From Nitrospira sp. BO4 (GTDB taxonomy: Bacteria > Nitrospirota > Nitrospiria > Nitrospirales > Nitrospiraceae): a DNA stretch of 64,000 nt. A model generated the notes under the pieces. That model had not been told where the DNA came from and made no database searches. It saw only the letters and a list, made by a program, of their open reading frames with translations. Every line of letters starts with the position of its first letter. Position 1 is the stretch's first letter. Positions 1 to 64,000 of the stretch are shown here, piece after piece. Location: assembly GCA_030144965.1 (NCBI GenBank), contig JAMPUU010000012.1, forward strand, positions 372,001 to 436,000, read 5' to 3'. The position numbers and the translations under genes were made by a program.

Positions 1-44
1 AGGACACAGAGAAGGCAAACGATCGCCGAAATTCTCGTTTTCAT
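1..44 (-). CDS. 5' end of a second outer-membrane protein gene (cut by window edge)
   Basis: Only the first 14 codons are inside the window. They read MKTRISAIVCLLCV, nearly the same as the signal peptide of the complete gene at 723-1589 (MKVRISAMMCLLCV). A Shine-Dalgarno-like GGACG lies just upstream. The leader upstream is also a copy of the leader at 1590-2121, so this is the first part of a paralogue made by tandem duplication. Whether the rest of the gene is intact cannot be seen. Confidence 0.75.
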   Translation of the reverse strand, partial: MKTRISAIVCLLCV

Positions 45-591
45 TCATCGTCCTCCAAAGATAAAGCAACCATGTTCTTCGACGAATGTGGGTCGCGCAA
101 TCTGAGATCCGTCAATCGATCGTCGTTGGTCAGTGTGGCGAGACGAGTGCGTCTGCATGCGACTCGACTCGACCCCCGCTTCGGCGGTTGCGGTGCTTGG
201 CATGAACGTCCATCTCTCCGCCTCTCAGAGCGATCAGGAGGGGAATACTCTTCTCGCATCGTAGGGGCGAACGGCGCCCACAGTAGCAACCCCGCGTTCA
301 GTTTTGAAAATAGATAAAACGGATTGAAGCTATCGGTAAATCCAATAGCCCATCTGACGTGCGGACAGGGCTGTGGCGCTGGCTGAATTGACTCTGTCTC
401 CTGCCGTCACGCACCGTCATCACACGTCGCGCTTTATCTATGGCACTGCCACACGCCAGCAAACACATCTTCGAAGGATCTGACCATCGTCATACCGACG
501 TCACGGAGTGGAGGCAATGGACATTCCATCGAGATGACATCGACGACGTCATGACGGAGGAGGATGCCAACGGAAGAATGGACCTGAGGAA
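45..591. repeat. Duplicated leader region, copy 1
   Basis: This 547-base stretch has no convincing gene. It is a diverged copy of 1590-2121. The part nearest the outer-membrane gene (about 45-345) matches 1590-1890 very closely, with long identical blocks such as 291-326 against 1836-1871. The distal part (about 350-590) is clearly less similar and carries several indels. Short open frames on both strands shift between the two copies, which argues against protein coding. Confidence 0.8.
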
Positions 592-711
592 CTACCGTCC
601 CAGCGCCTGTTTGACCGCCGCGCCGATCTCAGCTAGATTCTTAATGATTTTGCCCCAGCCGCTTCCAGGGCATTCATCTTTTCGGCTGCGGTAACCCTTG
701 CCGCCGGAGAT
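592..711 (-). pseudogene. Decayed 3' tail of sucD
   Basis: About 120 bases match the last 40 codons of sucD at 2122-2241, roughly 85% identical by eye, with the same TAG stop. One base is inserted near the start of the fragment and one is lost about 45 bases later, so the reading frame is shifted in between. The final codons ([13 protein letters not shown]) are intact and differ from sucD mostly at synonymous positions. That suggests the fragment came from, or diverged as, a functional sucD before decaying. It begins about 12 bases past the stop of the outer-membrane gene. It is the duplication joint and not a working gene. Confidence 0.85.
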
Positions 712-722
712 CCGCTACAAGC

Positions 723-1589
723 CTACGGTTTGACGTCAAAGTGAATCGACAAGCCCACATGCACCACGATCGTATTGATCGAGGATGAATATTGATTCAC
801 AACTAGAGGAGCTCCCGCTGCAATGATTGCGGAATTCCCGAACCGATCCGACGTCAACCCGTCGTGATGGGCATGGATATACTTCGCTTCCGCAAACGCC
901 GCCACGTACTTGAAGAGATGGGCCTTGACTCCTCCCACTCCCAAAAAGCCGACGGTCGTATCTCGTTGGTCGGAGATGACATTTCCATTTCCAAAAATAT
1001 CAGAATTCGCTCCCCTGGATCCACCTGGCCTCATCGCCATCTGATGCATGCCCACGCCGATCCCGACGTACGGAAACCACCGCCCGTTGGGATAGGCCTC
1101 GGAAATCGCCAGGGGGTAGCGAACTAAGAAATTGGGGCCGATGTAGAGACCTTGGACCTCAGTGGTGGTGCCTTGAAATTGTCCGCCTGAATCAGTTTTC
1201 CCATTAAAATTTTCCTGACAGCAGCCCGCGTCCGCTTGCCAAAGAAAGCCGGCGAGTTCCATGCCGAGATCGAATCCCGCCAACTTGTTTCTGGTTGGAA
1301 ACCAGACCCCCAGGTTGCCTCCGACCGAGAAATTCTGTCTATAGTCGACATCCTTAACCACCGTGGGCTGGGTCCCGTCCGTAAACGTGGCGTCCGCACT
1401 AGAAGTATGCGCATAGCCCGTCAGAAAGGAAATATAGAACTCGGGCGTCCCGGAGGACATGGTGGGGGGATCAGGCGAGAGGGCATAGGGGTCGGCGACC
1501 CGTTGGCTGTACGGATCTTCCGCCCGGGTGAGATCCGCAGAGCCGAAGACACAGAGGAGACACATCATCGCCGAAATTCTCACTTTCAT
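723..1589 (-). CDS. Outer-membrane beta-barrel protein, hypothetical
   Basis: The 288-residue product has a clear Sec signal peptide, residues 1-23 ending in a TRA-ED cleavage context. The rest alternates glycine- and aromatic-rich stretches (for example FYISFLTGYAH, GVWFPTR, FPYVGIGVGMH, LGVGGVKAHLF), and a final strand ends LSIHFDVKP. This pattern fits an OmpA/OmpW-like eight-strand porin fold. Two adjacent cysteines (ADAGCCQEN) are unusual for such proteins. The ATG is preceded by GGGAGGACG. Its substrate is unknown. It lies downstream of sucD, is part of a tandem duplication, and a paralogue starts at the window edge. The barrel assignment rests on pattern only. Confidence 0.75.
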   Translation of the reverse strand: MKVRISAMMCLLCVFGSADLTRAEDPYSQRVADPYALSPDPPTMSSGTPEFYISFLTGYAHTSSADATFTDGTQPTVVKDVDYRQNFSVGGNLGVWFPTRNKLAGFDLGMELAGFLWQADAGCCQENFNGKTDSGGQFQGTTTEVQGLYIGPNFLVRYPLAISEAYPNGRWFPYVGIGVGMHQMAMRPGGSRGANSDIFGNGNVISDQRDTTVGFLGVGGVKAHLFKYVAAFAEAKYIHAHHDGLTSDRFGNSAIIAAGAPLVVNQYSSSINTIVVHVGLSIHFDVKP

Positions 1590-2121
1590 TCAGCGTCCTC
1601 CCACGGTAATGCAACCATGTTCTTCGACGAATTTGGGTCGCGCAATCTGAGATCCATCAGCCGATCGTCGTTGGTCAGTGCGGCAAGACGAGTGCGTCTG
1701 CGTACGACTCGACTCCCGCTTCGGCGGTTGCGGTGCTTGGCATGAACCTCCATCGATCCGCCTCCCAGAGCGATCAGGAGAGGATACTCTTCTCGCATCG
1801 TAGAGGCGAACGGCGCCCACAGTAGCAACCCCGCGTTCAGTTTTGAAAATAGATAAAACGGATTGGAGCTATCGGTAAATCCAATATCCCATCGGACAGG
1901 GATATGGTGCTGGAGGAATCGACTCTGTCTAAAGTCTGTACTCACCCTCATCACACGTCGCGTCTATCTATGGCACTGCCGTACACCAGCACACAACCCA
2001 TTGGAAGACATGACCGTCGTCACACGCGCTTCACTGCGCAGAGGCGCTGGACACCCCATCGAGATGACATCGACGACGTTGTGACAGAGGAGGATGCCAA
2101 CGGAAGAATGTACCTGGAAAA
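1590..2121. repeat. Duplicated leader region, copy 2, between sucD and the outer-membrane gene
   Basis: This is a 532-base gap on the transcribed minus strand. It is the second copy of 45-591. A minus-strand open frame of up to 122 codons (1586-1954) ends in a four-base ATGA overlap with the outer-membrane start. The same overlap exists in copy 1, but an indel changes the upstream frame between copies, so I do not call it a gene. The high conservation near the outer-membrane start could mark a promoter or regulatory leader. Confidence 0.6.
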
Positions 2122-2994
2122 CTACCGTCCCAATGCTTGTTTGACCGCTGCACCGATCTCAGCTGGGTTCTTGACGACTTTAACCCCAGCCGCTTCCAGG
2201 GTTTTCATCTTTTCAGCTGCGGTCCCCTTGCCGCCGGAGATAATGGCACCGGCGTGGCCCATGCGACGTCCAGGAGGCGCCGTGATACCGGCAATGAAGC
2301 TGACCACCGGCTTCTTGACGTTTTTCTTGATAAACTCGGCGGCTTTCTCCTCGGCATCGCCGCCGATCTCTCCGATCATGACGATCGCCTGCGTCTCAGG
2401 ATCTTTTTCAAATAGCGGTAAGACGTCCACAAATCCCGTCCCATTGACCGGATCGCCGCCGATACCGACACAAGTCGTTTCTCCTAATCCCAAGGTCGAC
2501 AATTGATGCACGGCTTCATACGTCAAGGTGCCACTACGGGAGACCACCCCCACGACGCCTTTCTTGTGAATGAAGCCCGGCATGATGCCGATCTTCGCTT
2601 CATCGACCGTGATGACGCCGGGGCAATTCGGTCCGACCAAGCGCACCTCTCGGCCTCGGAGAGCCCGCTTCACTTTCACCATATCGTTGACGGGAATACC
2701 CTCCGTGATGCAGATCACGAGTTTGATGCCGGCATCAGCCGCTTCCAAGATTGCATCGGCGCAGAACGGCGGCGGCACAAAAATCAGCGAGGTATCGGCC
2801 TCAGTCTTCTTGACCGCATCAGCCACCGTGTTGAACACGGGAATGCCTTCTACCTCTTGCCCTGCCTTCCCCGGTGTGACACCGGCGACGACTTTGGTTC
2901 CGTAGGCCTTACACTGAGTCGCATGGAACGAGCCTTCTTTACCCGTAATCCCCTGCACCACCACCCGCGTATTCTTGTTTACCAATATGCTCAC
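2122..2994 (-). CDS. sucD: Succinyl-CoA synthetase (succinate-CoA ligase), alpha subunit
   Basis: This 290-residue protein is of normal family length. Residues 1-120 form the CoA-binding Rossmann domain ([14 protein letters not shown]), followed by the ligase domain. The phosphohistidine is His247 in [13 protein letters not shown]. With SucC it forms succinyl-CoA from succinate and a nucleoside triphosphate, the step that follows fumarate reduction in the reductive TCA direction. The start is GTG, preceded by GAGGGAATC. It is the last recognisable member of the rTCA operon. A decayed copy of its last 40 codons lies at 592-711. Confidence 0.97.
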
Positions 2995-3107
2995 GATTCC
3001 CTCTTTTCCTGTTCTTCCTTTTCAAGAAGGTGTGCCGGGTCGGGGCTCAGACTGTGCGCATCAATCTCACCCGCCCACCCCAGTGCGCGCCAAGGTGCGC
3101 ACTTCTC

Positions 3108-4286
3108 TTACGCCGCCTTGCCCGTCAGCTTCACAATCTTCTGCGCCGCTTCCCACAGATCATCGGCCACATCGAGCTTGAGGCCAGATTCAGACAACAG
3201 TTTTCGACCTTCTTCCGCATTGGTCCCCTGCAGACGAACAACCAGCGGCACCGTAATCTTCACTTCCTTGGCCGCTTCGATCACGCCATGCGCAATGCGT
3301 TCGCAGCGGACGATTCCGCCGAAGATGTTGATGAAGATGCCTTTGACGTTGGGGTCTTTCAAAAGAATGCGGAACCCGGCTGCTACAGTCTCCTTCGTTG
3401 CCCCGCCACCAACATCCAGAAAGTTCGCCGGCTCACTGCCGGCCAACTTGATCACGTCCATCGTCGCCATGGCGAGGCCTGCGCCGTTGACCATGCAGCC
3501 GATATTTCCGTCCAGCTTTACATAATTCAAGTTGTTGGCTGTCGCTTCGATCTCCAGCGGCTCCTCTTCGTTGAGATCCCGCATCTTCTGCACATCCTCG
3601 TGCTTGAAGAGGCCGTTGTCGTCGAACGAGACCTTGCCATCCAAGGCCACCAATGTCTTTTCCTTCGTGACGATGAGCGGATTGATCTCGACCAACGCCG
3701 CGTTCTTTTCCATGAACAGGCGATAGAGATTTCCGAGCATCTTGACGAAAGGATTGATCACCGCCGGTTCGATATTCTGCAAGCCGAGTGCAAAGGCCAC
3801 ATTGCGGCCGTTGTACCCTTGAAAACCGACCGCCGGGTCGATCGCTTCCTTGATGATCTTTTCCGGTGTTTTCGCGGCAACCTCTTCGATCTCCATCCCG
3901 CCTTCTGTACTGGCGATGAAGGTGGGCCACCCGGTGTCGCGGTCAACGAGGATCGACAGATAGAATTCTTTGGCAATATTGGCGCCTTCTTCCATCAAAA
4001 GGCGATGGACCTGGCGCCCCTTCGGGCCGGTCTGATGAGTCACCAGAGTCTTGCCGAGTAACTCCTTGGCGAAACCAGCCACTGCGCCCTTGTCCTTCGT
4101 AATCTTCACCCCACCGGCCTTGCCGCGGCCACCGGCATGGATTTGCGCCTTCACGACGAACACCGGTGTGTTCAGCTCGTCGGCCCAAGCCGTCGCGGCG
4201 TCGGCAGAGGTAATCTCTTTCCCACGCGGCACAGGCACTCCGAATTGCCCGAACAATGACTTCGCTTGGAACTCATGCACGTTCAT
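3108..4286 (-). CDS. sucC: Succinyl-CoA synthetase, beta subunit
   Basis: The 392-residue protein starts MNVHEFQAKSLFGQFGVPVP, the usual beginning of the ATP-grasp nucleotide-binding domain. It then has the HAGGRGKAGGVK lysine/glycine motif near residue 52. The C-terminal CoA-ligase domain carries GGGATKETV and IFGGIVRCERIA. It partners SucD, whose gene follows after 113 bases. A purine-rich GAGAGGGAGAG stretch lies upstream of the ATG. Nucleotide preference (ATP or GTP) cannot be read from the sequence. Confidence 0.97.
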   Translation of the reverse strand: MNVHEFQAKSLFGQFGVPVPRGKEITSADAATAWADELNTPVFVVKAQIHAGGRGKAGGVKITKDKGAVAGFAKELLGKTLVTHQTGPKGRQVHRLLMEEGANIAKEFYLSILVDRDTGWPTFIASTEGGMEIEEVAAKTPEKIIKEAIDPAVGFQGYNGRNVAFALGLQNIEPAVINPFVKMLGNLYRLFMEKNAALVEINPLIVTKEKTLVALDGKVSFDDNGLFKHEDVQKMRDLNEEEPLEIEATANNLNYVKLDGNIGCMVNGAGLAMATMDVIKLAGSEPANFLDVGGGATKETVAAGFRILLKDPNVKGIFINIFGGIVRCERIAHGVIEAAKEVKITVPLVVRLQGTNAEEGRKLLSESGLKLDVADDLWEAAQKIVKLTGKAA

Positions 4287-4462
4287 TCTGTTCTCTCCCT
4301 CTCAGGACGGTGACGGGGATAGGTCTCATGACGCGGGCTATCTTCACCCGCCTCCCCTGAGCGCGCTCTTCTTCCTTGCGCGCACCGACCGAAATCTTAG
4401 AATCTGATTGAGCGTTGCGTGCGCGGTGGGCAAGCACACGACATATCCGCGTCGCGGTCCTC

Positions 4463-6046
4463 TTATCCTACCTTTCGAGTATAGGCCGGCAGGATCATCG
4501 GTGAGACGACCCCGCTCACATTCCCATGTTTTGTGGCATCTTCGCGGAACCGCTGGAGATGGTTCAATGTGAGCCTTCCCTGTTTGATCGATCCGGCACG
4601 TGAGGCGGCGGTCAGTCCAGAACGCTTTCCGAATACCATCAAGTCAAGCAGTGAATTGCCCATCAGACGATTGCGGCCGTGTAACCCGCCCGACGCCTCG
4701 CCGGCCACGAATAGGTTCTTGACGTTCGTTTCCGAATTCGTATCGATCTTGACGCCGCCGTTTTGATAATGCAGCGTCGGGTAAATCAGCACCGGATCCT
4801 TGCTGATATCGATGCCGAAACGCTCGAATTGCAGCATCATGGCCGGAAAATGTTTTTCGACCGTTCCCGGTCCATGCTCCGCATCCAGAAGGGGGGTATC
4901 CAGCCAGACACCCACACGGCCGGACATGGTTCGGATACCACGTCCTTCTTCACACTCGCGGATAATCGACGAAGACACGACGTCACGAGTATCGAGCTCA
5001 TTGACGAAGCGCTCGCCCTTCGCATTCACGAGCTGACCGCCCTCCGAACGGATGCCTTCTGTGACCAAGGCCCCGATCAGCTGTTCCGGGTACACAGCGC
5101 CTGATGGGTGGTATTGGAACGTATCGACATGCGCCAGCTTGGCGCCCATGCGGTAAGACAGGCAGAGACCGTCGCCGGTCGCGCCATAGTGGTTGCTCGT
5201 CGGGAACCCCTGAATATGCAGCCGGCCAATCCCACCCGTCGCGAGAATGACGGACTTCGCGGCAACGACGACATGTCGCTGATTGTCGAGGTCTTTGAAG
5301 ATGGCGCCACTGCAAGCCCCGCTGTCATCACTGAGTAATTCGATAGCCGCTGCAAACTCGAGCAGCTGAATTTTTTGATTGATGACCTCGTCCTTGAGGA
5401 CCCGCATGATTTCGAGGCCGGTGTAGTCGGAGCAGGTCAGGAGGCGAGGCTTGGAGCTACCGCCACCCTTCTTCACATGTAGGTTGCCGTCGGCTTGCCG
5501 ATCAAATAGGACCCCTAATTCGAGCAGCCATTTGGCGATCGCCGGTCCGTCTTCCACCATGACCTTGAGCAGGGCATGGTCGTTCTGCATGTGCCCGCCC
5601 TTCAGCGTATCGAGAAAATGGGTAACGGGGGAATCTTCCGGCGCCACAGAAATCTGCATACCGCCCTGCGCCATCACGCTATTGGAATCGCCAAGCCGCA
5701 ATTTCGTGGCCAGGATTGTTTTGGATCCGGCCCCATGCGCGTGCAAGGCCGCAGCACAGCCGGCTCCACCGCCCCCGATCACAAGCACGTCGGTCGTATA
5801 GTGCGGCGTGAGATCGGCATTGTTCTGGATCGGACTGTCGCCCTCGAGCAATGTCGCCAGTTCAACGACGGTCTTGTCCCCTTCGTTGGGACCGAAGCGA
5901 ATCGGCCGATAGGCGCTTGCGCGGTAATCCGGATGATATTTATGGATCAGCTGGTCGCGGTCTTCGGAAGAAAACTTCGGGATGGTCTGTTGACGGCGGG
6001 CATCCCGCGTCTTGTGCACGATCTGTTGGAGTGCGTGAATGTCCAT
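4463..6046 (-). CDS. frdA: Fumarate reductase/succinate dehydrogenase-type flavoprotein
   Basis: This 527-residue flavoprotein has about 85 N-terminal residues before the FAD dinucleotide motif (VIGGGGAGCAAA, residues 89-100). The substrate site is recognisable: HPSG at 313, TEGIRSEGG with the likely catalytic Arg333, His426 in LHYQNGG, and GRNRLMGNSLLD. The histidine that holds FAD covalently in E. coli FrdA (SHTVAAEGG) is replaced here (SNSVMAQGG), so FAD is probably non-covalent. No frdC/frdD membrane anchors follow. With FrdB and the rTCA neighbours this points to a soluble or peripheral fumarate reductase. The electron donor is unknown. An NadB-like oxidase is unlikely because frdB is adjacent. 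Confidence 0.85.
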   Translation of the reverse strand: MDIHALQQIVHKTRDARRQQTIPKFSSEDRDQLIHKYHPDYRASAYRPIRFGPNEGDKTVVELATLLEGDSPIQNNADLTPHYTTDVLVIGGGGAGCAAALHAHGAGSKTILATKLRLGDSNSVMAQGGMQISVAPEDSPVTHFLDTLKGGHMQNDHALLKVMVEDGPAIAKWLLELGVLFDRQADGNLHVKKGGGSSKPRLLTCSDYTGLEIMRVLKDEVINQKIQLLEFAAAIELLSDDSGACSGAIFKDLDNQRHVVVAAKSVILATGGIGRLHIQGFPTSNHYGATGDGLCLSYRMGAKLAHVDTFQYHPSGAVYPEQLIGALVTEGIRSEGGQLVNAKGERFVNELDTRDVVSSSIIRECEEGRGIRTMSGRVGVWLDTPLLDAEHGPGTVEKHFPAMMLQFERFGIDISKDPVLIYPTLHYQNGGVKIDTNSETNVKNLFVAGEASGGLHGRNRLMGNSLLDLMVFGKRSGLTAASRAGSIKQGRLTLNHLQRFREDATKHGNVSGVVSPMILPAYTRKVG

Positions 6047-6122
6047 GTCCGGCTTTGAGGTATCAGCCTTCAGCCACCGCGTCCATCGGAGCCTGAAAGC
6101 CGACGGCTGACTGCTGCTTATG

Positions 6123-6833
6123 CTATTTCACCGTCGCACAATGATCGGCTAGTTCCTTCTCACTCATCTTGAGAATCCTGTTCCACTCGTCGCTGAACCG
6201 GCCATCCTGAATTTCCTTGATACGGGTATCGAGTCCCACCGGCTTCTCGGTGAAATGCGCTCCCTGCGCCCGGCTCACGTACAGCGCCACAAGATTCGGC
6301 GCGATGTCTGCGATACAGACCGGCGTGCACATGCCGCACATGACGCAGTCCATGAACATCTCGGAGACACTCTTGAAGTCACCGAAGACGGCTTTCCACA
6401 CCCCTTCGCGCACATCGATTTGCTGCGGACAGGCTTCCGTACAGGCATTGCAATTCCGGCAAAGCGGCGCTTCCGGGTAGAAATTGAACAAGTCTTGCTT
6501 CGGATCTTGGAGCTTCTGGATATCGTACGTGGCCTTGCGCGCCGGGAACGGCGGCATCATCGTGAAGCACATTCCATCTTGCACCGCCGTCTGGCAGGCC
6601 AGGCAGGTCCTGACTTTCGGATCGTCCTTCGTCCGATAGTAGGTCGCGCACGCGCCGCAGAATCCACCAAGGCACCCGACACCGCGGATAACATCTTGGC
6701 CGGCATACCACATCGCCTTGATGACGGTGATCCCTTCCGGCACTTCCGCCTTCTTGCCGGCAATTTCGATCGTCACCATCCGAGGCTTCATCACCTCAGG
6801 TTGATCGATTACATTGGTGTCTTCGTGAGCCAT
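6123..6833 (-). CDS. frdB: Fumarate reductase/succinate dehydrogenase iron-sulfur subunit
   Basis: The 236-residue protein has an N-terminal ferredoxin-like domain with Cys54, 59, 62, 77 and 80 (CLGGFCGAC then CLAC) for a [2Fe-2S] cluster. It is followed by CRNCNACTEACP (Cys125-135) and CVMCGMCTPVC (Cys163-173), which fit two further clusters. The layout matches an electron-transfer subunit partnering FrdA, whose gene begins 76 bases downstream. No transmembrane segment is visible, in agreement with the missing anchor genes. The first domain resembles NADH-linked ferredoxin domains as much as classic SdhB. Confidence 0.85.
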   Translation of the reverse strand: MAHEDTNVIDQPEVMKPRMVTIEIAGKKAEVPEGITVIKAMWYAGQDVIRGVGCLGGFCGACATYYRTKDDPKVRTCLACQTAVQDGMCFTMMPPFPARKATYDIQKLQDPKQDLFNFYPEAPLCRNCNACTEACPQQIDVREGVWKAVFGDFKSVSEMFMDCVMCGMCTPVCIADIAPNLVALYVSRAQGAHFTEKPVGLDTRIKEIQDGRFSDEWNRILKMSEKELADHCATVK

Positions 6834-6906
6834 CGTTCTCTCGTAACCCGTGAGGCGTAAGAGGCAAATGCCTCCTACGCCTGACGCTGTTTAGCTGATT
6901 TAGTCT

Positions 6907-9159
<2,253 letters not shown>

Positions 9160-11403
9160 TTAGTTCAGCGCGTTCAACGCGGAACCGGCCTTAAACCAGG
9201 TTAGTTGTTGTGCTGTCATGCTGTGGTTCGCTTGGATCTTTATATCGCCTTCGGCCTTGTGAATGACCACCGTCACCGGTTTGCCAGGCGCCAGGTTCGC
9301 CAAGTCCACAACGCTGAGCCGATCGCTCATTTCGATCTTCTCGTAGTCCTTGGGATCGGCGAAAGTCAACGGCAGGATGCCCTGCTTCTTGAGATTTGTC
9401 TCGTGGATGCGCGCGAAACTCTTGGTAATCACCGCTCGCACATTCAAAAACCGCGGCGACATGGCGGCATGCTCCCGGCTGCTGCCTTCGCCGTAATTCT
9501 CGTCGCCGACGACGATCGAACCGATGCCCTTTGCCTTGTAGGCGCGGGCGATCTGCGCGATCGTGAGGTTGGATTCGCCGGTCAATACGTTCGTGCCCTT
9601 GCCCGGCTCGGACGCGAACGCGCTGTTGGCGCCGAGGAACATATTATCGCTGATCTTGTCGAGATGTCCGCGAAACTTGAGCCACGGACCGGCAGGAGAG
9701 ATATGATCGGTCGTGGTCTTCCCTTTGGTCTTGATCAATAACGGCAACTTCTCCAAGTCTTTCCCATCCCAACGCGGGAACGGTTGCAGCAATTGCAGCC
9801 GTTCACTGGTCGCTGGAATGTCGACGGTCAAGGCATCGCCGTTATCAGCCGGCGCCACGTACCCTTCTTCACCCTTGGCGAAACCTTTGGCCGGAAGCTC
9901 TTCTCCCACGGGAGGTTCGAGCTTGAATTCCTTCCCGTCGGCAGCCTTCAGCTTCTGGTTGACCGGATCGAACCGGAGATCGCCGGACAGCGCATAAGCC
10001 GTCACGACTTCCGGGCTGGCCAAGAACGACAATGTCTCGTTAATGCCGTCGTTGCGGCCCGGAAAATTCCGGTTGAAGGAGCTGACGATCGAATCCGCTT
10101 TCCCCTTCACGCCGTCGGCGCGTTTCCACTGTCCGATGCAGGGTCCGCAGGAATTCGACAACACTGTGCCGCCAAGGTTCTCGAACGTCTCCAGAAAACC
10201 ATCGCGCTTCATCGTGTGATAAATGCGCTCGGATCCCGGCGACACGAGAAACGAGGTCTTCGCTTTCAACCCTGCTTTGAGGCCCTGCTGGGCGATGTGC
10301 GCCGACCGGCTGATGTCTTCATAGGAGGAATTGGTACAGCTCCCGATCAAGGCCGCCTTCAATTCAACCGGATACCCCTTTTCCTTCGCTTCTTCAGCCA
10401 GCTTCGAAATCGGCCGCGCGAGGTCCGGGGTGTGTGGACCGACGACATGCGGTTCCAGCTTCGACAGATCGACTTCGACGATCTGATCGTAGTATTTCTC
10501 CGGTGACTGATACACTTCAGGATCGGCCACGAGCAAAGCCTTGTTGGCCTGAGCCAAACTTGCCAGATCCGACCGGTCCGTGATGTTCATGTAGGCAACC
10601 ATCTTTTGGTCAAATGGGAACACGGACGTTGTCGCCCCGAGTTCGGCCCCCATGTTGCAGATGGTCCCCTTCCCTGTCGCGCTGATCGTCTCCGCGCCGG
10701 GTCCAAAATATTCGACAATCTTATTGGTCCCGCCCTTGACCGTCAGCAGGCCGCACAGATAGAGGATCACGTCCTTCGGCGAGGCCCAACCGTTCAATTT
10801 GCCGGTCAGACGGACACCGATGAGTTTCGGATGGAGCACCTCCCACGGCAAACCAGCCATAACCTCACCGGCGTCAGCGCCGCCGACGCCGATTGCCAAC
10901 CCGCCCAACCCACCGCCGTTGGGCGTGTGGGAGTCGGTGCCGATGATCAAACTGCCCGGGAATGCATAGTTTTCGAGCACCACTTGGTGAATGATCCCGG
11001 CGCCCGGCTTCCAGAACCCGATCCCATATTTCTTGGCTGCTGAGGCCAGGAAGTTATAGACCTCCTTGTTTTCATCCACCGCGCGAAGCAGATCCTTTTC
11101 GGACCCCATTTCGGCGCGAATCAAATGATCACAATGGATCGTGCTCGGCACGGCCGCTTTACTTTTTCCGGCTTGCATAAATTGAAGCATCGCCATCTGC
11201 GCCGTGGCATCCTGCATCGCCACACGATCGGGGCGCAGCGCCAGCATGGCTTTGCCACGCTCCCAGTGTTGGGTCTCGAAATTATCGGCATGCGAAACGA
11301 GAATCTTCTCCGCCAACGTCAAGGGACGGCCGAATTTCGCCTTTGCCTTTGCGCAAAGATCCGGCATCTTGGCGTAGAGCTTTTTCGCGAGCTCGAGTGA
11401 CAT
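9160..11403 (-). CDS. acn: Aconitate hydratase, mitochondrial/AcnA-like type
   Basis: This 747-residue protein interconverts citrate and isocitrate. The [4Fe-4S] ligand cysteines are visible in GSCTNSSYED and NSCGPCIGQW, and the substrate-binding segment is IGTDSHTPNGGGLGGLAIGVGG. The C-terminal swivel domain carries NYGEGSSREHAA. Overall it is closer to mitochondrial aconitase than to AcnB, because the domain order is normal and there is no N-terminal HEAT-like domain. AAGGAGAG precedes the ATG. It sits between aclA and idh, as expected for citrate-to-2-oxoglutarate conversion or its reverse. Confidence 0.96.
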   Translation of the reverse strand: MSLELAKKLYAKMPDLCAKAKAKFGRPLTLAEKILVSHADNFETQHWERGKAMLALRPDRVAMQDATAQMAMLQFMQAGKSKAAVPSTIHCDHLIRAEMGSEKDLLRAVDENKEVYNFLASAAKKYGIGFWKPGAGIIHQVVLENYAFPGSLIIGTDSHTPNGGGLGGLAIGVGGADAGEVMAGLPWEVLHPKLIGVRLTGKLNGWASPKDVILYLCGLLTVKGGTNKIVEYFGPGAETISATGKGTICNMGAELGATTSVFPFDQKMVAYMNITDRSDLASLAQANKALLVADPEVYQSPEKYYDQIVEVDLSKLEPHVVGPHTPDLARPISKLAEEAKEKGYPVELKAALIGSCTNSSYEDISRSAHIAQQGLKAGLKAKTSFLVSPGSERIYHTMKRDGFLETFENLGGTVLSNSCGPCIGQWKRADGVKGKADSIVSSFNRNFPGRNDGINETLSFLASPEVVTAYALSGDLRFDPVNQKLKAADGKEFKLEPPVGEELPAKGFAKGEEGYVAPADNGDALTVDIPATSERLQLLQPFPRWDGKDLEKLPLLIKTKGKTTTDHISPAGPWLKFRGHLDKISDNMFLGANSAFASEPGKGTNVLTGESNLTIAQIARAYKAKGIGSIVVGDENYGEGSSREHAAMSPRFLNVRAVITKSFARIHETNLKKQGILPLTFADPKDYEKIEMSDRLSVVDLANLAPGKPVTVVIHKAEGDIKIQANHSMTAQQLTWFKAGSALNALN

Positions 11404-11541
11404 TGCTCTCTCCTTACGAGCGGGCTAGGGACATGATGTCGGGAGCGAGGGAGTTGCTCTCCCTTGCCGCGCACCCTTCACCGATAGCCTCTGTTAGAGC
11501 GGCACATCCCGCCACTCTCCGAGCAGCAGGAGCTCCCGCAG

Positions 11542-11598
11542 TTATTTCAGCGGTGGCACTTCGCGGCGCTATTTTAACGGCGGAACTTCCCGCCGCTT
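11542..11598 (-). repeat. 27-bp tandem repeat of the aclA C-terminus, second unit beyond the stop
   Basis: Reading the minus strand, the last nine codons of aclA (KRREVPPLK, 11572-11598) are followed by TAG and then CGC CGC GAA GTG CCA CCG CTG AAA TAA, again RREVPPLK and a stop at 11542-11544. The TAG occupies the place of the first-unit AAG. Apart from that A-to-T change, every difference between units is synonymous (CGG/CGC, CGG/CGC, GTT/GTG, CCG/CCA, TTA/CTG). Read through the TAG, the protein would end in two copies of the tail. Confidence 0.9.
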
Positions 11599-13389
11599 CG
11601 GCGCCGCGTAGTTCACCAGGTAATCGAATAGCCGAATCAACCGGCTGTCCTGTCGCTTCTGATCGACCCAGTGGCCGATCAATCCGATCGTGCGCGAGAG
11701 AATAAAGAAGCCATTCAAGCTGTCGACTGGAAAGCCGAGATCGACCAGAACAGCCGCCATCGTCCCATCCACGTTCAGAATCAGGTTGTCTTTCTTGGCC
11801 GCCGTCACCTGTTCAACTTGCAAGGCGAAGTCGAGACAGGGCGTCTTGATATGGAGACTCTTCACATAGCCGACGAGTTCCTTCACCCGCTTGTCCGGAT
11901 TGCGCAAGCTTTTCACCCGGTGGCCGATACCAGGCACAGGCCCGACGCTCTTCTTCATGTAGGCCAGAAACTCATCCACGTTCATCTTGTTGTCGACCGC
12001 ATATTTGAACCAACGGCCGGCGTCCGTGACGGCGCCTCCAAAGCGAGGTCCAATCATAATCAATCCGGCAGCCACGGCTTGCGACAGACCGATTCCGGCG
12101 CAGGCGGCCAGAATCGTCGCATAGGCACCGCTGACACAAGGGCCATGGTCGGCCGACAACATCATAATTCGCTTGATGATTTCGGCCTCTTGCTTCGAGA
12201 TCAGCCGTTTGTCCCATAGTAAGCCGATGACGTGCGGGATTTCGTACCCCTTGTTGATGAGTTCGGAGGCTGGATAGCCGTCATAGCACGGTTCGTCACC
12301 GCGATCGTCGCTGATCGTCGTGCGGATGAGGGGCGCCACCATGACTTCGTCCGCCTTGATGGCTTCTTCGACGGTTTTGGGGAGCTTGGGAAGACTGACA
12401 GGCTCGATGACTTCTTTGATCTGACCGGACTTTAAGAGTTCTTGATACGCGTCCTTGATGGCAGGTCCAAGCGCGCCGAATGTCGGAGGGACGATGGCAC
12501 CGGCCTTCTTGAGCGCATCCGACTTGGACCTGGCCGACCCTTCTCCCTTCATGCCTTCCTTGGCGCCGGCATGGCCGAACTTCATCCCCTTCGGTAAGCT
12601 CTCCTGACAGAATCCGGAGACGACACCGATCAGCTTGACCCGTCGCTTCTTGGCTCCATACCACTCGGCAGCCCGCTCTTCGAGGTCCCCACCCATTTCA
12701 CCGACAATCACGACGGCTTTCGTCTGCGGGTCGTTCTCAAACATTTCGAGATAGCTCACATAGTCGGTGCCGGGATATGCATCGCCGCCGATCCCGATGG
12801 CCGTCGTAATGCCGTCCGCAAACTGCGAACAGATCCAGATGATCTCGTTGGACAAACCGCCGGACTTTGTAATGACGCCGAAGGAACCCTCACGATATAA
12901 CTTCGAGAGCACCAGGTTATCGAACGCTCCGCCGATCACTCCCAACCGGCACGCACCGGCGGAGATGATTCCGATCGAGGAGGGACCGTTGAACACCTTG
13001 CCGAGCTTGCGGGCATGAGCGCCGAGCAGCTTCGCGTCTTTTTCCGGCACTCCCTCTGTGATCATTGAGACCACCTTAATGTGGGAGTCATCCAGTGCTT
13101 CCATCGCGCCCTTCATCGCGCGATCCGCGCCGATATAGACCAGGCTGGTGTTGATCGTCGAATGGCTCTTGGTCGCTTCAGCAATGGTCTTGTAGATCGG
13201 GATAGCCATCAAGCCGCTGCCGTACGGAATTTCGTTGGTTTTGCCGGCGTCCGGCGGATAGACGAACGCCTCGACGTTGAGCGGACGCTTGATCAGATAG
13301 CAGAACTCCGCCATACGGCGGGCTGCATTGACGCCCGCGGCGCCACCCTGGATCACCACGCGGGTGTCTTTATTGGCTAGAATACTCAT
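11569..13389 (-). CDS. aclA: ATP-citrate lyase, large subunit (AclA)
   Basis: The 606-residue product joins a succinyl-CoA synthetase alpha-like half with a citrate-synthase-like C-terminal half. The first half starts MSILANKDTRVVIQGG and has its phosphohistidine at His273 in KFGHAGAKEGMKGEGSARSKSDAL. The second half contains GPCVSGAYATILAACAGIGLSQAVAAGL and PGIGHRVKSLRNPDKRV. With AclB it splits citrate to acetyl-CoA and oxaloacetate with ATP and CoA, the signature step of the reductive TCA cycle. A GAGGAGATTCC ribosome site precedes the ATG. Oddity: the last nine codons are repeated in frame right after the TAG stop (see 11542-11598). Confidence 0.97.
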   Translation of the reverse strand: MSILANKDTRVVIQGGAAGVNAARRMAEFCYLIKRPLNVEAFVYPPDAGKTNEIPYGSGLMAIPIYKTIAEATKSHSTINTSLVYIGADRAMKGAMEALDDSHIKVVSMITEGVPEKDAKLLGAHARKLGKVFNGPSSIGIISAGACRLGVIGGAFDNLVLSKLYREGSFGVITKSGGLSNEIIWICSQFADGITTAIGIGGDAYPGTDYVSYLEMFENDPQTKAVVIVGEMGGDLEERAAEWYGAKKRRVKLIGVVSGFCQESLPKGMKFGHAGAKEGMKGEGSARSKSDALKKAGAIVPPTFGALGPAIKDAYQELLKSGQIKEVIEPVSLPKLPKTVEEAIKADEVMVAPLIRTTISDDRGDEPCYDGYPASELINKGYEIPHVIGLLWDKRLISKQEAEIIKRIMMLSADHGPCVSGAYATILAACAGIGLSQAVAAGLIMIGPRFGGAVTDAGRWFKYAVDNKMNVDEFLAYMKKSVGPVPGIGHRVKSLRNPDKRVKELVGYVKSLHIKTPCLDFALQVEQVTAAKKDNLILNVDGTMAAVLVDLGFPVDSLNGFFILSRTIGLIGHWVDQKRQDSRLIRLFDYLVNYAAPKRREVPPLK

Positions 13390-13482
13390 CGGAATCTCCT
13401 CTTGTCAGTGCTGAGTGCTCAGTGCCATGTCCTGAGGCGAAGAATTGCCGCTACTCACCCCTTAGAACTGCGCACTGTCGTT

Positions 13483-14679
13483 TTACTTCTGCAACGCTTT
13501 GTCGACAATATCCGTCAGCGGGGTGTTGCGGTCGAAGACATGGATGTCGAAGCCCTCGTCCTTCAGCGCGCGCATCGCGTCAAGACCTTCTTTTTCACGA
13601 GGCCCACCACGGCGGACCCAAATCTTGACGTTTTTCATCTTGCCGTCGCCCTTCGCCTTGCGGAAGCCGTTGATGATGCCGCCAAACGTTTTTTTCACAT
13701 CAGTGAAGTTCGCAATCGCGCCGCCCACAATAATGTTCTTGATCCCGGGCAAGGAACAGACCTTCTCCGTCAGGACTTCGACAGCCCAGTCTGGAGGATC
13801 GCCGGAATACTCGGCGTAGTTGGCCAGCTTCCCGCCACGAGCCACAACGGCATCGGAGTAGTACACGCTTGCACCGCCGCCGGCCGGGAGCATCGCCGTA
13901 TCGCCGCCCGGAATTTCGATGAACTTGACCGACCCTTTGATTTTCGAATCGACCGCCATAACCTCCATTTCATCTTTGGAGTAGGCACGGCCGAACTCAG
14001 CGGCAAACTGGAAGTTCCAATCCGGATGGCGGAATTTGGCGTCACCGTCAAGGAGGGTGACCGCGTCAAGCGCCACTAATTCGCCGTTGCTCTCCCGGAT
14101 CACGACCGGATTTACTTCGAGATACTGCGCATCTTCCGTATCGAAGCAGGTGAACATCTTCCCGGAAAAATCGGCCATTTTCTTGGTCAGTGCACCGGTA
14201 AAACCTGCGTCTTTTGAAAGCTTTTCCAGCGCTTCGTGGGTTGGAGCCTGCCCGACTTCGAGGCACAACCGCTTCACACGATCCCAGTTCGATTCGACTT
14301 CGATTCCACCGCAGTTCGCGACGAGGATCTCGCTGCCTTCACGTGTGGACTTTACCGCGCAATAGTATTCTTCCTTGTGGGGGATCATTTCGGAGACGAT
14401 GACCTGGGTGACTGTAATGCTGCCGACCTGGCGACCAATCATTTCCTTGGTCGCAGCCACCGCACCGGCGAGATCAAGCCCGACTTTCACCAGACCGAGT
14501 TTGAAGCGAGACCCAAGGGCCTCATGCGCCTTCGCTACCAGCTTGGAGTTTTTCATCCAATCATTGGCTTGCCCGAGCTTGGCAAGTTCGTCTGCGGAAG
14601 TGACGACGACATAATTCGGAACATGAATGCCCCACTTCTTCATCAGCCCCATCCCGGGGCCTTCCAACACCTTAGCCAT
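13483..14679 (-). CDS. aclB: ATP-citrate lyase, small subunit (AclB)
   Basis: The 398-residue protein is the ATP-grasp, succinyl-CoA synthetase beta-like partner of AclA. It begins MAKVLEGPGMGLMKKWGIHVPNYVVV. It carries YLEVNPVVIRESNGELVALDAV for metal and ATP binding and, near the C-terminus, GGAIANFTDVKKTFGGIINGFRK. It is the first gene of the rTCA operon on the minus strand. A GAAGGAGAATTC ribosome site precedes it and a sigma70-type promoter lies at 14724-14753. aclA follows after 93 bases. The split two-subunit form is typical of bacterial type I ATP-citrate lyases. Confidence 0.97.
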   Translation of the reverse strand: MAKVLEGPGMGLMKKWGIHVPNYVVVTSADELAKLGQANDWMKNSKLVAKAHEALGSRFKLGLVKVGLDLAGAVAATKEMIGRQVGSITVTQVIVSEMIPHKEEYYCAVKSTREGSEILVANCGGIEVESNWDRVKRLCLEVGQAPTHEALEKLSKDAGFTGALTKKMADFSGKMFTCFDTEDAQYLEVNPVVIRESNGELVALDAVTLLDGDAKFRHPDWNFQFAAEFGRAYSKDEMEVMAVDSKIKGSVKFIEIPGGDTAMLPAGGGASVYYSDAVVARGGKLANYAEYSGDPPDWAVEVLTEKVCSLPGIKNIIVGGAIANFTDVKKTFGGIINGFRKAKGDGKMKNVKIWVRRGGPREKEGLDAMRALKDEGFDIHVFDRNTPLTDIVDKALQK

Positions 14680-14723
14680 ACGAATTCTCCTTCGTCGTGA
14701 ACGTAGCCGATAAGGGGAGCCGG

Positions 14724-14753
14724 ATTGTAGCGGAAATCAACAGGATGTCTCAA
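14724..14753 (-). promoter_or_regulatory. Candidate promoter of the rTCA operon (upstream of aclB)
   Basis: On the minus strand there is TTGAGA (14753-14748), an 18-base spacer, and TACAAT (14729-14724), close to the sigma70 consensus. The leader to the aclB ATG is about 38 bases. The 13 bases covering the end of the spacer and the -10 box (GATTTCCGCTACA) also occur in the prs promoter at 48598-48627. Confidence 0.65.
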
Positions 14754-14861
14754 GACACCAGAGGGACTAAAGTGGAGAGGATCAAAAGGCCTAGCGCGGG
14801 TTTACCAAGTTGCCTGGAGACCTAAGCGCTTAAAAAACAAAATGTTCTTCTGCGCAGTGCT

Positions 14862-15701
14862 TTACCGTGGGAATCCTAACGATTGGCATCGAGGACACCA
14901 ATAGGAACTTCGTTCACTTTGAAGGCGCCGAATCACTCTGCCACATTGATTTGGACAAGCGTGTCCTTCCTTTCCATAGACCAAATGATGCCGTTTGTAT
15001 TGGCCTTCTGTTCCGTCAGGGGCAAAAAAATCTCGGATGCTGGACCCTCCGCAGGCGATCGCCTCTTCAAGGACCTCCCGCATAATCCTGTAGAGCCGTT
15101 CAACTTTACCCACGGAAAGCCGGTTGACCTGGATATTAGGGTGTAAGCCGGCTCTAAAGAGAATCTCATTCGCATAGATGTTTCCGATGCCGGCAATGAC
15201 CTGCTGATGCATCAAAAGCGGCTTCAGCCGGCCACGACGTTCTCGCGAGACTCTCACGAAGTCCTGTTGCGAGACAGAGAGCGGATCCACCCCGAATCGG
15301 CGGGCAAGATAGTGCTCAAGCCCTGTCTTATCCAGCAGTGAGAGCCGGCCGAATCGACGAGGGTTCCAGTATCGTAGTTCCGGTTCACTCGCACCTTCGA
15401 ACAATAGTCTGACATGTATATGCTGTGGATATTTGGTGGGCACCGACCGGAACAGGAGCAGTCCGGTCATCCCAAGCTCGACCACCACATAGCGCCAGGC
15501 TCGTTCATTCACAAAACCCAAGACAACACTCTTTCCGTATCGATCGACAGACTGCAAGATGGCACCGCGATACAGAGACAAGGTCGTGAGTCCCGACCGT
15601 ACAATATCGGCCCGTCCGACCCACACATCGTGCAGTTGTGCACCAAGAAGGCAAGAACGAATCTGTCGGGCAACGACTTCTGCTTCTGGCAGCTCCGGCA
15701 T
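14862..15701 (-). CDS. mutM: Formamidopyrimidine-DNA glycosylase (Fpg/MutM family)
   Basis: The 279-residue base-excision repair enzyme begins MPELPEAEVVARQI, with the catalytic Pro2 and Glu3. It has the lysine in DRYGKSVVLGF, the H2TH DNA-binding motif (HQQVIAGIGNIYANEILF) and the strand GGSSIRDFFAPDGTEGQY. The C-terminal zinc finger is CPNQCGRVIRRLQSERSSYWCPRCQ. It removes oxidised purines such as 8-oxoguanine. It stands alone: its neighbours are the aclB promoter region and a phosphatase. A Nei-type specificity is less likely given the finger sequence. Confidence 0.93.
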   Translation of the reverse strand: MPELPEAEVVARQIRSCLLGAQLHDVWVGRADIVRSGLTTLSLYRGAILQSVDRYGKSVVLGFVNERAWRYVVVELGMTGLLLFRSVPTKYPQHIHVRLLFEGASEPELRYWNPRRFGRLSLLDKTGLEHYLARRFGVDPLSVSQQDFVRVSRERRGRLKPLLMHQQVIAGIGNIYANEILFRAGLHPNIQVNRLSVGKVERLYRIMREVLEEAIACGGSSIRDFFAPDGTEGQYKRHHLVYGKEGHACPNQCGRVIRRLQSERSSYWCPRCQSLGFPR

Positions 15702-15790
15702 AACTTGACCAGTCGGTAGAGTGGAGAGAAACCTATTACGCCACGCGGATTACGGAAAGGCAAGACGATAGTGTGAGATTGGGAAGAGGC

Positions 15791-16222
15791 TCACGACTGA
15801 GGGACGGGAGGATTACCGGCACGTCGGAGTTGGCGAACCCGTTCGATCGCCACTTGAAGATTCGGCAACGGCATGGCGCCGGGTCGCCGAGCCATGACCA
15901 ACTTCAACGTCTCATCGTAGGTCCGGCCTTCCACACAACACAGGTATGCCATGACCACAGAAACCGAGCGCCCCATTCCAGCCCGACAACAGACCAGCGT
16001 TCGGCTAGTTGGTGCGCGTAATTCAAGCCATTGGACGGCTTCCATCAGCTTGGCGGGATCGGCTTTCGCAAACTCCCGAAGGGGAATCCGTCGATAGTCC
16101 ACCCAAGGAGCCGGCGTGATCGAAAACTCTTCGGCCACGAGCAAGAGCGTGCCGACCGTGGCAGGAGGCTCCTGCGCATCATCGACGCTCCCCACCAACA
16201 GATTGTCCGTAATCACATGCAT
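15791..16222 (-). CDS. Dual-specificity (tyrosine) phosphatase family protein
   Basis: This small 143-residue protein carries the cysteine phosphatase P-loop as CRAGMGRS in LVCCRAGMGRSVSVVMAYL, near residue 100. The loop is flanked by a typical helix. The usual His before the catalytic Cys is itself a Cys here. The general-acid Asp is probably in WVDYRRIPLREF upstream. It resembles the compact DSPc proteins of bacteria and archaea. The substrate could be a phosphoprotein, nucleotide or lipid and is unknown. It is divergently oriented from the small gene at 16322. Confidence 0.82.
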   Translation of the reverse strand: MHVITDNLLVGSVDDAQEPPATVGTLLLVAEEFSITPAPWVDYRRIPLREFAKADPAKLMEAVQWLELRAPTSRTLVCCRAGMGRSVSVVMAYLCCVEGRTYDETLKLVMARRPGAMPLPNLQVAIERVRQLRRAGNPPVPQS

Positions 16223-16285
16223 GGCGATGTCAGTATAGCTCGACTATGGTGCGCGTCAAGTCTTCTCGCCGCCTCTGCGTAGCGG

Positions 16286-16315
16286 TTGCGATTTCATTTC
16301 TTCGCCCGTTATACT
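16286..16315 (+). promoter_or_regulatory. Candidate promoter giving a leaderless mRNA
   Basis: TTGCGA (16286-16291), an 18-base spacer and TATACT (16310-16315) place the expected transcription start about seven bases on, at the A of the ATG at 16322. No Shine-Dalgarno sequence precedes that ATG. The arrangement is repeated at 16711 and 23228. Confidence 0.6.
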
Positions 16316-16321
16316 CGCAGC

Positions 16322-16681
16322 ATGGTCACCCTGACTCAACAGGAAGTGGAACGGCGCCTGAACACGGTCTCTTGTGCTATCTGCAAACAGTCCAGCTTTG
16401 CCATCGACGAACGATTCATGGGACCGGACGGTGACTGGCGTGCCATCTGCAAGAAGTGTTACTATACGTTTCCGGTCTATACGGACATGGAGTTCTACCT
16501 GCGAACGCAACCCGATGTGCCTCTGTGGCTAAAGGAGATCTCCTGCAGAGCCTGCAGTCAGAAGGGAGTGAGTCTCGATTTCCGAGCGACGGTATCCGTA
16601 CGAGAAGCGTACTATTTCGTCACATGCCGGAACTGCAAGCAGCAATTCCCGGAGAAATCGTCACTGGAGGCATTCGAATAA
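16322..16681 (+). CDS. Small zinc-ribbon-like protein, function unknown
   Basis: The 119-residue product holds four CxxC pairs (CAIC, CKKC, CRAC, CRNC) in two groups, as expected for two four-cysteine zinc ribbons. No known enzyme domain is recognisable. I start it at the ATG at 16322 and not the in-frame ATG at 16286. The earlier codon lies inside the -35 region of a good promoter, and the later one sits exactly where transcription should begin. It runs opposite to the phosphatase gene on its left. Confidence 0.75.
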   Translation: MVTLTQQEVERRLNTVSCAICKQSSFAIDERFMGPDGDWRAICKKCYYTFPVYTDMEFYLRTQPDVPLWLKEISCRACSQKGVSLDFRATVSVREAYYFVTCRNCKQQFPEKSSLEAFE

Positions 16682-16710
16682 ATTTACCCACGTTCTTCTG
16701 AGCGCGGGTG

Positions 16711-16716
16711 TATACT
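16711..16716 (+). promoter_or_regulatory. TATACT -10 box seven bases before an ATG
   Basis: TATACT is followed by AAATTCT and then the ATG at 16724, so the predicted start of transcription coincides with the start codon. The -35 region is weak: nothing close to TTGACA lies 16-18 bases upstream. This is the second such arrangement within 450 bases. Confidence 0.45.
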
Positions 16717-16723
16717 AAATTCT

Positions 16724-16906
16724 ATGACTGACCATCCAAAACAGCCTGAGCCCTCCTCGCCGGAAGAGAAGCCCAAGACGAGAAAAGAAATTCCTGTGTT
16801 CGCCATTCAGGATGATGATGCGGTAATGGCTGAAGAAATGGCCGACCTGTTCGAAGAAGATAAGGTGTCCCACCAACACGGCAGTTCAGAGCCGGAAGCG
16901 GACTAG
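16724..16906 (+). CDS. Small acidic protein, function unknown
   Basis: The 60-residue product is rich in Glu, Asp, Pro and Lys. It has a hydrophobic core segment (KEIPVFAIQDDDAVMAEEMA) and no cysteines. It looks like a short disordered or helix-forming accessory protein. There is no ribosome-binding site, but a -10 box is placed for leaderless transcription. It follows the zinc-ribbon gene after 42 bases. I do not recognise the family. Coding status rests on the promoter and clean composition. Confidence 0.5.
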   Translation: MTDHPKQPEPSSPEEKPKTRKEIPVFAIQDDDAVMAEEMADLFEEDKVSHQHGSSEPEAD

Positions 16907-17013
16907 CCATCCAAGGACCGCGAGCCTGTCATCGGTTACCCCGTTCGTCCTGACTCCATGCATCCGACGGTGGGGATCATTCAATTCTCATCTCTGAACA
17001 ATTCATGATGACG

Positions 17014-17037
17014 CAGACGAATGCGCGTATTCGTCTG
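17014..17037. terminator. Hairpin between convergent genes
   Basis: A nine-base perfect inverted repeat, CAGACGAAT (17014-17022) and ATTCGTCTG (17029-17037), has a six-base loop. It sits between the small acidic gene and the convergent methyltransferase gene. Neither side has a strong T-run, so intrinsic termination is only plausible. Confidence 0.4.
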
Positions 17038-17045
17038 TCACGTGG

Positions 17046-18239
17046 TCATTCGGACTTGATTCCGACCGGCCTCACGATCTGTACAGCCGCATCCTGTTCG
17101 ATCCGTCCCAGCGACGACACCCTCCCCTTTCGTTCTTTGTGAACAATCTTTTCGATCTGCACGATGGCGCCGCGATGCCACTGATCGAGGGCTTGGTTTT
17201 GAGGAGAGGCGAGACGATCCTGCCGCCCAACTTCCTGTCGACCTAGCTCATTGCACAGCCACGCCCGCTTTTCACCCTTGAGTTGACGGAGTTCACTCAC
17301 GATCCGAAAGATCTCCGGTCGCCGTTCGACGATGGTCTTGCCGTCTTTACGCAGCAACACATACGAAAACTTTAGGGCATCTTTGATGAAACCGACTTGT
17401 TCGTCGATTTGCTGAATCATGATAGGCGGCTCCCACGTCCGTTCTTCATGGCACCAATCGTCAGGCTTCACGAGGGCCGGGCAATTCCGTTCATGGAGAC
17501 AGGGGCTATAGATAGTGCAACGGTTGTCATGGAGTAATCGGTCACGCACCCGATGCAGCGCTCGTGAGGTCTCTCGTAATGCCGGCTCCATAATCATCAT
17601 GGTGCCGGAGGGTTCAAGGAGCGATAAGGCTTGTGTCACGAAGCGAGTTCGCGTTTCGACCGGATCTGTCGCATCTGCATACATCTCGTTCAAACAGTTT
17701 GCCAGGATGATGAGATCGAAAGGCCCTCTTGGTACTACTGCGTTCAACCATACGCTTCGTTCCAAATCTCCTTCGTAGGTTTGAAGATTCGCTCCCCTCA
17801 CCCCTGCGGCTTGGCTATATCGATCCCACAATCGTGCAGCCTCATGCAGTGCCGACGATGAGCGGTCTACGCTCACGACGGACAAGGTCGAAGCATCCCG
17901 GCGCCCATGCCACCAGTCGAGGACCGCGAGGCTCCCGGTTCCCGGCCCTGATCCTAAATCGAGCACTGAGAATGGTTCATGTTCCTTCTCGACCGGCATT
18001 TCATCGAGAAGCACTTGGATCTTGGCAAGGTTCACCGGCAGAAAATAATTGAGATATGCGGAGGCAAAGGAGGGAACGTCAAGGTACGAGAAACCTAATG
18101 TGGGTCGCTTCTTCGTGAAGAGACTTGAGAGTTGAGCGACCTCATGCGCGAGACCCTTACGGGAGACACCTCTCTGCGTCGCGACCTCTTCGATGATCTG
18201 GAGCACAATTGGAGAGACCGTGGCGTTGAGGCCTTGCAT
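17046..18239 (-). CDS. Rsm22-like (METTL17 family) ribosomal small-subunit methyltransferase
   Basis: This 397-residue protein has an S-adenosylmethionine-binding fold with motif I VLDLGSGPGTGSLAVLDWW near residue 95 and ILANCLNEMY downstream. The Rsm22 hallmark is the cysteine cluster CTIYSPCLHERNCPALVKPDDWCHEE, proposed in the mitochondrial family to bind an iron-sulfur cluster. Mitochondrial relatives act on small-subunit ribosome assembly. The bacterial role is not established, and methyltransferase activity is inferred. The ATG start gives the family's expected N-terminal helix region. It is divergent from the small gene at 18278. Confidence 0.82.
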   Translation of the reverse strand: MQGLNATVSPIVLQIIEEVATQRGVSRKGLAHEVAQLSSLFTKKRPTLGFSYLDVPSFASAYLNYFLPVNLAKIQVLLDEMPVEKEHEPFSVLDLGSGPGTGSLAVLDWWHGRRDASTLSVVSVDRSSSALHEAARLWDRYSQAAGVRGANLQTYEGDLERSVWLNAVVPRGPFDLIILANCLNEMYADATDPVETRTRFVTQALSLLEPSGTMMIMEPALRETSRALHRVRDRLLHDNRCTIYSPCLHERNCPALVKPDDWCHEERTWEPPIMIQQIDEQVGFIKDALKFSYVLLRKDGKTIVERRPEIFRIVSELRQLKGEKRAWLCNELGRQEVGRQDRLASPQNQALDQWHRGAIVQIEKIVHKERKGRVSSLGRIEQDAAVQIVRPVGIKSE

Positions 18240-18277
18240 GAACCTAGTGTATGCTCAGCGTATTACGGAGGACAACT

Positions 18278-18526
18278 ATGACAGACGAAATTCTGAAAGC
18301 CTATAAAGAGGTCGAAGCGGCCGTGGAGCGCTATATCAGTTTGCTGCACGACCACGTCACGATGTTGCAGAACGTGGAGCCACCTGGGTCGGACAAGGTC
18401 GTACGAATGACTGCAGGCTCGAAGGCCATGACGGATAGCGCGTCAATCTACCTCTCATATGCGAAATACGTCGCCTATGGGATGCCGGCCAGTGAAGAGA
18501 TGGTTGAAGACGAAATTCAGGGCTAA
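18278..18526 (+). CDS. Small helical protein, function unknown
   Basis: The 82-residue product starts MTDEILKAYKEVEAAVERYISLLHDHV and is predicted by eye to be largely alpha-helical. It has no cysteine, signal or membrane segment. I choose the ATG at 18278 because GGAGGACAACT lies just before it. The upstream in-frame ATG at 18251 lacks a ribosome site. It is convergent with the oxidoreductase operon and shares its terminator. I do not recognise the family. Confidence 0.65.
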   Translation: MTDEILKAYKEVEAAVERYISLLHDHVTMLQNVEPPGSDKVVRMTAGSKAMTDSASIYLSYAKYVAYGMPASEEMVEDEIQG

Positions 18527-18624
18527 GCGCGTACCTCGGCATTCGTCACACGTCATCTCGTCAAGACCAAGATAGATTTTCAGTATGAGTTTCGAGTGAG
18601 GAAGACCACGCGTTCGCTGAAAAC

Positions 18625-18658
18625 AAAAAGGCCCGATCCTATGGAAGATCGGGCCTTT
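18625..18658 (-). terminator. Rho-independent terminator of the oxidoreductase operon
   Basis: The 12-base stem AAAGGCCCGATC (18627-18638) pairs with GATCGGGCCTTT (18647-18658) across an eight-base loop. Read on the minus strand, the stem is followed by TTTTTGTTT, a good U-tract for the operon ending at 18678. The plus strand has TTTGTTTCT after it, so it may also stop the small gene at 18278-18526. Confidence 0.88.
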
Positions 18659-18677
18659 GTTTCTCTGAAGCTTCGCC

Positions 18678-20012
18678 TCAGATGCTGCGCATAAAGTGAG
18701 CGACCTCGTCAGGATTGACCACCCCGCCCATTATCTGCGACATCGCGACGTTGGTGGACTTCTTACCGCTCACACCGGATTCGACTTCGTCCACGATCAA
18801 CTCTACCGGCATGGACTGACCACCGTATACACGCGGCCCGCCGATGATTTTTGCGTTGGAGAAGCCATATATAGCGGTCGCCACTTCCTTCGCCAGCCAA
18901 CCGACGTAGTTGAATTCTGGGACCACGATGAGCTTGGCCTTCACGCACAATTGGCGGAGCTCTTTCGTCGGAAACGGACGGAGGGAGCGGACCTTGATCA
19001 GCCCGACCTTCATACCCTTTTCCTTGCAAAGACGAACCGCTTCGCGCGATTGCGCGGCCGCGCTGCCGGACGCAATGATGATCACTTCTGCATCATCCAC
19101 GTTTTCCGCCGTCAGCAATCCGCCCATGTACCGATCGATATATTTTCTCGACCGTTCGACCGCTGCCCAGACTTCTTGCTGCCAGACCGCGTGAATATTA
19201 TACGCCATGAAATTGGACTTCTGAACCGGGGCATCGCGCGATAACCGGGCTGGAGGATTTTCTGCATCCAAGACTGGAACCGCCCCGCGCCATGCTTCTC
19301 GACCAGGCAGTTTGATTCCTCGATCCTGCATGCGAACGTAGCCACGGGCATGGGTAACGAAGAAGCCATCGCAGCAGACACCGACGGGCAACGTCACGTC
19401 ATTCTTTTCGCTGATCGTGAAGCCCGCCATCGTAAAATCGAACATGTCCTGCTGATTCTCAGCGTGGAACACAATCATACCGCAGTTGAGCAAATAGGAC
19501 ACTTCGATGTTATCCGGCTGAATTGCGAGTGGAGCGTTGACAACTCGGCAGGTAAACATGGCGACGACCGGAAGACGGTGGCCTGGCCAGGAAGCGATAC
19601 CTTCAAGGCCGCGCAACGTACCGGGGCCGGCAGTGGCAGTGTAGCAACGGACCCCTGCACGAGAACCGCCGGCGATAGCGGCCATGACGCCAACTTCTTC
19701 CTCGCCACGATAATACTCTTTCACATAGCCTTCCCCGTAGAGTACGCCGACGAGCTGCATTGTTTCGCTCTGCGGCGTGATGGGATAGGCAATGGCCAAA
19801 TCCACGTTTGAGCGTCGGATCGCCTCCTTCGCCGCTTCACTACCGGTAATGAACTCTTTTGTCCGAGGCGCCTCGTGAAACATATATTCCGGCGTCACGA
19901 CCCGCTGCCTTTTGGCCTCGCCATGGGGATCTTTCTTCCCATCCGACTTAGGCACGGCCACGCTGGTAATCGGATCGCCCTGTGGATTCGTTTTGACTTC
20001 GGTCTCGCTCAT
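18678..20012 (-). CDS. 2-oxoacid:ferredoxin oxidoreductase, alpha subunit
   Basis: The 444-residue alpha subunit carries the pyrimidine-binding and transketolase-C-like domains: ITGSEAAKEAIRRSNVDLAIAYPITPQSE, YRGEEEVGVMAAIAGGSRAGVRCYTATAGPG, then VGLIKVRSLRPFPTKELRQL. It is the last gene of a five-gene operon (beta, gamma, delta, epsilon, alpha). The enzyme uses reduced ferredoxin to carboxylate an acyl-CoA, either acetyl-CoA to pyruvate or succinyl-CoA to 2-oxoglutarate. Sequence alone does not settle which. An N-terminal extension of about 45 charged residues precedes the fold. A terminator follows directly. Confidence 0.9.
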   Translation of the reverse strand: MSETEVKTNPQGDPITSVAVPKSDGKKDPHGEAKRQRVVTPEYMFHEAPRTKEFITGSEAAKEAIRRSNVDLAIAYPITPQSETMQLVGVLYGEGYVKEYYRGEEEVGVMAAIAGGSRAGVRCYTATAGPGTLRGLEGIASWPGHRLPVVAMFTCRVVNAPLAIQPDNIEVSYLLNCGMIVFHAENQQDMFDFTMAGFTISEKNDVTLPVGVCCDGFFVTHARGYVRMQDRGIKLPGREAWRGAVPVLDAENPPARLSRDAPVQKSNFMAYNIHAVWQQEVWAAVERSRKYIDRYMGGLLTAENVDDAEVIIIASGSAAAQSREAVRLCKEKGMKVGLIKVRSLRPFPTKELRQLCVKAKLIVVPEFNYVGWLAKEVATAIYGFSNAKIIGGPRVYGGQSMPVELIVDEVESGVSGKKSTNVAMSQIMGGVVNPDEVAHFMRSI

Positions 20013-20052
20013 AGTTACACCTCTTGGCTAGTTCAAGCGTTGCCGCTCGACC

Positions 20053-20817
20053 TTATCCTTCCCGCTTCATGTGCTCGGCAGAATGACCAAACATTGCCGC
20101 ACTACCCGTCCCGCCTGGAGTCGGAGCGAACGCCATGGGGTTAGTGTGGGTCTTCCCGCCATGCACTTTGGACTGCGTGCCGGTAAACCGGACATTTTCA
20201 CCGTTCTCCGGCAACTTGATTCCCATCTCCTCACGGATACGCTTGAAAATCTGAGCCACACGCTTGATCTTCAGCGTATCGGAGTCTCGGATCGTCAGCA
20301 TCGCATCTTCATGGCCTTGCTCTGCACAAACCGCCATCGTGCAGCAATTGGTTCCAGCCCTGATCATTTTGAGGGTGAGATTCGCATAATGGCAATGCAC
20401 ACCGATAAAGATGCATGCTTCGATCTTATTGCCCCAGATCGTCAGATTCGGATGATTGGGATTGATCACTTCTTCGGGATCGATCTTCGGGTATTTCGGC
20501 CGATAATCCGGCATCGGAATGATCATGACTTCAGGAATCTGCGCCGCGATTTCGAGCGTCGCCTTCGCTTTTTCTACTGCGTGATCGTTCCAAGCCCACA
20601 GGAGGAGAGGACCTGGGAAAATAGTAGCATTTGGGCTCGTGAGCATCTTCCGAGCCATCTCTTCAATGACGACCTCTTCATTCGGCTCGAGGAGGCCATA
20701 GTACAATGCCTGCCCGGGATCCGGAAGGGCTACACCTAACTGCGCTGCGGACGGCGGATGAAATCCAGCTGGACCCGGTACGATGATCCGCTCTCTCGTA
20801 TCTTGTGTAGTTGCCAC
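20053..20817 (-). CDS. 2-oxoacid:ferredoxin oxidoreductase, epsilon-type fifth subunit
   Basis: The 254-residue protein lacks cofactor motifs I can assign. It has four scattered cysteines (CIFIGVHCHYANL, GTNCCTMAVC) in a compact alpha/beta-looking middle. Its place between the delta and alpha genes fits the epsilon subunit known from the five-subunit enzymes of Hydrogenobacter and Aquifex, whose role is unclear. The start is GTG, with GGAAGGGGAG before it. The C-terminal 50 residues are glycine- and threonine-rich. The subunit assignment is by operon position and length. Confidence 0.7.
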   Translation of the reverse strand: MATTQDTRERIIVPGPAGFHPPSAAQLGVALPDPGQALYYGLLEPNEEVVIEEMARKMLTSPNATIFPGPLLLWAWNDHAVEKAKATLEIAAQIPEVMIIPMPDYRPKYPKIDPEEVINPNHPNLTIWGNKIEACIFIGVHCHYANLTLKMIRAGTNCCTMAVCAEQGHEDAMLTIRDSDTLKIKRVAQIFKRIREEMGIKLPENGENVRFTGTQSKVHGGKTHTNPMAFAPTPGGTGSAAMFGHSAEHMKREG

Positions 20818-20838
20818 GCCTGACTCCCCTTCCTTAAC

Positions 20839-21162
20839 TTACCCGACGACAGGACTTGCTAGAACCGCCGTGGTGCTCTTCTCACCATAAGTAATGTTGT
20901 CGGTCAATGCCGCTTTGGGCAATTGATCGATCATGATCATCTTGATGGCATTGTTCTTCGCCATGTTGTCACAGACCCATACGCACTGCGCGCACCCCTT
21001 GCAGCGGTCTACGGCCACATAGGCGGAACCGTATTTGAACCCGCGATCTTTCCCCATCTCATCACTGTAATTGATCGTGTTGGCTTCCGGGCAGTATTGC
21101 GTGCAGAGCTTGCAACTCTTTGCGGCACAAATTTCAATACTGATATCAGCTACGAGGTACAT
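20839..21162 (-). CDS. 2-oxoacid:ferredoxin oxidoreductase, ferredoxin-like delta subunit
   Basis: The 107-residue protein has two cysteine groups, CAAKSCKLCTQYCP and CKGCAQCVWVCD, consistent with two [4Fe-4S] clusters of the bacterial ferredoxin fold. A 24-residue insertion containing YVAVD separates them. It would carry electrons between external ferredoxin and the thiamine site on the beta subunit. AAAGGAG precedes the ATG. The genes on both sides are within 25 bases. Confidence 0.87.
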   Translation of the reverse strand: MYLVADISIEICAAKSCKLCTQYCPEANTINYSDEMGKDRGFKYGSAYVAVDRCKGCAQCVWVCDNMAKNNAIKMIMIDQLPKAALTDNITYGEKSTTAVLASPVVG

Positions 21163-21183
21163 GAAAACTCCTTTATGGCTCGG

Positions 21184-21900
21184 CTATGCGGTAGCCGCTG
21201 CCACTGGTTCTTCAGCACGTTTGACGTCGGCAGCAGCCCAACCATGGTCGACGGCGTAGTTCCATCCCGCGCGCATGACCGCGACGTTCTTTTCGATCAG
21301 TTCCTGCTTCTTTTTGAACTTTCGCTCAACAACGCTATCGAGTGCGGCTGTACCGCCGGATACCACGAAGCCTTTTCCGAGGAACCGATCCTTCACCGCC
21401 TGATCCAATCCAGCCATGCTCGTCAGGCCTGTAATCGCACCGATACAGCCCATCAGAGCCATGTTGGTGGCGAGGTCCATGCCTGCGACCTCCAATGAGA
21501 TCTTCGTCGCCGGGAAATAATAGAGCTTCGCGCGACGCTCCTGTAGCTCACGCGCCTGATCCCTGTGTAAATTCATCGGGCCATCATTATTGATCAGCGC
21601 AATCCCGTCCTCTTTCAGACCAAAGTAGAACGGCATCGTATAGGATTTTCCGTGCGTAATGACCTGTGGATGAAAGATGATGATGATGTGCGGAAATGTG
21701 ATTTCACCGATTTCATAGATAGGCTCATCCGAAACACGGACGTAGCTTTCGACCGGCGCCATTCGCTTTTCCGATCCGTAAAACGGCACGATGGTGCTTT
21801 CACCACCGGCGTTGATGACGGCTGTGCTCAGAATATGCGAGCCGGTCACAACACCCTGTCCACCGACACCTGCCATTCGAATGTTGAATCGCTTCGCCAT
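21184..21900 (-). CDS. 2-oxoacid:ferredoxin oxidoreductase, gamma subunit
   Basis: The 238-residue protein matches the gamma domain: MAKRFNIRMAGVGGQGVVTGSHILS at the start, then the SEKRMAPVESYVRVSDEPI region and ALMGCIGAITGLTSM. In the family this subunit contributes to CoA binding and the interface with alpha and beta. AAAAGGAG lies nine bases before the ATG. It sits between the beta and delta genes. Confidence 0.9.
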   Translation of the reverse strand: MAKRFNIRMAGVGGQGVVTGSHILSTAVINAGGESTIVPFYGSEKRMAPVESYVRVSDEPIYEIGEITFPHIIIIFHPQVITHGKSYTMPFYFGLKEDGIALINNDGPMNLHRDQARELQERRAKLYYFPATKISLEVAGMDLATNMALMGCIGAITGLTSMAGLDQAVKDRFLGKGFVVSGGTAALDSVVERKFKKKQELIEKNVAVMRAGWNYAVDHGWAAADVKRAEEPVAAATA

Positions 21901-21924
21901 AGTTCAGACTCCTTTTCGTCGTCC

Positions 21925-22827
21925 TTAGGCCTTACCTGGAATGGCACCGGCGGGAGCGGTCGGCTTCGGGAGATATTCCTTGTAACCATACCGATCGGCT
22001 AGATACTGTTTTGCCTCGTCGCTGACGTATTCCGTGAACTGATACCGATCGTTCTCGACCGTCTTCGCATCTTCCATGACTTTGTCGGTAGGAATCGCGT
22101 ACTCGATATTGCAGGAAGTATACGCCTGAATGTAGCTCGAGCCGACTTCGCGAGCGATCAAGACGGCCTTCTTAATGACGCTTTCTACACGGCGTGGATT
22201 ATTCGGCACCACCGTCGCCACATAGGCGCAACCCGCAACCTTCGCCATCTGTAACATATCCATCTTCTCGAACTTCTTGCCGAGAGGGGCCATCTTCAGC
22301 ACGGCGCCCCGATTGGTCATGCCGCTTTCCTGACCACCGGTATTCCCATACACTTCGTTGTCCAACATGATGGTCGTAAATCGCTCCTTGCGGAACCACG
22401 AATGGAGAACCTGTTGGAATCCGATATCCGCCGTTCCACCATCGCCAGCCATCACGACCACATCCTTCGGCTTATCGCCGAAGCGAAGACGGAGGCCACG
22501 GGACAGGCCGCTCGCCACGCCGTTTTGGTCGCCGTAGTTGCCGTAGACGAAAGGAATCGCCGCCTGAGAGATGGCAAGACGACCGCATCCGGCTGTTCCG
22601 ACAGTAATGGTATCTTCGGGATTGGGAAACGCGATCATGGCAAGCCGGATGAAGAGCGTCATCGCGCAACCGGCACACATGGGATGCTCCTCCAACACTT
22701 CCTTGAAACTTCCCATCTGTGAGACCGTGACCTTTTTCCCAAAAGGTCCATGCTCCACCATATCCCGGTATTCTTTTGGCATAAACTTTTCGAACCCATT
22801 CGAAAATTTGACATAATCAAGACTCAT
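21925..22827 (-). CDS. 2-oxoacid:ferredoxin oxidoreductase, thiamine-binding beta subunit
   Basis: The 300-residue beta subunit has the thiamine diphosphate motif GDGGTADIGFQQV...LDNEVYGNTGGQESG and a cysteine cluster ligand pattern (CAGCAMTLFIR, GTAGCGRLA). It is the first gene of the operon, 24 bases before gamma. A GGGAGGTG ribosome site and a sigma70-like promoter at 22962-22991 lie upstream. Substrate choice (pyruvate or 2-oxoglutarate) cannot be read with confidence. Confidence 0.92.
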   Translation of the reverse strand: MSLDYVKFSNGFEKFMPKEYRDMVEHGPFGKKVTVSQMGSFKEVLEEHPMCAGCAMTLFIRLAMIAFPNPEDTITVGTAGCGRLAISQAAIPFVYGNYGDQNGVASGLSRGLRLRFGDKPKDVVVMAGDGGTADIGFQQVLHSWFRKERFTTIMLDNEVYGNTGGQESGMTNRGAVLKMAPLGKKFEKMDMLQMAKVAGCAYVATVVPNNPRRVESVIKKAVLIAREVGSSYIQAYTSCNIEYAIPTDKVMEDAKTVENDRYQFTEYVSDEAKQYLADRYGYKEYLPKPTAPAGAIPGKA

Positions 22828-22961
22828 CAGGCACCTCCCTATATCGTGAGCAACGGCAGACCGCTGCTTATATTCCGCACACTATCGCATGCAACGAAAA
22901 AACTTGGGGACTTGAGGATCTGGACAATCGAACCAACACTCTCGACCACTAAATCCCGGCC

Positions 22962-22991
22962 ATCCTAGCAAAGCCGAAAAAAGACTGTCAA
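22962..22991 (-). promoter_or_regulatory. Candidate promoter of the oxidoreductase operon
   Basis: On the minus strand there is TTGACA (22991-22986), an 18-base spacer, and TAGGAT (22967-22962). Transcription would begin near 22955, leaving a leader of about 128 bases before the beta subunit. It is the only strong -35 element in this gap. Confidence 0.65.
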
Positions 22992-23227
22992 TCTTGCTCC
23001 AGCCTTTTCTCGCCCCCATGGTTGCTCTACTACACGTAACCCGATCGTCTACACACCTGTAAAGATTATAACGCCACGGAAATCAAAGCAACTTCTAAGT
23101 GGGCCCAGGGCATCCGAAAGAAGGCCTAGATCCCACTGGCTGGATAGGCCATTCGCCCCAAATATCTCAAACGATCGACCAGTACGCATGAAGGTCTCCA
23201 AATGTTTCAACAATTCATGTTTAGAGA
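22992..23227. other. Gene-free part of a divergent intergenic region
   Basis: The 436 bases between the oxidoreductase operon and the MetV-like gene hold the two divergent promoters at their ends. In this middle part I see no open frame with a ribosome site, no RNA gene, and no obvious repeat or hairpin. Confidence 0.6.
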
Positions 23228-23256
23228 TTGCCGATTCGCCGCGTTCCGTTTACACT
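23228..23256 (+). promoter_or_regulatory. Candidate promoter giving a leaderless mRNA
   Basis: TTGCCG (23228-23233), a 17-base spacer and TACACT (23251-23256) are followed by seven bases and the ATG at 23264. Transcription is therefore expected to start at the initiation codon. No Shine-Dalgarno sequence is present. Confidence 0.55.
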
Positions 23257-23263
23257 GACTTTT

Positions 23264-23512
23264 ATGCTACTACGGGTCCTCATCCCGGGCGAAGATGATG
23301 CGGGCATCCACGTTGGCGGGGTCCATAAACGCCCGCCGATTCCGGACGATTCGATCAAGGCTGAATGCCCGAAGTTCATGGCACACGGCCCTTGCGGAGG
23401 TGTCCGTCGGGGTGGTCTGTGCGAAGTCTATCCCGAAATGAAATGTCCATGGGTCACGCTCTATATTGAATTGGAAAAAATCGGTCAGACCGAATGGATG
23501 AAGCAAGTGTGA
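23264..23512 (+). CDS. MetV-like zinc protein (methylenetetrahydrofolate reductase C-terminal domain)
   Basis: The 82-residue protein contains ECPKFMAHGPCGGVRRGGLCEVYPEMKCPW, the four-cysteine signature of the small MTHFR C-terminal (MetV) domain. In MetFV enzymes of acetogens MetV is the partner of MetF. Here metF lies 2.7 kb away on the other strand (26235-27122) and lacks this domain, so the two products are candidate partners. The ATG at 23264 is chosen over the in-frame ATG at 23228 because a promoter ends right before it. queF follows after 25 bases. Confidence 0.78.
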   Translation: MLLRVLIPGEDDAGIHVGGVHKRPPIPDDSIKAECPKFMAHGPCGGVRRGGLCEVYPEMKCPWVTLYIELEKIGQTEWMKQV

Positions 23513-23537
23513 AGAGACGGGCGGAGTAGAGGAGACC

Positions 23538-23939
23538 ATGAGGGGTAAGCAGAAGACCACGAAATTGGGCTACAATGAGCGGCACGCGAGAAGCGGTATC
23601 GACTCTCCTCTGCCTCAACTCGAAACTTTCCCAAATCAGTATAAGGGGTATGAAATAACGATTGAGATTCCCGAGTACACTGCGATCTGTCCCAAGACTA
23701 ATCTGCCTGACTTCGGGACCATCACGCTGCACTACATGCCTGATAAAAAATGTCTCGAACTAAAATCCCTCAAGACATACATCCATGCCTATCGCAATCT
23801 CGGCATCTTCTATGAAAATGCCGTCAACCGAATCCTCCACGATGTCGTCACGTCCAGCCGACCCGTTTGGGCGAAAGTGACCGGTACTTTCACCGCACGA
23901 GGCGGACTGTCGAGCAAAATAGAAGCCAAGTTTCCATAA
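23538..23939 (+). CDS. queF: NADPH-dependent 7-cyano-7-deazaguanine reductase
   Basis: The 133-residue unimodular QueF reduces preQ0 to preQ1 in queuosine tRNA biosynthesis. The catalytic cysteine and aspartate are in the motif YTAICPKTNLPDFGTI, and the QueF signature appears as LELKSLKTYIHAYRN. A GGAG ribosome site precedes the ATG. It may be cotranscribed with the MetV-like gene upstream. No other queuosine gene is in the window. Confidence 0.95.
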   Translation: MRGKQKTTKLGYNERHARSGIDSPLPQLETFPNQYKGYEITIEIPEYTAICPKTNLPDFGTITLHYMPDKKCLELKSLKTYIHAYRNLGIFYENAVNRILHDVVTSSRPVWAKVTGTFTARGGLSSKIEAKFP

Positions 23940-24039
23940 CTGAAAACTCGAATGGACTGAATCTGCCGGTGAGATGTCACAGTTTCGCCTCAGTGTTGTC
24001 ACGACAAGTTGAACGCGAAAGGAGAATGATCCTTCATCC

Positions 24040-24846
24040 ATGGCCACCTATGCGATCGGCGATGTGCAGGGATGCCATGATGCCTTACAACGGCTTATTG
24101 AGCATATTCAGTTCGACCCGACTGTCGACCGGCTCTGGTTCGTCGGTGATTTGGTGAACCGCGGTCCGGATTCGCTTCATGTCCTCCGCTATCTCAAGGA
24201 TCTGAAGGAGAGGGCCGTTGTCGTGCTGGGCAACCATGACCTGTTCCTCCTTGCCGTTGCGGAGAACGTTGTCGCAGTCCGCCCTGAAGACACCCTCCAG
24301 GCCGTCCTTGAAGCGCCGGATCGTGATGAGCTTCTCGCATGGGTCCGCCAACAACGGCTCTTCTATCGCGAAGATCCTTTCGCCCTTGTCCACGCAGGCT
24401 TACTGCCTCAATGGTCGATCGAAGAAGCTCAACAGCTGGCCCATGAGGTTGAAACCGGCTTGCGGGGCCCGTTTTATCGGGACATTCTCCAAGCTCTCTA
24501 TCCCAGCAAACACTTACAATGGTCCTCAACCTTGACCGGTTTCACTCGACTCGCAACCATCTTGAAAGTCTTCACAAGACTTCGGGCTTGCTCTCCCAAT
24601 GGTCGGATGGAATCTACTTACAGTGGCCCCCCCGAACGAATCCCCGTCGGATATGTCCCCTGGTTCAAAATTGAAGACCGATCCCATCGCGACACGACCA
24701 TCGTCTGTGGACACTGGGCTGCGTTAGGACTCCACTGCGAAGAACATCTTTTAGCCATCGACAGTGGCTGCGTGTGGGGACGGCAGCTGACAGCGTTACG
24801 GTTGGAAGACCGGACGGTCTTTCAGGTGCCCTGTAACGGCGTGTGA
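24040..24846 (+). CDS. apaH: Bis(5'-nucleosyl)-tetraphosphatase, symmetrical
   Basis: This 268-residue metallophosphoesterase hydrolyses Ap4A to two ADP. Metal-binding motifs are in order: GDVQGCHDAL, FVGDLVNRGPDSL, and VLGNHDLFLLAVA. The later histidines are in VHAGLLPQW and CGHWAALGL. AAAGGAG lies upstream of the ATG. The next gene starts within two bases of its stop, suggesting coupling. Confidence 0.94.
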   Translation: MATYAIGDVQGCHDALQRLIEHIQFDPTVDRLWFVGDLVNRGPDSLHVLRYLKDLKERAVVVLGNHDLFLLAVAENVVAVRPEDTLQAVLEAPDRDELLAWVRQQRLFYREDPFALVHAGLLPQWSIEEAQQLAHEVETGLRGPFYRDILQALYPSKHLQWSSTLTGFTRLATILKVFTRLRACSPNGRMESTYSGPPERIPVGYVPWFKIEDRSHRDTTIVCGHWAALGLHCEEHLLAIDSGCVWGRQLTALRLEDRTVFQVPCNGV

Positions 24847-24847
24847 G

Positions 24848-25384
24848 ATGATGGTGAATGAGCCGACGCCGCCCAATCCGAACTGGCCGCGTTACTCCAC
24901 ACAACCATTTCCTTCGTACCGTTTTGTGCCTGGCCTGACACCACACCCACGCCGTGATCCAAGCGGACATTCATATGGTAAGCGGGAGCCAAAACCAACC
25001 CGGTTCGCCGCAGATGAATGGCAAACTTCAGAGAATTACTTGTACGGGATCGACCTCTATAATTTTGCCTATTGGTGGGAATGTCATGAGATTTTTGAGG
25101 GACTGTGGCACGCGGCCGGACACAACAGTGAGCAAGGAAACTTTTTTCAAGCTCTCATCCAGTTTGCCGCATCAAACTTGAAATGGTTTCTAGGCAACGA
25201 GAACGCTGCACGGAAACTTGCCCGCAACGGGTTAGACCGGTTACAAAAGGTCTCTTCTCCCTACATGGGCATCGATGTGACTGCTTTTACCGAAGGGTAC
25301 AAAACGACAACCTGGGAAGGCTCAGAATTCCGACCTGTTCTCTTCACACTTCTGACCTACGACTCCTCGCAAAAGCCGGGATAA
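24848..25384 (+). CDS. DUF309-family protein
   Basis: The 178-residue protein contains the DUF309 core: NFAYWWECHEIFEGLWHAAGHNSEQGNFFQALIQFAASNLKWFLGN, with a His-Glu pair conserved in the family. Its N-terminal 60 residues are proline- and basic-rich and probably flexible. The family's function is unknown. It starts one base after the apaH stop (ATGATG; either codon is possible), so the two are likely co-translated. It is convergent with panB. Confidence 0.8.
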   Translation: MMVNEPTPPNPNWPRYSTQPFPSYRFVPGLTPHPRRDPSGHSYGKREPKPTRFAADEWQTSENYLYGIDLYNFAYWWECHEIFEGLWHAAGHNSEQGNFFQALIQFAASNLKWFLGNENAARKLARNGLDRLQKVSSPYMGIDVTAFTEGYKTTTWEGSEFRPVLFTLLTYDSSQKPG

Positions 25385-25446
25385 CTGACTCAGCGGGAAC
25401 GAGGCCGCTTGCCCACATGCACGTCGAGTCGAGAAACGATGCCGAT

Positions 25447-26235
25447 TTAGTGGTAGCTCTCGGAGTCGTTGGGGAATTTTCCCTGCTCGACTTCTTCCTT
25501 GTAACGATTCAGCGCTTGAAGGGCATCCGCTTTAAGGTGAGCGTAGGTTTTGACGAATCTCGGGGTGAAGCCATCAAAGAGACCAAGCAGATCGTAGAGC
25601 ACGAGAACCTGGCCGTCACAGTGTGGACCCGCGCCAATCCCGATGGTGGCTATCGAAAGGGCTTGGGTAATTTTCTTGGCCAACCCGACAGGCACCGCTT
25701 CCAACACGAGAGCGAATGCCCCGGCCGCCTCGAGCGCTTGAGCATCTTCCAATAGTCTGGAGGCTTGATCTTCGACTTTACCTTGGACCTTGTAGCCACC
25801 AAGCGCATGGACCGATTGCGGGGTCATGCCTAAATGGCCCATGACAGGAATCCCAATGCTCACGATCGCCTTGACTCGATCCGCTACCGCGGCGCCTCCC
25901 TCCAGCTTCACGGCGGCGGCCCCGGCTTGCAGTAACCGGCCCGCATTGCGCACAGCCTCTTCCGTGCTCACCTGGTAGGACATAAACGGCATATCGCTGA
26001 TCACCAGACACTGCTGTGCGGCACCGGCTACCAGTTTCGTATGGTACAGCATGTCCTCCATCGTGACCGCGAGCGTATTGGGTTTTCCTTGCACAACGAC
26101 GCCCAGCGAATCTCCCACCAGGATCGCGCGAATCCCCGCTTGCTCCACAATGCGAGCGAAGAGCGCATCGTAGGCCGTCACGACGACCATCTTCTTTTTC
26201 TCTCGTTTGTACTGCTGGAAATCGAGGATGGTCAT
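25447..26235 (-). CDS. panB: 3-methyl-2-oxobutanoate hydroxymethyltransferase
   Basis: The 262-residue PanB transfers a hydroxymethyl group from 5,10-methylene-THF to 2-oxoisovalerate in pantothenate synthesis. Family motifs are visible: VVVTAYDALFARIVEQAGIRAILVGDSLGVV, the Lys in AVKLEGG, GHLGMTPQSV and TIGIGAGPHCDGQVLV. Its ATG overlaps the metF stop by one base (TGATG), so translation is coupled. The grouping with metF and folD makes sense because all three use methylene-THF. Confidence 0.95.
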   Translation of the reverse strand: MTILDFQQYKREKKKMVVVTAYDALFARIVEQAGIRAILVGDSLGVVVQGKPNTLAVTMEDMLYHTKLVAGAAQQCLVISDMPFMSYQVSTEEAVRNAGRLLQAGAAAVKLEGGAAVADRVKAIVSIGIPVMGHLGMTPQSVHALGGYKVQGKVEDQASRLLEDAQALEAAGAFALVLEAVPVGLAKKITQALSIATIGIGAGPHCDGQVLVLYDLLGLFDGFTPRFVKTYAHLKADALQALNRYKEEVEQGKFPNDSESYH

Positions 26236-27122
26236 CAGTCCAACTCGGCCTTGGTGATGATTTCTCTCAACCGATGTGTCGCTTTGATCGCCATGATATG
26301 GACACCGTCGCAGTGTGGCCGCACCGCCTTGATCGTCCGTACGGCGATGTCGACCCCGACATCCTCGGCTCTCTCTCCGGCGGCCTTGAGTTCTTCGATC
26401 ATCTCGCTTGGCACTGAGATGCCCGGAATGTTGGCGTTCATGAACTCAGCCATCTTGTGATTGCGCAACACAAGAATACCGGCCAGGACCTTCACTTTGA
26501 ATGGCCGGATCGCCTTCATAAAGCTCCCGAACTGCTCCGGATGGTACACCGCCTGGGTCTGAAAGAATTGGGCACCCGCCTTCACCTTCACTTCAAACTT
26601 AGCAAGCATAGGTCCCAGCGGATCAGCTTCCGGAGTCACAGCCGCGCCGATGGTAAACGCCGTCGAGCCGTCCAGTTTATGGCCGGTCATGTCGTGCCCA
26701 TTGTTCAATCCCTGCACAAGCTGCATCACTTGAACCGAATCAAGATCGTAGACCGGTTTGGCTTCCTTGTGATCACCGACGGTCGGGTAATCGCCGGTGA
26801 GGCACAGAATATTTCGAATCCCGAGCATATGCCCACCCATCAAATCCGACTGCATCGCAATTCGGTTGCGATCACGACAGGTCAACTGCATCACGGGATC
26901 ATGCCCTAGTTCATACAGGAGGCGGCAGACCGGCAGCGAGCCGGCACGAACCACGGCCGCCGTATTGTCGGTGACGTTCACTCCGTGGACACGCCCTACT
27001 AACTGCTTGGCGTTCTCCAGCACGGACGAGATGTTCGTGCCCTTGGGAGGATTGTATTCAACCGTGACGGCGAACGTGCCTCGGTTGAGAATATCGATTA
27101 AGCGCTGTGGCTCTCGGCTCAT
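26235..27122 (-). CDS. metF: 5,10-methylenetetrahydrofolate reductase
   Basis: This 295-residue TIM-barrel protein has the MTHFR features PLVFAVTVEYNPPKGT-like start (FAVTVEYNPPKGTNIS), NVTDNTAAVVRAGSL, LTCRDRNRIAMQSDLMGGHMLGI and GAQFFQTQAVYHPE. It reduces methylene-THF to methyl-THF using FAD. It lacks the C-terminal zinc domain, which may be supplied by the MetV-like gene at 23264. It lies 10 bases after folD and overlaps panB. Whether NADH or ferredoxin-linked electrons are used cannot be told. Confidence 0.92.
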   Translation of the reverse strand: MSREPQRLIDILNRGTFAVTVEYNPPKGTNISSVLENAKQLVGRVHGVNVTDNTAAVVRAGSLPVCRLLYELGHDPVMQLTCRDRNRIAMQSDLMGGHMLGIRNILCLTGDYPTVGDHKEAKPVYDLDSVQVMQLVQGLNNGHDMTGHKLDGSTAFTIGAAVTPEADPLGPMLAKFEVKVKAGAQFFQTQAVYHPEQFGSFMKAIRPFKVKVLAGILVLRNHKMAEFMNANIPGISVPSEMIEELKAAGERAEDVGVDIAVRTIKAVRPHCDGVHIMAIKATHRLREIITKAELD

Positions 27123-27132
27123 GGATAGCCCC

Positions 27133-27993
27133 TCATATCATTCCTGCTGCTCTCCTGGCGGACTCCACTGTATTTTCGAGCAGCATCGCGATGGTCATCG
27201 GGCCAACTCCACCCGGAACAGGGCTGATCCAACCGGCTTTCTGGCTCACAGCTTCGAAGTCGACATCGCCGCACAACCTACCCTCAGGAGTTTTGTTCAT
27301 ACCCACGTCGATGACGACCGCTCCCTCGCGCACCATGTCGGCCGTTACGAACTTCGCCTTTCCGATCGCGACCAACAGTAAATCTGCCTCACGGCAAACC
27401 GCAGGAAGGTCTTTCGTTTTCGAATGGCAAATCGTCACCGTCGCATTCCTCTGGAGCAGCATCAACGCCAACGGCTTTCCGACAATATTGCTTCGTCCCA
27501 GTACAACCGCCCGCTTCCCCTCAATCGTCACGCCGGCCGATTCAATCATCTTGATGACGCCTTTAGGGGTACACGCCTCGAATACGGGATGCCCTTCCAC
27601 AAGCCGGCCGAAGTTGTACGGATGAAAGCCATCTGCATCCTTGAGCGGCGAGACGGCTTCCAGAATGACCTTGCTGTCGATATGCTTGGGAAGCGGGAGT
27701 TGAACCAGGATTCCATGGATTTTAGGGTCGGCATTCTTTTTGTCGATCAGCGCCAAGAGCTCAGCCTGCGTCGTGCTGGCCGGGAGCTTGTGGTCGTCGA
27801 CATGAATCCCCGCTAATTCACAGGCCTTTTGCTTATTACGAACATAGACATGCGAGGCAGGATCGTCACCGACCAAAATGGTTGCCAGACCCGGTTTAAT
27901 CGATTTCTTGGCGAACAACTCCGCGGATGCCTCCGCCAGACGATCACGAACCTGCTGCGCGAGCGCTTTTCCATCAATCAATCGTGCGGTCAC
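27133..27993 (-). CDS. folD: Methylene-THF dehydrogenase / methenyl-THF cyclohydrolase
   Basis: The 286-residue bifunctional FolD interconverts methylene-, methenyl- and 10-formyl-THF. Conserved parts are SHVYVRNKQKACELAGI with the catalytic lysine, GILVQLPLPKHID, VVLGRSNIVGKPLALMLL and DVGMNKTPEGRLCGDV. I start at the GTG at 27993 (VTARLIDGKALAQQ), which gives the normal FolD N-terminus and has GGGGAGGGGGG upstream. The in-frame ATG at 28038 would add 15 atypical residues. It is first in folD-metF-panB. Confidence 0.94.
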   Translation of the reverse strand: MTARLIDGKALAQQVRDRLAEASAELFAKKSIKPGLATILVGDDPASHVYVRNKQKACELAGIHVDDHKLPASTTQAELLALIDKKNADPKIHGILVQLPLPKHIDSKVILEAVSPLKDADGFHPYNFGRLVEGHPVFEACTPKGVIKMIESAGVTIEGKRAVVLGRSNIVGKPLALMLLQRNATVTICHSKTKDLPAVCREADLLLVAIGKAKFVTADMVREGAVVIDVGMNKTPEGRLCGDVDFEAVSQKAGWISPVPGGVGPMTIAMLLENTVESARRAAGMI

Positions 27994-28072
27994 AGTCCCC
28001 CCTCCCCTGTAGCTATTTAGCCGGTAAAATCGTTGCAACTTAGCAGGTGAATTTTATGCAAGTCAACGCTGA

Positions 28073-29191
28073 TTGAACGGTTGGAGATCCGCACGAGTGG
28101 TCAGGAATAGGGGATGTTTCCTCCAGCCAATAACCTTCCTCCCTCTTTCCTTGACAGTCTCTTCACTCCTTCGATACGATAACCCAGATCTAATCAGGGA
28201 TATCCGCTCGTTGCCCTTGTATTCCTACTACCGTTTTTTCCTCCCTTGGGCACTCACTCTTAGCCTTACGTTACCGGGCGAGGCAGCCCAGATTACAGGC
28301 TTGGAGTCCCCCAATAGCTTCGTCGGCGACCCCACGGCGAAAGAGTATTTCATATCCAACATCAATGGGGAGCCGGAGGCCCGAGACAACAACGGCTTCA
28401 TCACAAAGTTGAATTCCGAGGGGAAGATCATCCACCTCAAGTTCATACAAGGCGGCGTGACGGAACTTCTGCATGCTCCAAAGGGAATGGCCATAGTAGG
28501 ATCGATTCTCTATGTCGCGGACCTTGACCAATTGAAAGGCTTCGACAAGACAACCGGGAAACTTGTCACCTCGGTCTCGTTTTCCTCCCGATCCCAGACG
28601 CAGGTATCTCTGACCGACGTTGCGGCTTCACCGACCGGCCTCTTATACGCCTCGGACCAAACAGCCAATTCCATTTACCGCATCAACCCCTCGGACAATT
28701 ATCGAGTGGATCTGCTGATTCACGACGACCGACTTGCTGGCCCCGCAGGAATCGCGATCCATCCGAAGACCAATCACCTCATTGCCGTGAGTTGGGACAA
28801 AGGGAAAATTCTCGAGATCACTCCTGATGGACAGTTGACTGAACTGGAGTCGAATGGGTTTTTTACGAGCCGTTTCCAGAACCTGAGTGGAGTCGATTTC
28901 GATCAATGGGGCAATATGTATGTGTCGGATTTCACGAAAGGCAAGATTTGGCGCATGACCAGAGACCATCGATTTCAAGTCATTGCCGAATACCTCCCCG
29001 CCCCGGCTGATATCAGCATCGACCGAGAAAATAACCTCATATTGGTTCCCTATCACTACGTGCATGCGGCCGAGATGAACGGACTGGAAGCCCCGTCATC
29101 GGCCAGGCCCAAGGGCGATAAACGCACTCTGGCCGACTATGGGTTCATTCCTCCGCCCCCTAAGCCCGCGCCGGAAGAGATCAAAAAATGA
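28073..29191 (+). CDS. Exported NHL/SMP-30-like beta-propeller protein
   Basis: The product has up to 372 residues, but the true start is uncertain. A hydrophobic stretch near residues 52-70 (FFLPWALTLSLTLPGEAAQ) looks like a signal peptide, so initiation may be nearer 28213, where a TTG in another codon phase cannot be used; only in-frame codons qualify. After it come repeated units such as GFITKLNSEGKIIHL, LYVADLDQLKGFDKTTGKLV, LYASDQTANSIYRINPSD and MYVSDFTKGKIWRM, typical of beta-propeller blades. The C-terminus is PPPPKPAPEEIKK. The partner and substrate are unknown. The next gene overlaps by four bases. Confidence 0.65.
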   Translation: MNGWRSARVVRNRGCFLQPITFLPLSLTVSSLLRYDNPDLIRDIRSLPLYSYYRFFLPWALTLSLTLPGEAAQITGLESPNSFVGDPTAKEYFISNINGEPEARDNNGFITKLNSEGKIIHLKFIQGGVTELLHAPKGMAIVGSILYVADLDQLKGFDKTTGKLVTSVSFSSRSQTQVSLTDVAASPTGLLYASDQTANSIYRINPSDNYRVDLLIHDDRLAGPAGIAIHPKTNHLIAVSWDKGKILEITPDGQLTELESNGFFTSRFQNLSGVDFDQWGNMYVSDFTKGKIWRMTRDHRFQVIAEYLPAPADISIDRENNLILVPYHYVHAAEMNGLEAPSSARPKGDKRTLADYGFIPPPPKPAPEEIKK

Positions 29192-29889
29192 GCTCATGCG
29201 TCTATTGCCACAATCGGAAGGGGAAGCGGGCATGTCCGGCCCTGGGAGGATTGATCTGCAGCCAGTGCTGTGGCGAGCATCGCATGACACGAATTTCATG
29301 TCCCCACGACTGTGCCTATCTTGACAGCGGGAGTGATTACCAGCAGAGACGGCTTGGAGCACAATTCGTGTCCGTTCGTCGAGACTTCTATCAAGAGTTG
29401 GAACAATTGGGAGGATACAAAGCCGTCGCGCTCTTCAACCTGATTGAGGTCGTCACGTTCGGCTATTTTGAAGGACGAAGAGATGGGCAGGATGTCGAGG
29501 TCATCGCGGCACTGCAGACGCTCCGCCGAACACTCAGCCCGCTTCACATTCCGGCTGCCCCCGCACCGGTTTTTGCCGAGCGCCTCAAAAAAGAGTACGA
29601 AACTTTTCACAAACAGCACCCGGACCAGATTGCCGACTCGTCCGACGCCCTAACAATCCTGGATCGCGCCGTCCAGTTTGTGTCTGCATTTTCAGAGAAT
29701 GATTTCCAGTCAAGCCGGTTTCTTGGAGGACTGATCGGTTATGTGAAGATGCAGCATCCTGAAATCGCGGCGCACCTCAAGAAGCAGCATGAATCGGGGC
29801 ATATCCTTCTGCCGGGGCAATCGTTCCTACCACCGCCCGCCCCCGAGGAACATACCCATGGTCCCGACTGCCGGCATCATAGTCATTGA
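29188..29889 (+). CDS. Cys/His-rich metal-binding protein, function unknown
   Basis: The 233-residue protein begins with a dense cysteine module (SSCVYCHNRKGKRACPALGGLICSQCCGEH, then CPHDC) that could bind two or three metal ions. A helical middle region follows. It ends in a His/Cys tail, HTHGPDCRHHSH, reminiscent of metal-chaperone tails. The ATG overlaps the stop of the propeller gene as ATGA, so the two are translationally coupled. I do not recognise the family. No signal peptide is seen, so it is probably cytoplasmic. Confidence 0.7.
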   Translation: MSSCVYCHNRKGKRACPALGGLICSQCCGEHRMTRISCPHDCAYLDSGSDYQQRRLGAQFVSVRRDFYQELEQLGGYKAVALFNLIEVVTFGYFEGRRDGQDVEVIAALQTLRRTLSPLHIPAAPAPVFAERLKKEYETFHKQHPDQIADSSDALTILDRAVQFVSAFSENDFQSSRFLGGLIGYVKMQHPEIAAHLKKQHESGHILLPGQSFLPPPAPEEHTHGPDCRHHSH

Positions 29890-29925
29890 TCTTCCGGTCC
29901 AAATCTAAGGCAACTCGCCCTAAAG

Positions 29926-30546
29926 TTACTCCACAATCGTGACGGTCATTTCTACACGCTCTTTGGGATTATCCCGCTCGTCGCGCGCAACATTGACGAT
30001 CTTATCGGCCACACCGATTCCCTTGGTCACTTCGCCAAACACGGAGTACTTGCGATCCAAGAACCGCGAGTCCTCTACCACGACAAAAAACTGAGAGCCG
30101 GCCGTATCCGGCTCGGCTGCCCTGGCCATAGAAACCACGCCGCGCTTATGTGGGATATCGCTGAACTCCGCCTTAACGGTATAGCCGGGACCACCCTGGC
30201 CATAGGTATCCTTCTTGAGCGTATCCTTCGTATTCGGGTCACCGCCTTGAATCATGAAACCGGGAATGACGCGGTGAAAAATGGTCCCGTTGTAAAAGCC
30301 GGCCTTCGCCAGCTTAATAAAATTCTCCACATGTTTTGGTGCAACGTCCGAATGGAACTTGATTTCGATATCGCCGTATTTCGTTTTGATGATCCCCCGA
30401 GGCCCTTTCGGGGTTTCAGCCTTTGGTGTGGTCGCCGTATCCGCGGCAATAACCGACCCAATGCCCGAGACTGACAGTGCAATTCCCACCAACAGTCCCA
30501 TACACATTCGCCATCCTGTGCGCTTCAGCATCACCAACCTCCACAA
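29926..30546 (-). CDS. Exported peptidyl-prolyl cis-trans isomerase, cyclophilin type
   Basis: The 206-residue protein has a signal peptide (WRMCMGLLVGIALSVSGIGSVIAADT), then a single cyclophilin domain with FHRVIPGFMIQGGDP, SMARAAEPDTAGSQFFVVV and YSVFGEVTKGIGVADKI. The catalytic Arg is in FHRV and the Gln in IQGGD. It should assist protein folding in the periplasm. The ATG at 30531 is an alternative start. It lies downstream of rnc on the same strand and may be the end of that operon. Confidence 0.93.
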   Translation of the reverse strand: MWRLVMLKRTGWRMCMGLLVGIALSVSGIGSVIAADTATTPKAETPKGPRGIIKTKYGDIEIKFHSDVAPKHVENFIKLAKAGFYNGTIFHRVIPGFMIQGGDPNTKDTLKKDTYGQGGPGYTVKAEFSDIPHKRGVVSMARAAEPDTAGSQFFVVVEDSRFLDRKYSVFGEVTKGIGVADKIVNVARDERDNPKERVEMTVTIVE

Positions 30547-30589
30547 CCTTTACATGACAGTAATCTCTCATCCTACCACGTGTCGCGCG

Positions 30590-31297
30590 TCAACGCTCAA
30601 CTTGCTCCAGTGCTCGTTGCGCCGCCTCCTGCTCTGCTTCCTTCTTGCTGTGTCCTTGGCCAATGCCAAAGACGTTGTCATTCACGTGTACTTCGACTTC
30701 AAAGAACTTGTGATGATCGGGCCCAGTTTCTCGCACAATCACATACCGAGGCAACACTTCATATCGTTTCTGGCACCACTCCTGGAAGCGAGTCTTGTAG
30801 TCATCTCCTCCGGGCTTCGTTTGCAAAAGCTCGATGCGGCACAGCTCATCATTCAGCACATCGATGGTGAAATCGCGACTGGCCTCAAACCCTCCGTCAA
30901 GATAGACCGCGGCGATGACGGCCTCCAATGCATCAGCCAGGAGCGAGGCTTTGTCCCGCCCGTTCGAAAGTTCTTCTCCTCGACCGAGCTTCAGGTAGGC
31001 TCCAAGATCCAGACGCCTGGCGGCATTCGCCAGCGGGCTCTCACTCACGAGCTTCGCTTTGAGTTTTGAGAGAGCGCCCTCGCTCAACTCAGGATATCGG
31101 CTGGCAAGATAATCGCTGACAATGAGCGACAAAACGGCATCCCCCAGGAACTCCAGCCGTTCATTATGTTTTCGGTCCGTGTCTCGTCGTTCATTCACGT
31201 ACGATTTGTGTGTCAGAGCTTCCGTCAAGAAGGTCGAGTTCGTGAACCGATATTTTAAGAAGGCAGGAGGAGAATCGGCTGAAGAAGCCGGTGTCAT
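30590..31297 (-). CDS. rnc: Ribonuclease III
   Basis: This 235-residue enzyme has the catalytic signature ERLEFLGDAVLSLIVSDYL near residue 45 and the second acidic site in DALEAVIAAVYLDGG. The C-terminal double-stranded-RNA-binding domain contains DYKTRFQEWCQKR and GHSKKEAEQEAAQRALEQ. It processes rRNA precursors and structured RNAs. It starts 13 bases after fabF, a widespread bacterial arrangement in the fab cluster. Confidence 0.96.
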   Translation of the reverse strand: MTPASSADSPPAFLKYRFTNSTFLTEALTHKSYVNERRDTDRKHNERLEFLGDAVLSLIVSDYLASRYPELSEGALSKLKAKLVSESPLANAARRLDLGAYLKLGRGEELSNGRDKASLLADALEAVIAAVYLDGGFEASRDFTIDVLNDELCRIELLQTKPGGDDYKTRFQEWCQKRYEVLPRYVIVRETGPDHHKFFEVEVHVNDNVFGIGQGHSKKEAEQEAAQRALEQVER

Positions 31298-31310
31298 CGT
31301 GGCGTGGGTA

Positions 31311-32573
31311 TTAGGCGTCCAGTCTCTTGAAGATCAAACACGCATTCACTCCGCCGAATCCGAACGAGTTGGACAATGCCATCTGAATGGCAGTCGGCCG
31401 TGCTTTATTGGGGACATAGTCCAAATCACAGGCGGGATCCGGGTTGTCGAGATTAATCGTGGGCGGGAGCACCCCGTGGAAAAGTGCCAGAATACTGAAG
31501 ACGGCTTCAATCCCACCCGCTGCTCCCAGCAAATGACCGGTCATAGATTTGGTCGAGCTGACCGGAATGCGAAAGGCTTGTTCACCAAACACCTGTTTTA
31601 TCGCTCGCGTCTCAATGGCATCGGCCATCGTCGATGTGCCATGCGCGTTGATATACCCGATCTGATCGCGTCTGATTCCGGCATCTTTGAGCGCCAATTC
31701 CATGCAGCGGACGGCTCCCTCACCCTCTTCGGGCGGCGCCGTAATGTGATACGCGTCGCTGTTCATCCCATACCCGATAATTTCGCCGTAAATTCTGACC
31801 CCCCGTCGGAGGGCATGATTCAGTTCCTCGATCACTACCACGCCCGCACCCTCACCCAACACGAATCCATCCCGGTCCTTGTCGAATGGACGGCTCGCTT
31901 TGGTTGGTTCATCATTCCGGAACGACAAGGCCTTGGCCGCTGCAAATCCTGCCACACCCAACGGAGTCACGGCCGCTTCGGCGCCCCCGGCCACCATGAC
32001 ATCGGCATCACCCCGTTGAATCAGGCGATAGGCATCCCCGATGCAATGGTTGCCCGTGGCACATGCCGTCACCGCGCAAGAGTTGGGCCCCTTGGCTCCG
32101 ATCCGAATTGCCACTTGCCCGGAAGCGAGGTTGATGATCGTCATTGGAATGAAAAACGGTGAGACTCGCCCAGGTCCCTTGCCTTTGAGCACCTCATGAT
32201 AATGCTCAATCGACCCAAGCCCGCCGATCCCAGAGCCAATGTAGACCCCGACCTTTGTGGCCTCCTCCGGCGTCACCTTGAGGCCGGCATCATCCACAGC
32301 CAGCTGGGCAGCGCCCACCGCATAGTGGATGAACGCATCCATCTTCTTGATCTCTTTTTTCTCGATGAACCGAGCAGGGTCAAAATCTTTGACCTCACCG
32401 GCAATCTGAGCGTCATATCCCGTCGGATCAAACTTGGTGATTCGACCGATCCCCGACTCGCCGGCACAGAGCGCTTTCCAGGTCTTGTCGACACCCGTGC
32501 CTAATGGAGTGACCAGTCCTAAACCGGTGACCACCACACGCCGTGTGACCGGATCAGACGTTCCTTGAGACAT
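31311..32573 (-). CDS. fabF: Beta-ketoacyl-ACP synthase II
   Basis: The 420-residue condensing enzyme elongates fatty acids. The active-site cysteine is in [13 protein letters not shown], and the two catalytic histidines are in [15 protein letters not shown] and [14 protein letters not shown]. It begins [15 protein letters not shown] after about ten residues. The gene starts two bases after acpP and precedes rnc, in the usual acpP-fabF-rnc order. Confidence 0.97.
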
Positions 32574-32575
32574 GC

Positions 32576-32809
32576 CTATGACTTTTCCTTAATGTAGTCC
32601 AATGCCTTCCCAACGGTCAGAATCTTCTCCGCATCCTCATCGGGAATTTCGATCGAGAATTCCTCTTCGAGTGCCATCACAAGCTCGACGGTATCGAGCG
32701 AATCCGCCCCAAGGTCTTCAACGAAGGAGGCCTCCGGTGTCACCTCGTCTTCCTCCACACCGAGCTGTTCAGCAATAATCTTCTTCACGCGCTCTTCAAC
32801 TGTTGCCAT
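32576..32809 (-). CDS. acpP: Acyl carrier protein
   Basis: The 77-residue acidic protein has the phosphopantetheine attachment serine in the motif [19 protein letters not shown]. Length and composition are typical of AcpP. GGAGG-type ribosome site precedes the ATG. It lies between fabG and fabF. Confidence 0.98.
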
Positions 32810-32893
32810 CGCTACCTCCTTCCCCAGTATGACTCACTCTGCACCGCCACATGGGGATCTGTGACGGCTGTACGTCCAAGAAATTCGACGCTT

Positions 32894-33640
32894 TTATACC
32901 ATCAACATCCCGCCGTTCACGTGCAAGACATGACCCGTAATGTAGGCCGCGTCTTCGGACACAAGAAATCGGACAGCCGCGGCAACATCCGCAGGGGTAC
33001 CCAGCCGCCCCAACGGGATTTGTTTCAGCAACGTGTCTTTCACATCGGTCGGTAGTCCATGAGTCATCGCCGTATCGATGAAACCAGGCGCCACCGCATT
33101 CACCGTCACGTTACGGCTGGCATATTCCCGACCAACGGTTTTTGTGAACCCGATGACGGCCGCCTTTGAAGCCGAATAATTCGCCTGCCCCGCGTTCCCT
33201 ATCACTCCAACGATCGAGGCGATGTTAACGATACGCCCGTACCGCTGCTTGGTCATCGGCTGCAAGACCGCTTTCGTGCAATTAAAGGTGCCGTTCAGAT
33301 TGATCTGAAGCACCAGATTCCAATCTTCCTCCTTCATCCGCAACAACAATCCATCGCGAGTGATCCCCGCATTGTTGACGAGGATGTCAACTTTCCCCCA
33401 GGCCTTCAAGACTTGTTCGACCATCCCTTTGGTGTCATTGGCATCGGCCACGTTGACTTTCAGGTTCAATGCCTTTCGCCCTAGTTTTTCGACCAAGCCG
33501 ACCGTTTCCAACGAACGACCTGGGTCGAGGTCGGCCACGGCGATGTCCGCCCCCGCTTGGGCAAGGCATTCGGCAATGGCCCGACCGATTCCTTGGGCAG
33601 CGCCAGTGACAATAGCGGCTTTCCCTTGTAGCAACATCAC
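32894..33640 (-). CDS. fabG: 3-oxoacyl-ACP reductase
   Basis: This 248-residue short-chain dehydrogenase has the NADPH motif VTGAAQGIGRAIAE, NNAG at LVNNAGITRDGLL, the catalytic Ser in NIASIVGVIGNAGQ, and YSASKAAVIGF with Tyr and Lys. It reduces the 3-keto intermediate made by FabF/FabH. Two adjacent ATGs (33640 and 33637) are possible starts. It sits between fabD and acpP. Confidence 0.96.
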   Translation of the reverse strand: MMLLQGKAAIVTGAAQGIGRAIAECLAQAGADIAVADLDPGRSLETVGLVEKLGRKALNLKVNVADANDTKGMVEQVLKAWGKVDILVNNAGITRDGLLLRMKEEDWNLVLQINLNGTFNCTKAVLQPMTKQRYGRIVNIASIVGVIGNAGQANYSASKAAVIGFTKTVGREYASRNVTVNAVAPGFIDTAMTHGLPTDVKDTLLKQIPLGRLGTPADVAAAVRFLVSEDAAYITGHVLHVNGGMLMV

Positions 33641-33715
33641 AGACCTTTCCGGCGGTACCTTAACAAGCCGACAGAGCGTTCGTCATCTGGTGTTTCATGT
33701 GAAGCCGATTGTGCG

Positions 33716-34651
33716 CTAGCTCACTGCCTGGAGCGTCGCATCCAGTGACTTTGGATCATTCACATTCAACAATTTGGCGTCCGGCAGAATCCGCTTGATC
33801 AAGCCGGTCAACACGGTACCTGGCCCTACTTCCACAAACGTCGTGACCCCCATCTTTCCCATAGTATGCACGGTCTCCTCCCACAGCACGGAAGAGGGCA
33901 GCTGGCGAACCAACGACGCCTGGATTTCGCTTGCCAGTCTGATCGCTTTCGCCTCCGCATTGTTCACCAGAGGGGCGTTGAGATCAGACCACTGAACCGC
34001 AGCCAAGTCCTTGGCCAATCGATCAGCTGCTTGCTGCATCAATGGAGTATGAACGGGCACACTCACCGGCAGAGGGATAGCCTTTTTACAGCCTTGTGCT
34101 TTGGCCAATTCGATCGCTCTTTCCACCGCCGCCTTTTCACCGGCAATGACCACTTGCCCCGGCGAGTTGAAATTCGCCGCGGCGACAACCCCGACAGACG
34201 ACGCCGTACGGCACACATCCTTAACCACGCCGGCGGCGAGGCCCAACAGGGCCGCGACAAGACCGGTTCCCGGAGCCACGGCTTCCGACATGTAGCGCCC
34301 CCGCTTCTGAACCAGGCCAACCGCATCCCGGAATGAGAGGCCACCGGCCGCAACCAACGCCGAATACTCACCCAAACTATGTCCCGCCACCGCGACCGGC
34401 TTGATTCCGACCGGCTCCAACAGCCTCAACGCCGCCATGCTGCTGACCAGCAAGGCCGGTTGGGTGAATTCCGTCAGATTGAGCCGCTCAGCCGGTCCCG
34501 TAAAGCATAACGCCCCGACATCATAACTCAAAACCGAGGTCGCCTCATCGTAGACGGACTTCAAAGAGGGATGTGCGTCATAGAGCGCCTTACCCATCCC
34601 CACTGACTGAGAACCCTGTCCTGGAAAAACAAGCCCGATTCCTTGAGTCAT
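33716..34651 (-). CDS. fabD: Malonyl-CoA:ACP transacylase
   Basis: The 311-residue enzyme loads malonyl groups on ACP. The N-terminal motif VFPGQGSQSVGMG and the nucleophile serine in VAGHSLGEYSALVAAG are clear, and the catalytic His is in VSVPVHTPLMQ. Gene order fabH-fabD-fabG-acpP-fabF matches the standard fatty acid cluster. Confidence 0.96.
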   Translation of the reverse strand: MTQGIGLVFPGQGSQSVGMGKALYDAHPSLKSVYDEATSVLSYDVGALCFTGPAERLNLTEFTQPALLVSSMAALRLLEPVGIKPVAVAGHSLGEYSALVAAGGLSFRDAVGLVQKRGRYMSEAVAPGTGLVAALLGLAAGVVKDVCRTASSVGVVAAANFNSPGQVVIAGEKAAVERAIELAKAQGCKKAIPLPVSVPVHTPLMQQAADRLAKDLAAVQWSDLNAPLVNNAEAKAIRLASEIQASLVRQLPSSVLWEETVHTMGKMGVTTFVEVGPGTVLTGLIKRILPDAKLLNVNDPKSLDATLQAVS

Positions 34652-34776
34652 GGGGGGTTAGATATCTTAGAAATCCCCCGCAAAGTCAACGGGAAAAAGT
34701 TTCCACAAGCCGCCATTCTCCGCAATCAGCGCGAGTCTGCTCTACGAGTCGTGCCGGATCACCAACGGATACGCCC

Positions 34777-35751
34777 TTACCATCGGATCATCGCAGAAGC
34801 CCATGTCAATCCTGCCCCGAACGCACCAAGCATCACCAGCGAGCCATTCTTGATACGCCCTTCGCGGACCGCTTCATCCAGGGCAATTGGAATGGATGCG
34901 GCGGAGGTATTCCCATACCGATCGAGATTCAGGAGCACTTTTTCGATCGGAAGGCCGAGGCGCTCAATGACCGCCCTCAGAATTCGTACGTTGGCCTGGT
35001 GTGGTACATAGAGGTCAAGATCCTCCACACGGAGATGATTGGCAGAAAGGGTCGTGCGAGCGATGTCTTCCAAGGTGCGCACCGCGACTTTGAAGGTCTC
35101 GTTCCCTTTCATTTTGATGTACTGCTGGCGTTCCGCGATCACTTTTTCGGAAGGGGGAGTACGAGAACCTCCTCCCGGTACCATGATCAACTCACAGAGG
35201 GCGCCGTCTGAGCGAAGGTGAGTGGACAAGATCCCCCGTTCCCCATCACTGGCGCTGACGACTACCGCACCGGCCCCATCCCCAAACAGCACACATGTGT
35301 TACGGTCGCTCCAATCGGTGATGGCGGACATGACTTCTGAACCGATCACCAGGACATGACGCATCCCGTTCCTGACGTATGCATCCGCCACCGAGAGCGC
35401 GTAGACAAATCCGCAACAGGCGGCCGACAGATCACAGGCCGCAGCTTTGGTCGCACCGAGCTGATGCTGGACGAGACAGGCCGTTGCCGGGAGCGGGTAA
35501 TCACCCGTACAGGTGGCGACCAAAATCATGTCGAGGTCGGTCGCTGGCAGACCAGCCGCAGTCAGTGCCCGTTTCCCGGCCTGAACCGCCAAATCCGAAC
35601 AGGCTTCCCCGGTCGCTGCAATATGCCGCTCACGGATGCCCGTCCGTTCTCGAATCCATTCATCGGACGTGGCCACCATGCGTTCAAGATCCGCATTCGT
35701 CAGCACCCGGGCAGGCGCATAGGAGCCGGTTCCCGCAACATAGGCTTTCAT
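34777..35751 (-). CDS. fabH: Beta-ketoacyl-ACP synthase III
   Basis: The 324-residue initiator condensing enzyme has Cys-centred DLSAACCGFVYAL. The catalytic His and Asn are in YVPHQANVRI and DRYGNTSAASIPIAL. It joins acetyl-CoA to malonyl-ACP. Its start overlaps the plsX stop by four bases. A 125-base gap without a recognisable feature separates it from fabD. Confidence 0.96.
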   Translation of the reverse strand: MKAYVAGTGSYAPARVLTNADLERMVATSDEWIRERTGIRERHIAATGEACSDLAVQAGKRALTAAGLPATDLDMILVATCTGDYPLPATACLVQHQLGATKAAACDLSAACCGFVYALSVADAYVRNGMRHVLVIGSEVMSAITDWSDRNTCVLFGDGAGAVVVSASDGERGILSTHLRSDGALCELIMVPGGGSRTPPSEKVIAERQQYIKMKGNETFKVAVRTLEDIARTTLSANHLRVEDLDLYVPHQANVRILRAVIERLGLPIEKVLLNLDRYGNTSAASIPIALDEAVREGRIKNGSLVMLGAFGAGLTWASAMIRW

Positions 35752-36767
35752 GTTCCCAATTCCACCGGTGGACGGGAACGGCTCTCGTCGATATTCCGTT
35801 GAATCAGCTCTCGCACACGGCCCTCAGCCATGCCTTTTGCCCGTCGAATCGCATTTTTGATGGCCTTAGCCGACGATCGTCCATGGCAGATCATCGTAAT
35901 CCCATTGACCCCCAGCAGTGGGGCGCCGCCGAATTCGGCATAGTCGATTTTTCGCTTCAGATTCGTCAGAGGGCCGGAAATCAAGGGATAGGCCAATCGG
36001 CCCAGGAAGTGGCCGGAAATTTCCTTGAGCAGCAGCCTCTTGATCATCTCGGCAACGCCCTCGGAAATCTTCAACGCCACGTTGCCGATAAACCCGTCGC
36101 AGACGACGATATCGGCGATTCCACTGTACACATCCCGTCCCTCCACATTCCCCACAAAATTCATCGAACTCCCTTTGAGCAGCTTAAACGCCTCTTTGGT
36201 GACTTCGTTGCCCTTACTGTCTTCTTCACCGATGCTCAGAAGACCGATACGGGGATTCGGCTTACCGAGCAGATGCTTGGCATATTCGTTTCCCATCAAG
36301 GCGAATTGCTCAAGATGCTTGGCAGTGCAGTCGACGTTGGCCCCCACATCGAGCATGATCGCTTCCCCGCTCAGCGTCGGCAAGCTGGTGGCGATCGCAG
36401 GCCGCTCAACCCCTTTCGCAAGTCCTAATACGAAGAATGCCGCCACCATGCTCGCCCCCGTGTTCCCTGGGCTCACGACCGCATCAGCATGGCCGTTCTT
36501 GACCAATTCCGTCGCGATCCAGATCGACGAGTCTCGTTTCTTCCGAGCCACTGCGGCAGGCGACTCATGCATTTCGACGACTTGGGAAGCATGCCGGATA
36601 GACAGGCGGGAGTCGAGACAAGCCAGACGCGCACATTCCTGTTTGAGAGTCGTCTCGTCGCCGACAAGGACGACCTCGACATCCAATTCCCTGACAGCTT
36701 GAAAAGCACCCTCGATGCACGGCGCGGGGCCATGATCGCCGCCCGCGGCGTCAAGCGCGATCTTCAT
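35748..36767 (-). CDS. plsX: Acyl-ACP:phosphate acyltransferase
   Basis: The 339-residue PlsX makes acyl-phosphate for phospholipid synthesis. It starts MKIALDAAGGDHGPAPCIEGA, the family's characteristic beginning. Other conserved parts are SPGNTGASMVAAFFVLG, LDVGANVDCTAKHLEQFALMG and DGFIGNVALKISEG. I choose the ATG at 36767 because the in-frame GTG at 36785 would add six residues not found in the family's usual start. fabH overlaps its end. Confidence 0.95.
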   Translation of the reverse strand: MKIALDAAGGDHGPAPCIEGAFQAVRELDVEVVLVGDETTLKQECARLACLDSRLSIRHASQVVEMHESPAAVARKKRDSSIWIATELVKNGHADAVVSPGNTGASMVAAFFVLGLAKGVERPAIATSLPTLSGEAIMLDVGANVDCTAKHLEQFALMGNEYAKHLLGKPNPRIGLLSIGEEDSKGNEVTKEAFKLLKGSSMNFVGNVEGRDVYSGIADIVVCDGFIGNVALKISEGVAEMIKRLLLKEISGHFLGRLAYPLISGPLTNLKRKIDYAEFGGAPLLGVNGITMICHGRSSAKAIKNAIRRAKGMAEGRVRELIQRNIDESRSRPPVELGT

Positions 36768-36974
36768 GCGAGACAGTGTACTCACAGATGGCGTTGGACA
36801 GACAGGCTGAACACGCGTCGCCCCCCTGGGCTCACGTCAGGCGCGATGGACCGATTGCCCGAATACTTATGCAAGAAGACGCATCACGTTGGCGACATCC
36901 TGATTGCGATGGACGTCCTGTGCCCTCTTCAACACTCGGGGCTTTGGCACGTCGGCAAACCTTCGACATTCCGT

Positions 36975-37160
36975 TCACGCTTCTTCGACCTGAATGACTG
37001 CCTTGCCTTTATAGGTTCCACAGTTCAAACAGGTGTAATGCGGCAGCTTCAGCTCATGGCACTGGGGACAGACAGCCATCCCCGGCGGGGTCATACGCAG
37101 TTTTTGGGTGCGACGCTTGTCGCGTCTCGCCCTCGAATGTTTATGTTTGGGATTGGGCAT
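36975..37160 (-). CDS. rpmF: 50S ribosomal protein L32
   Basis: The 61-residue basic protein starts MPNPKHKHSRARRDKRRT. It carries the zinc ribbon CPQCHELKLPHYTCLNCG typical of zinc-binding L32. It follows yceD, its usual partner, and precedes plsX by about 200 bases with nothing recognisable between. Confidence 0.97.
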   Translation of the reverse strand: MPNPKHKHSRARRDKRRTQKLRMTPPGMAVCPQCHELKLPHYTCLNCGTYKGKAVIQVEEA

Positions 37161-37195
37161 GGTGGCTCCTTCTTCCGCTCCATCACGATCGCCGC

Positions 37196-37855
37196 TCAGC
37201 GATCACCGGGCTCTTGCAGTTTTTCCTTCATCTCGCGCAACACGTGAAACGGACCTCCCGTCGGCGCCTCGACGCAACCACACGGGCCTTCATTCAAATC
37301 TTTTCCGCAACGAGGACACAGTCCGAGGCAGTCCTCGGAACACAGGGGATGCATCGGAGCGGCGAGAATCAATTGTTCACGCAGCATCGGCGCCAGCTCC
37401 AGATGATCGCCCGTAAAGTAATAGAGGTCGTCGTTCTGCTCTTCTGTGTTAACTTCGACCTGTGCCGCCATTTTTTTCTTCCGCACATCATCTCGTTTGG
37501 GGGTGACGGGCGTCGCCTTGGCTTCCCGTTCGTAGGCCACTCGTAAAGAAAACGCCATCGGGTCTTCAAAATCTTTGAGACAGCGCACGCATTGGCGGAC
37601 CGCCGTCCCTTCGACCACACCGGTCACATAGATGGTGCGCTCGATCGCGCGAAGATCCAGTCCCACCGCCAGGGTTCCACGAATGGACACATCCGCATCC
37701 GTCAGTTCGAGCTCTTCACCCGTCAGGTCGCCCGACAACGAAAGACCTTCGGCCGTGATATCCGCGATTTTCGGTGTCAATACATCCATGGTCATCCTCA
37801 GCAGCGTGCCGCTGCCCCACCCCGGTGCATCGAAATCGCCTGTCACGTACGTCAT
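37196..37855 (-). CDS. yceD: DUF177 (YceD) family protein, 23S rRNA accumulation protein
   Basis: The 219-residue product has the YceD pattern: a cysteine pair in [13 protein letters not shown] and a second in [23 protein letters not shown]. Homologues affect 23S rRNA accumulation and are normally encoded just before rpmF, as here. The first ATG overlaps the rpsR stop by four bases. An internal ATG at 37789 ([12 protein letters not shown]) with GAGG before it is an alternative start that gives a more usual length. Confidence 0.85.
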
Positions 37856-38106
37856 CGCTCTTCGGCGAAGCTGATAATCGCGATATGCCGAGCCCGCTTG
37901 ACGGCCACCGTCAGTTCACGCTGATGACGCATGCAATTCCCTGAAATGCGGCGCGGAACGATCCGTCCCCGTTCTGTCAAAAAATTCCGCAGGAGCCCGG
38001 CGTCCTTAAAATCGATCGGCGCCTTCTCCAAACAGAATCGGCAAGGACGCCTACGCTGAAATAACCGGCCCCCACCCCCGCCACGCTCGTTTTCGCTTCG
38101 ATCCAT
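37852..38106 (-). CDS. rpsR: 30S ribosomal protein S18
   Basis: The 84-residue S18 has the core [37 protein letters not shown] followed by [27 protein letters not shown] lies before the ATG. The usual rpsF-ssb-rpsR order is kept. Confidence 0.97.
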
Positions 38107-38130
38107 TACTGCCTCCTCATGCTCCTGCCG

Positions 38131-38529
38131 TTAACCTTCCTCGCCTATGTCATAGCCGGGCTCGTCGTGCATCGGAGGTTCGGCACTTGGGCCGCCATCT
38201 TGGCGCTTCGGCATGAACGTCACCGTCTGCGCGACCACTTCGTGCTTACTGCGCTTTTGGCCATCTTCAGTTTCCCATCGGCGCTGCTGCAACCGGCCTT
38301 CGACGATCGCCCCATTCCCTTTGCTCAGATACTGTCCGCAATGTTCCGCCTGCCGGCCGAACACGACAATGTCCACAAAGCAGACCTCTTCTTTCAAATC
38401 TTCGGCCTGTTTAAACCGGCGGCTTACCGCGAGGCCAAAACTCGCCACCGGTGTCCCGCTCGGAGTGTACCGAAGCTCAGGATTCCTGGTGAGGTTTCCC
38501 ATCAGAATGACTTTGTTAAATCCGGCCAC
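38131..38529 (-). CDS. ssb: Single-stranded DNA-binding protein
   Basis: The 132-residue OB-fold protein starts MAGFNKVILMGNLTRNPELRYTPSG, typical of SSB, followed by VDIVVFGRQAEHCGQYLSKGNGAIVEGRLQ. The C-terminal tail is acidic but ends DIGEEG and not the usual DDIPF, so the classic protein-interaction tip is altered. It overlaps rpsF by 14 bases. Confidence 0.93.
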   Translation of the reverse strand: MAGFNKVILMGNLTRNPELRYTPSGTPVASFGLAVSRRFKQAEDLKEEVCFVDIVVFGRQAEHCGQYLSKGNGAIVEGRLQQRRWETEDGQKRSKHEVVAQTVTFMPKRQDGGPSAEPPMHDEPGYDIGEEG

Positions 38530-38863
38530 CGTCGGACTCCTGTGCTGAAGCTTCCACCGGACGCCGTTCCACCAACGGTTTTTCGTGATGGACCGTCAAA
38601 AACTTAATGATGTTGTCTTCCAATCGATAGGCTCGTTCGAGTTCGCCGACGGTGTTGTTCGGGGCCTTAAAATAGAAATAAGCGTAGGTGCCCTTCCGTT
38701 CGCGACGCACTTCGTAGGCGAGCTTTTTCTTCCCTAAATTTTCGGCTTTGATGAATTGGGCGCCGGTTTTGTCGGCGACATTTTTCATCTTGTCGATGAG
38801 CGTTTTCGTCTCCTCATCGGAGACGGACGGACGAATAATAAACAGAGACTCGTAGAGCTCCAT
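38516..38863 (-). CDS. rpsF: 30S ribosomal protein S6
   Basis: The 115-residue S6 starts MELYESLFIIRPSVSDEETK and has the YAYFYFKAPNNTVGELERAYRLEDNIIKFLTV segment. It is the first gene of the long operon running through ssb, rpsR, yceD, rpmF and the fatty acid genes. AGGAGG precedes the ATG. Confidence 0.97.
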   Translation of the reverse strand: MELYESLFIIRPSVSDEETKTLIDKMKNVADKTGAQFIKAENLGKKKLAYEVRRERKGTYAYFYFKAPNNTVGELERAYRLEDNIIKFLTVHHEKPLVERRPVEASAQESDGGRI

Positions 38864-38888
38864 GCAGCGATCCTCCTGGGCAAAGGCC

Positions 38889-38903
38889 CCCGAACCGGTC
38901 GGG
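38889..38903 (-). promoter_or_regulatory. Small hairpin in the rpsF leader
   Basis: In the transcribed leader CCCGA and TCGGG pair around a CCGGT loop, upstream of the rpsF ribosome site. S6:S18 autoregulatory leaders carry a CCG element next to a stem, so this may be such a site. The match is short and the call tentative. Confidence 0.3.
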
Positions 38904-38943
38904 AGCGAGGTGTAGGGCGCCTATTCGGCGAAAAGAACGGTGG

Positions 38944-38973
38944 ACGGTAGCACAGGATTTCTTACGCTGTCAA
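38944..38973 (-). promoter_or_regulatory. Candidate promoter of the rpsF operon
   Basis: On the minus strand there is TTGACA (38973-38968), an 18-base spacer and TACCGT (38949-38944). The leader to the rpsF ATG is about 75 bases. Confidence 0.6.
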
Positions 38974-39095
38974 TGAATCCGGTGAGACCGCACCATCGAT
39001 CGAACCCATGGAGCTCTTGTCACCGCACTCTCTGAGTGGATGAGGCTCATGGTTGAATGCCCAGATTCCAAAGGCCCGTAGGAAGTTTCCCCGCA

Positions 39096-39132
39096 TTGAC
39101 AGGAAGGTCTTCTGATTGTAACCATTGGTTAC
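39096..39132 (+). promoter_or_regulatory. Candidate imuB-dnaE2 promoter with palindromic operator
   Basis: TTGACA at 39096-39101 is followed 17 bases later by TAACCA, a weak -10. That -10 lies inside the perfect inverted repeat GTAACC-ATT-GGTTAC (39118-39132). The repeat is 24 bases before the imuB ATG. A repressor there would block the promoter, as expected for a damage-inducible gene pair. The regulator is unknown and the sequence is not a classic E. coli LexA box. Confidence 0.5.
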
Positions 39133-39155
39133 TTATTAGATCCGTTTGATTCGCG

Positions 39156-40337
39156 ATGGATCGACACATTGTCTGCCTTCACATCCCTTCCTTTGGAATC
39201 GTACTCGCCCGGGCGGGCGACGCTTCTCTCCGAAACAGACCGGTGGCCATGGCGCCGATCCATACACCGCGCGCGTTGATCCGCGAGATTTCCGCAGAAG
39301 CGTTTCGTGAAGGCATTCAGCCGGGTATGGCCGTAGACTTGGCGCAGCGGATCTGTCCCGGCTTGCGAGTGGTCTCTCCGGACTCATCGCTCATACAAGC
39401 CGCGCATCGTGAACTGCAGCATCGTGTCTCGTGTGTTGCACCGATCTGGGAATCGATCAGGCCCGGTTCGCTCTTCTTGGACCTCACCGGCACAACCCAC
39501 CTCTTCGGACCTCCTATCGACACGGCAACCCGCATCAGTCGAGAGTTGGCGCATCAGCAGGGATGGTACAGCACCATCGGGCTGGCGGGGAACAAGCTCG
39601 TTTCGCAATTGGCCGCAACGACATTGACCAAACCTCCGCAACTCCTCTCGATCCATTCCGGCTCAGAACAATCATTCCTGGCTCCGTTGCCGACCCTGTT
39701 GCTCCCCGGCCTTCATCGCGCCCAAACCTCACGAGTCTCGCAGCGGCTGGAGGATTTGAATCTCCTCACCCTTGGTGCGATCGCCTCCGTCTCATTGACA
39801 CACCTGCAAGCCGCCATCGGCGCTCCCGCTGGTTTGTTGCACGACTGGGCGCTGGGGATTGATTCCTCACCGGTCCGGTCACCGATCACGCAGCCGGTCA
39901 TCGAACGTATCATTCGTCTCGATCCGGATGAAGTAGACGACCGACTCTTGTTAGGTCGATTGTACGGACTATTGGAGCAGCTTTGCGCAACGCTTCGGCA
40001 ACAAGGGCGTGTGTGCCGGCATATCGCACTGACGGTTCGGCACAGCGACCATGTCGAACGGACCGCGCAAGAACGCTTGCCGCACGGCACGTACTGGGAG
40101 ATCGATCTCCATCCTATCGTGACACGACTCTTTTACCGGTGCTTCCACCGGCGGATACGCCTCACCCGTCTCACACTCCAGGTCGGTCGGCTGGAATCGC
40201 CTGCCGAGCAACTTTCGCTCTTCGACGAACCGAAGCCCACAGTCCTCCCATGCTCCCACCGGCTGTCACTGGCGCTGGATGACATTCGCGCGAAGTTTGG
40301 TGAACGGGCCCTGTCCTGGGGGAGAACGTTGCGATGA
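39156..40337 (+). CDS. imuB: ImuB-like Y-family DNA polymerase homologue
   Basis: The 393-residue protein follows the Y-family layout (palm, fingers, little finger). The first catalytic acidic residue is replaced (VCLHIPSFG) and the SIDEAFLD-type motif reads SIRPGSLFLDLTG, so the metal-binding residues are missing, as in ImuB. A beta-clamp-binding motif QLSLF is at residues 352-356. In the ImuB system it acts as a scaffold for DnaE2 in damage-induced mutagenesis. dnaE2 overlaps it by four bases (ATGA). No imuA is present. Confidence 0.88.
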   Translation: MDRHIVCLHIPSFGIVLARAGDASLRNRPVAMAPIHTPRALIREISAEAFREGIQPGMAVDLAQRICPGLRVVSPDSSLIQAAHRELQHRVSCVAPIWESIRPGSLFLDLTGTTHLFGPPIDTATRISRELAHQQGWYSTIGLAGNKLVSQLAATTLTKPPQLLSIHSGSEQSFLAPLPTLLLPGLHRAQTSRVSQRLEDLNLLTLGAIASVSLTHLQAAIGAPAGLLHDWALGIDSSPVRSPITQPVIERIIRLDPDEVDDRLLLGRLYGLLEQLCATLRQQGRVCRHIALTVRHSDHVERTAQERLPHGTYWEIDLHPIVTRLFYRCFHRRIRLTRLTLQVGRLESPAEQLSLFDEPKPTVLPCSHRLSLALDDIRAKFGERALSWGRTLR

Positions 40338-43300
40338 AGCCTTCCCCGTTCGTGCACCTGCATGTCCATTCGGACTATTCACCGATGCGCGGCGTGTCAT
40401 CGCTGGAAGAACTCTGCGCTTCGGCACACCGGCAAGGGTCGCCGGCCATGGCGTTGACCGATACGAACGGCTTGTACGGTGCGATTCGATTTGTCGCACA
40501 CGCAAAGCAACAGCGGCTCCGGCCGATTCTCGGCGCTGAACTGACGACGGCCGATCATCGGGCGGTCTTGCTGGCAAAAACACCGATCGGTTATGCCAAT
40601 CTCTGTCGCGTGCTGTCGGAGCGGCATTGCAACCCCTCGTTCGACTTCCTCGGATCTGTCTCACGCTATCGCGATAGTCTGATCCTTTTCACAGATGACG
40701 AAGAGGCGCTCACGGCTTGGGCCAAAGAATCACGGCAAGATCTCTATGTCGAAGTGACGCCTGGGCGCACGATGCACCGTACGCTGCTCTTCAGTCGCCA
40801 TATCGAGCTTCCACCTGTCGCCACCAACCGCGTGTACTTCTCCCAAGCAGACGGCTTTGCCACGCATCGCCTATTGCGTGCCATCGCCCTCAACACAACT
40901 CTGTCACGGTTGCCGGAAGACGCCTGCTGTCGACCCACGCAATGGCTGATGCCGCCCACGCTCATGGCATCTCAGTTCCTGCACGTCCCGGAAGCAGTGG
41001 AAAACACCGCCCGCATTGCCGACGCGTGCTACAACGACTGGCGCTTCGGCGAAACCATCTTCCCGGCCTTTCGCCGGCTGTCCGACGAAGACGCATTCAT
41101 GACGCTCAAAGAGGAGACCTATGCCGGTGCACATAATCGATACGGTGTGCTTTCACAGGAGATTCGCGATCGGATTGAAAAAGAGTTGGCGATCATCCGA
41201 GAGAAACGTTTTGCCCACTATTTTCTGGTCGTGGAAGACATCGTCCAGGAGTCAAAGCGGACCACCTGCGGCCGTGGTTCAGTCGCGGCCTCGATCGTCT
41301 CGTACTGTCTCAACATCACCCATGTCGATCCGATCAAGCATCACCTCTTCTTTGAACGGTTTCTCAATTCCGGCCGCAAGGATCCGCCGGACATCGATAT
41401 CGACTTTGCATGGGATGAGCGCGACGACGTTTTGAGGTGGATATTCAAGCAGTATGGCGACCGCCAGGCTGCCATGGTGGCGAATCAGAACAGTCTGGGC
41501 TTCCGAGCCGCAATCCGCGAAGTCGCCAAAGTGTACGGTATGCCGGCCGACGAAATCGGCAGGGTGTCTTCACGCGTGGGACGTCAAAAAGATCTCCTTG
41601 GCTTTTCCACTCCACCGACCATCCGGCAATGGCTCCATCGAGTGTCACAAATCCTACAACTGAAAGCACCGTGGCCCGAGATTTTGGCCCAGGCACTGAA
41701 GGCACAAAACCACTTTCGCCATCTCTCTACGCATTGTGGCGGAGTCGTCATCGTGCCGGACGACATTCGACGCTATGTGCCCGTCGAGATCACAGCGAAG
41801 GGCCTGCCCGTCATCCAATGGGAAAAGGATCAGACGGAGGACGCCGGGCTCGTCAAGATCGATATATTAGGCAATCGGTCATTGGCTGTGATCCGGGACG
41901 CCTTAGTGGCCATCGCCAAGCATACGGGCCGGACGATCGATTACGAAACCTGGGATCCGCTGGAGGATGCCGCCACGCAGGAAGCGATCCGATGCGGCGA
42001 TACGATCGGTTGCTTCTACATAGAATCGCCCGCCACACGCCTTTTGTTGAGAAAACTATGGATCGGCATGCCGCCACACCGCCGTGCGGTGGCCGATGTA
42101 TTCGAGTATCTGGTCATGGTTTCGTCCCTGGTCAGACCTGCCACCAATGCCTTCGTCGAAGACTTCATCCGACGAGCGCAAGAAGGTTCCTGCGCATACT
42201 GGCATGACAAGTTGGAGGGAATTTTGGATGAAACACACGGCATCATGACCTATCAGGAAGACGTCTCGAAGGTGGCGATGGCCCTGGCGGACTTTTCCGT
42301 CGAAGATGCGGATCAGCTACGCAAGATCATCAGCAAGAAACACAAACAACGGCAACTGCGGGACTACTATCGGCAGTTTTACCGCGGAGCAGAAAACAAT
42401 CATGCGTCACCGGAGACAATCGACAGAATCTGGAAGATGATCATGAGCTTCGCCGGCTACAGCTTTTGCAAACCCCATTCGGCCAGCTATGCCCAGGTGT
42501 CGTTCAAGTCTGCATATCTCCGAACCCACTATCCGGCGGAATTCCTTGCCGCCGTCATCAGCAACCAGGGGGGCTTTTATTCGACCTTTGCGTATGTCTC
42601 GGAGGCTCGGCGCATGGGATTGGCCATCCTTCTACCGGACATCAACGCAAGCGATTGGGCTTACCGCGGCGAAGGCGAGCGGCTGCGGATGGGTCTGATG
42701 CAGATCAAGACCATCCCTCAAGAATTCGGCAAAAGAATTATCGAGGAACGTACTCAGAATGGTTTCTATCGGTCGTTTCAGGACTTTCTGGGGCGTGTGA
42801 AGCCGGAGCCGGCGCATGCCAGAATATTGGTCCGCGCTGGCTGCTGTGACTCCATCGCCGGCGAGCTGACAAGACCGGCCTTGCTCTGGCGCCTGTACGC
42901 AGGCAGCGATTCCACGTCAAACCCCTTGCCGGTGCCCGACGACTATTCTGCTGTTCAAAAGCGGGCGCATGAAATCGAGTCGTTCGGATTTCTTGCCAGC
43001 CGCCATCCTTTGACCCTTTATCGCAAGCAGATCGAACAGCTCCGGCCGGTGCCGGCCTCCCAGATGCATCGCTTCGTCGACCAGCGCATCACGATGGTCG
43101 GCTTGTTGATCACGGAAAAGGCCGCTGAAACGAAGCACGGCCACGTTATGGAATTCATGACCCTCGAAGACGTCACCGCTCTCTACGATGCCACGCTGTT
43201 TCCCAACGTCTATCGCCGTTGCTGTCATCTGCTCTCACCAAACCGGCCATATGTGGTCCGTGGACTGGTGGAAGAAACATTCGGTGTCGTGACACTGACC

Positions 43301-43381
43301 GTGCATGATCTCCGACTCCTGGAGCCGACAATGGGCGACATACAGGACCGGTTGAGCCGGTATGAATACGCTGACGGTTGA
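40334..43381 (+). CDS. dnaE2: Error-prone DNA polymerase III alpha subunit (DnaE2/ImuC)
   Basis: The 1015-residue C-family polymerase is shorter than replicative DnaE. It has an N-terminal PHP domain (HLHVHSDYSPMRG) in which ALTDTNG replaces the usual TDHG. The palm has GRGSVAASIVSYCLNITHVDP and PPDIDIDFAWDERDD, with catalytic aspartates around 355-357, plus THCGGVVIVPDDI. A C-terminal OB fold reads ITMVGLLITEKAAETKHGH. The tau-binding tail of DnaE is absent. Pairing with imuB identifies it as the translesion DnaE2. Confidence 0.93.
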   Translation: MKPSPFVHLHVHSDYSPMRGVSSLEELCASAHRQGSPAMALTDTNGLYGAIRFVAHAKQQRLRPILGAELTTADHRAVLLAKTPIGYANLCRVLSERHCNPSFDFLGSVSRYRDSLILFTDDEEALTAWAKESRQDLYVEVTPGRTMHRTLLFSRHIELPPVATNRVYFSQADGFATHRLLRAIALNTTLSRLPEDACCRPTQWLMPPTLMASQFLHVPEAVENTARIADACYNDWRFGETIFPAFRRLSDEDAFMTLKEETYAGAHNRYGVLSQEIRDRIEKELAIIREKRFAHYFLVVEDIVQESKRTTCGRGSVAASIVSYCLNITHVDPIKHHLFFERFLNSGRKDPPDIDIDFAWDERDDVLRWIFKQYGDRQAAMVANQNSLGFRAAIREVAKVYGMPADEIGRVSSRVGRQKDLLGFSTPPTIRQWLHRVSQILQLKAPWPEILAQALKAQNHFRHLSTHCGGVVIVPDDIRRYVPVEITAKGLPVIQWEKDQTEDAGLVKIDILGNRSLAVIRDALVAIAKHTGRTIDYETWDPLEDAATQEAIRCGDTIGCFYIESPATRLLLRKLWIGMPPHRRAVADVFEYLVMVSSLVRPATNAFVEDFIRRAQEGSCAYWHDKLEGILDETHGIMTYQEDVSKVAMALADFSVEDADQLRKIISKKHKQRQLRDYYRQFYRGAENNHASPETIDRIWKMIMSFAGYSFCKPHSASYAQVSFKSAYLRTHYPAEFLAAVISNQGGFYSTFAYVSEARRMGLAILLPDINASDWAYRGEGERLRMGLMQIKTIPQEFGKRIIEERTQNGFYRSFQDFLGRVKPEPAHARILVRAGCCDSIAGELTRPALLWRLYAGSDSTSNPLPVPDDYSAVQKRAHEIESFGFLASRHPLTLYRKQIEQLRPVPASQMHRFVDQRITMVGLLITEKAAETKHGHVMEFMTLEDVTALYDATLFPNVYRRCCHLLSPNRPYVVRGLVEETFGVVTLTVHDLRLLEPTMGDIQDRLSRYEYADG

Positions 43382-43390
43382 TCGCGCATC

Positions 43391-43421
43391 ATGAGTTATA
43401 GGAACCTCTTCTATAACTCAT
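43391..43421. promoter_or_regulatory. Inverted-repeat operator 1 upstream of the Fic gene
   Basis: ATGAGTTATAG (43391-43401) and CTATAACTCAT (43411-43421) are perfect complements around a nine-base spacer. It begins ten bases after the dnaE2 stop. A related 31-base repeat follows at 43436. This looks like a dimer-binding operator; a terminator is less likely because there is no T-run. Confidence 0.65.
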
Positions 43422-43435
43422 GCAATTACTCTATT

Positions 43436-43466
43436 ATGAGCTATACGAGAGGGGTTTATCACTCAT
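43436..43466. promoter_or_regulatory. Inverted-repeat operator 2 at the Fic start
   Basis: ATGAGCTATA (43436-43445) and TATCACTCAT (43457-43466) form an imperfect copy of operator 1, with the same 31-base total length and a 45-base centre-to-centre distance. A TATTAT -10-like box (43432-43437) overlaps its left edge, and its right arm runs into the ATG at 43465. Occupation would block transcription of the Fic gene. Confidence 0.6.
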
Positions 43467-44589
43467 GACATGGAATTGGCAGCAAGAAGACTGGCCGAAC
43501 TTCAACTACGACCGGGAGGCCCTGGCTCAACACGAGACTCAATTTATCCATGAAGCAGGAATGATTCATGGCGCCATCAAACATCTCACGGAGGGGGATC
43601 AATCACAGCTCACCATTGATCTCATCAGCAACGAAGCCGTCACCACTTCGGAGATCGAGGGGGAAACACTCAACCGCGACTCCGTGCAATCGTCCATTCG
43701 ACGGAATTTCGGACTGGATACGGATAACAGAAAAATCCCTCTCGCTGAACAAGGCATTGCTGCCCTAATGTCCGATCTCTATCGGCACTCCGGCACCACG
43801 CTCTCTCATGAGCAATTGTTTGACTGGCATACGATGCTGATGCGTGGGCGGAAGGACCTGACCCCTATCGGCGCGTACCGGACTACCGAGAGTCCGATGC
43901 AAGTGGTGTCGGGTCCCATCGCAACTCCCAAGGTGCATTTTGAAGCACCGCCGTCGCATCGAGTTTCGATGGAGATGAACGGATTTCTTGCGTGGTTCAA
44001 CGATACGGCACCAGATGGGCAGCAGCCGCTTCCTGCACTGATGCGGGCAGGCATCGCACACCTGTACTTCGAATCGATCCATCCGTTTGAAGACGGCAAT
44101 GGGCGGATTGGGCGAGCGCTGTCGGAAAAGGCCTTGTCCCAAAACCTGGGCAGGCCGACGCTCATCGCGCTGTCTCAGACGATCTGCCGAAACCGGAAGG
44201 CGTATTACACGGCTCTTGAGGACAACAATGGGGCATTAGACATCACCGACTGGCTCATCTATTTCACACGAACCGTTCTGGAAGCACAGCAGTACACCCA
44301 ACGCCTCATCGATTTCCTCATTGCCAAAACCAGACTGCATGATCGTCTGCGGGGGAACCTCAATGAACGGCAGGACAAAGCACTGGGACGCATGTTTCGG
44401 GAAGGACTTGACGGCTTCAAAGGCGGACTCAGTGCCCAGAACTACCTCAAAATCACAAACACCTCCAGAGCCACCGCAACCAGAGATTTACAGAGCTTGG
44501 TAGAACTGGGCGCACTCCGAAAAACCGGTGAACTCAAACACACCCGGTACTGGCTGAATATCCTCAAAGAGCATCGCGCAAAATCGTAA
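43465..44589 (+). CDS. Fic-family protein with C-terminal winged helix
   Basis: The 374-residue protein (from the ATG at 43465) has the Fic active site HPFEDGNGRIGR starting at His206, and the inhibitory-helix motif TSEIEGE at 61-67 upstream of the core (class II arrangement). Its C-terminus (QNYLKITNTSRATATRDLQSLVELGALRKTG) is a winged-helix DNA-binding domain. It probably AMPylates a protein and may bind its own operators. GAGAGGGG precedes this ATG. The in-frame ATG at 43420 lies inside operator 1 and would put both operators inside or across the gene. The target is unknown. Confidence 0.88.
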   Translation: MTWNWQQEDWPNFNYDREALAQHETQFIHEAGMIHGAIKHLTEGDQSQLTIDLISNEAVTTSEIEGETLNRDSVQSSIRRNFGLDTDNRKIPLAEQGIAALMSDLYRHSGTTLSHEQLFDWHTMLMRGRKDLTPIGAYRTTESPMQVVSGPIATPKVHFEAPPSHRVSMEMNGFLAWFNDTAPDGQQPLPALMRAGIAHLYFESIHPFEDGNGRIGRALSEKALSQNLGRPTLIALSQTICRNRKAYYTALEDNNGALDITDWLIYFTRTVLEAQQYTQRLIDFLIAKTRLHDRLRGNLNERQDKALGRMFREGLDGFKGGLSAQNYLKITNTSRATATRDLQSLVELGALRKTGELKHTRYWLNILKEHRAKS

Positions 44590-44664
44590 TGTGAATCTGC
44601 GATGGTGTGACCTTGTCATGAATACAGTGACGGCTGATCGTATCATTCGCGCCCTAAGGTAAGG

Positions 44665-44802
44665 ATGAGCGCCAAGAAGTACCTGGCACTCGCCGGCGCA
44701 TCGAAAGCGACTGCGACACGCGATTTGCAGGATCTGGCAGAGAAGGGCATCTTCGCGCCTGTCGGCGGCGGTAGGAGCACTCGCTACCAGATCAGCTTGT
44801 AG
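44665..44802 (+). pseudogene. Remnant of a second Fic protein's C-terminal winged helix
   Basis: A 45-codon open stretch, MSAKKYLALAGASKATATRDLQDL and on to GGGRSTRYQISL, stops with TAG. It aligns with the end of the complete Fic protein (SAQNYLKITNTSRATATRDLQSL...LKHTRYWLNI). No Fic core precedes it. The 75 bases between it and the intact gene hold no recognisable domain. It is most likely the tail of a deleted paralogue. A small free-standing regulator is possible, since AAGG lies just before the ATG. Confidence 0.7.
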
Positions 44803-44932
44803 TCCCACGACGAAGAACCTGAAGCAAGTTGGTTTTACAAGATGTGCGGCCTCATCAAGATTTCAGTAGAGACAGGAAGCGCGAGTCGTTGATGGACAAG
44901 GGAAATCACCCGCTGCCCTTCGTGAAAACACC
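44803..44932. other. Non-coding gap after the Fic remnant
   Basis: Together with 44590-44664 this makes up the rest of a 390-base gene-poor gap between the Fic gene and ychF. No open frame with a start and ribosome site, RNA gene or repeat is visible apart from the remnant and the palindrome that follows. Confidence 0.55.
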
Positions 44933-44954
44933 GTTGCATGGTGAACCATGCAAC
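44933..44954. repeat. 22-base perfect palindrome between convergent genes
   Basis: GTTGCATGGT and ACCATGCAAC flank a two-base centre. It lies 25 bases past the end of ychF (minus). The minus-strand continuation GGTGTTTTC gives only a weak U-tract. It may be a transcription stop or a protein site. A two-base loop is too tight for a full hairpin, so a DNA-binding site is as likely. Confidence 0.5.
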
Positions 44955-44979
44955 AGCAACAGGACCCGCGAGTGAGCGA

Positions 44980-46071
44980 CTAGACGTTAAATCTAAAGTA
45001 GACGATATCCGCTTCTTTGATAACGTAGTCTTTGCCTTCCAGGCGGAAGAGTCCCTTTTCCTTCACCTTCGCTTCCGTCCCGCAGGCCAGCAGATCGTCG
45101 TAGTGATAGACTTCGGCGCGGATGAAGCCGCGTTCCATGTCGGAGTGGATCTTGCCCGCCGCTTGAGGCGCTTTGGTGCCTCGCGGAATCGGCCAGGCGC
45201 GAGATTCGATCTCCCCGGCCGTGAAGAAGGTCACCAAGTCCAGCAGGGTGTAGGCTTCTCGTGTCAACCGCACAAGTCCCGATTCGGTCAGTCCCATTTC
45301 GTTCAGAAAGTCTGCCCGCTCGCTCTCAGGCAACGACGACAACTCGGCTTCCAGCTGCCCGCAGATCGTCACAACCCTGGCGCCACGCTTCGCCGCAAAC
45401 TCGCGTACCATCTGAACCATAGCCTCATCGGTGTTCTTGCCTTCGGAGACATTGGCGATAAACAGAACCGGCTTGGCCGAGAGCAACTGACATTCGTTGA
45501 GAATCACCCGCTCTTCCGCCGAATACTCCCGGTTGCCCAACCACTCGCCTTTATCGAGCAATCCGATCAGTTTGGCGAGAAACTCCACTTCAAACGCGGC
45601 TTTTTTGTCCCCAGCGCGCACCTTCTTTTCAGTCTTTTGTTTTCGTCGATCAAGCGTTTCCAAATCGGATAACATGAGCTCGGTTTCGATCACCCCGATG
45701 TCACGGAGCGGATCGATCCCGCCGCTGACGTGAACCACATCGGTTCCTTGGAAACACCGCACGACATGCAGCAACGCATCCACTTCGCGGATGTGGCCAA
45801 GAAATTGATTGCCGAGTCCTTCGCCTTTGCTGGCCCCCTCGACAAGCCCGGCAATGTCTCGCACTTCGAGCGTGCTGTAGGTCGTTTTCTTCGACGTGAA
45901 GATCTCGGTCAGCTTGATGAGGCGAGGGTCCGGAACCAGTGCAATACCGGTGTTCGGATCTACCGTCGCAAAGGGATAATTGGCCGCTAAGGCGCCGCCG
46001 CCGGTCAGCGCATTGAAGACGGTGGTCTTGCCGACGTTCGGCAAGCCGATCATGCCGCAACACAAGCCCAT
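44980..46071 (-). CDS. ychF: Ribosome-binding ATPase YchF
   Basis: The 363-residue Obg-family protein has the P-loop [15 protein letters not shown] near residue 10, [41 protein letters not shown]-type G3 region ([17 protein letters not shown]) and the NVSEGK loop in place of NKxD, as usual for the ATP-preferring YchF. The TGS-like C-terminus ends DIVYFRFNV. It starts directly after pth and is likely translated from the same mRNA. Confidence 0.96.
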   Translation of the reverse strand: [363 protein letters not shown]

Positions 46072-46665
46072 TTAATTCGTGTCCTCTTCTTCGTTCGTAG
46101 CCTTCTCTCTAACATTGAACTGATTCATCGCAACGTCCGGTCCTCGATGAATCAGACATTCCAGCGCATCGACGGCCCGCTCCAAACAGGGTTCAAATAT
46201 GACCAGCTCATCTTTCGACACCGGCTCCAAGACATAGTCGGGGGAATCTTGACCCGGGGCAGGCCGGCCGATCCCGATCTTCATCCTGACGAATTGCGGA
46301 GTCCCGAGCGCCTCGATGATGGACTTAATTCCGTTATGTCCCCCGTTGCCACCAGCCAGTTTAATCCGCAGCCGCCCTGGCTCCAGGTCCAAATCATCGT
46401 GGACGACAATGAGATCGCCGGGAGTGAGCGTGAATTCGCGCAGGAGGCCTTTCAGTGGAGGACCGGAAATATTCATCCAGTCGAGCAGGCCGGCAAGCTC
46501 GATCAGTTCTCTTCCAAGTCGCCCGGAGCCTCGCTGGGCTGTGCCGCGTGGTGAGAGCCTGATCGACCATCGAGCGGCGGCCCGTTCGATGACCCACATA
46601 CCGACATTGTGGCGGGTCTGGGCGTAGGCTCTGCCGGGGTTGCCCAGTCCAACGAGAAGGCGCAA
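46072..46665 (-). CDS. pth: Peptidyl-tRNA hydrolase
   Basis: The 197-residue Pth begins LLVGLGNPGRAYAQTRHNVGMWV, which includes the catalytic His. It continues DDLDLEPGRLRIKLAGGNGGHNGIKSI and RMKIGIGRP. It releases tRNA from stalled peptidyl-tRNA. The start appears to be TTG, two bases after the rplY stop and without a good ribosome site, so it is probably coupled to rplY. The C-terminal tail is charged. Confidence 0.95.
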   Translation of the reverse strand: MRLLVGLGNPGRAYAQTRHNVGMWVIERAAARWSIRLSPRGTAQRGSGRLGRELIELAGLLDWMNISGPPLKGLLREFTLTPGDLIVVHDDLDLEPGRLRIKLAGGNGGHNGIKSIIEALGTPQFVRMKIGIGRPAPGQDSPDYVLEPVSKDELVIFEPCLERAVDALECLIHRGPDVAMNQFNVREKATNEEEDTN

Positions 46666-46667
46666 CG

Positions 46668-47456
46668 TTACTTCTTCTTTTCGGCTTCTTTCTTTTCAGC
46701 CTTGGGAGCCGCAGCGGCTTCTTTCTTTTCTCCTGCCTTGGCTTCCCCGGCAGGCGCTGCTGCACCCGCCTTGGCTGGTTCGGCACCCGCAGCACCTTCA
46801 GCCCCAACCGCTGCTTCCTTACCTTTCACCAGGACCTCCGGTTCCCCTGCCGGGCCCGCGGTGCTGGTGAGCAAGGCTTCGAGTTTGGCGTCCGACATCG
46901 GCGCAGCGACGCTGACGACCATCTGATCAGGATCGTCCAAGAAACGGACCCCTTCGCGCGCTCCAAGGTCCTTCAAATGGATACCACTGCCGATGGTCAA
47001 CGATGAAGCATCGATCTCGACGTGGTCCGGTAGCGCCGCTGGAAGACATTCTACGTGCACCTCACGCATGTTGTGGTGCAACACACCGCCTTCTTTGACT
47101 CCGGCGGGAACCCCGCCGATGACTTTGATGGGGACTTTCACCCGGATCGGCTTGCTCATGGAAATCTCAAAGAGATCTGCATGCAACACAGCCCCACTGA
47201 CCGGATCCACCTGAAAATCCCGTAGAAGCGCGGTTCGATTCGGCTTGGACTTGGCGCCGTTCACGGTGAGAGAGATCAACGCGGTACTGCCGGCACGAGA
47301 CTTTAAAATTTTGATTAATTCATCGGGGTTGACGGTCAGCAAGAGACATTCCCCTTGGCCGTAGAGCACCGCCGGGATTTTTCCCGACCGCCGCATGGAC
47401 CGTGCGGCACCCTTGCCCGCTTCTTCTCTTACTGTCACTGTCAAATCGAATTTCAT
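46668..47456 (-). CDS. rplY: 50S ribosomal protein L25/general stress protein CTC
   Basis: The 262-residue CTC-type L25 has the 5S-rRNA-binding domain (REEAGKGAARSMRRSGKIPAVLYG) and the TL5-like second domain (KVPIKVIGGVPAGVKEGGVLHH). An alanine-, lysine- and glutamate-rich tail of about 60 residues follows, longer than usual. I start at the ATG at 47456 (MKFDLTVTVREE), preceded by CGGAGGAAG; the upstream ATG would add an Arg-rich leader. The rplY-pth-ychF order is typical. Confidence 0.94.
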   Translation of the reverse strand: MKFDLTVTVREEAGKGAARSMRRSGKIPAVLYGQGECLLLTVNPDELIKILKSRAGSTALISLTVNGAKSKPNRTALLRDFQVDPVSGAVLHADLFEISMSKPIRVKVPIKVIGGVPAGVKEGGVLHHNMREVHVECLPAALPDHVEIDASSLTIGSGIHLKDLGAREGVRFLDDPDQMVVSVAAPMSDAKLEALLTSTAGPAGEPEVLVKGKEAAVGAEGAAGAEPAKAGAAAPAGEAKAGEKKEAAAAPKAEKKEAEKKK

Positions 47457-47510
47457 GATCTTCCTCCGTCTCCTCCGCTTCCGACGCAATACCCCGTCGA
47501 TACGGGTCGC

Positions 47511-48452
47511 TTAGGCAAATAGTGAACTCACCGACTCGTCTTCATGAATCCGTCTGATGGCCTCCCCTAACAGAGGCGCCACCGACAATTGATGCAACTT
47601 CGGGCAAACCAACTCTTTTCCCCGCAACGGAATGGTGTTGGTCACCACCACCTGGGACAGACACGACGCCTGTAGTCGTTCCAAGGCCGGCCCCGACAGC
47701 ACCGCATGCGTACAGGCCGTCATCACTTCCCGAGCCCCTTGATCGACGCAGGCCTGAGCGCCTTGCACAATCGTCCCGGCCGTATCGATCATGTCATCCA
47801 AGAGCAACACGCTTTTCCCTTGCACGTCGCCGATGATGTTCATAATCTGCGCCTGGTTCGGGCCTTCGCGCCGCTTGTCGATGATCGCCAGGTTGGCCTG
47901 GAGGCGTTTTGCGAACGCCCTGGCCCGCTCCACACCGCCGGCATCCGGCGACACGACGACCATGTCCGCGACTTGTTTCTTCACAATGTAGTCCAGCAAG
48001 ACCGGGAGCGCATACAAATGGTCGACCGGCACGTTGAAAAACCCCTGGATCTGTCCGGCGTGAAGATCCATCGACAGGACACGATCGGCTCCGGCGGTCG
48101 TCATCAAATCCGCGACCAACTTCGCGGTAATGGGAACGCGCGGTTGATCCTTGCGGTCCTGACGAGCGTACCCGAAATAGGGCACAACGGCGGTGATGCG
48201 GTTGGCCGACGAACGTTTCAATGCATCGATAATGATCAACAACTCCATCACGGAATCATTGACCGGCTGACAACAGGACTGCACGACGAACACGTCGGCG
48301 CCCCGTACATTCTCATCGATCTTGACCCGAATCTCTCCATCGCTGAAGGACGAGACGGTGGCTTCACCCAACTTCTGCCCGAGATAGGCACAGATCTCAT
48401 GGGCAAGCGAAAGGTTGGCGTTGCCAGAGAAAATTTTTAGTTCCCTGTTCAT
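47511..48452 (-). CDS. prs: Ribose-phosphate pyrophosphokinase
   Basis: The 313-residue enzyme makes PRPP from ribose 5-phosphate and ATP. Conserved segments are [20 protein letters not shown], the YGYARQDRK-type loop ([14 protein letters not shown]), and the PRPP-binding loop [21 protein letters not shown] strong promoter lies at 48598-48627, with a leader of about 138 bases. rplY follows after 54 bases. Confidence 0.97.
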
Positions 48453-48597
48453 AAAACTTGCCTGGACCGTTTTCTCGCGTGTCTCTAACGTACTGGATTC
48501 TCTAGTGGTTCTTGTGCGGTGAGTGAAGGCGGCTTTCGGTCAACCGACCCCCCTCGGTCGCTGCACACACTACTGGGGAAGCCAATCAAAGGGTGAA

Positions 48598-48627
48598 ACT
48601 GTAGCGGAAATCTCAGGCTTCTGTCAA
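48598..48627 (-). promoter_or_regulatory. Candidate prs promoter
   Basis: On the minus strand there is TTGACA (48627-48622), an 18-base spacer and TACAGT (48603-48598). The segment GATTTCCGCTACA is shared with the aclB promoter. The leader contains CGACC...GGTCG, a small possible stem. Confidence 0.65.
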
Positions 48628-48660
48628 TAAACGCCCGTCGATACTTTTAGGATGAACCGG

Positions 48661-49569
48661 CTAGGAATGAGAACACATGGCCGCCGTGAACACCTTCAAA
48701 TACGGCTCGCTTGAAAAAGCTGTCTCTGCGTGACGGGCCTCGGCCTCACCACGAAACACACCGAAGACCGTCGCACCGCTGCCTGATAGCAACGCAGCCT
48801 CGGCCCCTGCCGCCAGAAGCCGCCGTTTAATATCGTCGAGCGCAGGGTGCGCCTTAAACACAGGCGACTCAAAGTCATTTTCTGCTGTCTCAAGCACGTG
48901 TTTCCATTCTAATTCACGTGTTGCCTCCAGCGAGGCATGAGAATGAGACAACGGCACGATGGCGGTTCGGCTTGCGGAGAGCTGCTGATACGCCCACTTC
49001 GTTTCGACCGGGAAGCCCGGATTGACCAAGACCGCCCATCGACTTCCATTGATGTGCACCGGAGTCACCTTCTCACCTCGCCCCTTCACGATCGCACAAG
49101 GGGCGAAAAAGAAGAACGGCACATCGCTTCCGAGTGCTTGACCAACCTCGGCCATCTTCTCCGTCGACCATCCTAACCTCAACAGCCGGTTCAGTCCAAG
49201 GATGGTCGCAGCCGCGTCGCTGCTCCCGCCTCCTAACCCAGCCCCCATCGGGATTCGCTTTGTGAGGGTCACGTCCAATCCAACGGGTCGTCCACTCTGT
49301 TCGAGTACCTCCGCCGCAGCACGATAGACCAGATTGGAAGGGTCTGTTTTCAAGGACGGTTCATCGCATCGCAATGTAATGGTCGTATGACCGTGATTGA
49401 TGGAAATCGAGAGTTCGTCTTCCAGACTCACGGTCTGCATCAATGACCAGAGGTTATGGTAGCCGTCAGGTCGACGGTCCAGGATTCGGAGCACGAGATT
49501 GATCTTGGCAGGTGCAGAAACGGTAATCGACGAGGGGGAACCGGTCGGTTCGGGAGAGCGATTAGTCAC
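48661..49569 (-). CDS. ispE: 4-diphosphocytidyl-2-C-methyl-D-erythritol kinase
   Basis: This 302-residue GHMP kinase acts in the non-mevalonate isoprenoid pathway. It has APAKINLVLRILDRRPDGYHNLWSLMQTV, the ATP loop PMGAGLGGGSSDAAATILGLNRL and LLSGSGATVFGVF. The first codons overlap the end of the response regulator gene by eight bases, so the two are probably cotranscribed. prs lies about 210 bases downstream under its own promoter. Confidence 0.95.
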   Translation of the reverse strand: MTNRSPEPTGSPSSITVSAPAKINLVLRILDRRPDGYHNLWSLMQTVSLEDELSISINHGHTTITLRCDEPSLKTDPSNLVYRAAAEVLEQSGRPVGLDVTLTKRIPMGAGLGGGSSDAAATILGLNRLLRLGWSTEKMAEVGQALGSDVPFFFFAPCAIVKGRGEKVTPVHINGSRWAVLVNPGFPVETKWAYQQLSASRTAIVPLSHSHASLEATRELEWKHVLETAENDFESPVFKAHPALDDIKRRLLAAGAEAALLSGSGATVFGVFRGEAEARHAETAFSSEPYLKVFTAAMCSHS

Positions 49570-50947
49570 GACCTCCTTTTATAGCATACTTCTCCAATCG
49601 ATACCGGAATGATCTCGTGTTCAGTCGAAGCATCCGCGCGGCTTTCTTTTTGACCCATTTCGATCGCTCAAGAGCCTTCAGCAACAGATCCTTTTCGATC
49701 CCGTTGATGAGCCCTTCAAGATCCAAGCCCTCCTCGGTCAAGTCCAGCGGCATCGCGTGTGGCTGCGACTGCGCCGCCGGGCGATGGAGCCATCCTCGCA
49801 CATCTGCGTCGGTCACCGGTCCCTCCGCGGAGAACGCGACGACCCGTTCGATCAAATTTTCCAACTCGCGGACGTTGCCGCGCCATTCATGTCCCAACAA
49901 CACGTGCATCGCCTCCTGGCCGATCACGGGCTTAGGTTTGCCGCTCTCTTTCGAAAACCGCTCCAGAAAGTGACTGACCAGCAGCGGAATATCCCCGGTT
50001 CGCATGCGTAACGGCGGAAGCCGGATGGGAATGACATCCAAACGGTAATAGAGATCTTCGCGAAACGAGCCATCTGCGACTGCTTTTTCGAGATCCTTAT
50101 TGGTGGCTGCGACGATACGCACGTCGACTTTGATATCCTGATTGCCGCCCACCCGTCGAAATTCCCGCTCTTGAATGACACGCAGGAGCTTTACTTGAAT
50201 CGTGGGAGTCGTATCGCCAATCTCATCCAGAAAGATGGTTCCGCCGTTGGCAATCTCGAACAATCCCGCCTTATTGGAAATGGCGCCCGTGAACGATCCC
50301 TTCATGTGGCCGAACAGCTCGCTCTCCAACAGAGTTTCCGGCACCGCGCTGCAATTGACGGCGACAAACGGCAGGGCGCTTCTGACGCTGTTGTAATGAA
50401 TCGCACGCGCAACCAACTCTTTTCCCGTTCCACTTTCACCGCAGATCAGCACGTTGCTTTTCGAATCGGCGACTTTTCGTACCACGTCGAATACTTTTTG
50501 CATCGCCTCACTTTGGCCGACCAACTGCGCGAAGGACGATTGGCTTGCCATCTCGCGCTTGAGCAGCATGTTCTCGGTCGAGAGGCGCCGTTTTTCCAGC
50601 GCATTGCGAATGATCAACTGGACTTCATCAACCTGAAAGGGCTTCGTCAGATAGTCATACGCGCCCTGCTTCATGGCTTCGACTGCGGAATCAGCGGTCG
50701 CAAAGGCGGTGATGATCAGCACCACCGTTTCAGGAGAGGTGGACTTCACCGCCTTGAGGATCTCCATTCCATCGACCTTCGGCATCCGCAAATCGGTGAT
50801 CACCAGATCAAAGATTTCCTTGTGCAGAAACTCGATCGCTTCTTCGCCGTCCATGGCGCTGGTCACGGCATATCCCGCTCGTTTGAGCATGATGCTCAAT
50901 ACTTCGCGCAAGCTTTGCTCGTCATCAACGACTAGGATCTTTTCCAC
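49562..50947 (-). CDS. pilR: Sigma-54-dependent response regulator, PilR/NtrC type
   Basis: The 461-residue regulator has a receiver domain (VVDDEQSLREVL, phosphoacceptor Asp in LVITDLRMPKVDGMEIL). The AAA+ domain has GESGTGKELVARAIH, the sigma-54 contact loop GSFTGA in place of the common GAFTGA, and FLDEIGDTTPTIQVKLLRV. A Fis-type helix-turn-helix follows at the end (KKKAARMLRLNTRSFRYRLEKY). It overlaps the sensor kinase gene. The PilR name is inferred from the pilC-pilS-pilR order. No pilin gene is visible. Confidence 0.85.
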   Translation of the reverse strand: MEKILVVDDEQSLREVLSIMLKRAGYAVTSAMDGEEAIEFLHKEIFDLVITDLRMPKVDGMEILKAVKSTSPETVVLIITAFATADSAVEAMKQGAYDYLTKPFQVDEVQLIIRNALEKRRLSTENMLLKREMASQSSFAQLVGQSEAMQKVFDVVRKVADSKSNVLICGESGTGKELVARAIHYNSVRSALPFVAVNCSAVPETLLESELFGHMKGSFTGAISNKAGLFEIANGGTIFLDEIGDTTPTIQVKLLRVIQEREFRRVGGNQDIKVDVRIVAATNKDLEKAVADGSFREDLYYRLDVIPIRLPPLRMRTGDIPLLVSHFLERFSKESGKPKPVIGQEAMHVLLGHEWRGNVRELENLIERVVAFSAEGPVTDADVRGWLHRPAAQSQPHAMPLDLTEEGLDLEGLINGIEKDLLLKALERSKWVKKKAARMLRLNTRSFRYRLEKYAIKGGRD

Positions 50948-52626
50948 GGCTCTCTACCCTCGTGCCACAGCCGTACCCCTGAATCTGCCGTGCGAGGCAA
51001 GCAGACTCCGAATCGAGTGCCTTGACCTTCCTGACTTTCCACTTTGATCCACCCACCGTGCAGGTCGACGATACGATGGACCGCGGCCAATCCCAACCCA
51101 GAACCTCGTTTTTTGGTGGTAAAGAACGGGAGAAAGATTTTGTCGAGATTGTTCTTCGAAATGCCTTCCCCGGTATCATGGAAGGACACCTCGATCACCT
51201 CCGCCTTGCGTCCCGCGACATCGACCTTTCTGCACCCCGTCGTGATCGTCAGCTGTCCTCCCGCGGGCATGGCATCGAAGGCATTGACCGCCAAATTCCA
51301 GAACACTTGCTTCATTTGATCCTGATCCACTTGCGCGGGCAAAGCCTCACTGCACGGAGCCGCCGCGATGGTGATGTTCGTTCTGGCTCGTGCTTCATGG
51401 TGTACCAGATCAAGGGTCTCGGCAAGGACTTTGTTTAAATCGTGCTCCGCCAAATTCAGCGCCGGAGGCCTGGCGTACTGGAGAAACTCGGTGATGATCG
51501 TATCCAATCGAGTCGCTTCCCGAATGGCAATCTCCGTCAGCCGCCGGCTGGTTTCATCGGCATGGAGATCCTTTCGAAGCATTTGCATGGCGCCGGCGAG
51601 CGCACCCAACGGGTTTCGTATTTCGTGCGCCATGCCCGCCGACATCTCTCCAAGACCGGCCAGCCATTCCTTGCGCCGCATTTCTTCTTCCAGATCACGG
51701 ATCTGTGTGAGATCCTTGAACACTCCGACAAGGCCCGTCTTTTCCCCTCGTTCATGCAACGGCGCGAGCGTCATGCCGAGGATCAACCGATTGCCGTCGA
51801 ACCGTTTGCACTCGACTTCAAAGCGCAAGTTGGCGGAAGCATCCTGCATGTGGTCGTCTTCTTGCTGACTGGGATGCCAATTAAACACTTCACGCCAGGG
51901 CCGCCCATGAACTTGTTCAAAGCTGTAGCCTGTGGCTTCCTGCGCGGCAGGATTAAACGACGTGATCCGACCTTGTTCGTCGGTTGTAAACACACCGCTG
52001 CTGATACTATGCACAATATTCTCGTGGAACGCCTGAAGGCGGCTCAGTCCCTGTTCTTTCTCACGAAGCGATTGATCTGCCAGCCGTAGCTGATCCGCGA
52101 GTGCCCCGCTCAAAAACCCGACGACCAGGAACGCCAGACTGTACACACCAAACGCCTGGAGCGTTTCCGCGGCGCTCAGCCGAGAAGGCGGAAGCCAGCC
52201 CCATATCTCCGCAAATCCATACAGCTGCATATTGGTCAGAATTCCGAACAGGATGATGCAGAGGCTGGCTGTCAGGAGGCCCACACGGCGCCGCGGAACC
52301 AAACTGGCGACCGTCACACTGATGACATAGAGCACCGCGAACGGACTTTCGATTCCTCCCGTTCTTGCGATCAATACCGTTTCCAACATGAAATCGACGG
52401 CGATCTGAGTCCACGCAAACTGCACGAGGACTTCGGGGTCGGTAAGCTGGCGAACCACCAACGCGTAGAGAATGGTAACGGCGTACGTAAAGATGATCAG
52501 AGCATAGAAGGTTTCGACACGTTCGCCCTTCGTGACTTGGAACGCAAGGGATAATCCCAAGAGGAGCGTGACGAGAACGACTCGCCACCCCATTAACCGG
52601 TAGATTCTGGCCTTGATATCCGCCAC
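50932..52626 (-). CDS. pilS: Membrane sensor histidine kinase, PilS type
   Basis: The 564-residue kinase has about six N-terminal membrane segments (residues 13-190), a coiled stretch, and a PAS domain (FHENIVHSISSGVFTTDEQGRITSFNPAAQ). Next comes the H-box GEMSAGMAHEIRNPLGALAGAM, and the ATPase domain has the N-box (VFWNLAVNAFDAMP), FHDTGEGI and KKRGSGLGLAAVHRI. The multi-pass membrane sensor plus PAS layout is that of PilS. It lies between pilC and the pilR-like regulator, overlapping the latter by 16 bases. Confidence 0.85.
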   Translation of the reverse strand: MADIKARIYRLMGWRVVLVTLLLGLSLAFQVTKGERVETFYALIIFTYAVTILYALVVRQLTDPEVLVQFAWTQIAVDFMLETVLIARTGGIESPFAVLYVISVTVASLVPRRRVGLLTASLCIILFGILTNMQLYGFAEIWGWLPPSRLSAAETLQAFGVYSLAFLVVGFLSGALADQLRLADQSLREKEQGLSRLQAFHENIVHSISSGVFTTDEQGRITSFNPAAQEATGYSFEQVHGRPWREVFNWHPSQQEDDHMQDASANLRFEVECKRFDGNRLILGMTLAPLHERGEKTGLVGVFKDLTQIRDLEEEMRRKEWLAGLGEMSAGMAHEIRNPLGALAGAMQMLRKDLHADETSRRLTEIAIREATRLDTIITEFLQYARPPALNLAEHDLNKVLAETLDLVHHEARARTNITIAAAPCSEALPAQVDQDQMKQVFWNLAVNAFDAMPAGGQLTITTGCRKVDVAGRKAEVIEVSFHDTGEGISKNNLDKIFLPFFTTKKRGSGLGLAAVHRIVDLHGGWIKVESQEGQGTRFGVCLPRTADSGVRLWHEGREPWKRS

Positions 52627-52833
52627 GCAATAACACTCCGTCTAGCGAACAGCTTCCACCGTCACGGCTCCCGGATCACTGTGACTGTGCATGAAGTTCC
52701 ATCTGACAGAAGTATGTCTGGAAAGGAGATCGCTCGTTATTGAATCGACGCAGGAGTTCACTGAGAAGTCGACGCAGCTTCATTGCCCGATCCTGTTGGC
52801 AACGAAGCCGCCGTTCAAACACGAGTTGTGCGC

Positions 52834-54048
52834 TTAACCGATCGCGGACGCCATCGTAAAAATCGGGAGATACATCGCGACCACGATGAATCCGACGGTG
52901 ACGCCCAAGAACACCATCATCATCGGTTCCAAGAGTGCCGTGAGGTTCCCCACCGCTTCGTCGACTTCGTCCTCGTAGAAATCCGCGATTTTTCCGAGCA
53001 TGTTATCCAACGCACCCGTCGACTCTCCAACCGAGATCATGTGGGTCACCATCTTGGGAAACGTTCCGCTTTTCGCGAGCGGCTCGGAGATCGTCTTTCC
53101 TCCGCTGATGCTGACTTTTGCATCAAGCAATGCTCCTTCCACGACCTTGTTCCCGGAGGTCTTCGCACAAATCGTCAAGGCTTCCAGCAGCGGAACCCCG
53201 CTGGCCAACAGCGTTCCCAATGTCCGCGTAAATTTCGCCACGGATGCCTTCCTGACGAGGTCCCCGAACACGGGCAATTTCAGCACGAGCTTGTCGATGG
53301 CCAACCTGCCCTGCGGAGTCGCGTAATATTTCTTGACGGCGACCACAAGCGCTACGATGACGCCCAAGATGATGTACCAATTCCCTTGCACGAAATTACT
53401 CGCGTCGATGACAAGCTGAGTCGGTGCCGGCAGCGCCATCTTCCCGCCAGACATTTCCTTGAACATCTTTTCGAATACCGGGATAACCCAGATCATCAAG
53501 ACCGTGATCACGATCGCGGCGATCCCGACGATGGCCGCGGGATAGACCAATGCGCTCTTGATCTGCCCCTTCAACTTCATAGCCTTCTCGATGTGTTTGG
53601 AGAGACGGCCCAGAATCGTGTCCAGCAACCCTCCGACTTCACCGGCATGCACCATGTTGACATATAGGTCATCGAAGATTTTGGGATGTTTGTGGAGTGC
53701 ATCGGAAAACGTGGAGCCGCCCTCGACCATTCCTTTCACTTCGCCGACAGCTTTCCTCAGAGGCACGCTCTCCGACTGCGTCGAGAGAATCTCCAGGCAC
53801 TGGATGAGGGGTAATCCGGCATTGATCATGGTTCCGAACTGTCTGGTGAAAACAACCAGGTCCTTTTCGCTTACTCCACTTCCCAGGCGAAGGGTGAAAC
53901 CTTCCTTGGCAGCCTTTTCTTCGAGACTGGTCACTACGACGCTTTGTTTGCGCAGCTGTTCCACCGCCTCATCGCGCGACTTCGCGACAAGCTCCCCTTT
54001 TTTCACCGCTCCTGATTTACTCCGTCCGACATACGCAAACGTGGCCAT
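52834..54048 (-). CDS. pilC: Type IV pilus inner-membrane platform protein
   Basis: The 404-residue protein has two T2SSF domains. The first contains FTRQFGTMINAGLPLIQCLEIL and GGSTFSDALHKHPKIFDDLYVNMVHAGEVGG, the second FTRTLGTLLASGVPLLEALTI and SVGESTGALDNMLGKIADFYEDEV. Three membrane segments are near residues 170, 220 and 380. It anchors the pilus assembly ATPases. The platform protein of type II secretion (GspF) is similar, but the pilS-pilR neighbours favour PilC. No pilB, pilT or pilin is in the window. Confidence 0.9.
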   Translation of the reverse strand: MATFAYVGRSKSGAVKKGELVAKSRDEAVEQLRKQSVVVTSLEEKAAKEGFTLRLGSGVSEKDLVVFTRQFGTMINAGLPLIQCLEILSTQSESVPLRKAVGEVKGMVEGGSTFSDALHKHPKIFDDLYVNMVHAGEVGGLLDTILGRLSKHIEKAMKLKGQIKSALVYPAAIVGIAAIVITVLMIWVIPVFEKMFKEMSGGKMALPAPTQLVIDASNFVQGNWYIILGVIVALVVAVKKYYATPQGRLAIDKLVLKLPVFGDLVRKASVAKFTRTLGTLLASGVPLLEALTICAKTSGNKVVEGALLDAKVSISGGKTISEPLAKSGTFPKMVTHMISVGESTGALDNMLGKIADFYEDEVDEAVGNLTALLEPMMMVFLGVTVGFIVVAMYLPIFTMASAIG

Positions 54049-54195
54049 AGGTATTCGTCCTGTTGTGGCTCTCTGAGCCGGTTGAAGAGGAAGGCTAGGA
54101 CTACAAAACGAGTCTACTGGGGGGTCAAAAACCTGTCAAAAACTATTGCATTATTTACCGAAGCTATTCGGCGCAGGATCTTTACGGTAAGCCCC

Positions 54196-54738
54196 TTAAG
54201 CAAGGGGAGGAGCGGTATTGGCGTCTCGATAGCCTCGGTAAAGATAATGCAACCCTGAGGCCAGGGTGAACGCAACCATTACCACGAGCAGCGGGGTAAG
54301 CACACCGCGATCAAGTTCTCTCCACGTCAAGAGGACAATCAGGAGGACGTAGCTCAGCTGCAACATCGTCGTCCCCTTGCCCAGGAACGTCGGAGTCACA
54401 TTGATCGGCGTACTGGTGACGTGTGCGACCGCAGTTCCCAGCAAGAGAATGAGGTCTCGACTGACCACGAGGATGACAAGCCATGACGGGATTAGATGCA
54501 GGATTGCGAGCGAGATGAAACTCGAAGTCAGCAGCACCTTGTCTGCGAGGGGATCAAGTAATGTCCCCAACCTCGTTCGCTGATTCAGTTTACGCGCGAT
54601 ATAACCGTCGATGGCGTCCGTCAATCCTGCGACGAGCAGCGTCAGGAGCGCCAATCCGTATGACCCGTAGGTCATAAACCCGATGTAAACAGGGACCAAG
54701 AGGATGCGAAGAATCGTGAGGCTATTGGGAATGTTCAT
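54196..54738 (-). CDS. pgsA: CDP-diacylglycerol--glycerol-3-phosphate 3-phosphatidyltransferase
   Basis: The 180-residue membrane enzyme makes phosphatidylglycerol phosphate. The CDP-alcohol transferase motif is DAIDGYIARKLNQRTRLGTLLDPLADK. It starts MNIPNSLTILRILLVPVYIG, the usual PgsA beginning, so I use the ATG at 54738. A longer open frame to 55074 overlaps the divergent gene on the plus strand and looks spurious. No good ribosome site is seen. Confidence 0.9.
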   Translation of the reverse strand: MNIPNSLTILRILLVPVYIGFMTYGSYGLALLTLLVAGLTDAIDGYIARKLNQRTRLGTLLDPLADKVLLTSSFISLAILHLIPSWLVILVVSRDLILLLGTAVAHVTSTPINVTPTFLGKGTTMLQLSYVLLIVLLTWRELDRGVLTPLLVVMVAFTLASGLHYLYRGYRDANTAPPLA

Positions 54739-54892
54739 ATGGTGGGGGTTAGACCGGCCTCCGACTGGATGAGGGAAGGCATCATAGTAAGCGAGGCTAA
54801 GCTTGTCAACGAGTTGCAGGCACGGAGGACGACCTTCTATAATTGCCGGAGTTAGCCTCGTCGCCCACTGTTTGCCGGAAGGATGAAGAAGT

Positions 54893-55210
54893 ATGAGTAC
54901 GCTGCCGCTGATGTTCAAGAAAGAAGGATTGGTCGAGAAACACCAAATTGAGGGAGTAGATCCGAGCGACCGGTATTTCAACCGCGCGATTTTGGTCAAT
55001 CGGACATCGACAGGATACTCGTCAAAGGTGATGTATGAAGCCCTCATCGTTGAGAGTCGGTCGCACTCTACCATTGCGGCAGCGGTGAAGGAATTGGTCG
55101 AAAAGCTTCAAGACGTGGGATTCACGCGCATGAGAACACGGACTAATTTCAAAGGCACGCGTTATCTGGCAGAAAAAGAGACGTGGATTGACTACCCGGA
55201 TCGGCCTTGA
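54893..55210 (+). CDS. Conserved-looking small protein, function unknown
   Basis: The 105-residue product has a mixed alpha/beta look: YFNRAILVNRTSTGYSSKVMYEALIVESRS, a helix KELVEKLQDVG, then GFTRMRTRTNFKGTRYLAEKETW. GGAAGG lies before the ATG. It has no signal, cysteines or membrane segment. It is divergent from pgsA, and its last 19 bases overlap the end of the convergent hydrolase gene. I do not recognise the family. Confidence 0.65.
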   Translation: MSTLPLMFKKEGLVEKHQIEGVDPSDRYFNRAILVNRTSTGYSSKVMYEALIVESRSHSTIAAAVKELVEKLQDVGFTRMRTRTNFKGTRYLAEKETWIDYPDRP

Positions 55211-56343
55211 CCGAGCCCAACGAACGCCTGATACACCAGGTCATGAATCATAGGTCGGAACTCCCGAATGGCTTCGTTCCGGCTCGAAGGATGTACGCGA
55301 TTCGAAAGCAGTACGACCTCTAATTCCCGAACCGGATCGATCCAGATCGAAGTCCCCGTGTAGCCGAGATGGCCGAATGATCGGTCGGTGAAGTAGTGCC
55401 CCGAAGATGACGGCACCGATACCGTATCCCATCCGAGCGCCCAACTCGATGCTCCTTCCTGTTTCTGGCGCCGTGTAAATTCCTGTACAATGCCCTGATC
55501 GAGAATAGCTGCCCGCCCGTGATAGGCCCGCAGCCATACACCCGTGATCGCCAGCACAGCGTCGGCGTTCCCGAATAACCCGGCATGACCAGCCTCGCCG
55601 CCCAGTGCGGCTGCATTCTGATCGTGCACTTCCCCGCATAGGAGATGACCTCGCCATGAGTCAACTTCTGTCGGCGCCACGCCACTTCCGTCCTCGGTTG
55701 CCTTCTCAAGAAACGCATGCAATCGTTCCGACGCAACGAATTCAACCTGGACGCCGCCCAGAGGACCCACAATGTGCTCACGAAAGAAGTCGTTCATCGA
55801 TTGCCAGCTGTGCCGTTCAACAATAAAGCCGAGCAACATGAAGCCGAGATCACTGTAGAGGCTGCGCGTGCCTCGTGCATACACGAGCGCTTCAGATCGG
55901 ATAAGACCGAGCATGGACCGCTTCGCTTGCTCCCTCTCACAATATGATGAAGGAACCCTTCCATCCGGGGTGAGGCGTTCATAGAATCCTCGCCATCCCG
56001 GCAATCCGGAAGAATGTGTCAGCAAATGCCGAAGCGTGGCTGCGCCGATAGGGGTATCGGTGCAGTCGGGTAGATGGTCGGCCACGGTATCCTCAAGCCG
56101 GCAGCGGCCCATCTGGATCAGCAAGGCAAGAGACGTGACGGTCGCCAAGGGCTTGGTCAACGAGGCCAAATCATAGATGGTGGAAGCGTTCACGGGAGGC
56201 CCTAGCGGGGAAGTCGAAAGCCGTCCGGCAACGAAGCGAGAAACCGGCCTGTCTCCGCACCGCACTGCCAATACCGCCCCAGGGAACACGCCGCCGCTCA
56301 CGGCCCGATCGAGGGCTGATTGAATGATCTGTAGCTCAGACAT
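55192..56343 (-). CDS. Serine hydrolase of the beta-lactamase (class C/EstB) fold
   Basis: The 383-residue protein carries the SxxK motif in IYDLASLTKPLATV with the serine nucleophile, the Tyr motif in SLYSDLGFMLLGFIVE, and a third HLGYTGTSIWIDP motif near the end (HxG in place of KTG). These mark penicillin-binding-protein-like esterases or peptidases. No signal peptide is evident, so it is probably cytoplasmic or non-classically exported. I use the ATG at 56343 (MSELQIIQSALDRAV); the frame opens at 56388. The substrate is unknown. Confidence 0.82.
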   Translation of the reverse strand: MSELQIIQSALDRAVSGGVFPGAVLAVRCGDRPVSRFVAGRLSTSPLGPPVNASTIYDLASLTKPLATVTSLALLIQMGRCRLEDTVADHLPDCTDTPIGAATLRHLLTHSSGLPGWRGFYERLTPDGRVPSSYCEREQAKRSMLGLIRSEALVYARGTRSLYSDLGFMLLGFIVERHSWQSMNDFFREHIVGPLGGVQVEFVASERLHAFLEKATEDGSGVAPTEVDSWRGHLLCGEVHDQNAAALGGEAGHAGLFGNADAVLAITGVWLRAYHGRAAILDQGIVQEFTRRQKQEGASSWALGWDTVSVPSSSGHYFTDRSFGHLGYTGTSIWIDPVRELEVVLLSNRVHPSSRNEAIREFRPMIHDLVYQAFVGLGQGRSG

Positions 56344-56420
56344 GGGGATGATGGCCGACCCGAGAGGTGCACGAGAAATGAGCAGCACCGCCCACTGGCA
56401 ACACCATCAGCTATACAACA

Positions 56421-56933
56421 TCAACGGGTGGGACTCGACTCACCTTCCATCTTCTCTTCCTGCATGGCGCTATGATCCTGATACGCCTCACTGGCTTCCA
56501 CGTCCAACATTCGTTCGAACGTATGCAGCGTCGCGCGCATCCGCTCAACCATGAGCAACCGTTGCTTTTGCAGCATGGATAGGTCGCGTTGCGTATTCCC
56601 CAGCTCGGCTCGTGCTTGTCGGAACAGCTCGCTCGCCTTCAATTCCGCTTCTTTCACAATCAATTCGGCGTCCCGCTGAGCACTTCGCTTGACGTCATCA
56701 GCCAGCGACTGAGCGGAGACCAATGTGTTGGACAGCGTCGCCTCGGTCCGTTTCAGGTCCGATACCTGTTGCTCGAGCGACACAATCCGGTCACGCAATG
56801 TCATATTATCGCGGTTTAGGGACTCGACCGTTTGCGCGATCTCCTCCAAAAAGCGGTTCACCTCTTCGCGATCATAGCCACGAAGTTTGACTTGAAAGAC
56901 CATCTGCTGAATATCGAGCGGTGTGATCTTCAT
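56421..56933 (-). CDS. divIVA: DivIVA-domain protein
   Basis: The 170-residue protein begins MKITPLDIQQMVFQVKLRGYDREEVNRFLEEIA, the DivIVA membrane-curvature domain. It then forms a long coiled coil through about residue 130. It probably helps place the division or pole machinery. The ATG at 56933 has GGGGGAAG before it; an ATG at 56945 adds four residues. It follows yggT, as in many bacteria, and the division genes ftsA and ftsZ lie a few kilobases upstream. Confidence 0.88.
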   Translation of the reverse strand: MKITPLDIQQMVFQVKLRGYDREEVNRFLEEIAQTVESLNRDNMTLRDRIVSLEQQVSDLKRTEATLSNTLVSAQSLADDVKRSAQRDAELIVKEAELKASELFRQARAELGNTQRDLSMLQKQRLLMVERMRATLHTFERMLDVEASEAYQDHSAMQEEKMEGESSPTR

Positions 56934-56953
56934 GGCTTCCCCCATTGGTTGAG

Positions 56954-57250
56954 TCAGTTCATCCGCAACGCAAAATCCTTAATCGACTGTACCACGGCAA
57001 TCTGCACAAACCAGATCCCCACAATGACGACCAGCGGCGACCAATCGATGCCCATCCCCCAACCCAGTCTCCGTCGGAGCGGAGCCAAGACCGGTTCCGT
57101 TGCGCGAGTCAGGAATTGGACGATCGGATTCCACGGGTCCGGATTCACCCAAGAGATGAGTGCCCGTGCAATCACGATCCAGCTATAGAACGTCAACGCA
57201 TAATCCAGCACGGTCGCAAAGCCCAACAAGGTATTTCCCAGCACGAACAT
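56954..57250 (-). CDS. yggT: YggT-family membrane protein
   Basis: The 98-residue protein has two hydrophobic segments (residues 5-28 and 70-90) flanking VNPDPWNPIVQFLTRATEPVLAPLRR, the YggT signature. Family members sit near division and osmotic-stress genes; the biochemical role is unclear. Its ATG overlaps the proC stop by one base (TGATG). divIVA follows closely. Confidence 0.9.
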   Translation of the reverse strand: MFVLGNTLLGFATVLDYALTFYSWIVIARALISWVNPDPWNPIVQFLTRATEPVLAPLRRRLGWGMGIDWSPLVVIVGIWFVQIAVVQSIKDFALRMN

Positions 57251-58068
57251 CAGCTTCCAAGCTCCTGAGAACGTTTCGTGGCAGCTTCAACAGCATCGAT
57301 CAACACAGCTCGAAGGCCGCCCTGCTCCAGTCGATGCAGGCCCGCGATGGTCGTTCCGCCGGGAGAGGCAACCTGATCCTTGAGACGAGCAGGATGTTGC
57401 CCAGTCTCCAAGACCAATCGGGCGGCACCCAACACGGTTTGGGCTGCGAGCAGGCCGGCTGTCTCTCTCGGTAATCCCATTTTTACCCCACCATCGGCCA
57501 TGGCTTCTATCGCGAGAAACACGTATGCAGGTCCGCTTCCGCTTAACCCGGTCACCGCATCCATGAGACGCTCCTCGACAGAGACGACTCTACCCACTGA
57601 TTCGAAGATCTGCCGGGCGCAGGCGATCCCGTCTTCACCCACTCCTGGTCCGATCGCCAATGCCGTCATCCCTTCCCCGACCATCGCCGGCGTATTCGGC
57701 ATGGCACGAACGACGCGGGTGTGCCGCCCACAAGCTTCCATGATTCGGCTGATTCGTACGCCGGCAGCCACTGAAATCACGAGCCGCTTGGCCGATACGG
57801 CGCCGACTCCCTTGAGGGCTTCTGCCATGACCTGCGGTTTGACGGCCAAGACGACGACGTCGCTTGAGACAACGATGTCATGATTCGAGACACCGACCTG
57901 CACCCCGTATTGCTTCTTGAGGTGATCCAGCCGGGTTGCATCCGGATCAGCCACCTGGATCTGTTCAGACTTGTATAACTTGGCCGAGAGAACCCCACTA
58001 ATCAGCGCCTCCGCCATTCGACCGCCGCCGATAAAGCCAAGATGTCTTGCGGGAACCATCCTAGGCAT
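57250..58068 (-). CDS. proC: Pyrroline-5-carboxylate reductase
   Basis: The 272-residue enzyme makes proline from pyrroline-5-carboxylate. It starts near HLGFIGGGRMAEALISG, the NAD(P) motif, and carries VVRAMPNTPAMVGEGMTAL and DAVTGLSGSGPAYVFLAIEAMADGGVKMGL. The ATG at 58068 overlaps the yggS stop; an ATG nine bases later is equally possible. The open frame extends further upstream inside yggS without homology. The yggS-proC-yggT order is common. Confidence 0.94.
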   Translation of the reverse strand: MPRMVPARHLGFIGGGRMAEALISGVLSAKLYKSEQIQVADPDATRLDHLKKQYGVQVGVSNHDIVVSSDVVVLAVKPQVMAEALKGVGAVSAKRLVISVAAGVRISRIMEACGRHTRVVRAMPNTPAMVGEGMTALAIGPGVGEDGIACARQIFESVGRVVSVEERLMDAVTGLSGSGPAYVFLAIEAMADGGVKMGLPRETAGLLAAQTVLGAARLVLETGQHPARLKDQVASPGGTTIAGLHRLEQGGLRAVLIDAVEAATKRSQELGS

Positions 58069-58771
58069 GGCGCGCTCCAAACAGGGCGGTGCCGACACGG
58101 ACCAGTGTCGCCCCCTCCTCGATGGCTGCTTCATAGTCGTTCGACATGCCCATCGACAGTTGATCCATGCTCACGGAGGATATCTGCAATGCCATGATCT
58201 GGCGAGCCAATTCCCTGAGTTTCCTGAAATACGGTCGAGCCGAGTCCGAATCAGCAGTTGGTGGTGGGATCGTCATGAGACCTTTGATACAGATATGGGG
58301 AAGTTCCGCCATGCTCGATAGCGATCGCATCACGTCGTCCGCACGAAACCCTGTCTTCGTCGGCTCGTCTCCGATATTCACTTCCAGCAAAACTTTCTGT
58401 CGGCGGCCGGCTTCTCCCGCACGACGGTCGATTTCATGCGCCAGGTCCAGGCTGTCCACCGAATGAATCAAGTCGAATACACAGATCACTGACCGTACCT
58501 TCCTCCGCTGGAGGTGCCCGATAAAATGCCATTGCACGGACGCCTGAGAAAACGCGGATATCTTAGAACGCGCTTCCTGCACACGATTTTCGCCCAAGAT
58601 GGACAAACCGGCGCGCACCCCTTCCGCAATGTGGTCGACCATCACGGTTTTTGTCGCAGCCACGAGTCGAACGCTGCCGCCGAGGCGTCCGGCCTTTTCT
58701 TCGGCTGACCGAATTTTCGTCAGCACCGTTTGAACACGCGTGGTAATCGTCTCTTGGATGAGCGGTTCCAT
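58061..58771 (-). CDS. yggS: PLP-binding protein YggS/PLPBP family
   Basis: This 236-residue TIM-barrel-like protein binds pyridoxal phosphate through the Lys in RLVAATKTVMVDHI. It has ILGENRVQEA, WHFIGHLQRRK, KGLMTIPPP and LSMGMSNDYEAAIEEGATLVRVGTALFG. The family controls PLP and amino-acid balance and is not an enzyme in the classic sense. It overlaps proC. Confidence 0.95.
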   Translation of the reverse strand: MEPLIQETITTRVQTVLTKIRSAEEKAGRLGGSVRLVAATKTVMVDHIAEGVRAGLSILGENRVQEARSKISAFSQASVQWHFIGHLQRRKVRSVICVFDLIHSVDSLDLAHEIDRRAGEAGRRQKVLLEVNIGDEPTKTGFRADDVMRSLSSMAELPHICIKGLMTIPPPTADSDSARPYFRKLRELARQIMALQISSVSMDQLSMGMSNDYEAAIEEGATLVRVGTALFGARHA

Positions 58772-58855
58772 CGTCCATTCTCATGAGTCGCGGCCGCTCA
58801 TTCAGCGAACCGTCCCTATTCTAGCGGAAGAACCTGAGAATTGGCAGAGTCTGAG

Positions 58856-59599
58856 CTATCTTCGCTTCAGCGGCAAGCCGATTGCGCTGACCATAGTCCC
58901 GTTGACTTTGCCCTCTCGCCGATAGGAAAAAAAGAGATCTGCATGGCAAATGGTACAGAGGTTCACGGTCGTGATGGACTGAGGAACGGCCCCAAAGGCC
59001 TGTGCTTGTTCTTTGACGAGGGCTTTCAAATCAAGGTGTGTTTTTCCGCCCTTCCTGCTTTGAATCACTTTGTCCCAACCTGAAAACTCCTTACGCAAGT
59101 TGTTCAGAACGGGCTCATCCACCTCATAGCAACAGACGCCGGCGGACGGACCGATACTGATACGGATCTCTTCAGGGACTGAGCCGAAGCGAGCCTGTAA
59201 CAGCGCCAGTGTTTTGGGTACGATCCCGGCAACAGCTCCCCGCCAGCCGGCATGGATCGCGGCGACGACACGACGCTTGGAATCATGCATCAATATCGGA
59301 ACGCAATCCGCCGTCCGCACGGCTACCATGACCCCGGACCGATCAGTCACCAAGGCGTCCCATCCGCCGATAAATCGATCCGTTGAAGCGAGTGCGCGAT
59401 CGACTACGAGGGCATCCGTCCCATGAACCTGCTTGACAGAAAGCGTCCATGAAGACGACGCGGTCCCTTGTAGCCCTCGCAATGGAACACCCACTTCAAG
59501 GTCGAACCCCGCTGCATGCCGACGGGTCCCGAAAAAATGACGGATCTGACTCCGGGCATCCGCAAATGCCGGGACAGTAATAACCGATGGACTCGTCAT
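58856..59599 (-). CDS. pgeF: Laccase-domain purine nucleoside phosphorylase (YfiH/PgeF family)
   Basis: The 247-residue protein has the family zinc-site residues: a His in LSVKQVHGTDALVV, a second in AAIHAGWRGAVAGIV, and the Cys in SAGVCCYEVDEPVL. It also has the ADCVPILMHD segment. Relatives act on purine nucleosides or correct peptidoglycan precursors. A GTG at 59617 is an alternative start. It lies 24 bases after ftsZ, a common position for this family. Confidence 0.88.
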   Translation of the reverse strand: MTSPSVITVPAFADARSQIRHFFGTRRHAAGFDLEVGVPLRGLQGTASSSWTLSVKQVHGTDALVVDRALASTDRFIGGWDALVTDRSGVMVAVRTADCVPILMHDSKRRVVAAIHAGWRGAVAGIVPKTLALLQARFGSVPEEIRISIGPSAGVCCYEVDEPVLNNLRKEFSGWDKVIQSRKGGKTHLDLKALVKEQAQAFGAVPQSITTVNLCTICHADLFFSYRREGKVNGTMVSAIGLPLKRR

Positions 59600-59641
59600 C
59601 TCAACGCTCAACCCCACATCATGTGACGACCGGGACGAGAA

Positions 59642-60838
59642 CTAGTCCGCTTGTTTGCGAAGAAACGTCGGAACATCCCATTCATCTTCGGCCGCTAAAC
59701 CAACTCGGTCCAGGGACTCACGCGCATCGGTCATTCGTCTCAAAAACGTGGGGCGGTCCAGATCCTTCATCGGCCGATCCATGCCAACGGAGGCGCCCAC
59801 GCCTGCCAACACCGGTTGTACAGGTTTGGCCGGCCGATTGGTTCCTCGGTCCATCCCAATCGTGGCAGCTGCTGCATCGTCTTCTCGTTCAAATCCGGTC
59901 GCGATCACCGTAATGACGAGTTCCTCACCCAGGTCGGGGTTGATGACCTGCCCGACAATGATATTGGCTTCCGGATCCGCCGTCTGCTGAATGATGGATG
60001 CTGCCTCCTCGATTTCATGCAGCGACATGCTGGGACCTCCCGTAATGTTCAACAGGACCCCACGGGCGCCTTCGACACTCCCTTCTTCCAAGAGAGGACT
60101 GCACATGGCTTTTTGGGCCGCTTCGATCGCCCGGTTCGGCCCACGGGAAATGCCCATGCCCATGACCGCGCGTCCGGTGTGTGACATCACCGTGCGGACA
60201 TCGGCAAAATCGACGTTCACATGGCCTGTGGTGGTAATGACATCGGCGATGCCTTGAATGGCTTGTCGCAATACATCATCCGCAACCTTGAACGCTTCCA
60301 GCAGGGGAGTTGATTTGTCGACGATCCCCAGCAACCGCTGGTTGGGAATCACGAGTAACGTATCGACATGCCGGCGCAGGTCCCGGATTCCCTCTTCGGC
60401 ATGCTTGTGTCGCCGTTGGCCTTCATACTGAAACGGCTTCGTCACGACGCCTACCGTGAGAATACCCATTTCGCGGGCAATGCTGGCCACGATGGGAGCG
60501 GCTCCGGTACCGGTTCCTCCACCCATTCCCGCGGTGACGAAGACCATATCGGCCCCTTCGAGACATTCGCGGATGTGCTCCTTGCTTTCAAGCGCCGCGT
60601 CCCGACCGACTTCCGGCTTTGCCCCCGCACCCAACCCCCTGGTCCGTTCCGGGCCGAGTTGGATCTTGAAGGAAGCCAGGGACCGATCAAGTGCCTGAAG
60701 GTCGGTGTTGCTCGCGATAAAATCGACACGAGCTAACCCGGAGGTGATCATCGTGTTGATCGCGTTGCATCCGGCGCCGCCGATCCCGATCACCTTAATA
60801 CGGACCGGCGACAGCACATCTTCCTGGAATGAGAACAT
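59642..60838 (-). CDS. ftsZ: Cell division protein FtsZ
   Basis: The 398-residue tubulin homologue has [12 protein letters not shown], the GTP-binding signature [13 protein letters not shown] and the T7 loop [11 protein letters not shown]. After a disordered linker it ends [11 protein letters not shown], the conserved peptide that binds FtsA. A GGGAGGTG ribosome site lies eight bases before the ATG. ftsA lies just upstream, 62 bases away. Confidence 0.98.
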
Positions 60839-60900
60839 TGGGACACCTCCCTCATATCACCCAGCGCGACAACCATCGGTTGTCCGCAAGGTTTTTAAGG

Positions 60901-62142
60901 TTAAAAGACCTCCAACACCCGCTTCGTCCACCCGAACATTCTGGCCCAGGTTCCTCCGTTACGAAGCCCGGCCGTCTCCAATTCATCGACATGTCGCCGG
61001 GCATGCCACAAGAGACCAACCCCCGTCGAGTGACTGGGATGGCCGACGATATCTCTGAGCCCTCCGACACCGGAAGGTACCCCTCGGCGCGCCGGCAGGT
61101 TCAATACTTTCTCGGCGGCATCGGGCATGCCGTCCAAAAGTGACGTGCCGCCGGTAATCACCACACCGGCGCCCAACATCCCTTCATAGCCGGCGCGGGC
61201 AATCTCTCTACGGACGAGGTCAAACATCTCGTCAACTCGCGGCTCCAAGATCTCGGCGATATCCCGCCGGGAAAATGTTCGAGCAGGCCGATCCCCGACC
61301 GAGGGCACTTCGACGATCTGATGTCCGGTCACCAACTCGGTCCGCGCCACACCATGTTGAGTCTTGATCTTCTCAGCTTCGGTTTGTGACGTGAGCAGGC
61401 CGATGGCCAAGTCCTTCGTCAAATTTTGACCGCCGATGGGGAGCACCGCCGAGTGACGGATACTGCCGTCCAGGAAAATAGCAAGGTCTGTTGTCCCTCC
61501 TCCCAAATCCACCATGGCCACGCCCAAATCGCGTTCTTCCTGACTCAATACAGCTTCACTCGAGGCCAGCGGCTGCAGAATGATGTCCACCACGTCGAGT
61601 CCCGCCCGGTTCACGCTCTTTACGATGTTCTGGGCGGAAGTGACGGCACCGGTGATGACGTGGACGTTGACTTCCAACCGATTACCCGACAGACCCAATG
61701 GTTCACGTACTCCTTCTTGTCCGTCCACCATGAATTCCCGCGGCAGGACGTGCAGAATCCTCCGCTCATGGGGGATCACGGCGAGCGTGCGTGCGCTTTC
61801 GATGGCTCGATGGATATCTTCGCGGGTCACCTCGGCCCGCTTGAGCGCTACGACGCCCTTACAGTTTTCAGCGGAAATATGGCTGCCTGCGATACCGGTA
61901 TAGACTGAATTGATCTGGACCGCCGCCATCAGTTCCGCTTCTTCGACGGCCTTCTTGATGGATTCGACGGTGCTTTCGATATCGACGACCACTCCTTTAC
62001 GCAAGCCGCGCGAAGGGCTCGATCCGACACCGATAATGTTGAGACCTCCGCCATCGGTCATCTCCGCCACGATCGCGCAGATCTTCGTGGTTCCGATGTC
62101 GAGCCCGACCAGAATTTGATCCCGTTTTGGCACCGCAATCAC
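60901..62142 (-). CDS. ftsA: Cell division protein FtsA
   Basis: The 413-residue actin-like protein tethers FtsZ to the membrane. It has VGLDIGTTKICAIVAE, GGGTTDLAIFLDGSI, GVVITGGTSLLDGM and a C-terminal amphipathic helix (RMFGWTKRVLEVF). The GTG at 62142 overlaps the ftsQ stop (GTGA). A second GTG at 62133 fits the upstream AAGGGGGG ribosome site better, so the real start may be there. Confidence 0.96.
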   Translation of the reverse strand: MIAVPKRDQILVGLDIGTTKICAIVAEMTDGGGLNIIGVGSSPSRGLRKGVVVDIESTVESIKKAVEEAELMAAVQINSVYTGIAGSHISAENCKGVVALKRAEVTREDIHRAIESARTLAVIPHERRILHVLPREFMVDGQEGVREPLGLSGNRLEVNVHVITGAVTSAQNIVKSVNRAGLDVVDIILQPLASSEAVLSQEERDLGVAMVDLGGGTTDLAIFLDGSIRHSAVLPIGGQNLTKDLAIGLLTSQTEAEKIKTQHGVARTELVTGHQIVEVPSVGDRPARTFSRRDIAEILEPRVDEMFDLVRREIARAGYEGMLGAGVVITGGTSLLDGMPDAAEKVLNLPARRGVPSGVGGLRDIVGHPSHSTGVGLLWHARRHVDELETAGLRNGGTWARMFGWTKRVLEVF

Positions 62143-62996
62143 CCCCCTTCGCGTACGATGATCCGGTTCTCGTACCGCAGATCCACTTCGTGTGCTCCGT
62201 GCCCATGTCCATCAAAGTTCAGCGTTTTCAGCGTCGGTTTGACGCGTTGGAACCGCTCCCACTGCTCCCCGATCGCTTCCTGCCCAAATTGGAATCGGAC
62301 TCCCTGGACAAGGGCCACTAGATTCGACGGGTTTCCCGCGTGTACTTGTAGCCGGCCATCGAGGGTTCTCCCGACCACTCTGGCGAGCTCGACGCCGGAC
62401 ACAATGGCATGTCGTACCGCCTGCGTTCCTTGCAGCAGCCCTTGCAGATCGATTCCCGTGACGAGAGGCAACGCGTCATCGTCGGTCTGACCGAGCCGGG
62501 AAAGCACATGCCCCTCGTCATCGCTCAGAAAGTTCTGTGACTCGGCACGTACGATCGCCGCAGGCTTTCGTTCGACTACCGAGATCCGCAACTCATGAAG
62601 GGGAACACGGGTCACTTCAGCCGTTTTGACCCACGGATGAGATTCGACCTGTTCCTTGATGGCCGTCGTGACGATCAGGTGGAGCGGCGTCCCAGGTTTT
62701 ACCTTTGCAAGATCGAGCACTTTCTGTTTATCGATATGGTGCGCTCCCTCGACTGTGATCGTCGTGATCTCCAACAGATGTTGGAACGCCGGTCCGGTGT
62801 GTTTGACGCCCATCACGATGAGCCATGTCCCGAGCGCTATCGCGGTCGCCACGCCGGCCCAACGAACGAGGGCCTTCCGTCTGGCGGCGTTCGCTCGTCC
62901 GGCTTCCTTCACGGCTTTCTCCCCTTGCGGATCCTTCCACTGATTCTTTCGGGGAACTGCATCCCCCGTCCGCCGTTTCTTCAAGAAGAATCGCAT
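62139..62996 (-). CDS. ftsQ: Cell division protein FtsQ
   Basis: The 285-residue protein has a basic cytoplasmic tail, one membrane segment (VRWAGVATAIALGTWLIVMGV), the POTRA domain (ITVEGAHHIDKQKVLDLAKVKPGTPL) and the FtsQ beta domain. I use the ATG at 62996, which overlaps the ddl stop by one base (TGATG). An in-frame ATG at 63029 would add 11 residues inside ddl. It links cytoplasmic and periplasmic parts of the divisome. Confidence 0.93.
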   Translation of the reverse strand: MRFFLKKRRTGDAVPRKNQWKDPQGEKAVKEAGRANAARRKALVRWAGVATAIALGTWLIVMGVKHTGPAFQHLLEITTITVEGAHHIDKQKVLDLAKVKPGTPLHLIVTTAIKEQVESHPWVKTAEVTRVPLHELRISVVERKPAAIVRAESQNFLSDDEGHVLSRLGQTDDDALPLVTGIDLQGLLQGTQAVRHAIVSGVELARVVGRTLDGRLQVHAGNPSNLVALVQGVRFQFGQEAIGEQWERFQRVKPTLKTLNFDGHGHGAHEVDLRYENRIIVREGG

Positions 62997-63985
62997 CACG
63001 CTGACTCCCGATTGACAGCTTGTGCACACCGAGCCGCGCGATCGAGCGCCGACTGCAGAATTCGCTCAACCAACGTGTCGTACCCGATTCCTACTTGAGC
63101 TGCGGCCATCGGCAGCAGACTGGTTTCTGTCATGCCGGGCACGGTGTTGATTTCCAGGACATAGGGACGGCCTCTCGGAGTGATTCGAAAATCCACGCGG
63201 GCAGCCCCCTCGCAGCCCAACACGTCGTAGGTTCGGCTCGCCAATTCACTGACTCGCCGAAGCACCTTGGGAGGAAATGGAGCAGGACAGAGGTACCGGG
63301 TCCTGCCCTTCTGATACTTGGCCGAGAAATCGTAAAAACCCTCGGGCGCCACGATTTCAATCGGCGGGAGCACGGTCGAGCCGCCCGTCGCCGTCCCAAG
63401 GATGGAAACGGCCGCTTCATGCCCCGGAATATAGCTTTCGACCATCACCTCCGGGTCATAACGATGCGCCAGTGCGAGCGCCTCCTTCCATTGACCCGTA
63501 CGACGCACAATCGTAACCCCGATGGTAGAGCCCTGAGATACCGGCTTGACGACGACGGGTAATTCGAGTCGTGCCTCCTGTAGAATCTTCGACAGTGACG
63601 GTCTGTCATCTTCCCGTACGACTGTTCCGGCAGCAACCGGAACGCCATGCGCAGCCAATAACGTTTTGGTGATCGCCTTATGCATTCCCACGGCGCTCGC
63701 CCGTACGCCGGACCCTGTGTACGGAATACCGAGTGTCTCGAGAAACCCTTGGACTGTTCCGTCTTCACCCCCCGGTCCATGCAGCGAGAGAAAGGCAATG
63801 GCCACCTTCTGATTCTCCAAATCCCGATGGAGACGATCGGTGACGTCGATGGGCACCGCATCGTACCCACGGCGGATCAGCGACTGATGGACGGCCCGGC
63901 CGGTTTTCAGAGAGATCTCCCGCTCCGAAGATTGTCCCCCCATCAGCACACCGATTCGCGCATCTGTCATTCGACCAGTCGGCAT
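62996..63985 (-). CDS. ddl: D-alanine--D-alanine ligase
   Basis: The 329-residue ATP-grasp enzyme joins two D-alanines for peptidoglycan. It has VLMGGQSSEREISLKTG, HGPGGEDGTVQGFLETLGIPYTGSG, VVKPVSQGSTIGVTIV and RVDFRITPRGRPYVLEINTVPGMTE. The ATG at 63985 has AGAGAGGG upstream; a TTG at 63991 and an ATG at 63970 are alternatives. The gene is complete, 15 bases from the window edge. ftsQ is translationally coupled. murB or murC would be expected further upstream. Confidence 0.96.
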   Translation of the reverse strand: MPTGRMTDARIGVLMGGQSSEREISLKTGRAVHQSLIRRGYDAVPIDVTDRLHRDLENQKVAIAFLSLHGPGGEDGTVQGFLETLGIPYTGSGVRASAVGMHKAITKTLLAAHGVPVAAGTVVREDDRPSLSKILQEARLELPVVVKPVSQGSTIGVTIVRRTGQWKEALALAHRYDPEVMVESYIPGHEAAVSILGTATGGSTVLPPIEIVAPEGFYDFSAKYQKGRTRYLCPAPFPPKVLRRVSELASRTYDVLGCEGAARVDFRITPRGRPYVLEINTVPGMTETSLLPMAAAQVGIGYDTLVERILQSALDRAARCAQAVNRESA

Positions 63986-64000
63986 CGACAATCCCTCTCT

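Follow-up and report, generated by a model that had tools for sequence, protein, structure and literature searches.

The gene that we take, from the initial annotation and from family knowledge, to be aclA, encoding the alpha subunit of ATP citrate lyase, ends in Nitrospira sp. BO4 with a short peptide that is spelled a second time behind its stop codon. The question raised by this locus is why sequence past a stop should repeat the end of the protein, in frame and with silent differences only, and whether the second copy is or recently was translated. The initial annotation of the window (the whole 64,000-nt stretch of contig JAMPUU010000012.1 analysed here) proposed that protein-level constraint had acted on both copies and offered three readings: a longer protein was made until a recent AAG-to-TAG change, the TAG is read through, or the gene end recombined with a divergent allele. 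These and other explanations are weighed here against aclA ends from across the genus.

The repeat at the aclA end

On the minus strand, from 11598 to 11542, aclA ends KRREVPPLK-TAG and is followed in frame by RREVPPLK-TAA. After a first AAG, the codon pairs (unit 1/unit 2) are CGG/CGC, CGG/CGC, GAA/GAA, GTT/GTG, CCG/CCA, CCG/CCG, TTA/CTG, and AAA/AAA, and the stops, TAG/TAA, differ too. The repeat is exactly as first described: the eight repeated codons carry six base differences, all six of them silent, which for six random substitutions in 24 bases has a probability of 1.1e-4. Two further 27-nt units, both degraded, lie past unit 2. The features of the locus are given in Table 1.

Table 1. 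Features at the 3' end of aclA, in window positions
Feature	Position	Strand	Evidence
aclA (name presumed), 606-aa alpha subunit of ATP citrate lyase, ending in TAG (11569-11571)	11569..13389	-	sequence; in 79/79 genus genomes searched
Unit 1, coding tail RREVPPLK + TAG	11569..11595	-	sequence; tail conserved across order and beyond
Unit 2, post-stop RREVPPLK + TAA, read as demoted former coding tail	11542..11568	-	sequence + comparisons
Unit 3, LRELLLLGE, in frame but degraded; the conserved 3' anchor starts here	11515..11541	-	unit scan, spacer comparison
Unit 4, degraded in-frame copy WRDVPL + stop, hairpin-forming	11488..11514	-	unit scan, spacer comparison
Remainder of aclA-acnA spacer	11404..11487	-	spacer comparison
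Aconitase gene (acnA; name presumed from family knowledge), downstream of aclA	9160..11403	-	ORF

A second genome of the same species (G065, two contigs) has the same two-unit layout as this genome (G000), which excludes an assembly error. Within this genome the repeat stands alone. When the last 27 bases of 363 ORFs (404 kb of this genome) were compared with the 150 bases past each stop, aclA was the sole outlier, its tail copy matching at 20 of 27 positions; the next-best ORF reached 17, as did the shuffle maximum.

The repeat had been matched to a second tail of sucD, a likeness that does not survive comparison. The second sucD tail sits in a 713-base block (3-711 vs 1548-2241, 85% identical) that holds the sucD tail together with downstream DNA, and a porin-like gene lies between the two tails. 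The duplication is also found in G065, and one copy is present in the stretches read of the related genomes G063 and G001. The sucD repeat is a separate, ordinary tandem duplication of about 1.5 kb, and the aclA mechanism was rejected for it.

A 27-nt array across Nitrospira

The ends of aclA were read at 106 loci, 70 from the genus set and 36 from a collection of named genomes. The coding tail is exactly APKRREVPPLK, then a stop, in 101 of the 106, and the remainder are off by one or two residues. Elsewhere in the phylum, further families and classes have similar tails (APKRREVPPLK, SPKRREVPKLK, and SPKKREVPPL), which indicates that the coding tail of aclA is old and constrained at the protein level. 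One metagenome-assembled genome labelled Nitrospira lenta (L189) has an aclA that ends RREVPPLKQ, with a single extra Q; it is the sole longer form among the 106.

Comparison of aclA ends across the genus, which had been suggested as a check, finds at least one tail-like 27-nt unit past the stop in 31 of 70 genus-wide loci, so the repeat is not special to this genome. The units were scanned for with a matrix built from coding tails, at a threshold reached by 1% of shuffled spacers. Most of them (54/66) keep the aclA reading frame, and units shifted out of frame are found in G014, G030, G033, and G052. The longest array, in G053, reads RREVPPLK/RREVPPLK/SREVPSLK/TREVPPLK/AHGAPPLK/LREVPPLGE WRNMPP/ (a solidus marks a stop codon), with five stop-ended units in a row, and that of L192 reads RREVPPLK/SREVPPLK/AREVPPLK/. 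Such head-to-tail units at fixed 27-nt spacing, up to five of them stop-ended, form a minisatellite-like tandem repeat array. Its copy number differs by one unit between close relatives (G063/G001 and G053/G031); within the species studied here, for which two genomes were compared, the layout is the same. On an aclA tree of 94 rows, from which L189, L191, and L192 are left out, presence of the array changes at least 12 times.

Several loci without tail units (L021, L026, L031, L089, and L184) have other inverted repeats in the same post-aclA spacer, in the form of short, sloppy motifs (TGCTGAGT, CGTGAAACGTGAAGCG, and AGCTGATAGCTGA).

A literature search in which subscription journals were thinly covered found no description of an aclA-tail array. 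The 27-nt array of coding tail plus stop is real, genus-wide, and apparently undescribed.

Silent divergence between adjacent units

One candidate origin for such an array is a plain tandem duplication, within one lineage, of the final 27 nt; since then the coding copy would have taken only silent changes and the second would have drifted. The adjacency of the units, their exact in-frame spacing, and the 27-nt steps by which sister genomes differ are all as expected from duplication, and palindromic units could favor slippage. The divergence between neighbors is not. Between the coding tail and the first post-stop unit (codons 2-8, 16 clades resampled), pS is 0.74 and pN 0.08, that is, silent divergence is near saturation and replacement is low. 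Duplication followed by neutral decay to a pN of 0.08 predicts a pS of only 0.15, calculated with silent changes in both units, replacement changes in the second alone, and a simple one-parameter correction. The coding tail and first post-stop unit show 84 silent differences, and 69.7 are expected between tails of different genomes; each unit is only 27 nt long and each comparison contributes few changes. Plain duplication would require a strong survival bias toward diverged copies, and we regard it as unlikely. Part of the silent excess may nonetheless reflect such survival, near-identical tandem copies being deleted and diverged neighbors alone persisting.

Silent divergence at the level found between species indicates that the two tails most likely diverged while both were coding and were joined later. 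Unit 2 is most likely a former coding tail that came to lie behind a new stop through unequal recombination with a divergent tail. Its nearest coding tail, that of L184, has one difference from it; shuffled tails come as close, and the comparison singled out no donor. In G065, G063, and G022, unit 2 starts with a codon other than arginine, and the intact arginine pair of unit 2 in this genome may have been gained secondarily rather than preserved.

Gain, loss, and possible exchange of units

Pairs of sister genomes show units crossing the boundary between coding and post-stop sequence. G063 has two units and its sister G001 is exactly 27 nt shorter, with a coding tail that fuses the start of unit 1 to the end of unit 2; in G001, then, codons whose homologs in G063 lie past the stop are coding. 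Loss in G001 would be the simpler direction, because other members of the clade have two or more units. Similarly, the counterpart of the G031 coding tail in its sister G053 is the second unit. The branches joining these pairs have supports of 100 (G063 and G001) and 85 (G031 and G053), taken from an earlier aclA tree in which L189, L191, and L192 were misplaced by fixed-length cutting. Among genomes with a shared 3' anchor, the coding stop is TAG in 15 of 16 multi-unit genomes and TAA in 10 of 10 single-unit genomes (p = 2e-6, kinship uncorrected), a split that is expected if units come and go ahead of a fixed TAA.

Exchange between lineages is suggested by the surroundings of the array. Of the 31 positions at which G000 and G065 differ over 4.8 kb, 22 fall within 11162-12049, tail included, a clustering that resembles the mosaics typical of recombination. 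As to which of the two genomes would carry an imported tract, the alleles of relatives are split 7 vs 5. The last 110 bases of the spacer in this genome are 92% identical to G063, 96% to G001, and 83% to G022; for the flanking genes, identity to G063 and G001 is 83-85%. G033 and G059 are equally divergent in their genes, but their spacer ends are 62-64% identical to this genome. Transfer of a short segment carrying the array is the simplest reading of the spacer identity; functional conservation within the subgroup could also account for it. For the 3' end of the spacer as a whole (11404-11541, 92-96% to G063 and G001), a transferred segment and a conserved acnA leader are both conceivable.

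Of the original readings, recombination of a divergent allele at the gene end holds up in a broader form, given the between-species level of silent divergence, the 27-nt gains and losses between sisters, and a gene end and spacer that are more alike between some species than the flanking genes. It is generalized here to a lasting repeat array, and most likely holds for many genomes.

RNA structure

Units of the array can be inverted repeats, and an alternative is that they are a selected RNA element, in which hairpins between aclA and acnA stabilize, process, or insulate the mRNA and stem pairing, not protein, keeps the copies alike. Coding tails of array-bearing genomes are more palindromic than their synonymous recodings predict (mean folding z of -2.7 with arrays, -0.4 without), which may reflect either slippage-prone palindromes or selection for hairpins. 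Independent pairs also link arrays with palindromic tails at one threshold (median p 0.03), but the association depends on the threshold (median p 0.03, 0.125, or 0.375), and a palindromic tail as driver of the array was rejected as a trend only. Spacers that lack units are also structured (mean z -1.7), which would fit a selected element in the spacer; folding, however, is no stronger where units are present (mean z of -1.35, vs -1.66 without), and spacer-wide structure was rejected as the cause. In this genome the coding unit and units 3 and 4 can fold, but the stem of unit 2 is broken. A search of Rfam returned no match and nothing near the gathering score. An RNA element is an improbable explanation for the array, and any function of the units is unproven.

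Coding constraint past the stop

Continued translation is another explanation for a second copy with silent differences only: a two-tailed AclA would be made by readthrough, or would have been made until recently. All six differences of unit 2 are silent, the internal stops of arrays are mostly TAG with a final TAA, and UAG is generally known to be leaky when a C follows. The evolution of post-stop units points the other way. Orthologous in-frame post-stop units were compared 17 times between close relatives, with pairs picked by kinship; silent changes number 12.7 and replacement changes 25.3 (pN/pS 0.82), spread over the three codon positions as 15/12/11; the coding tails of the same genome pairs have 10 silent changes and no replacements. 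Coding constraint past the stop, as readthrough would entail, is not found, and the units behave as neutral sequence that also acquires frameshifts and stops. Even within the species, unit 2 of G065 reads GREVSLLK. TAG is an ordinary stop in this genome, where it terminates 101 of 319 long ORFs in the part sampled, or about one-third, and the TAG/TAA pattern of arrays is accounted for by the insertion of units upstream of an anchoring TAA that stays in place.

The AAG-to-TAG reading fares no better: none of the 106 Nitrospira aclA tails read encodes a second unit within the protein. GREVSLLK in G065, the pN/pS, the frameshifts, and the commonplace use of TAG together argue against both readthrough and a recently lost long form, and with no long-form tail among the genomes read both were rejected as very improbable. 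Constraint on both units, as claimed initially, is upheld as history, both having most likely once been coding tails; as a present function it is not supported by these comparisons.

Some integrases insert at gene 3' ends and bring a synonymous replacement tail with them, but a scar left by a mobile element that used the aclA end as its attachment site and rebuilt the tail is scarcely credible, since the spacers that could be read through to acnA are all shorter than 250 bases and have no element at the site, and the copies form arrays of up to five exact 27-nt steps.

Comparison with known repeat systems

Several bacterial repeat systems share features with the aclA array. The MIRU/VNTR arrays of mycobacterial operons (e.g., upstream of fpg1) have units of 40-100 bp at many scattered loci (PMC2734929). 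Like these, which differ in copy number between strains, the aclA array has tandem units between neighboring genes and a copy number that changes in unit steps, here between close relatives; unlike these, its unit is 27 nt, copies the coding tail and stop, and is found at a single gene. REP sequences are short palindromic units of spacers, 20-40 bp long (PMC3733652), to which the aclA units correspond in length, in spacer position and, for those units that can fold, in palindromy. REPs are present in high copy throughout the genome, however, and the aclA unit is confined to aclA in the 12 genomes searched (this one and 11 others): a search allowing up to three mismatches found aclA and control-level matches, the latter being one three-mismatch match each in G000 and G059, and a reversed control pattern gives no fewer. 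A dispersed REP family was rejected on this basis. The intragenic coding tandem repeats of tolA (PMC3477136) resemble the array in that copy number changes in frame and the repeat touches coding sequence, but each aclA unit has a stop, so that extra copies extend the untranslated part and not the protein. Finally, mosaics made by homologous recombination at gene ends likewise have clustered differences between members of a species and a spacer more alike than the flanking genes; they differ in that the aclA junction is unequal by one unit and the old tail is left behind.

A model for the aclA array

We favor the reading that aclA carries at its 3' end a tandem array with a 27-nt unit of eight codons and a stop, and that the repeat is part of this array. 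Selection would act on the first unit alone, because it encodes the conserved C-terminus of AclA, and units past the first stop would be untranslated former tails. We infer that unequal recombination, moving in steps of 27 nt, generates new layouts, and that its partners include aclA ends from divergent Nitrospira. A TAG-terminated donor tail would join ahead of the resident tail and push it behind the new stop; a 27-nt deletion would do the reverse, making a post-stop unit coding. Unit 2 in this genome would be a demoted tail, presumably brought into its position by recombination with a divergent strain, that by chance has no replacement change. Taken as a whole, this account of array, unequal recombination, and demoted tail is probable.

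A further proposal is tentative. The array might serve as a store of spare C-termini: across species, deletions of 27 nt would repeatedly promote units to coding and insertions of 27 nt would demote them, so that the tail of a central enzyme might evolve through swaps of entire silent haplotypes as well as through point mutation.

Implications

Silent-only differences between adjacent copies can mislead, as they resemble selection on a hidden product and stem here from the joining of what were most likely two once-coding tails. For annotation, in-frame homology past a stop need not imply readthrough. The 27-nt repeat seems to grow, to shrink, and to be swapped between Nitrospira species. If the cycle of promotion and demotion is true, recombination at the repeat between species would renew the C-terminus of AclA in a globally important nitrifier, and the array would provide a simple marker of recombination at gene ends.
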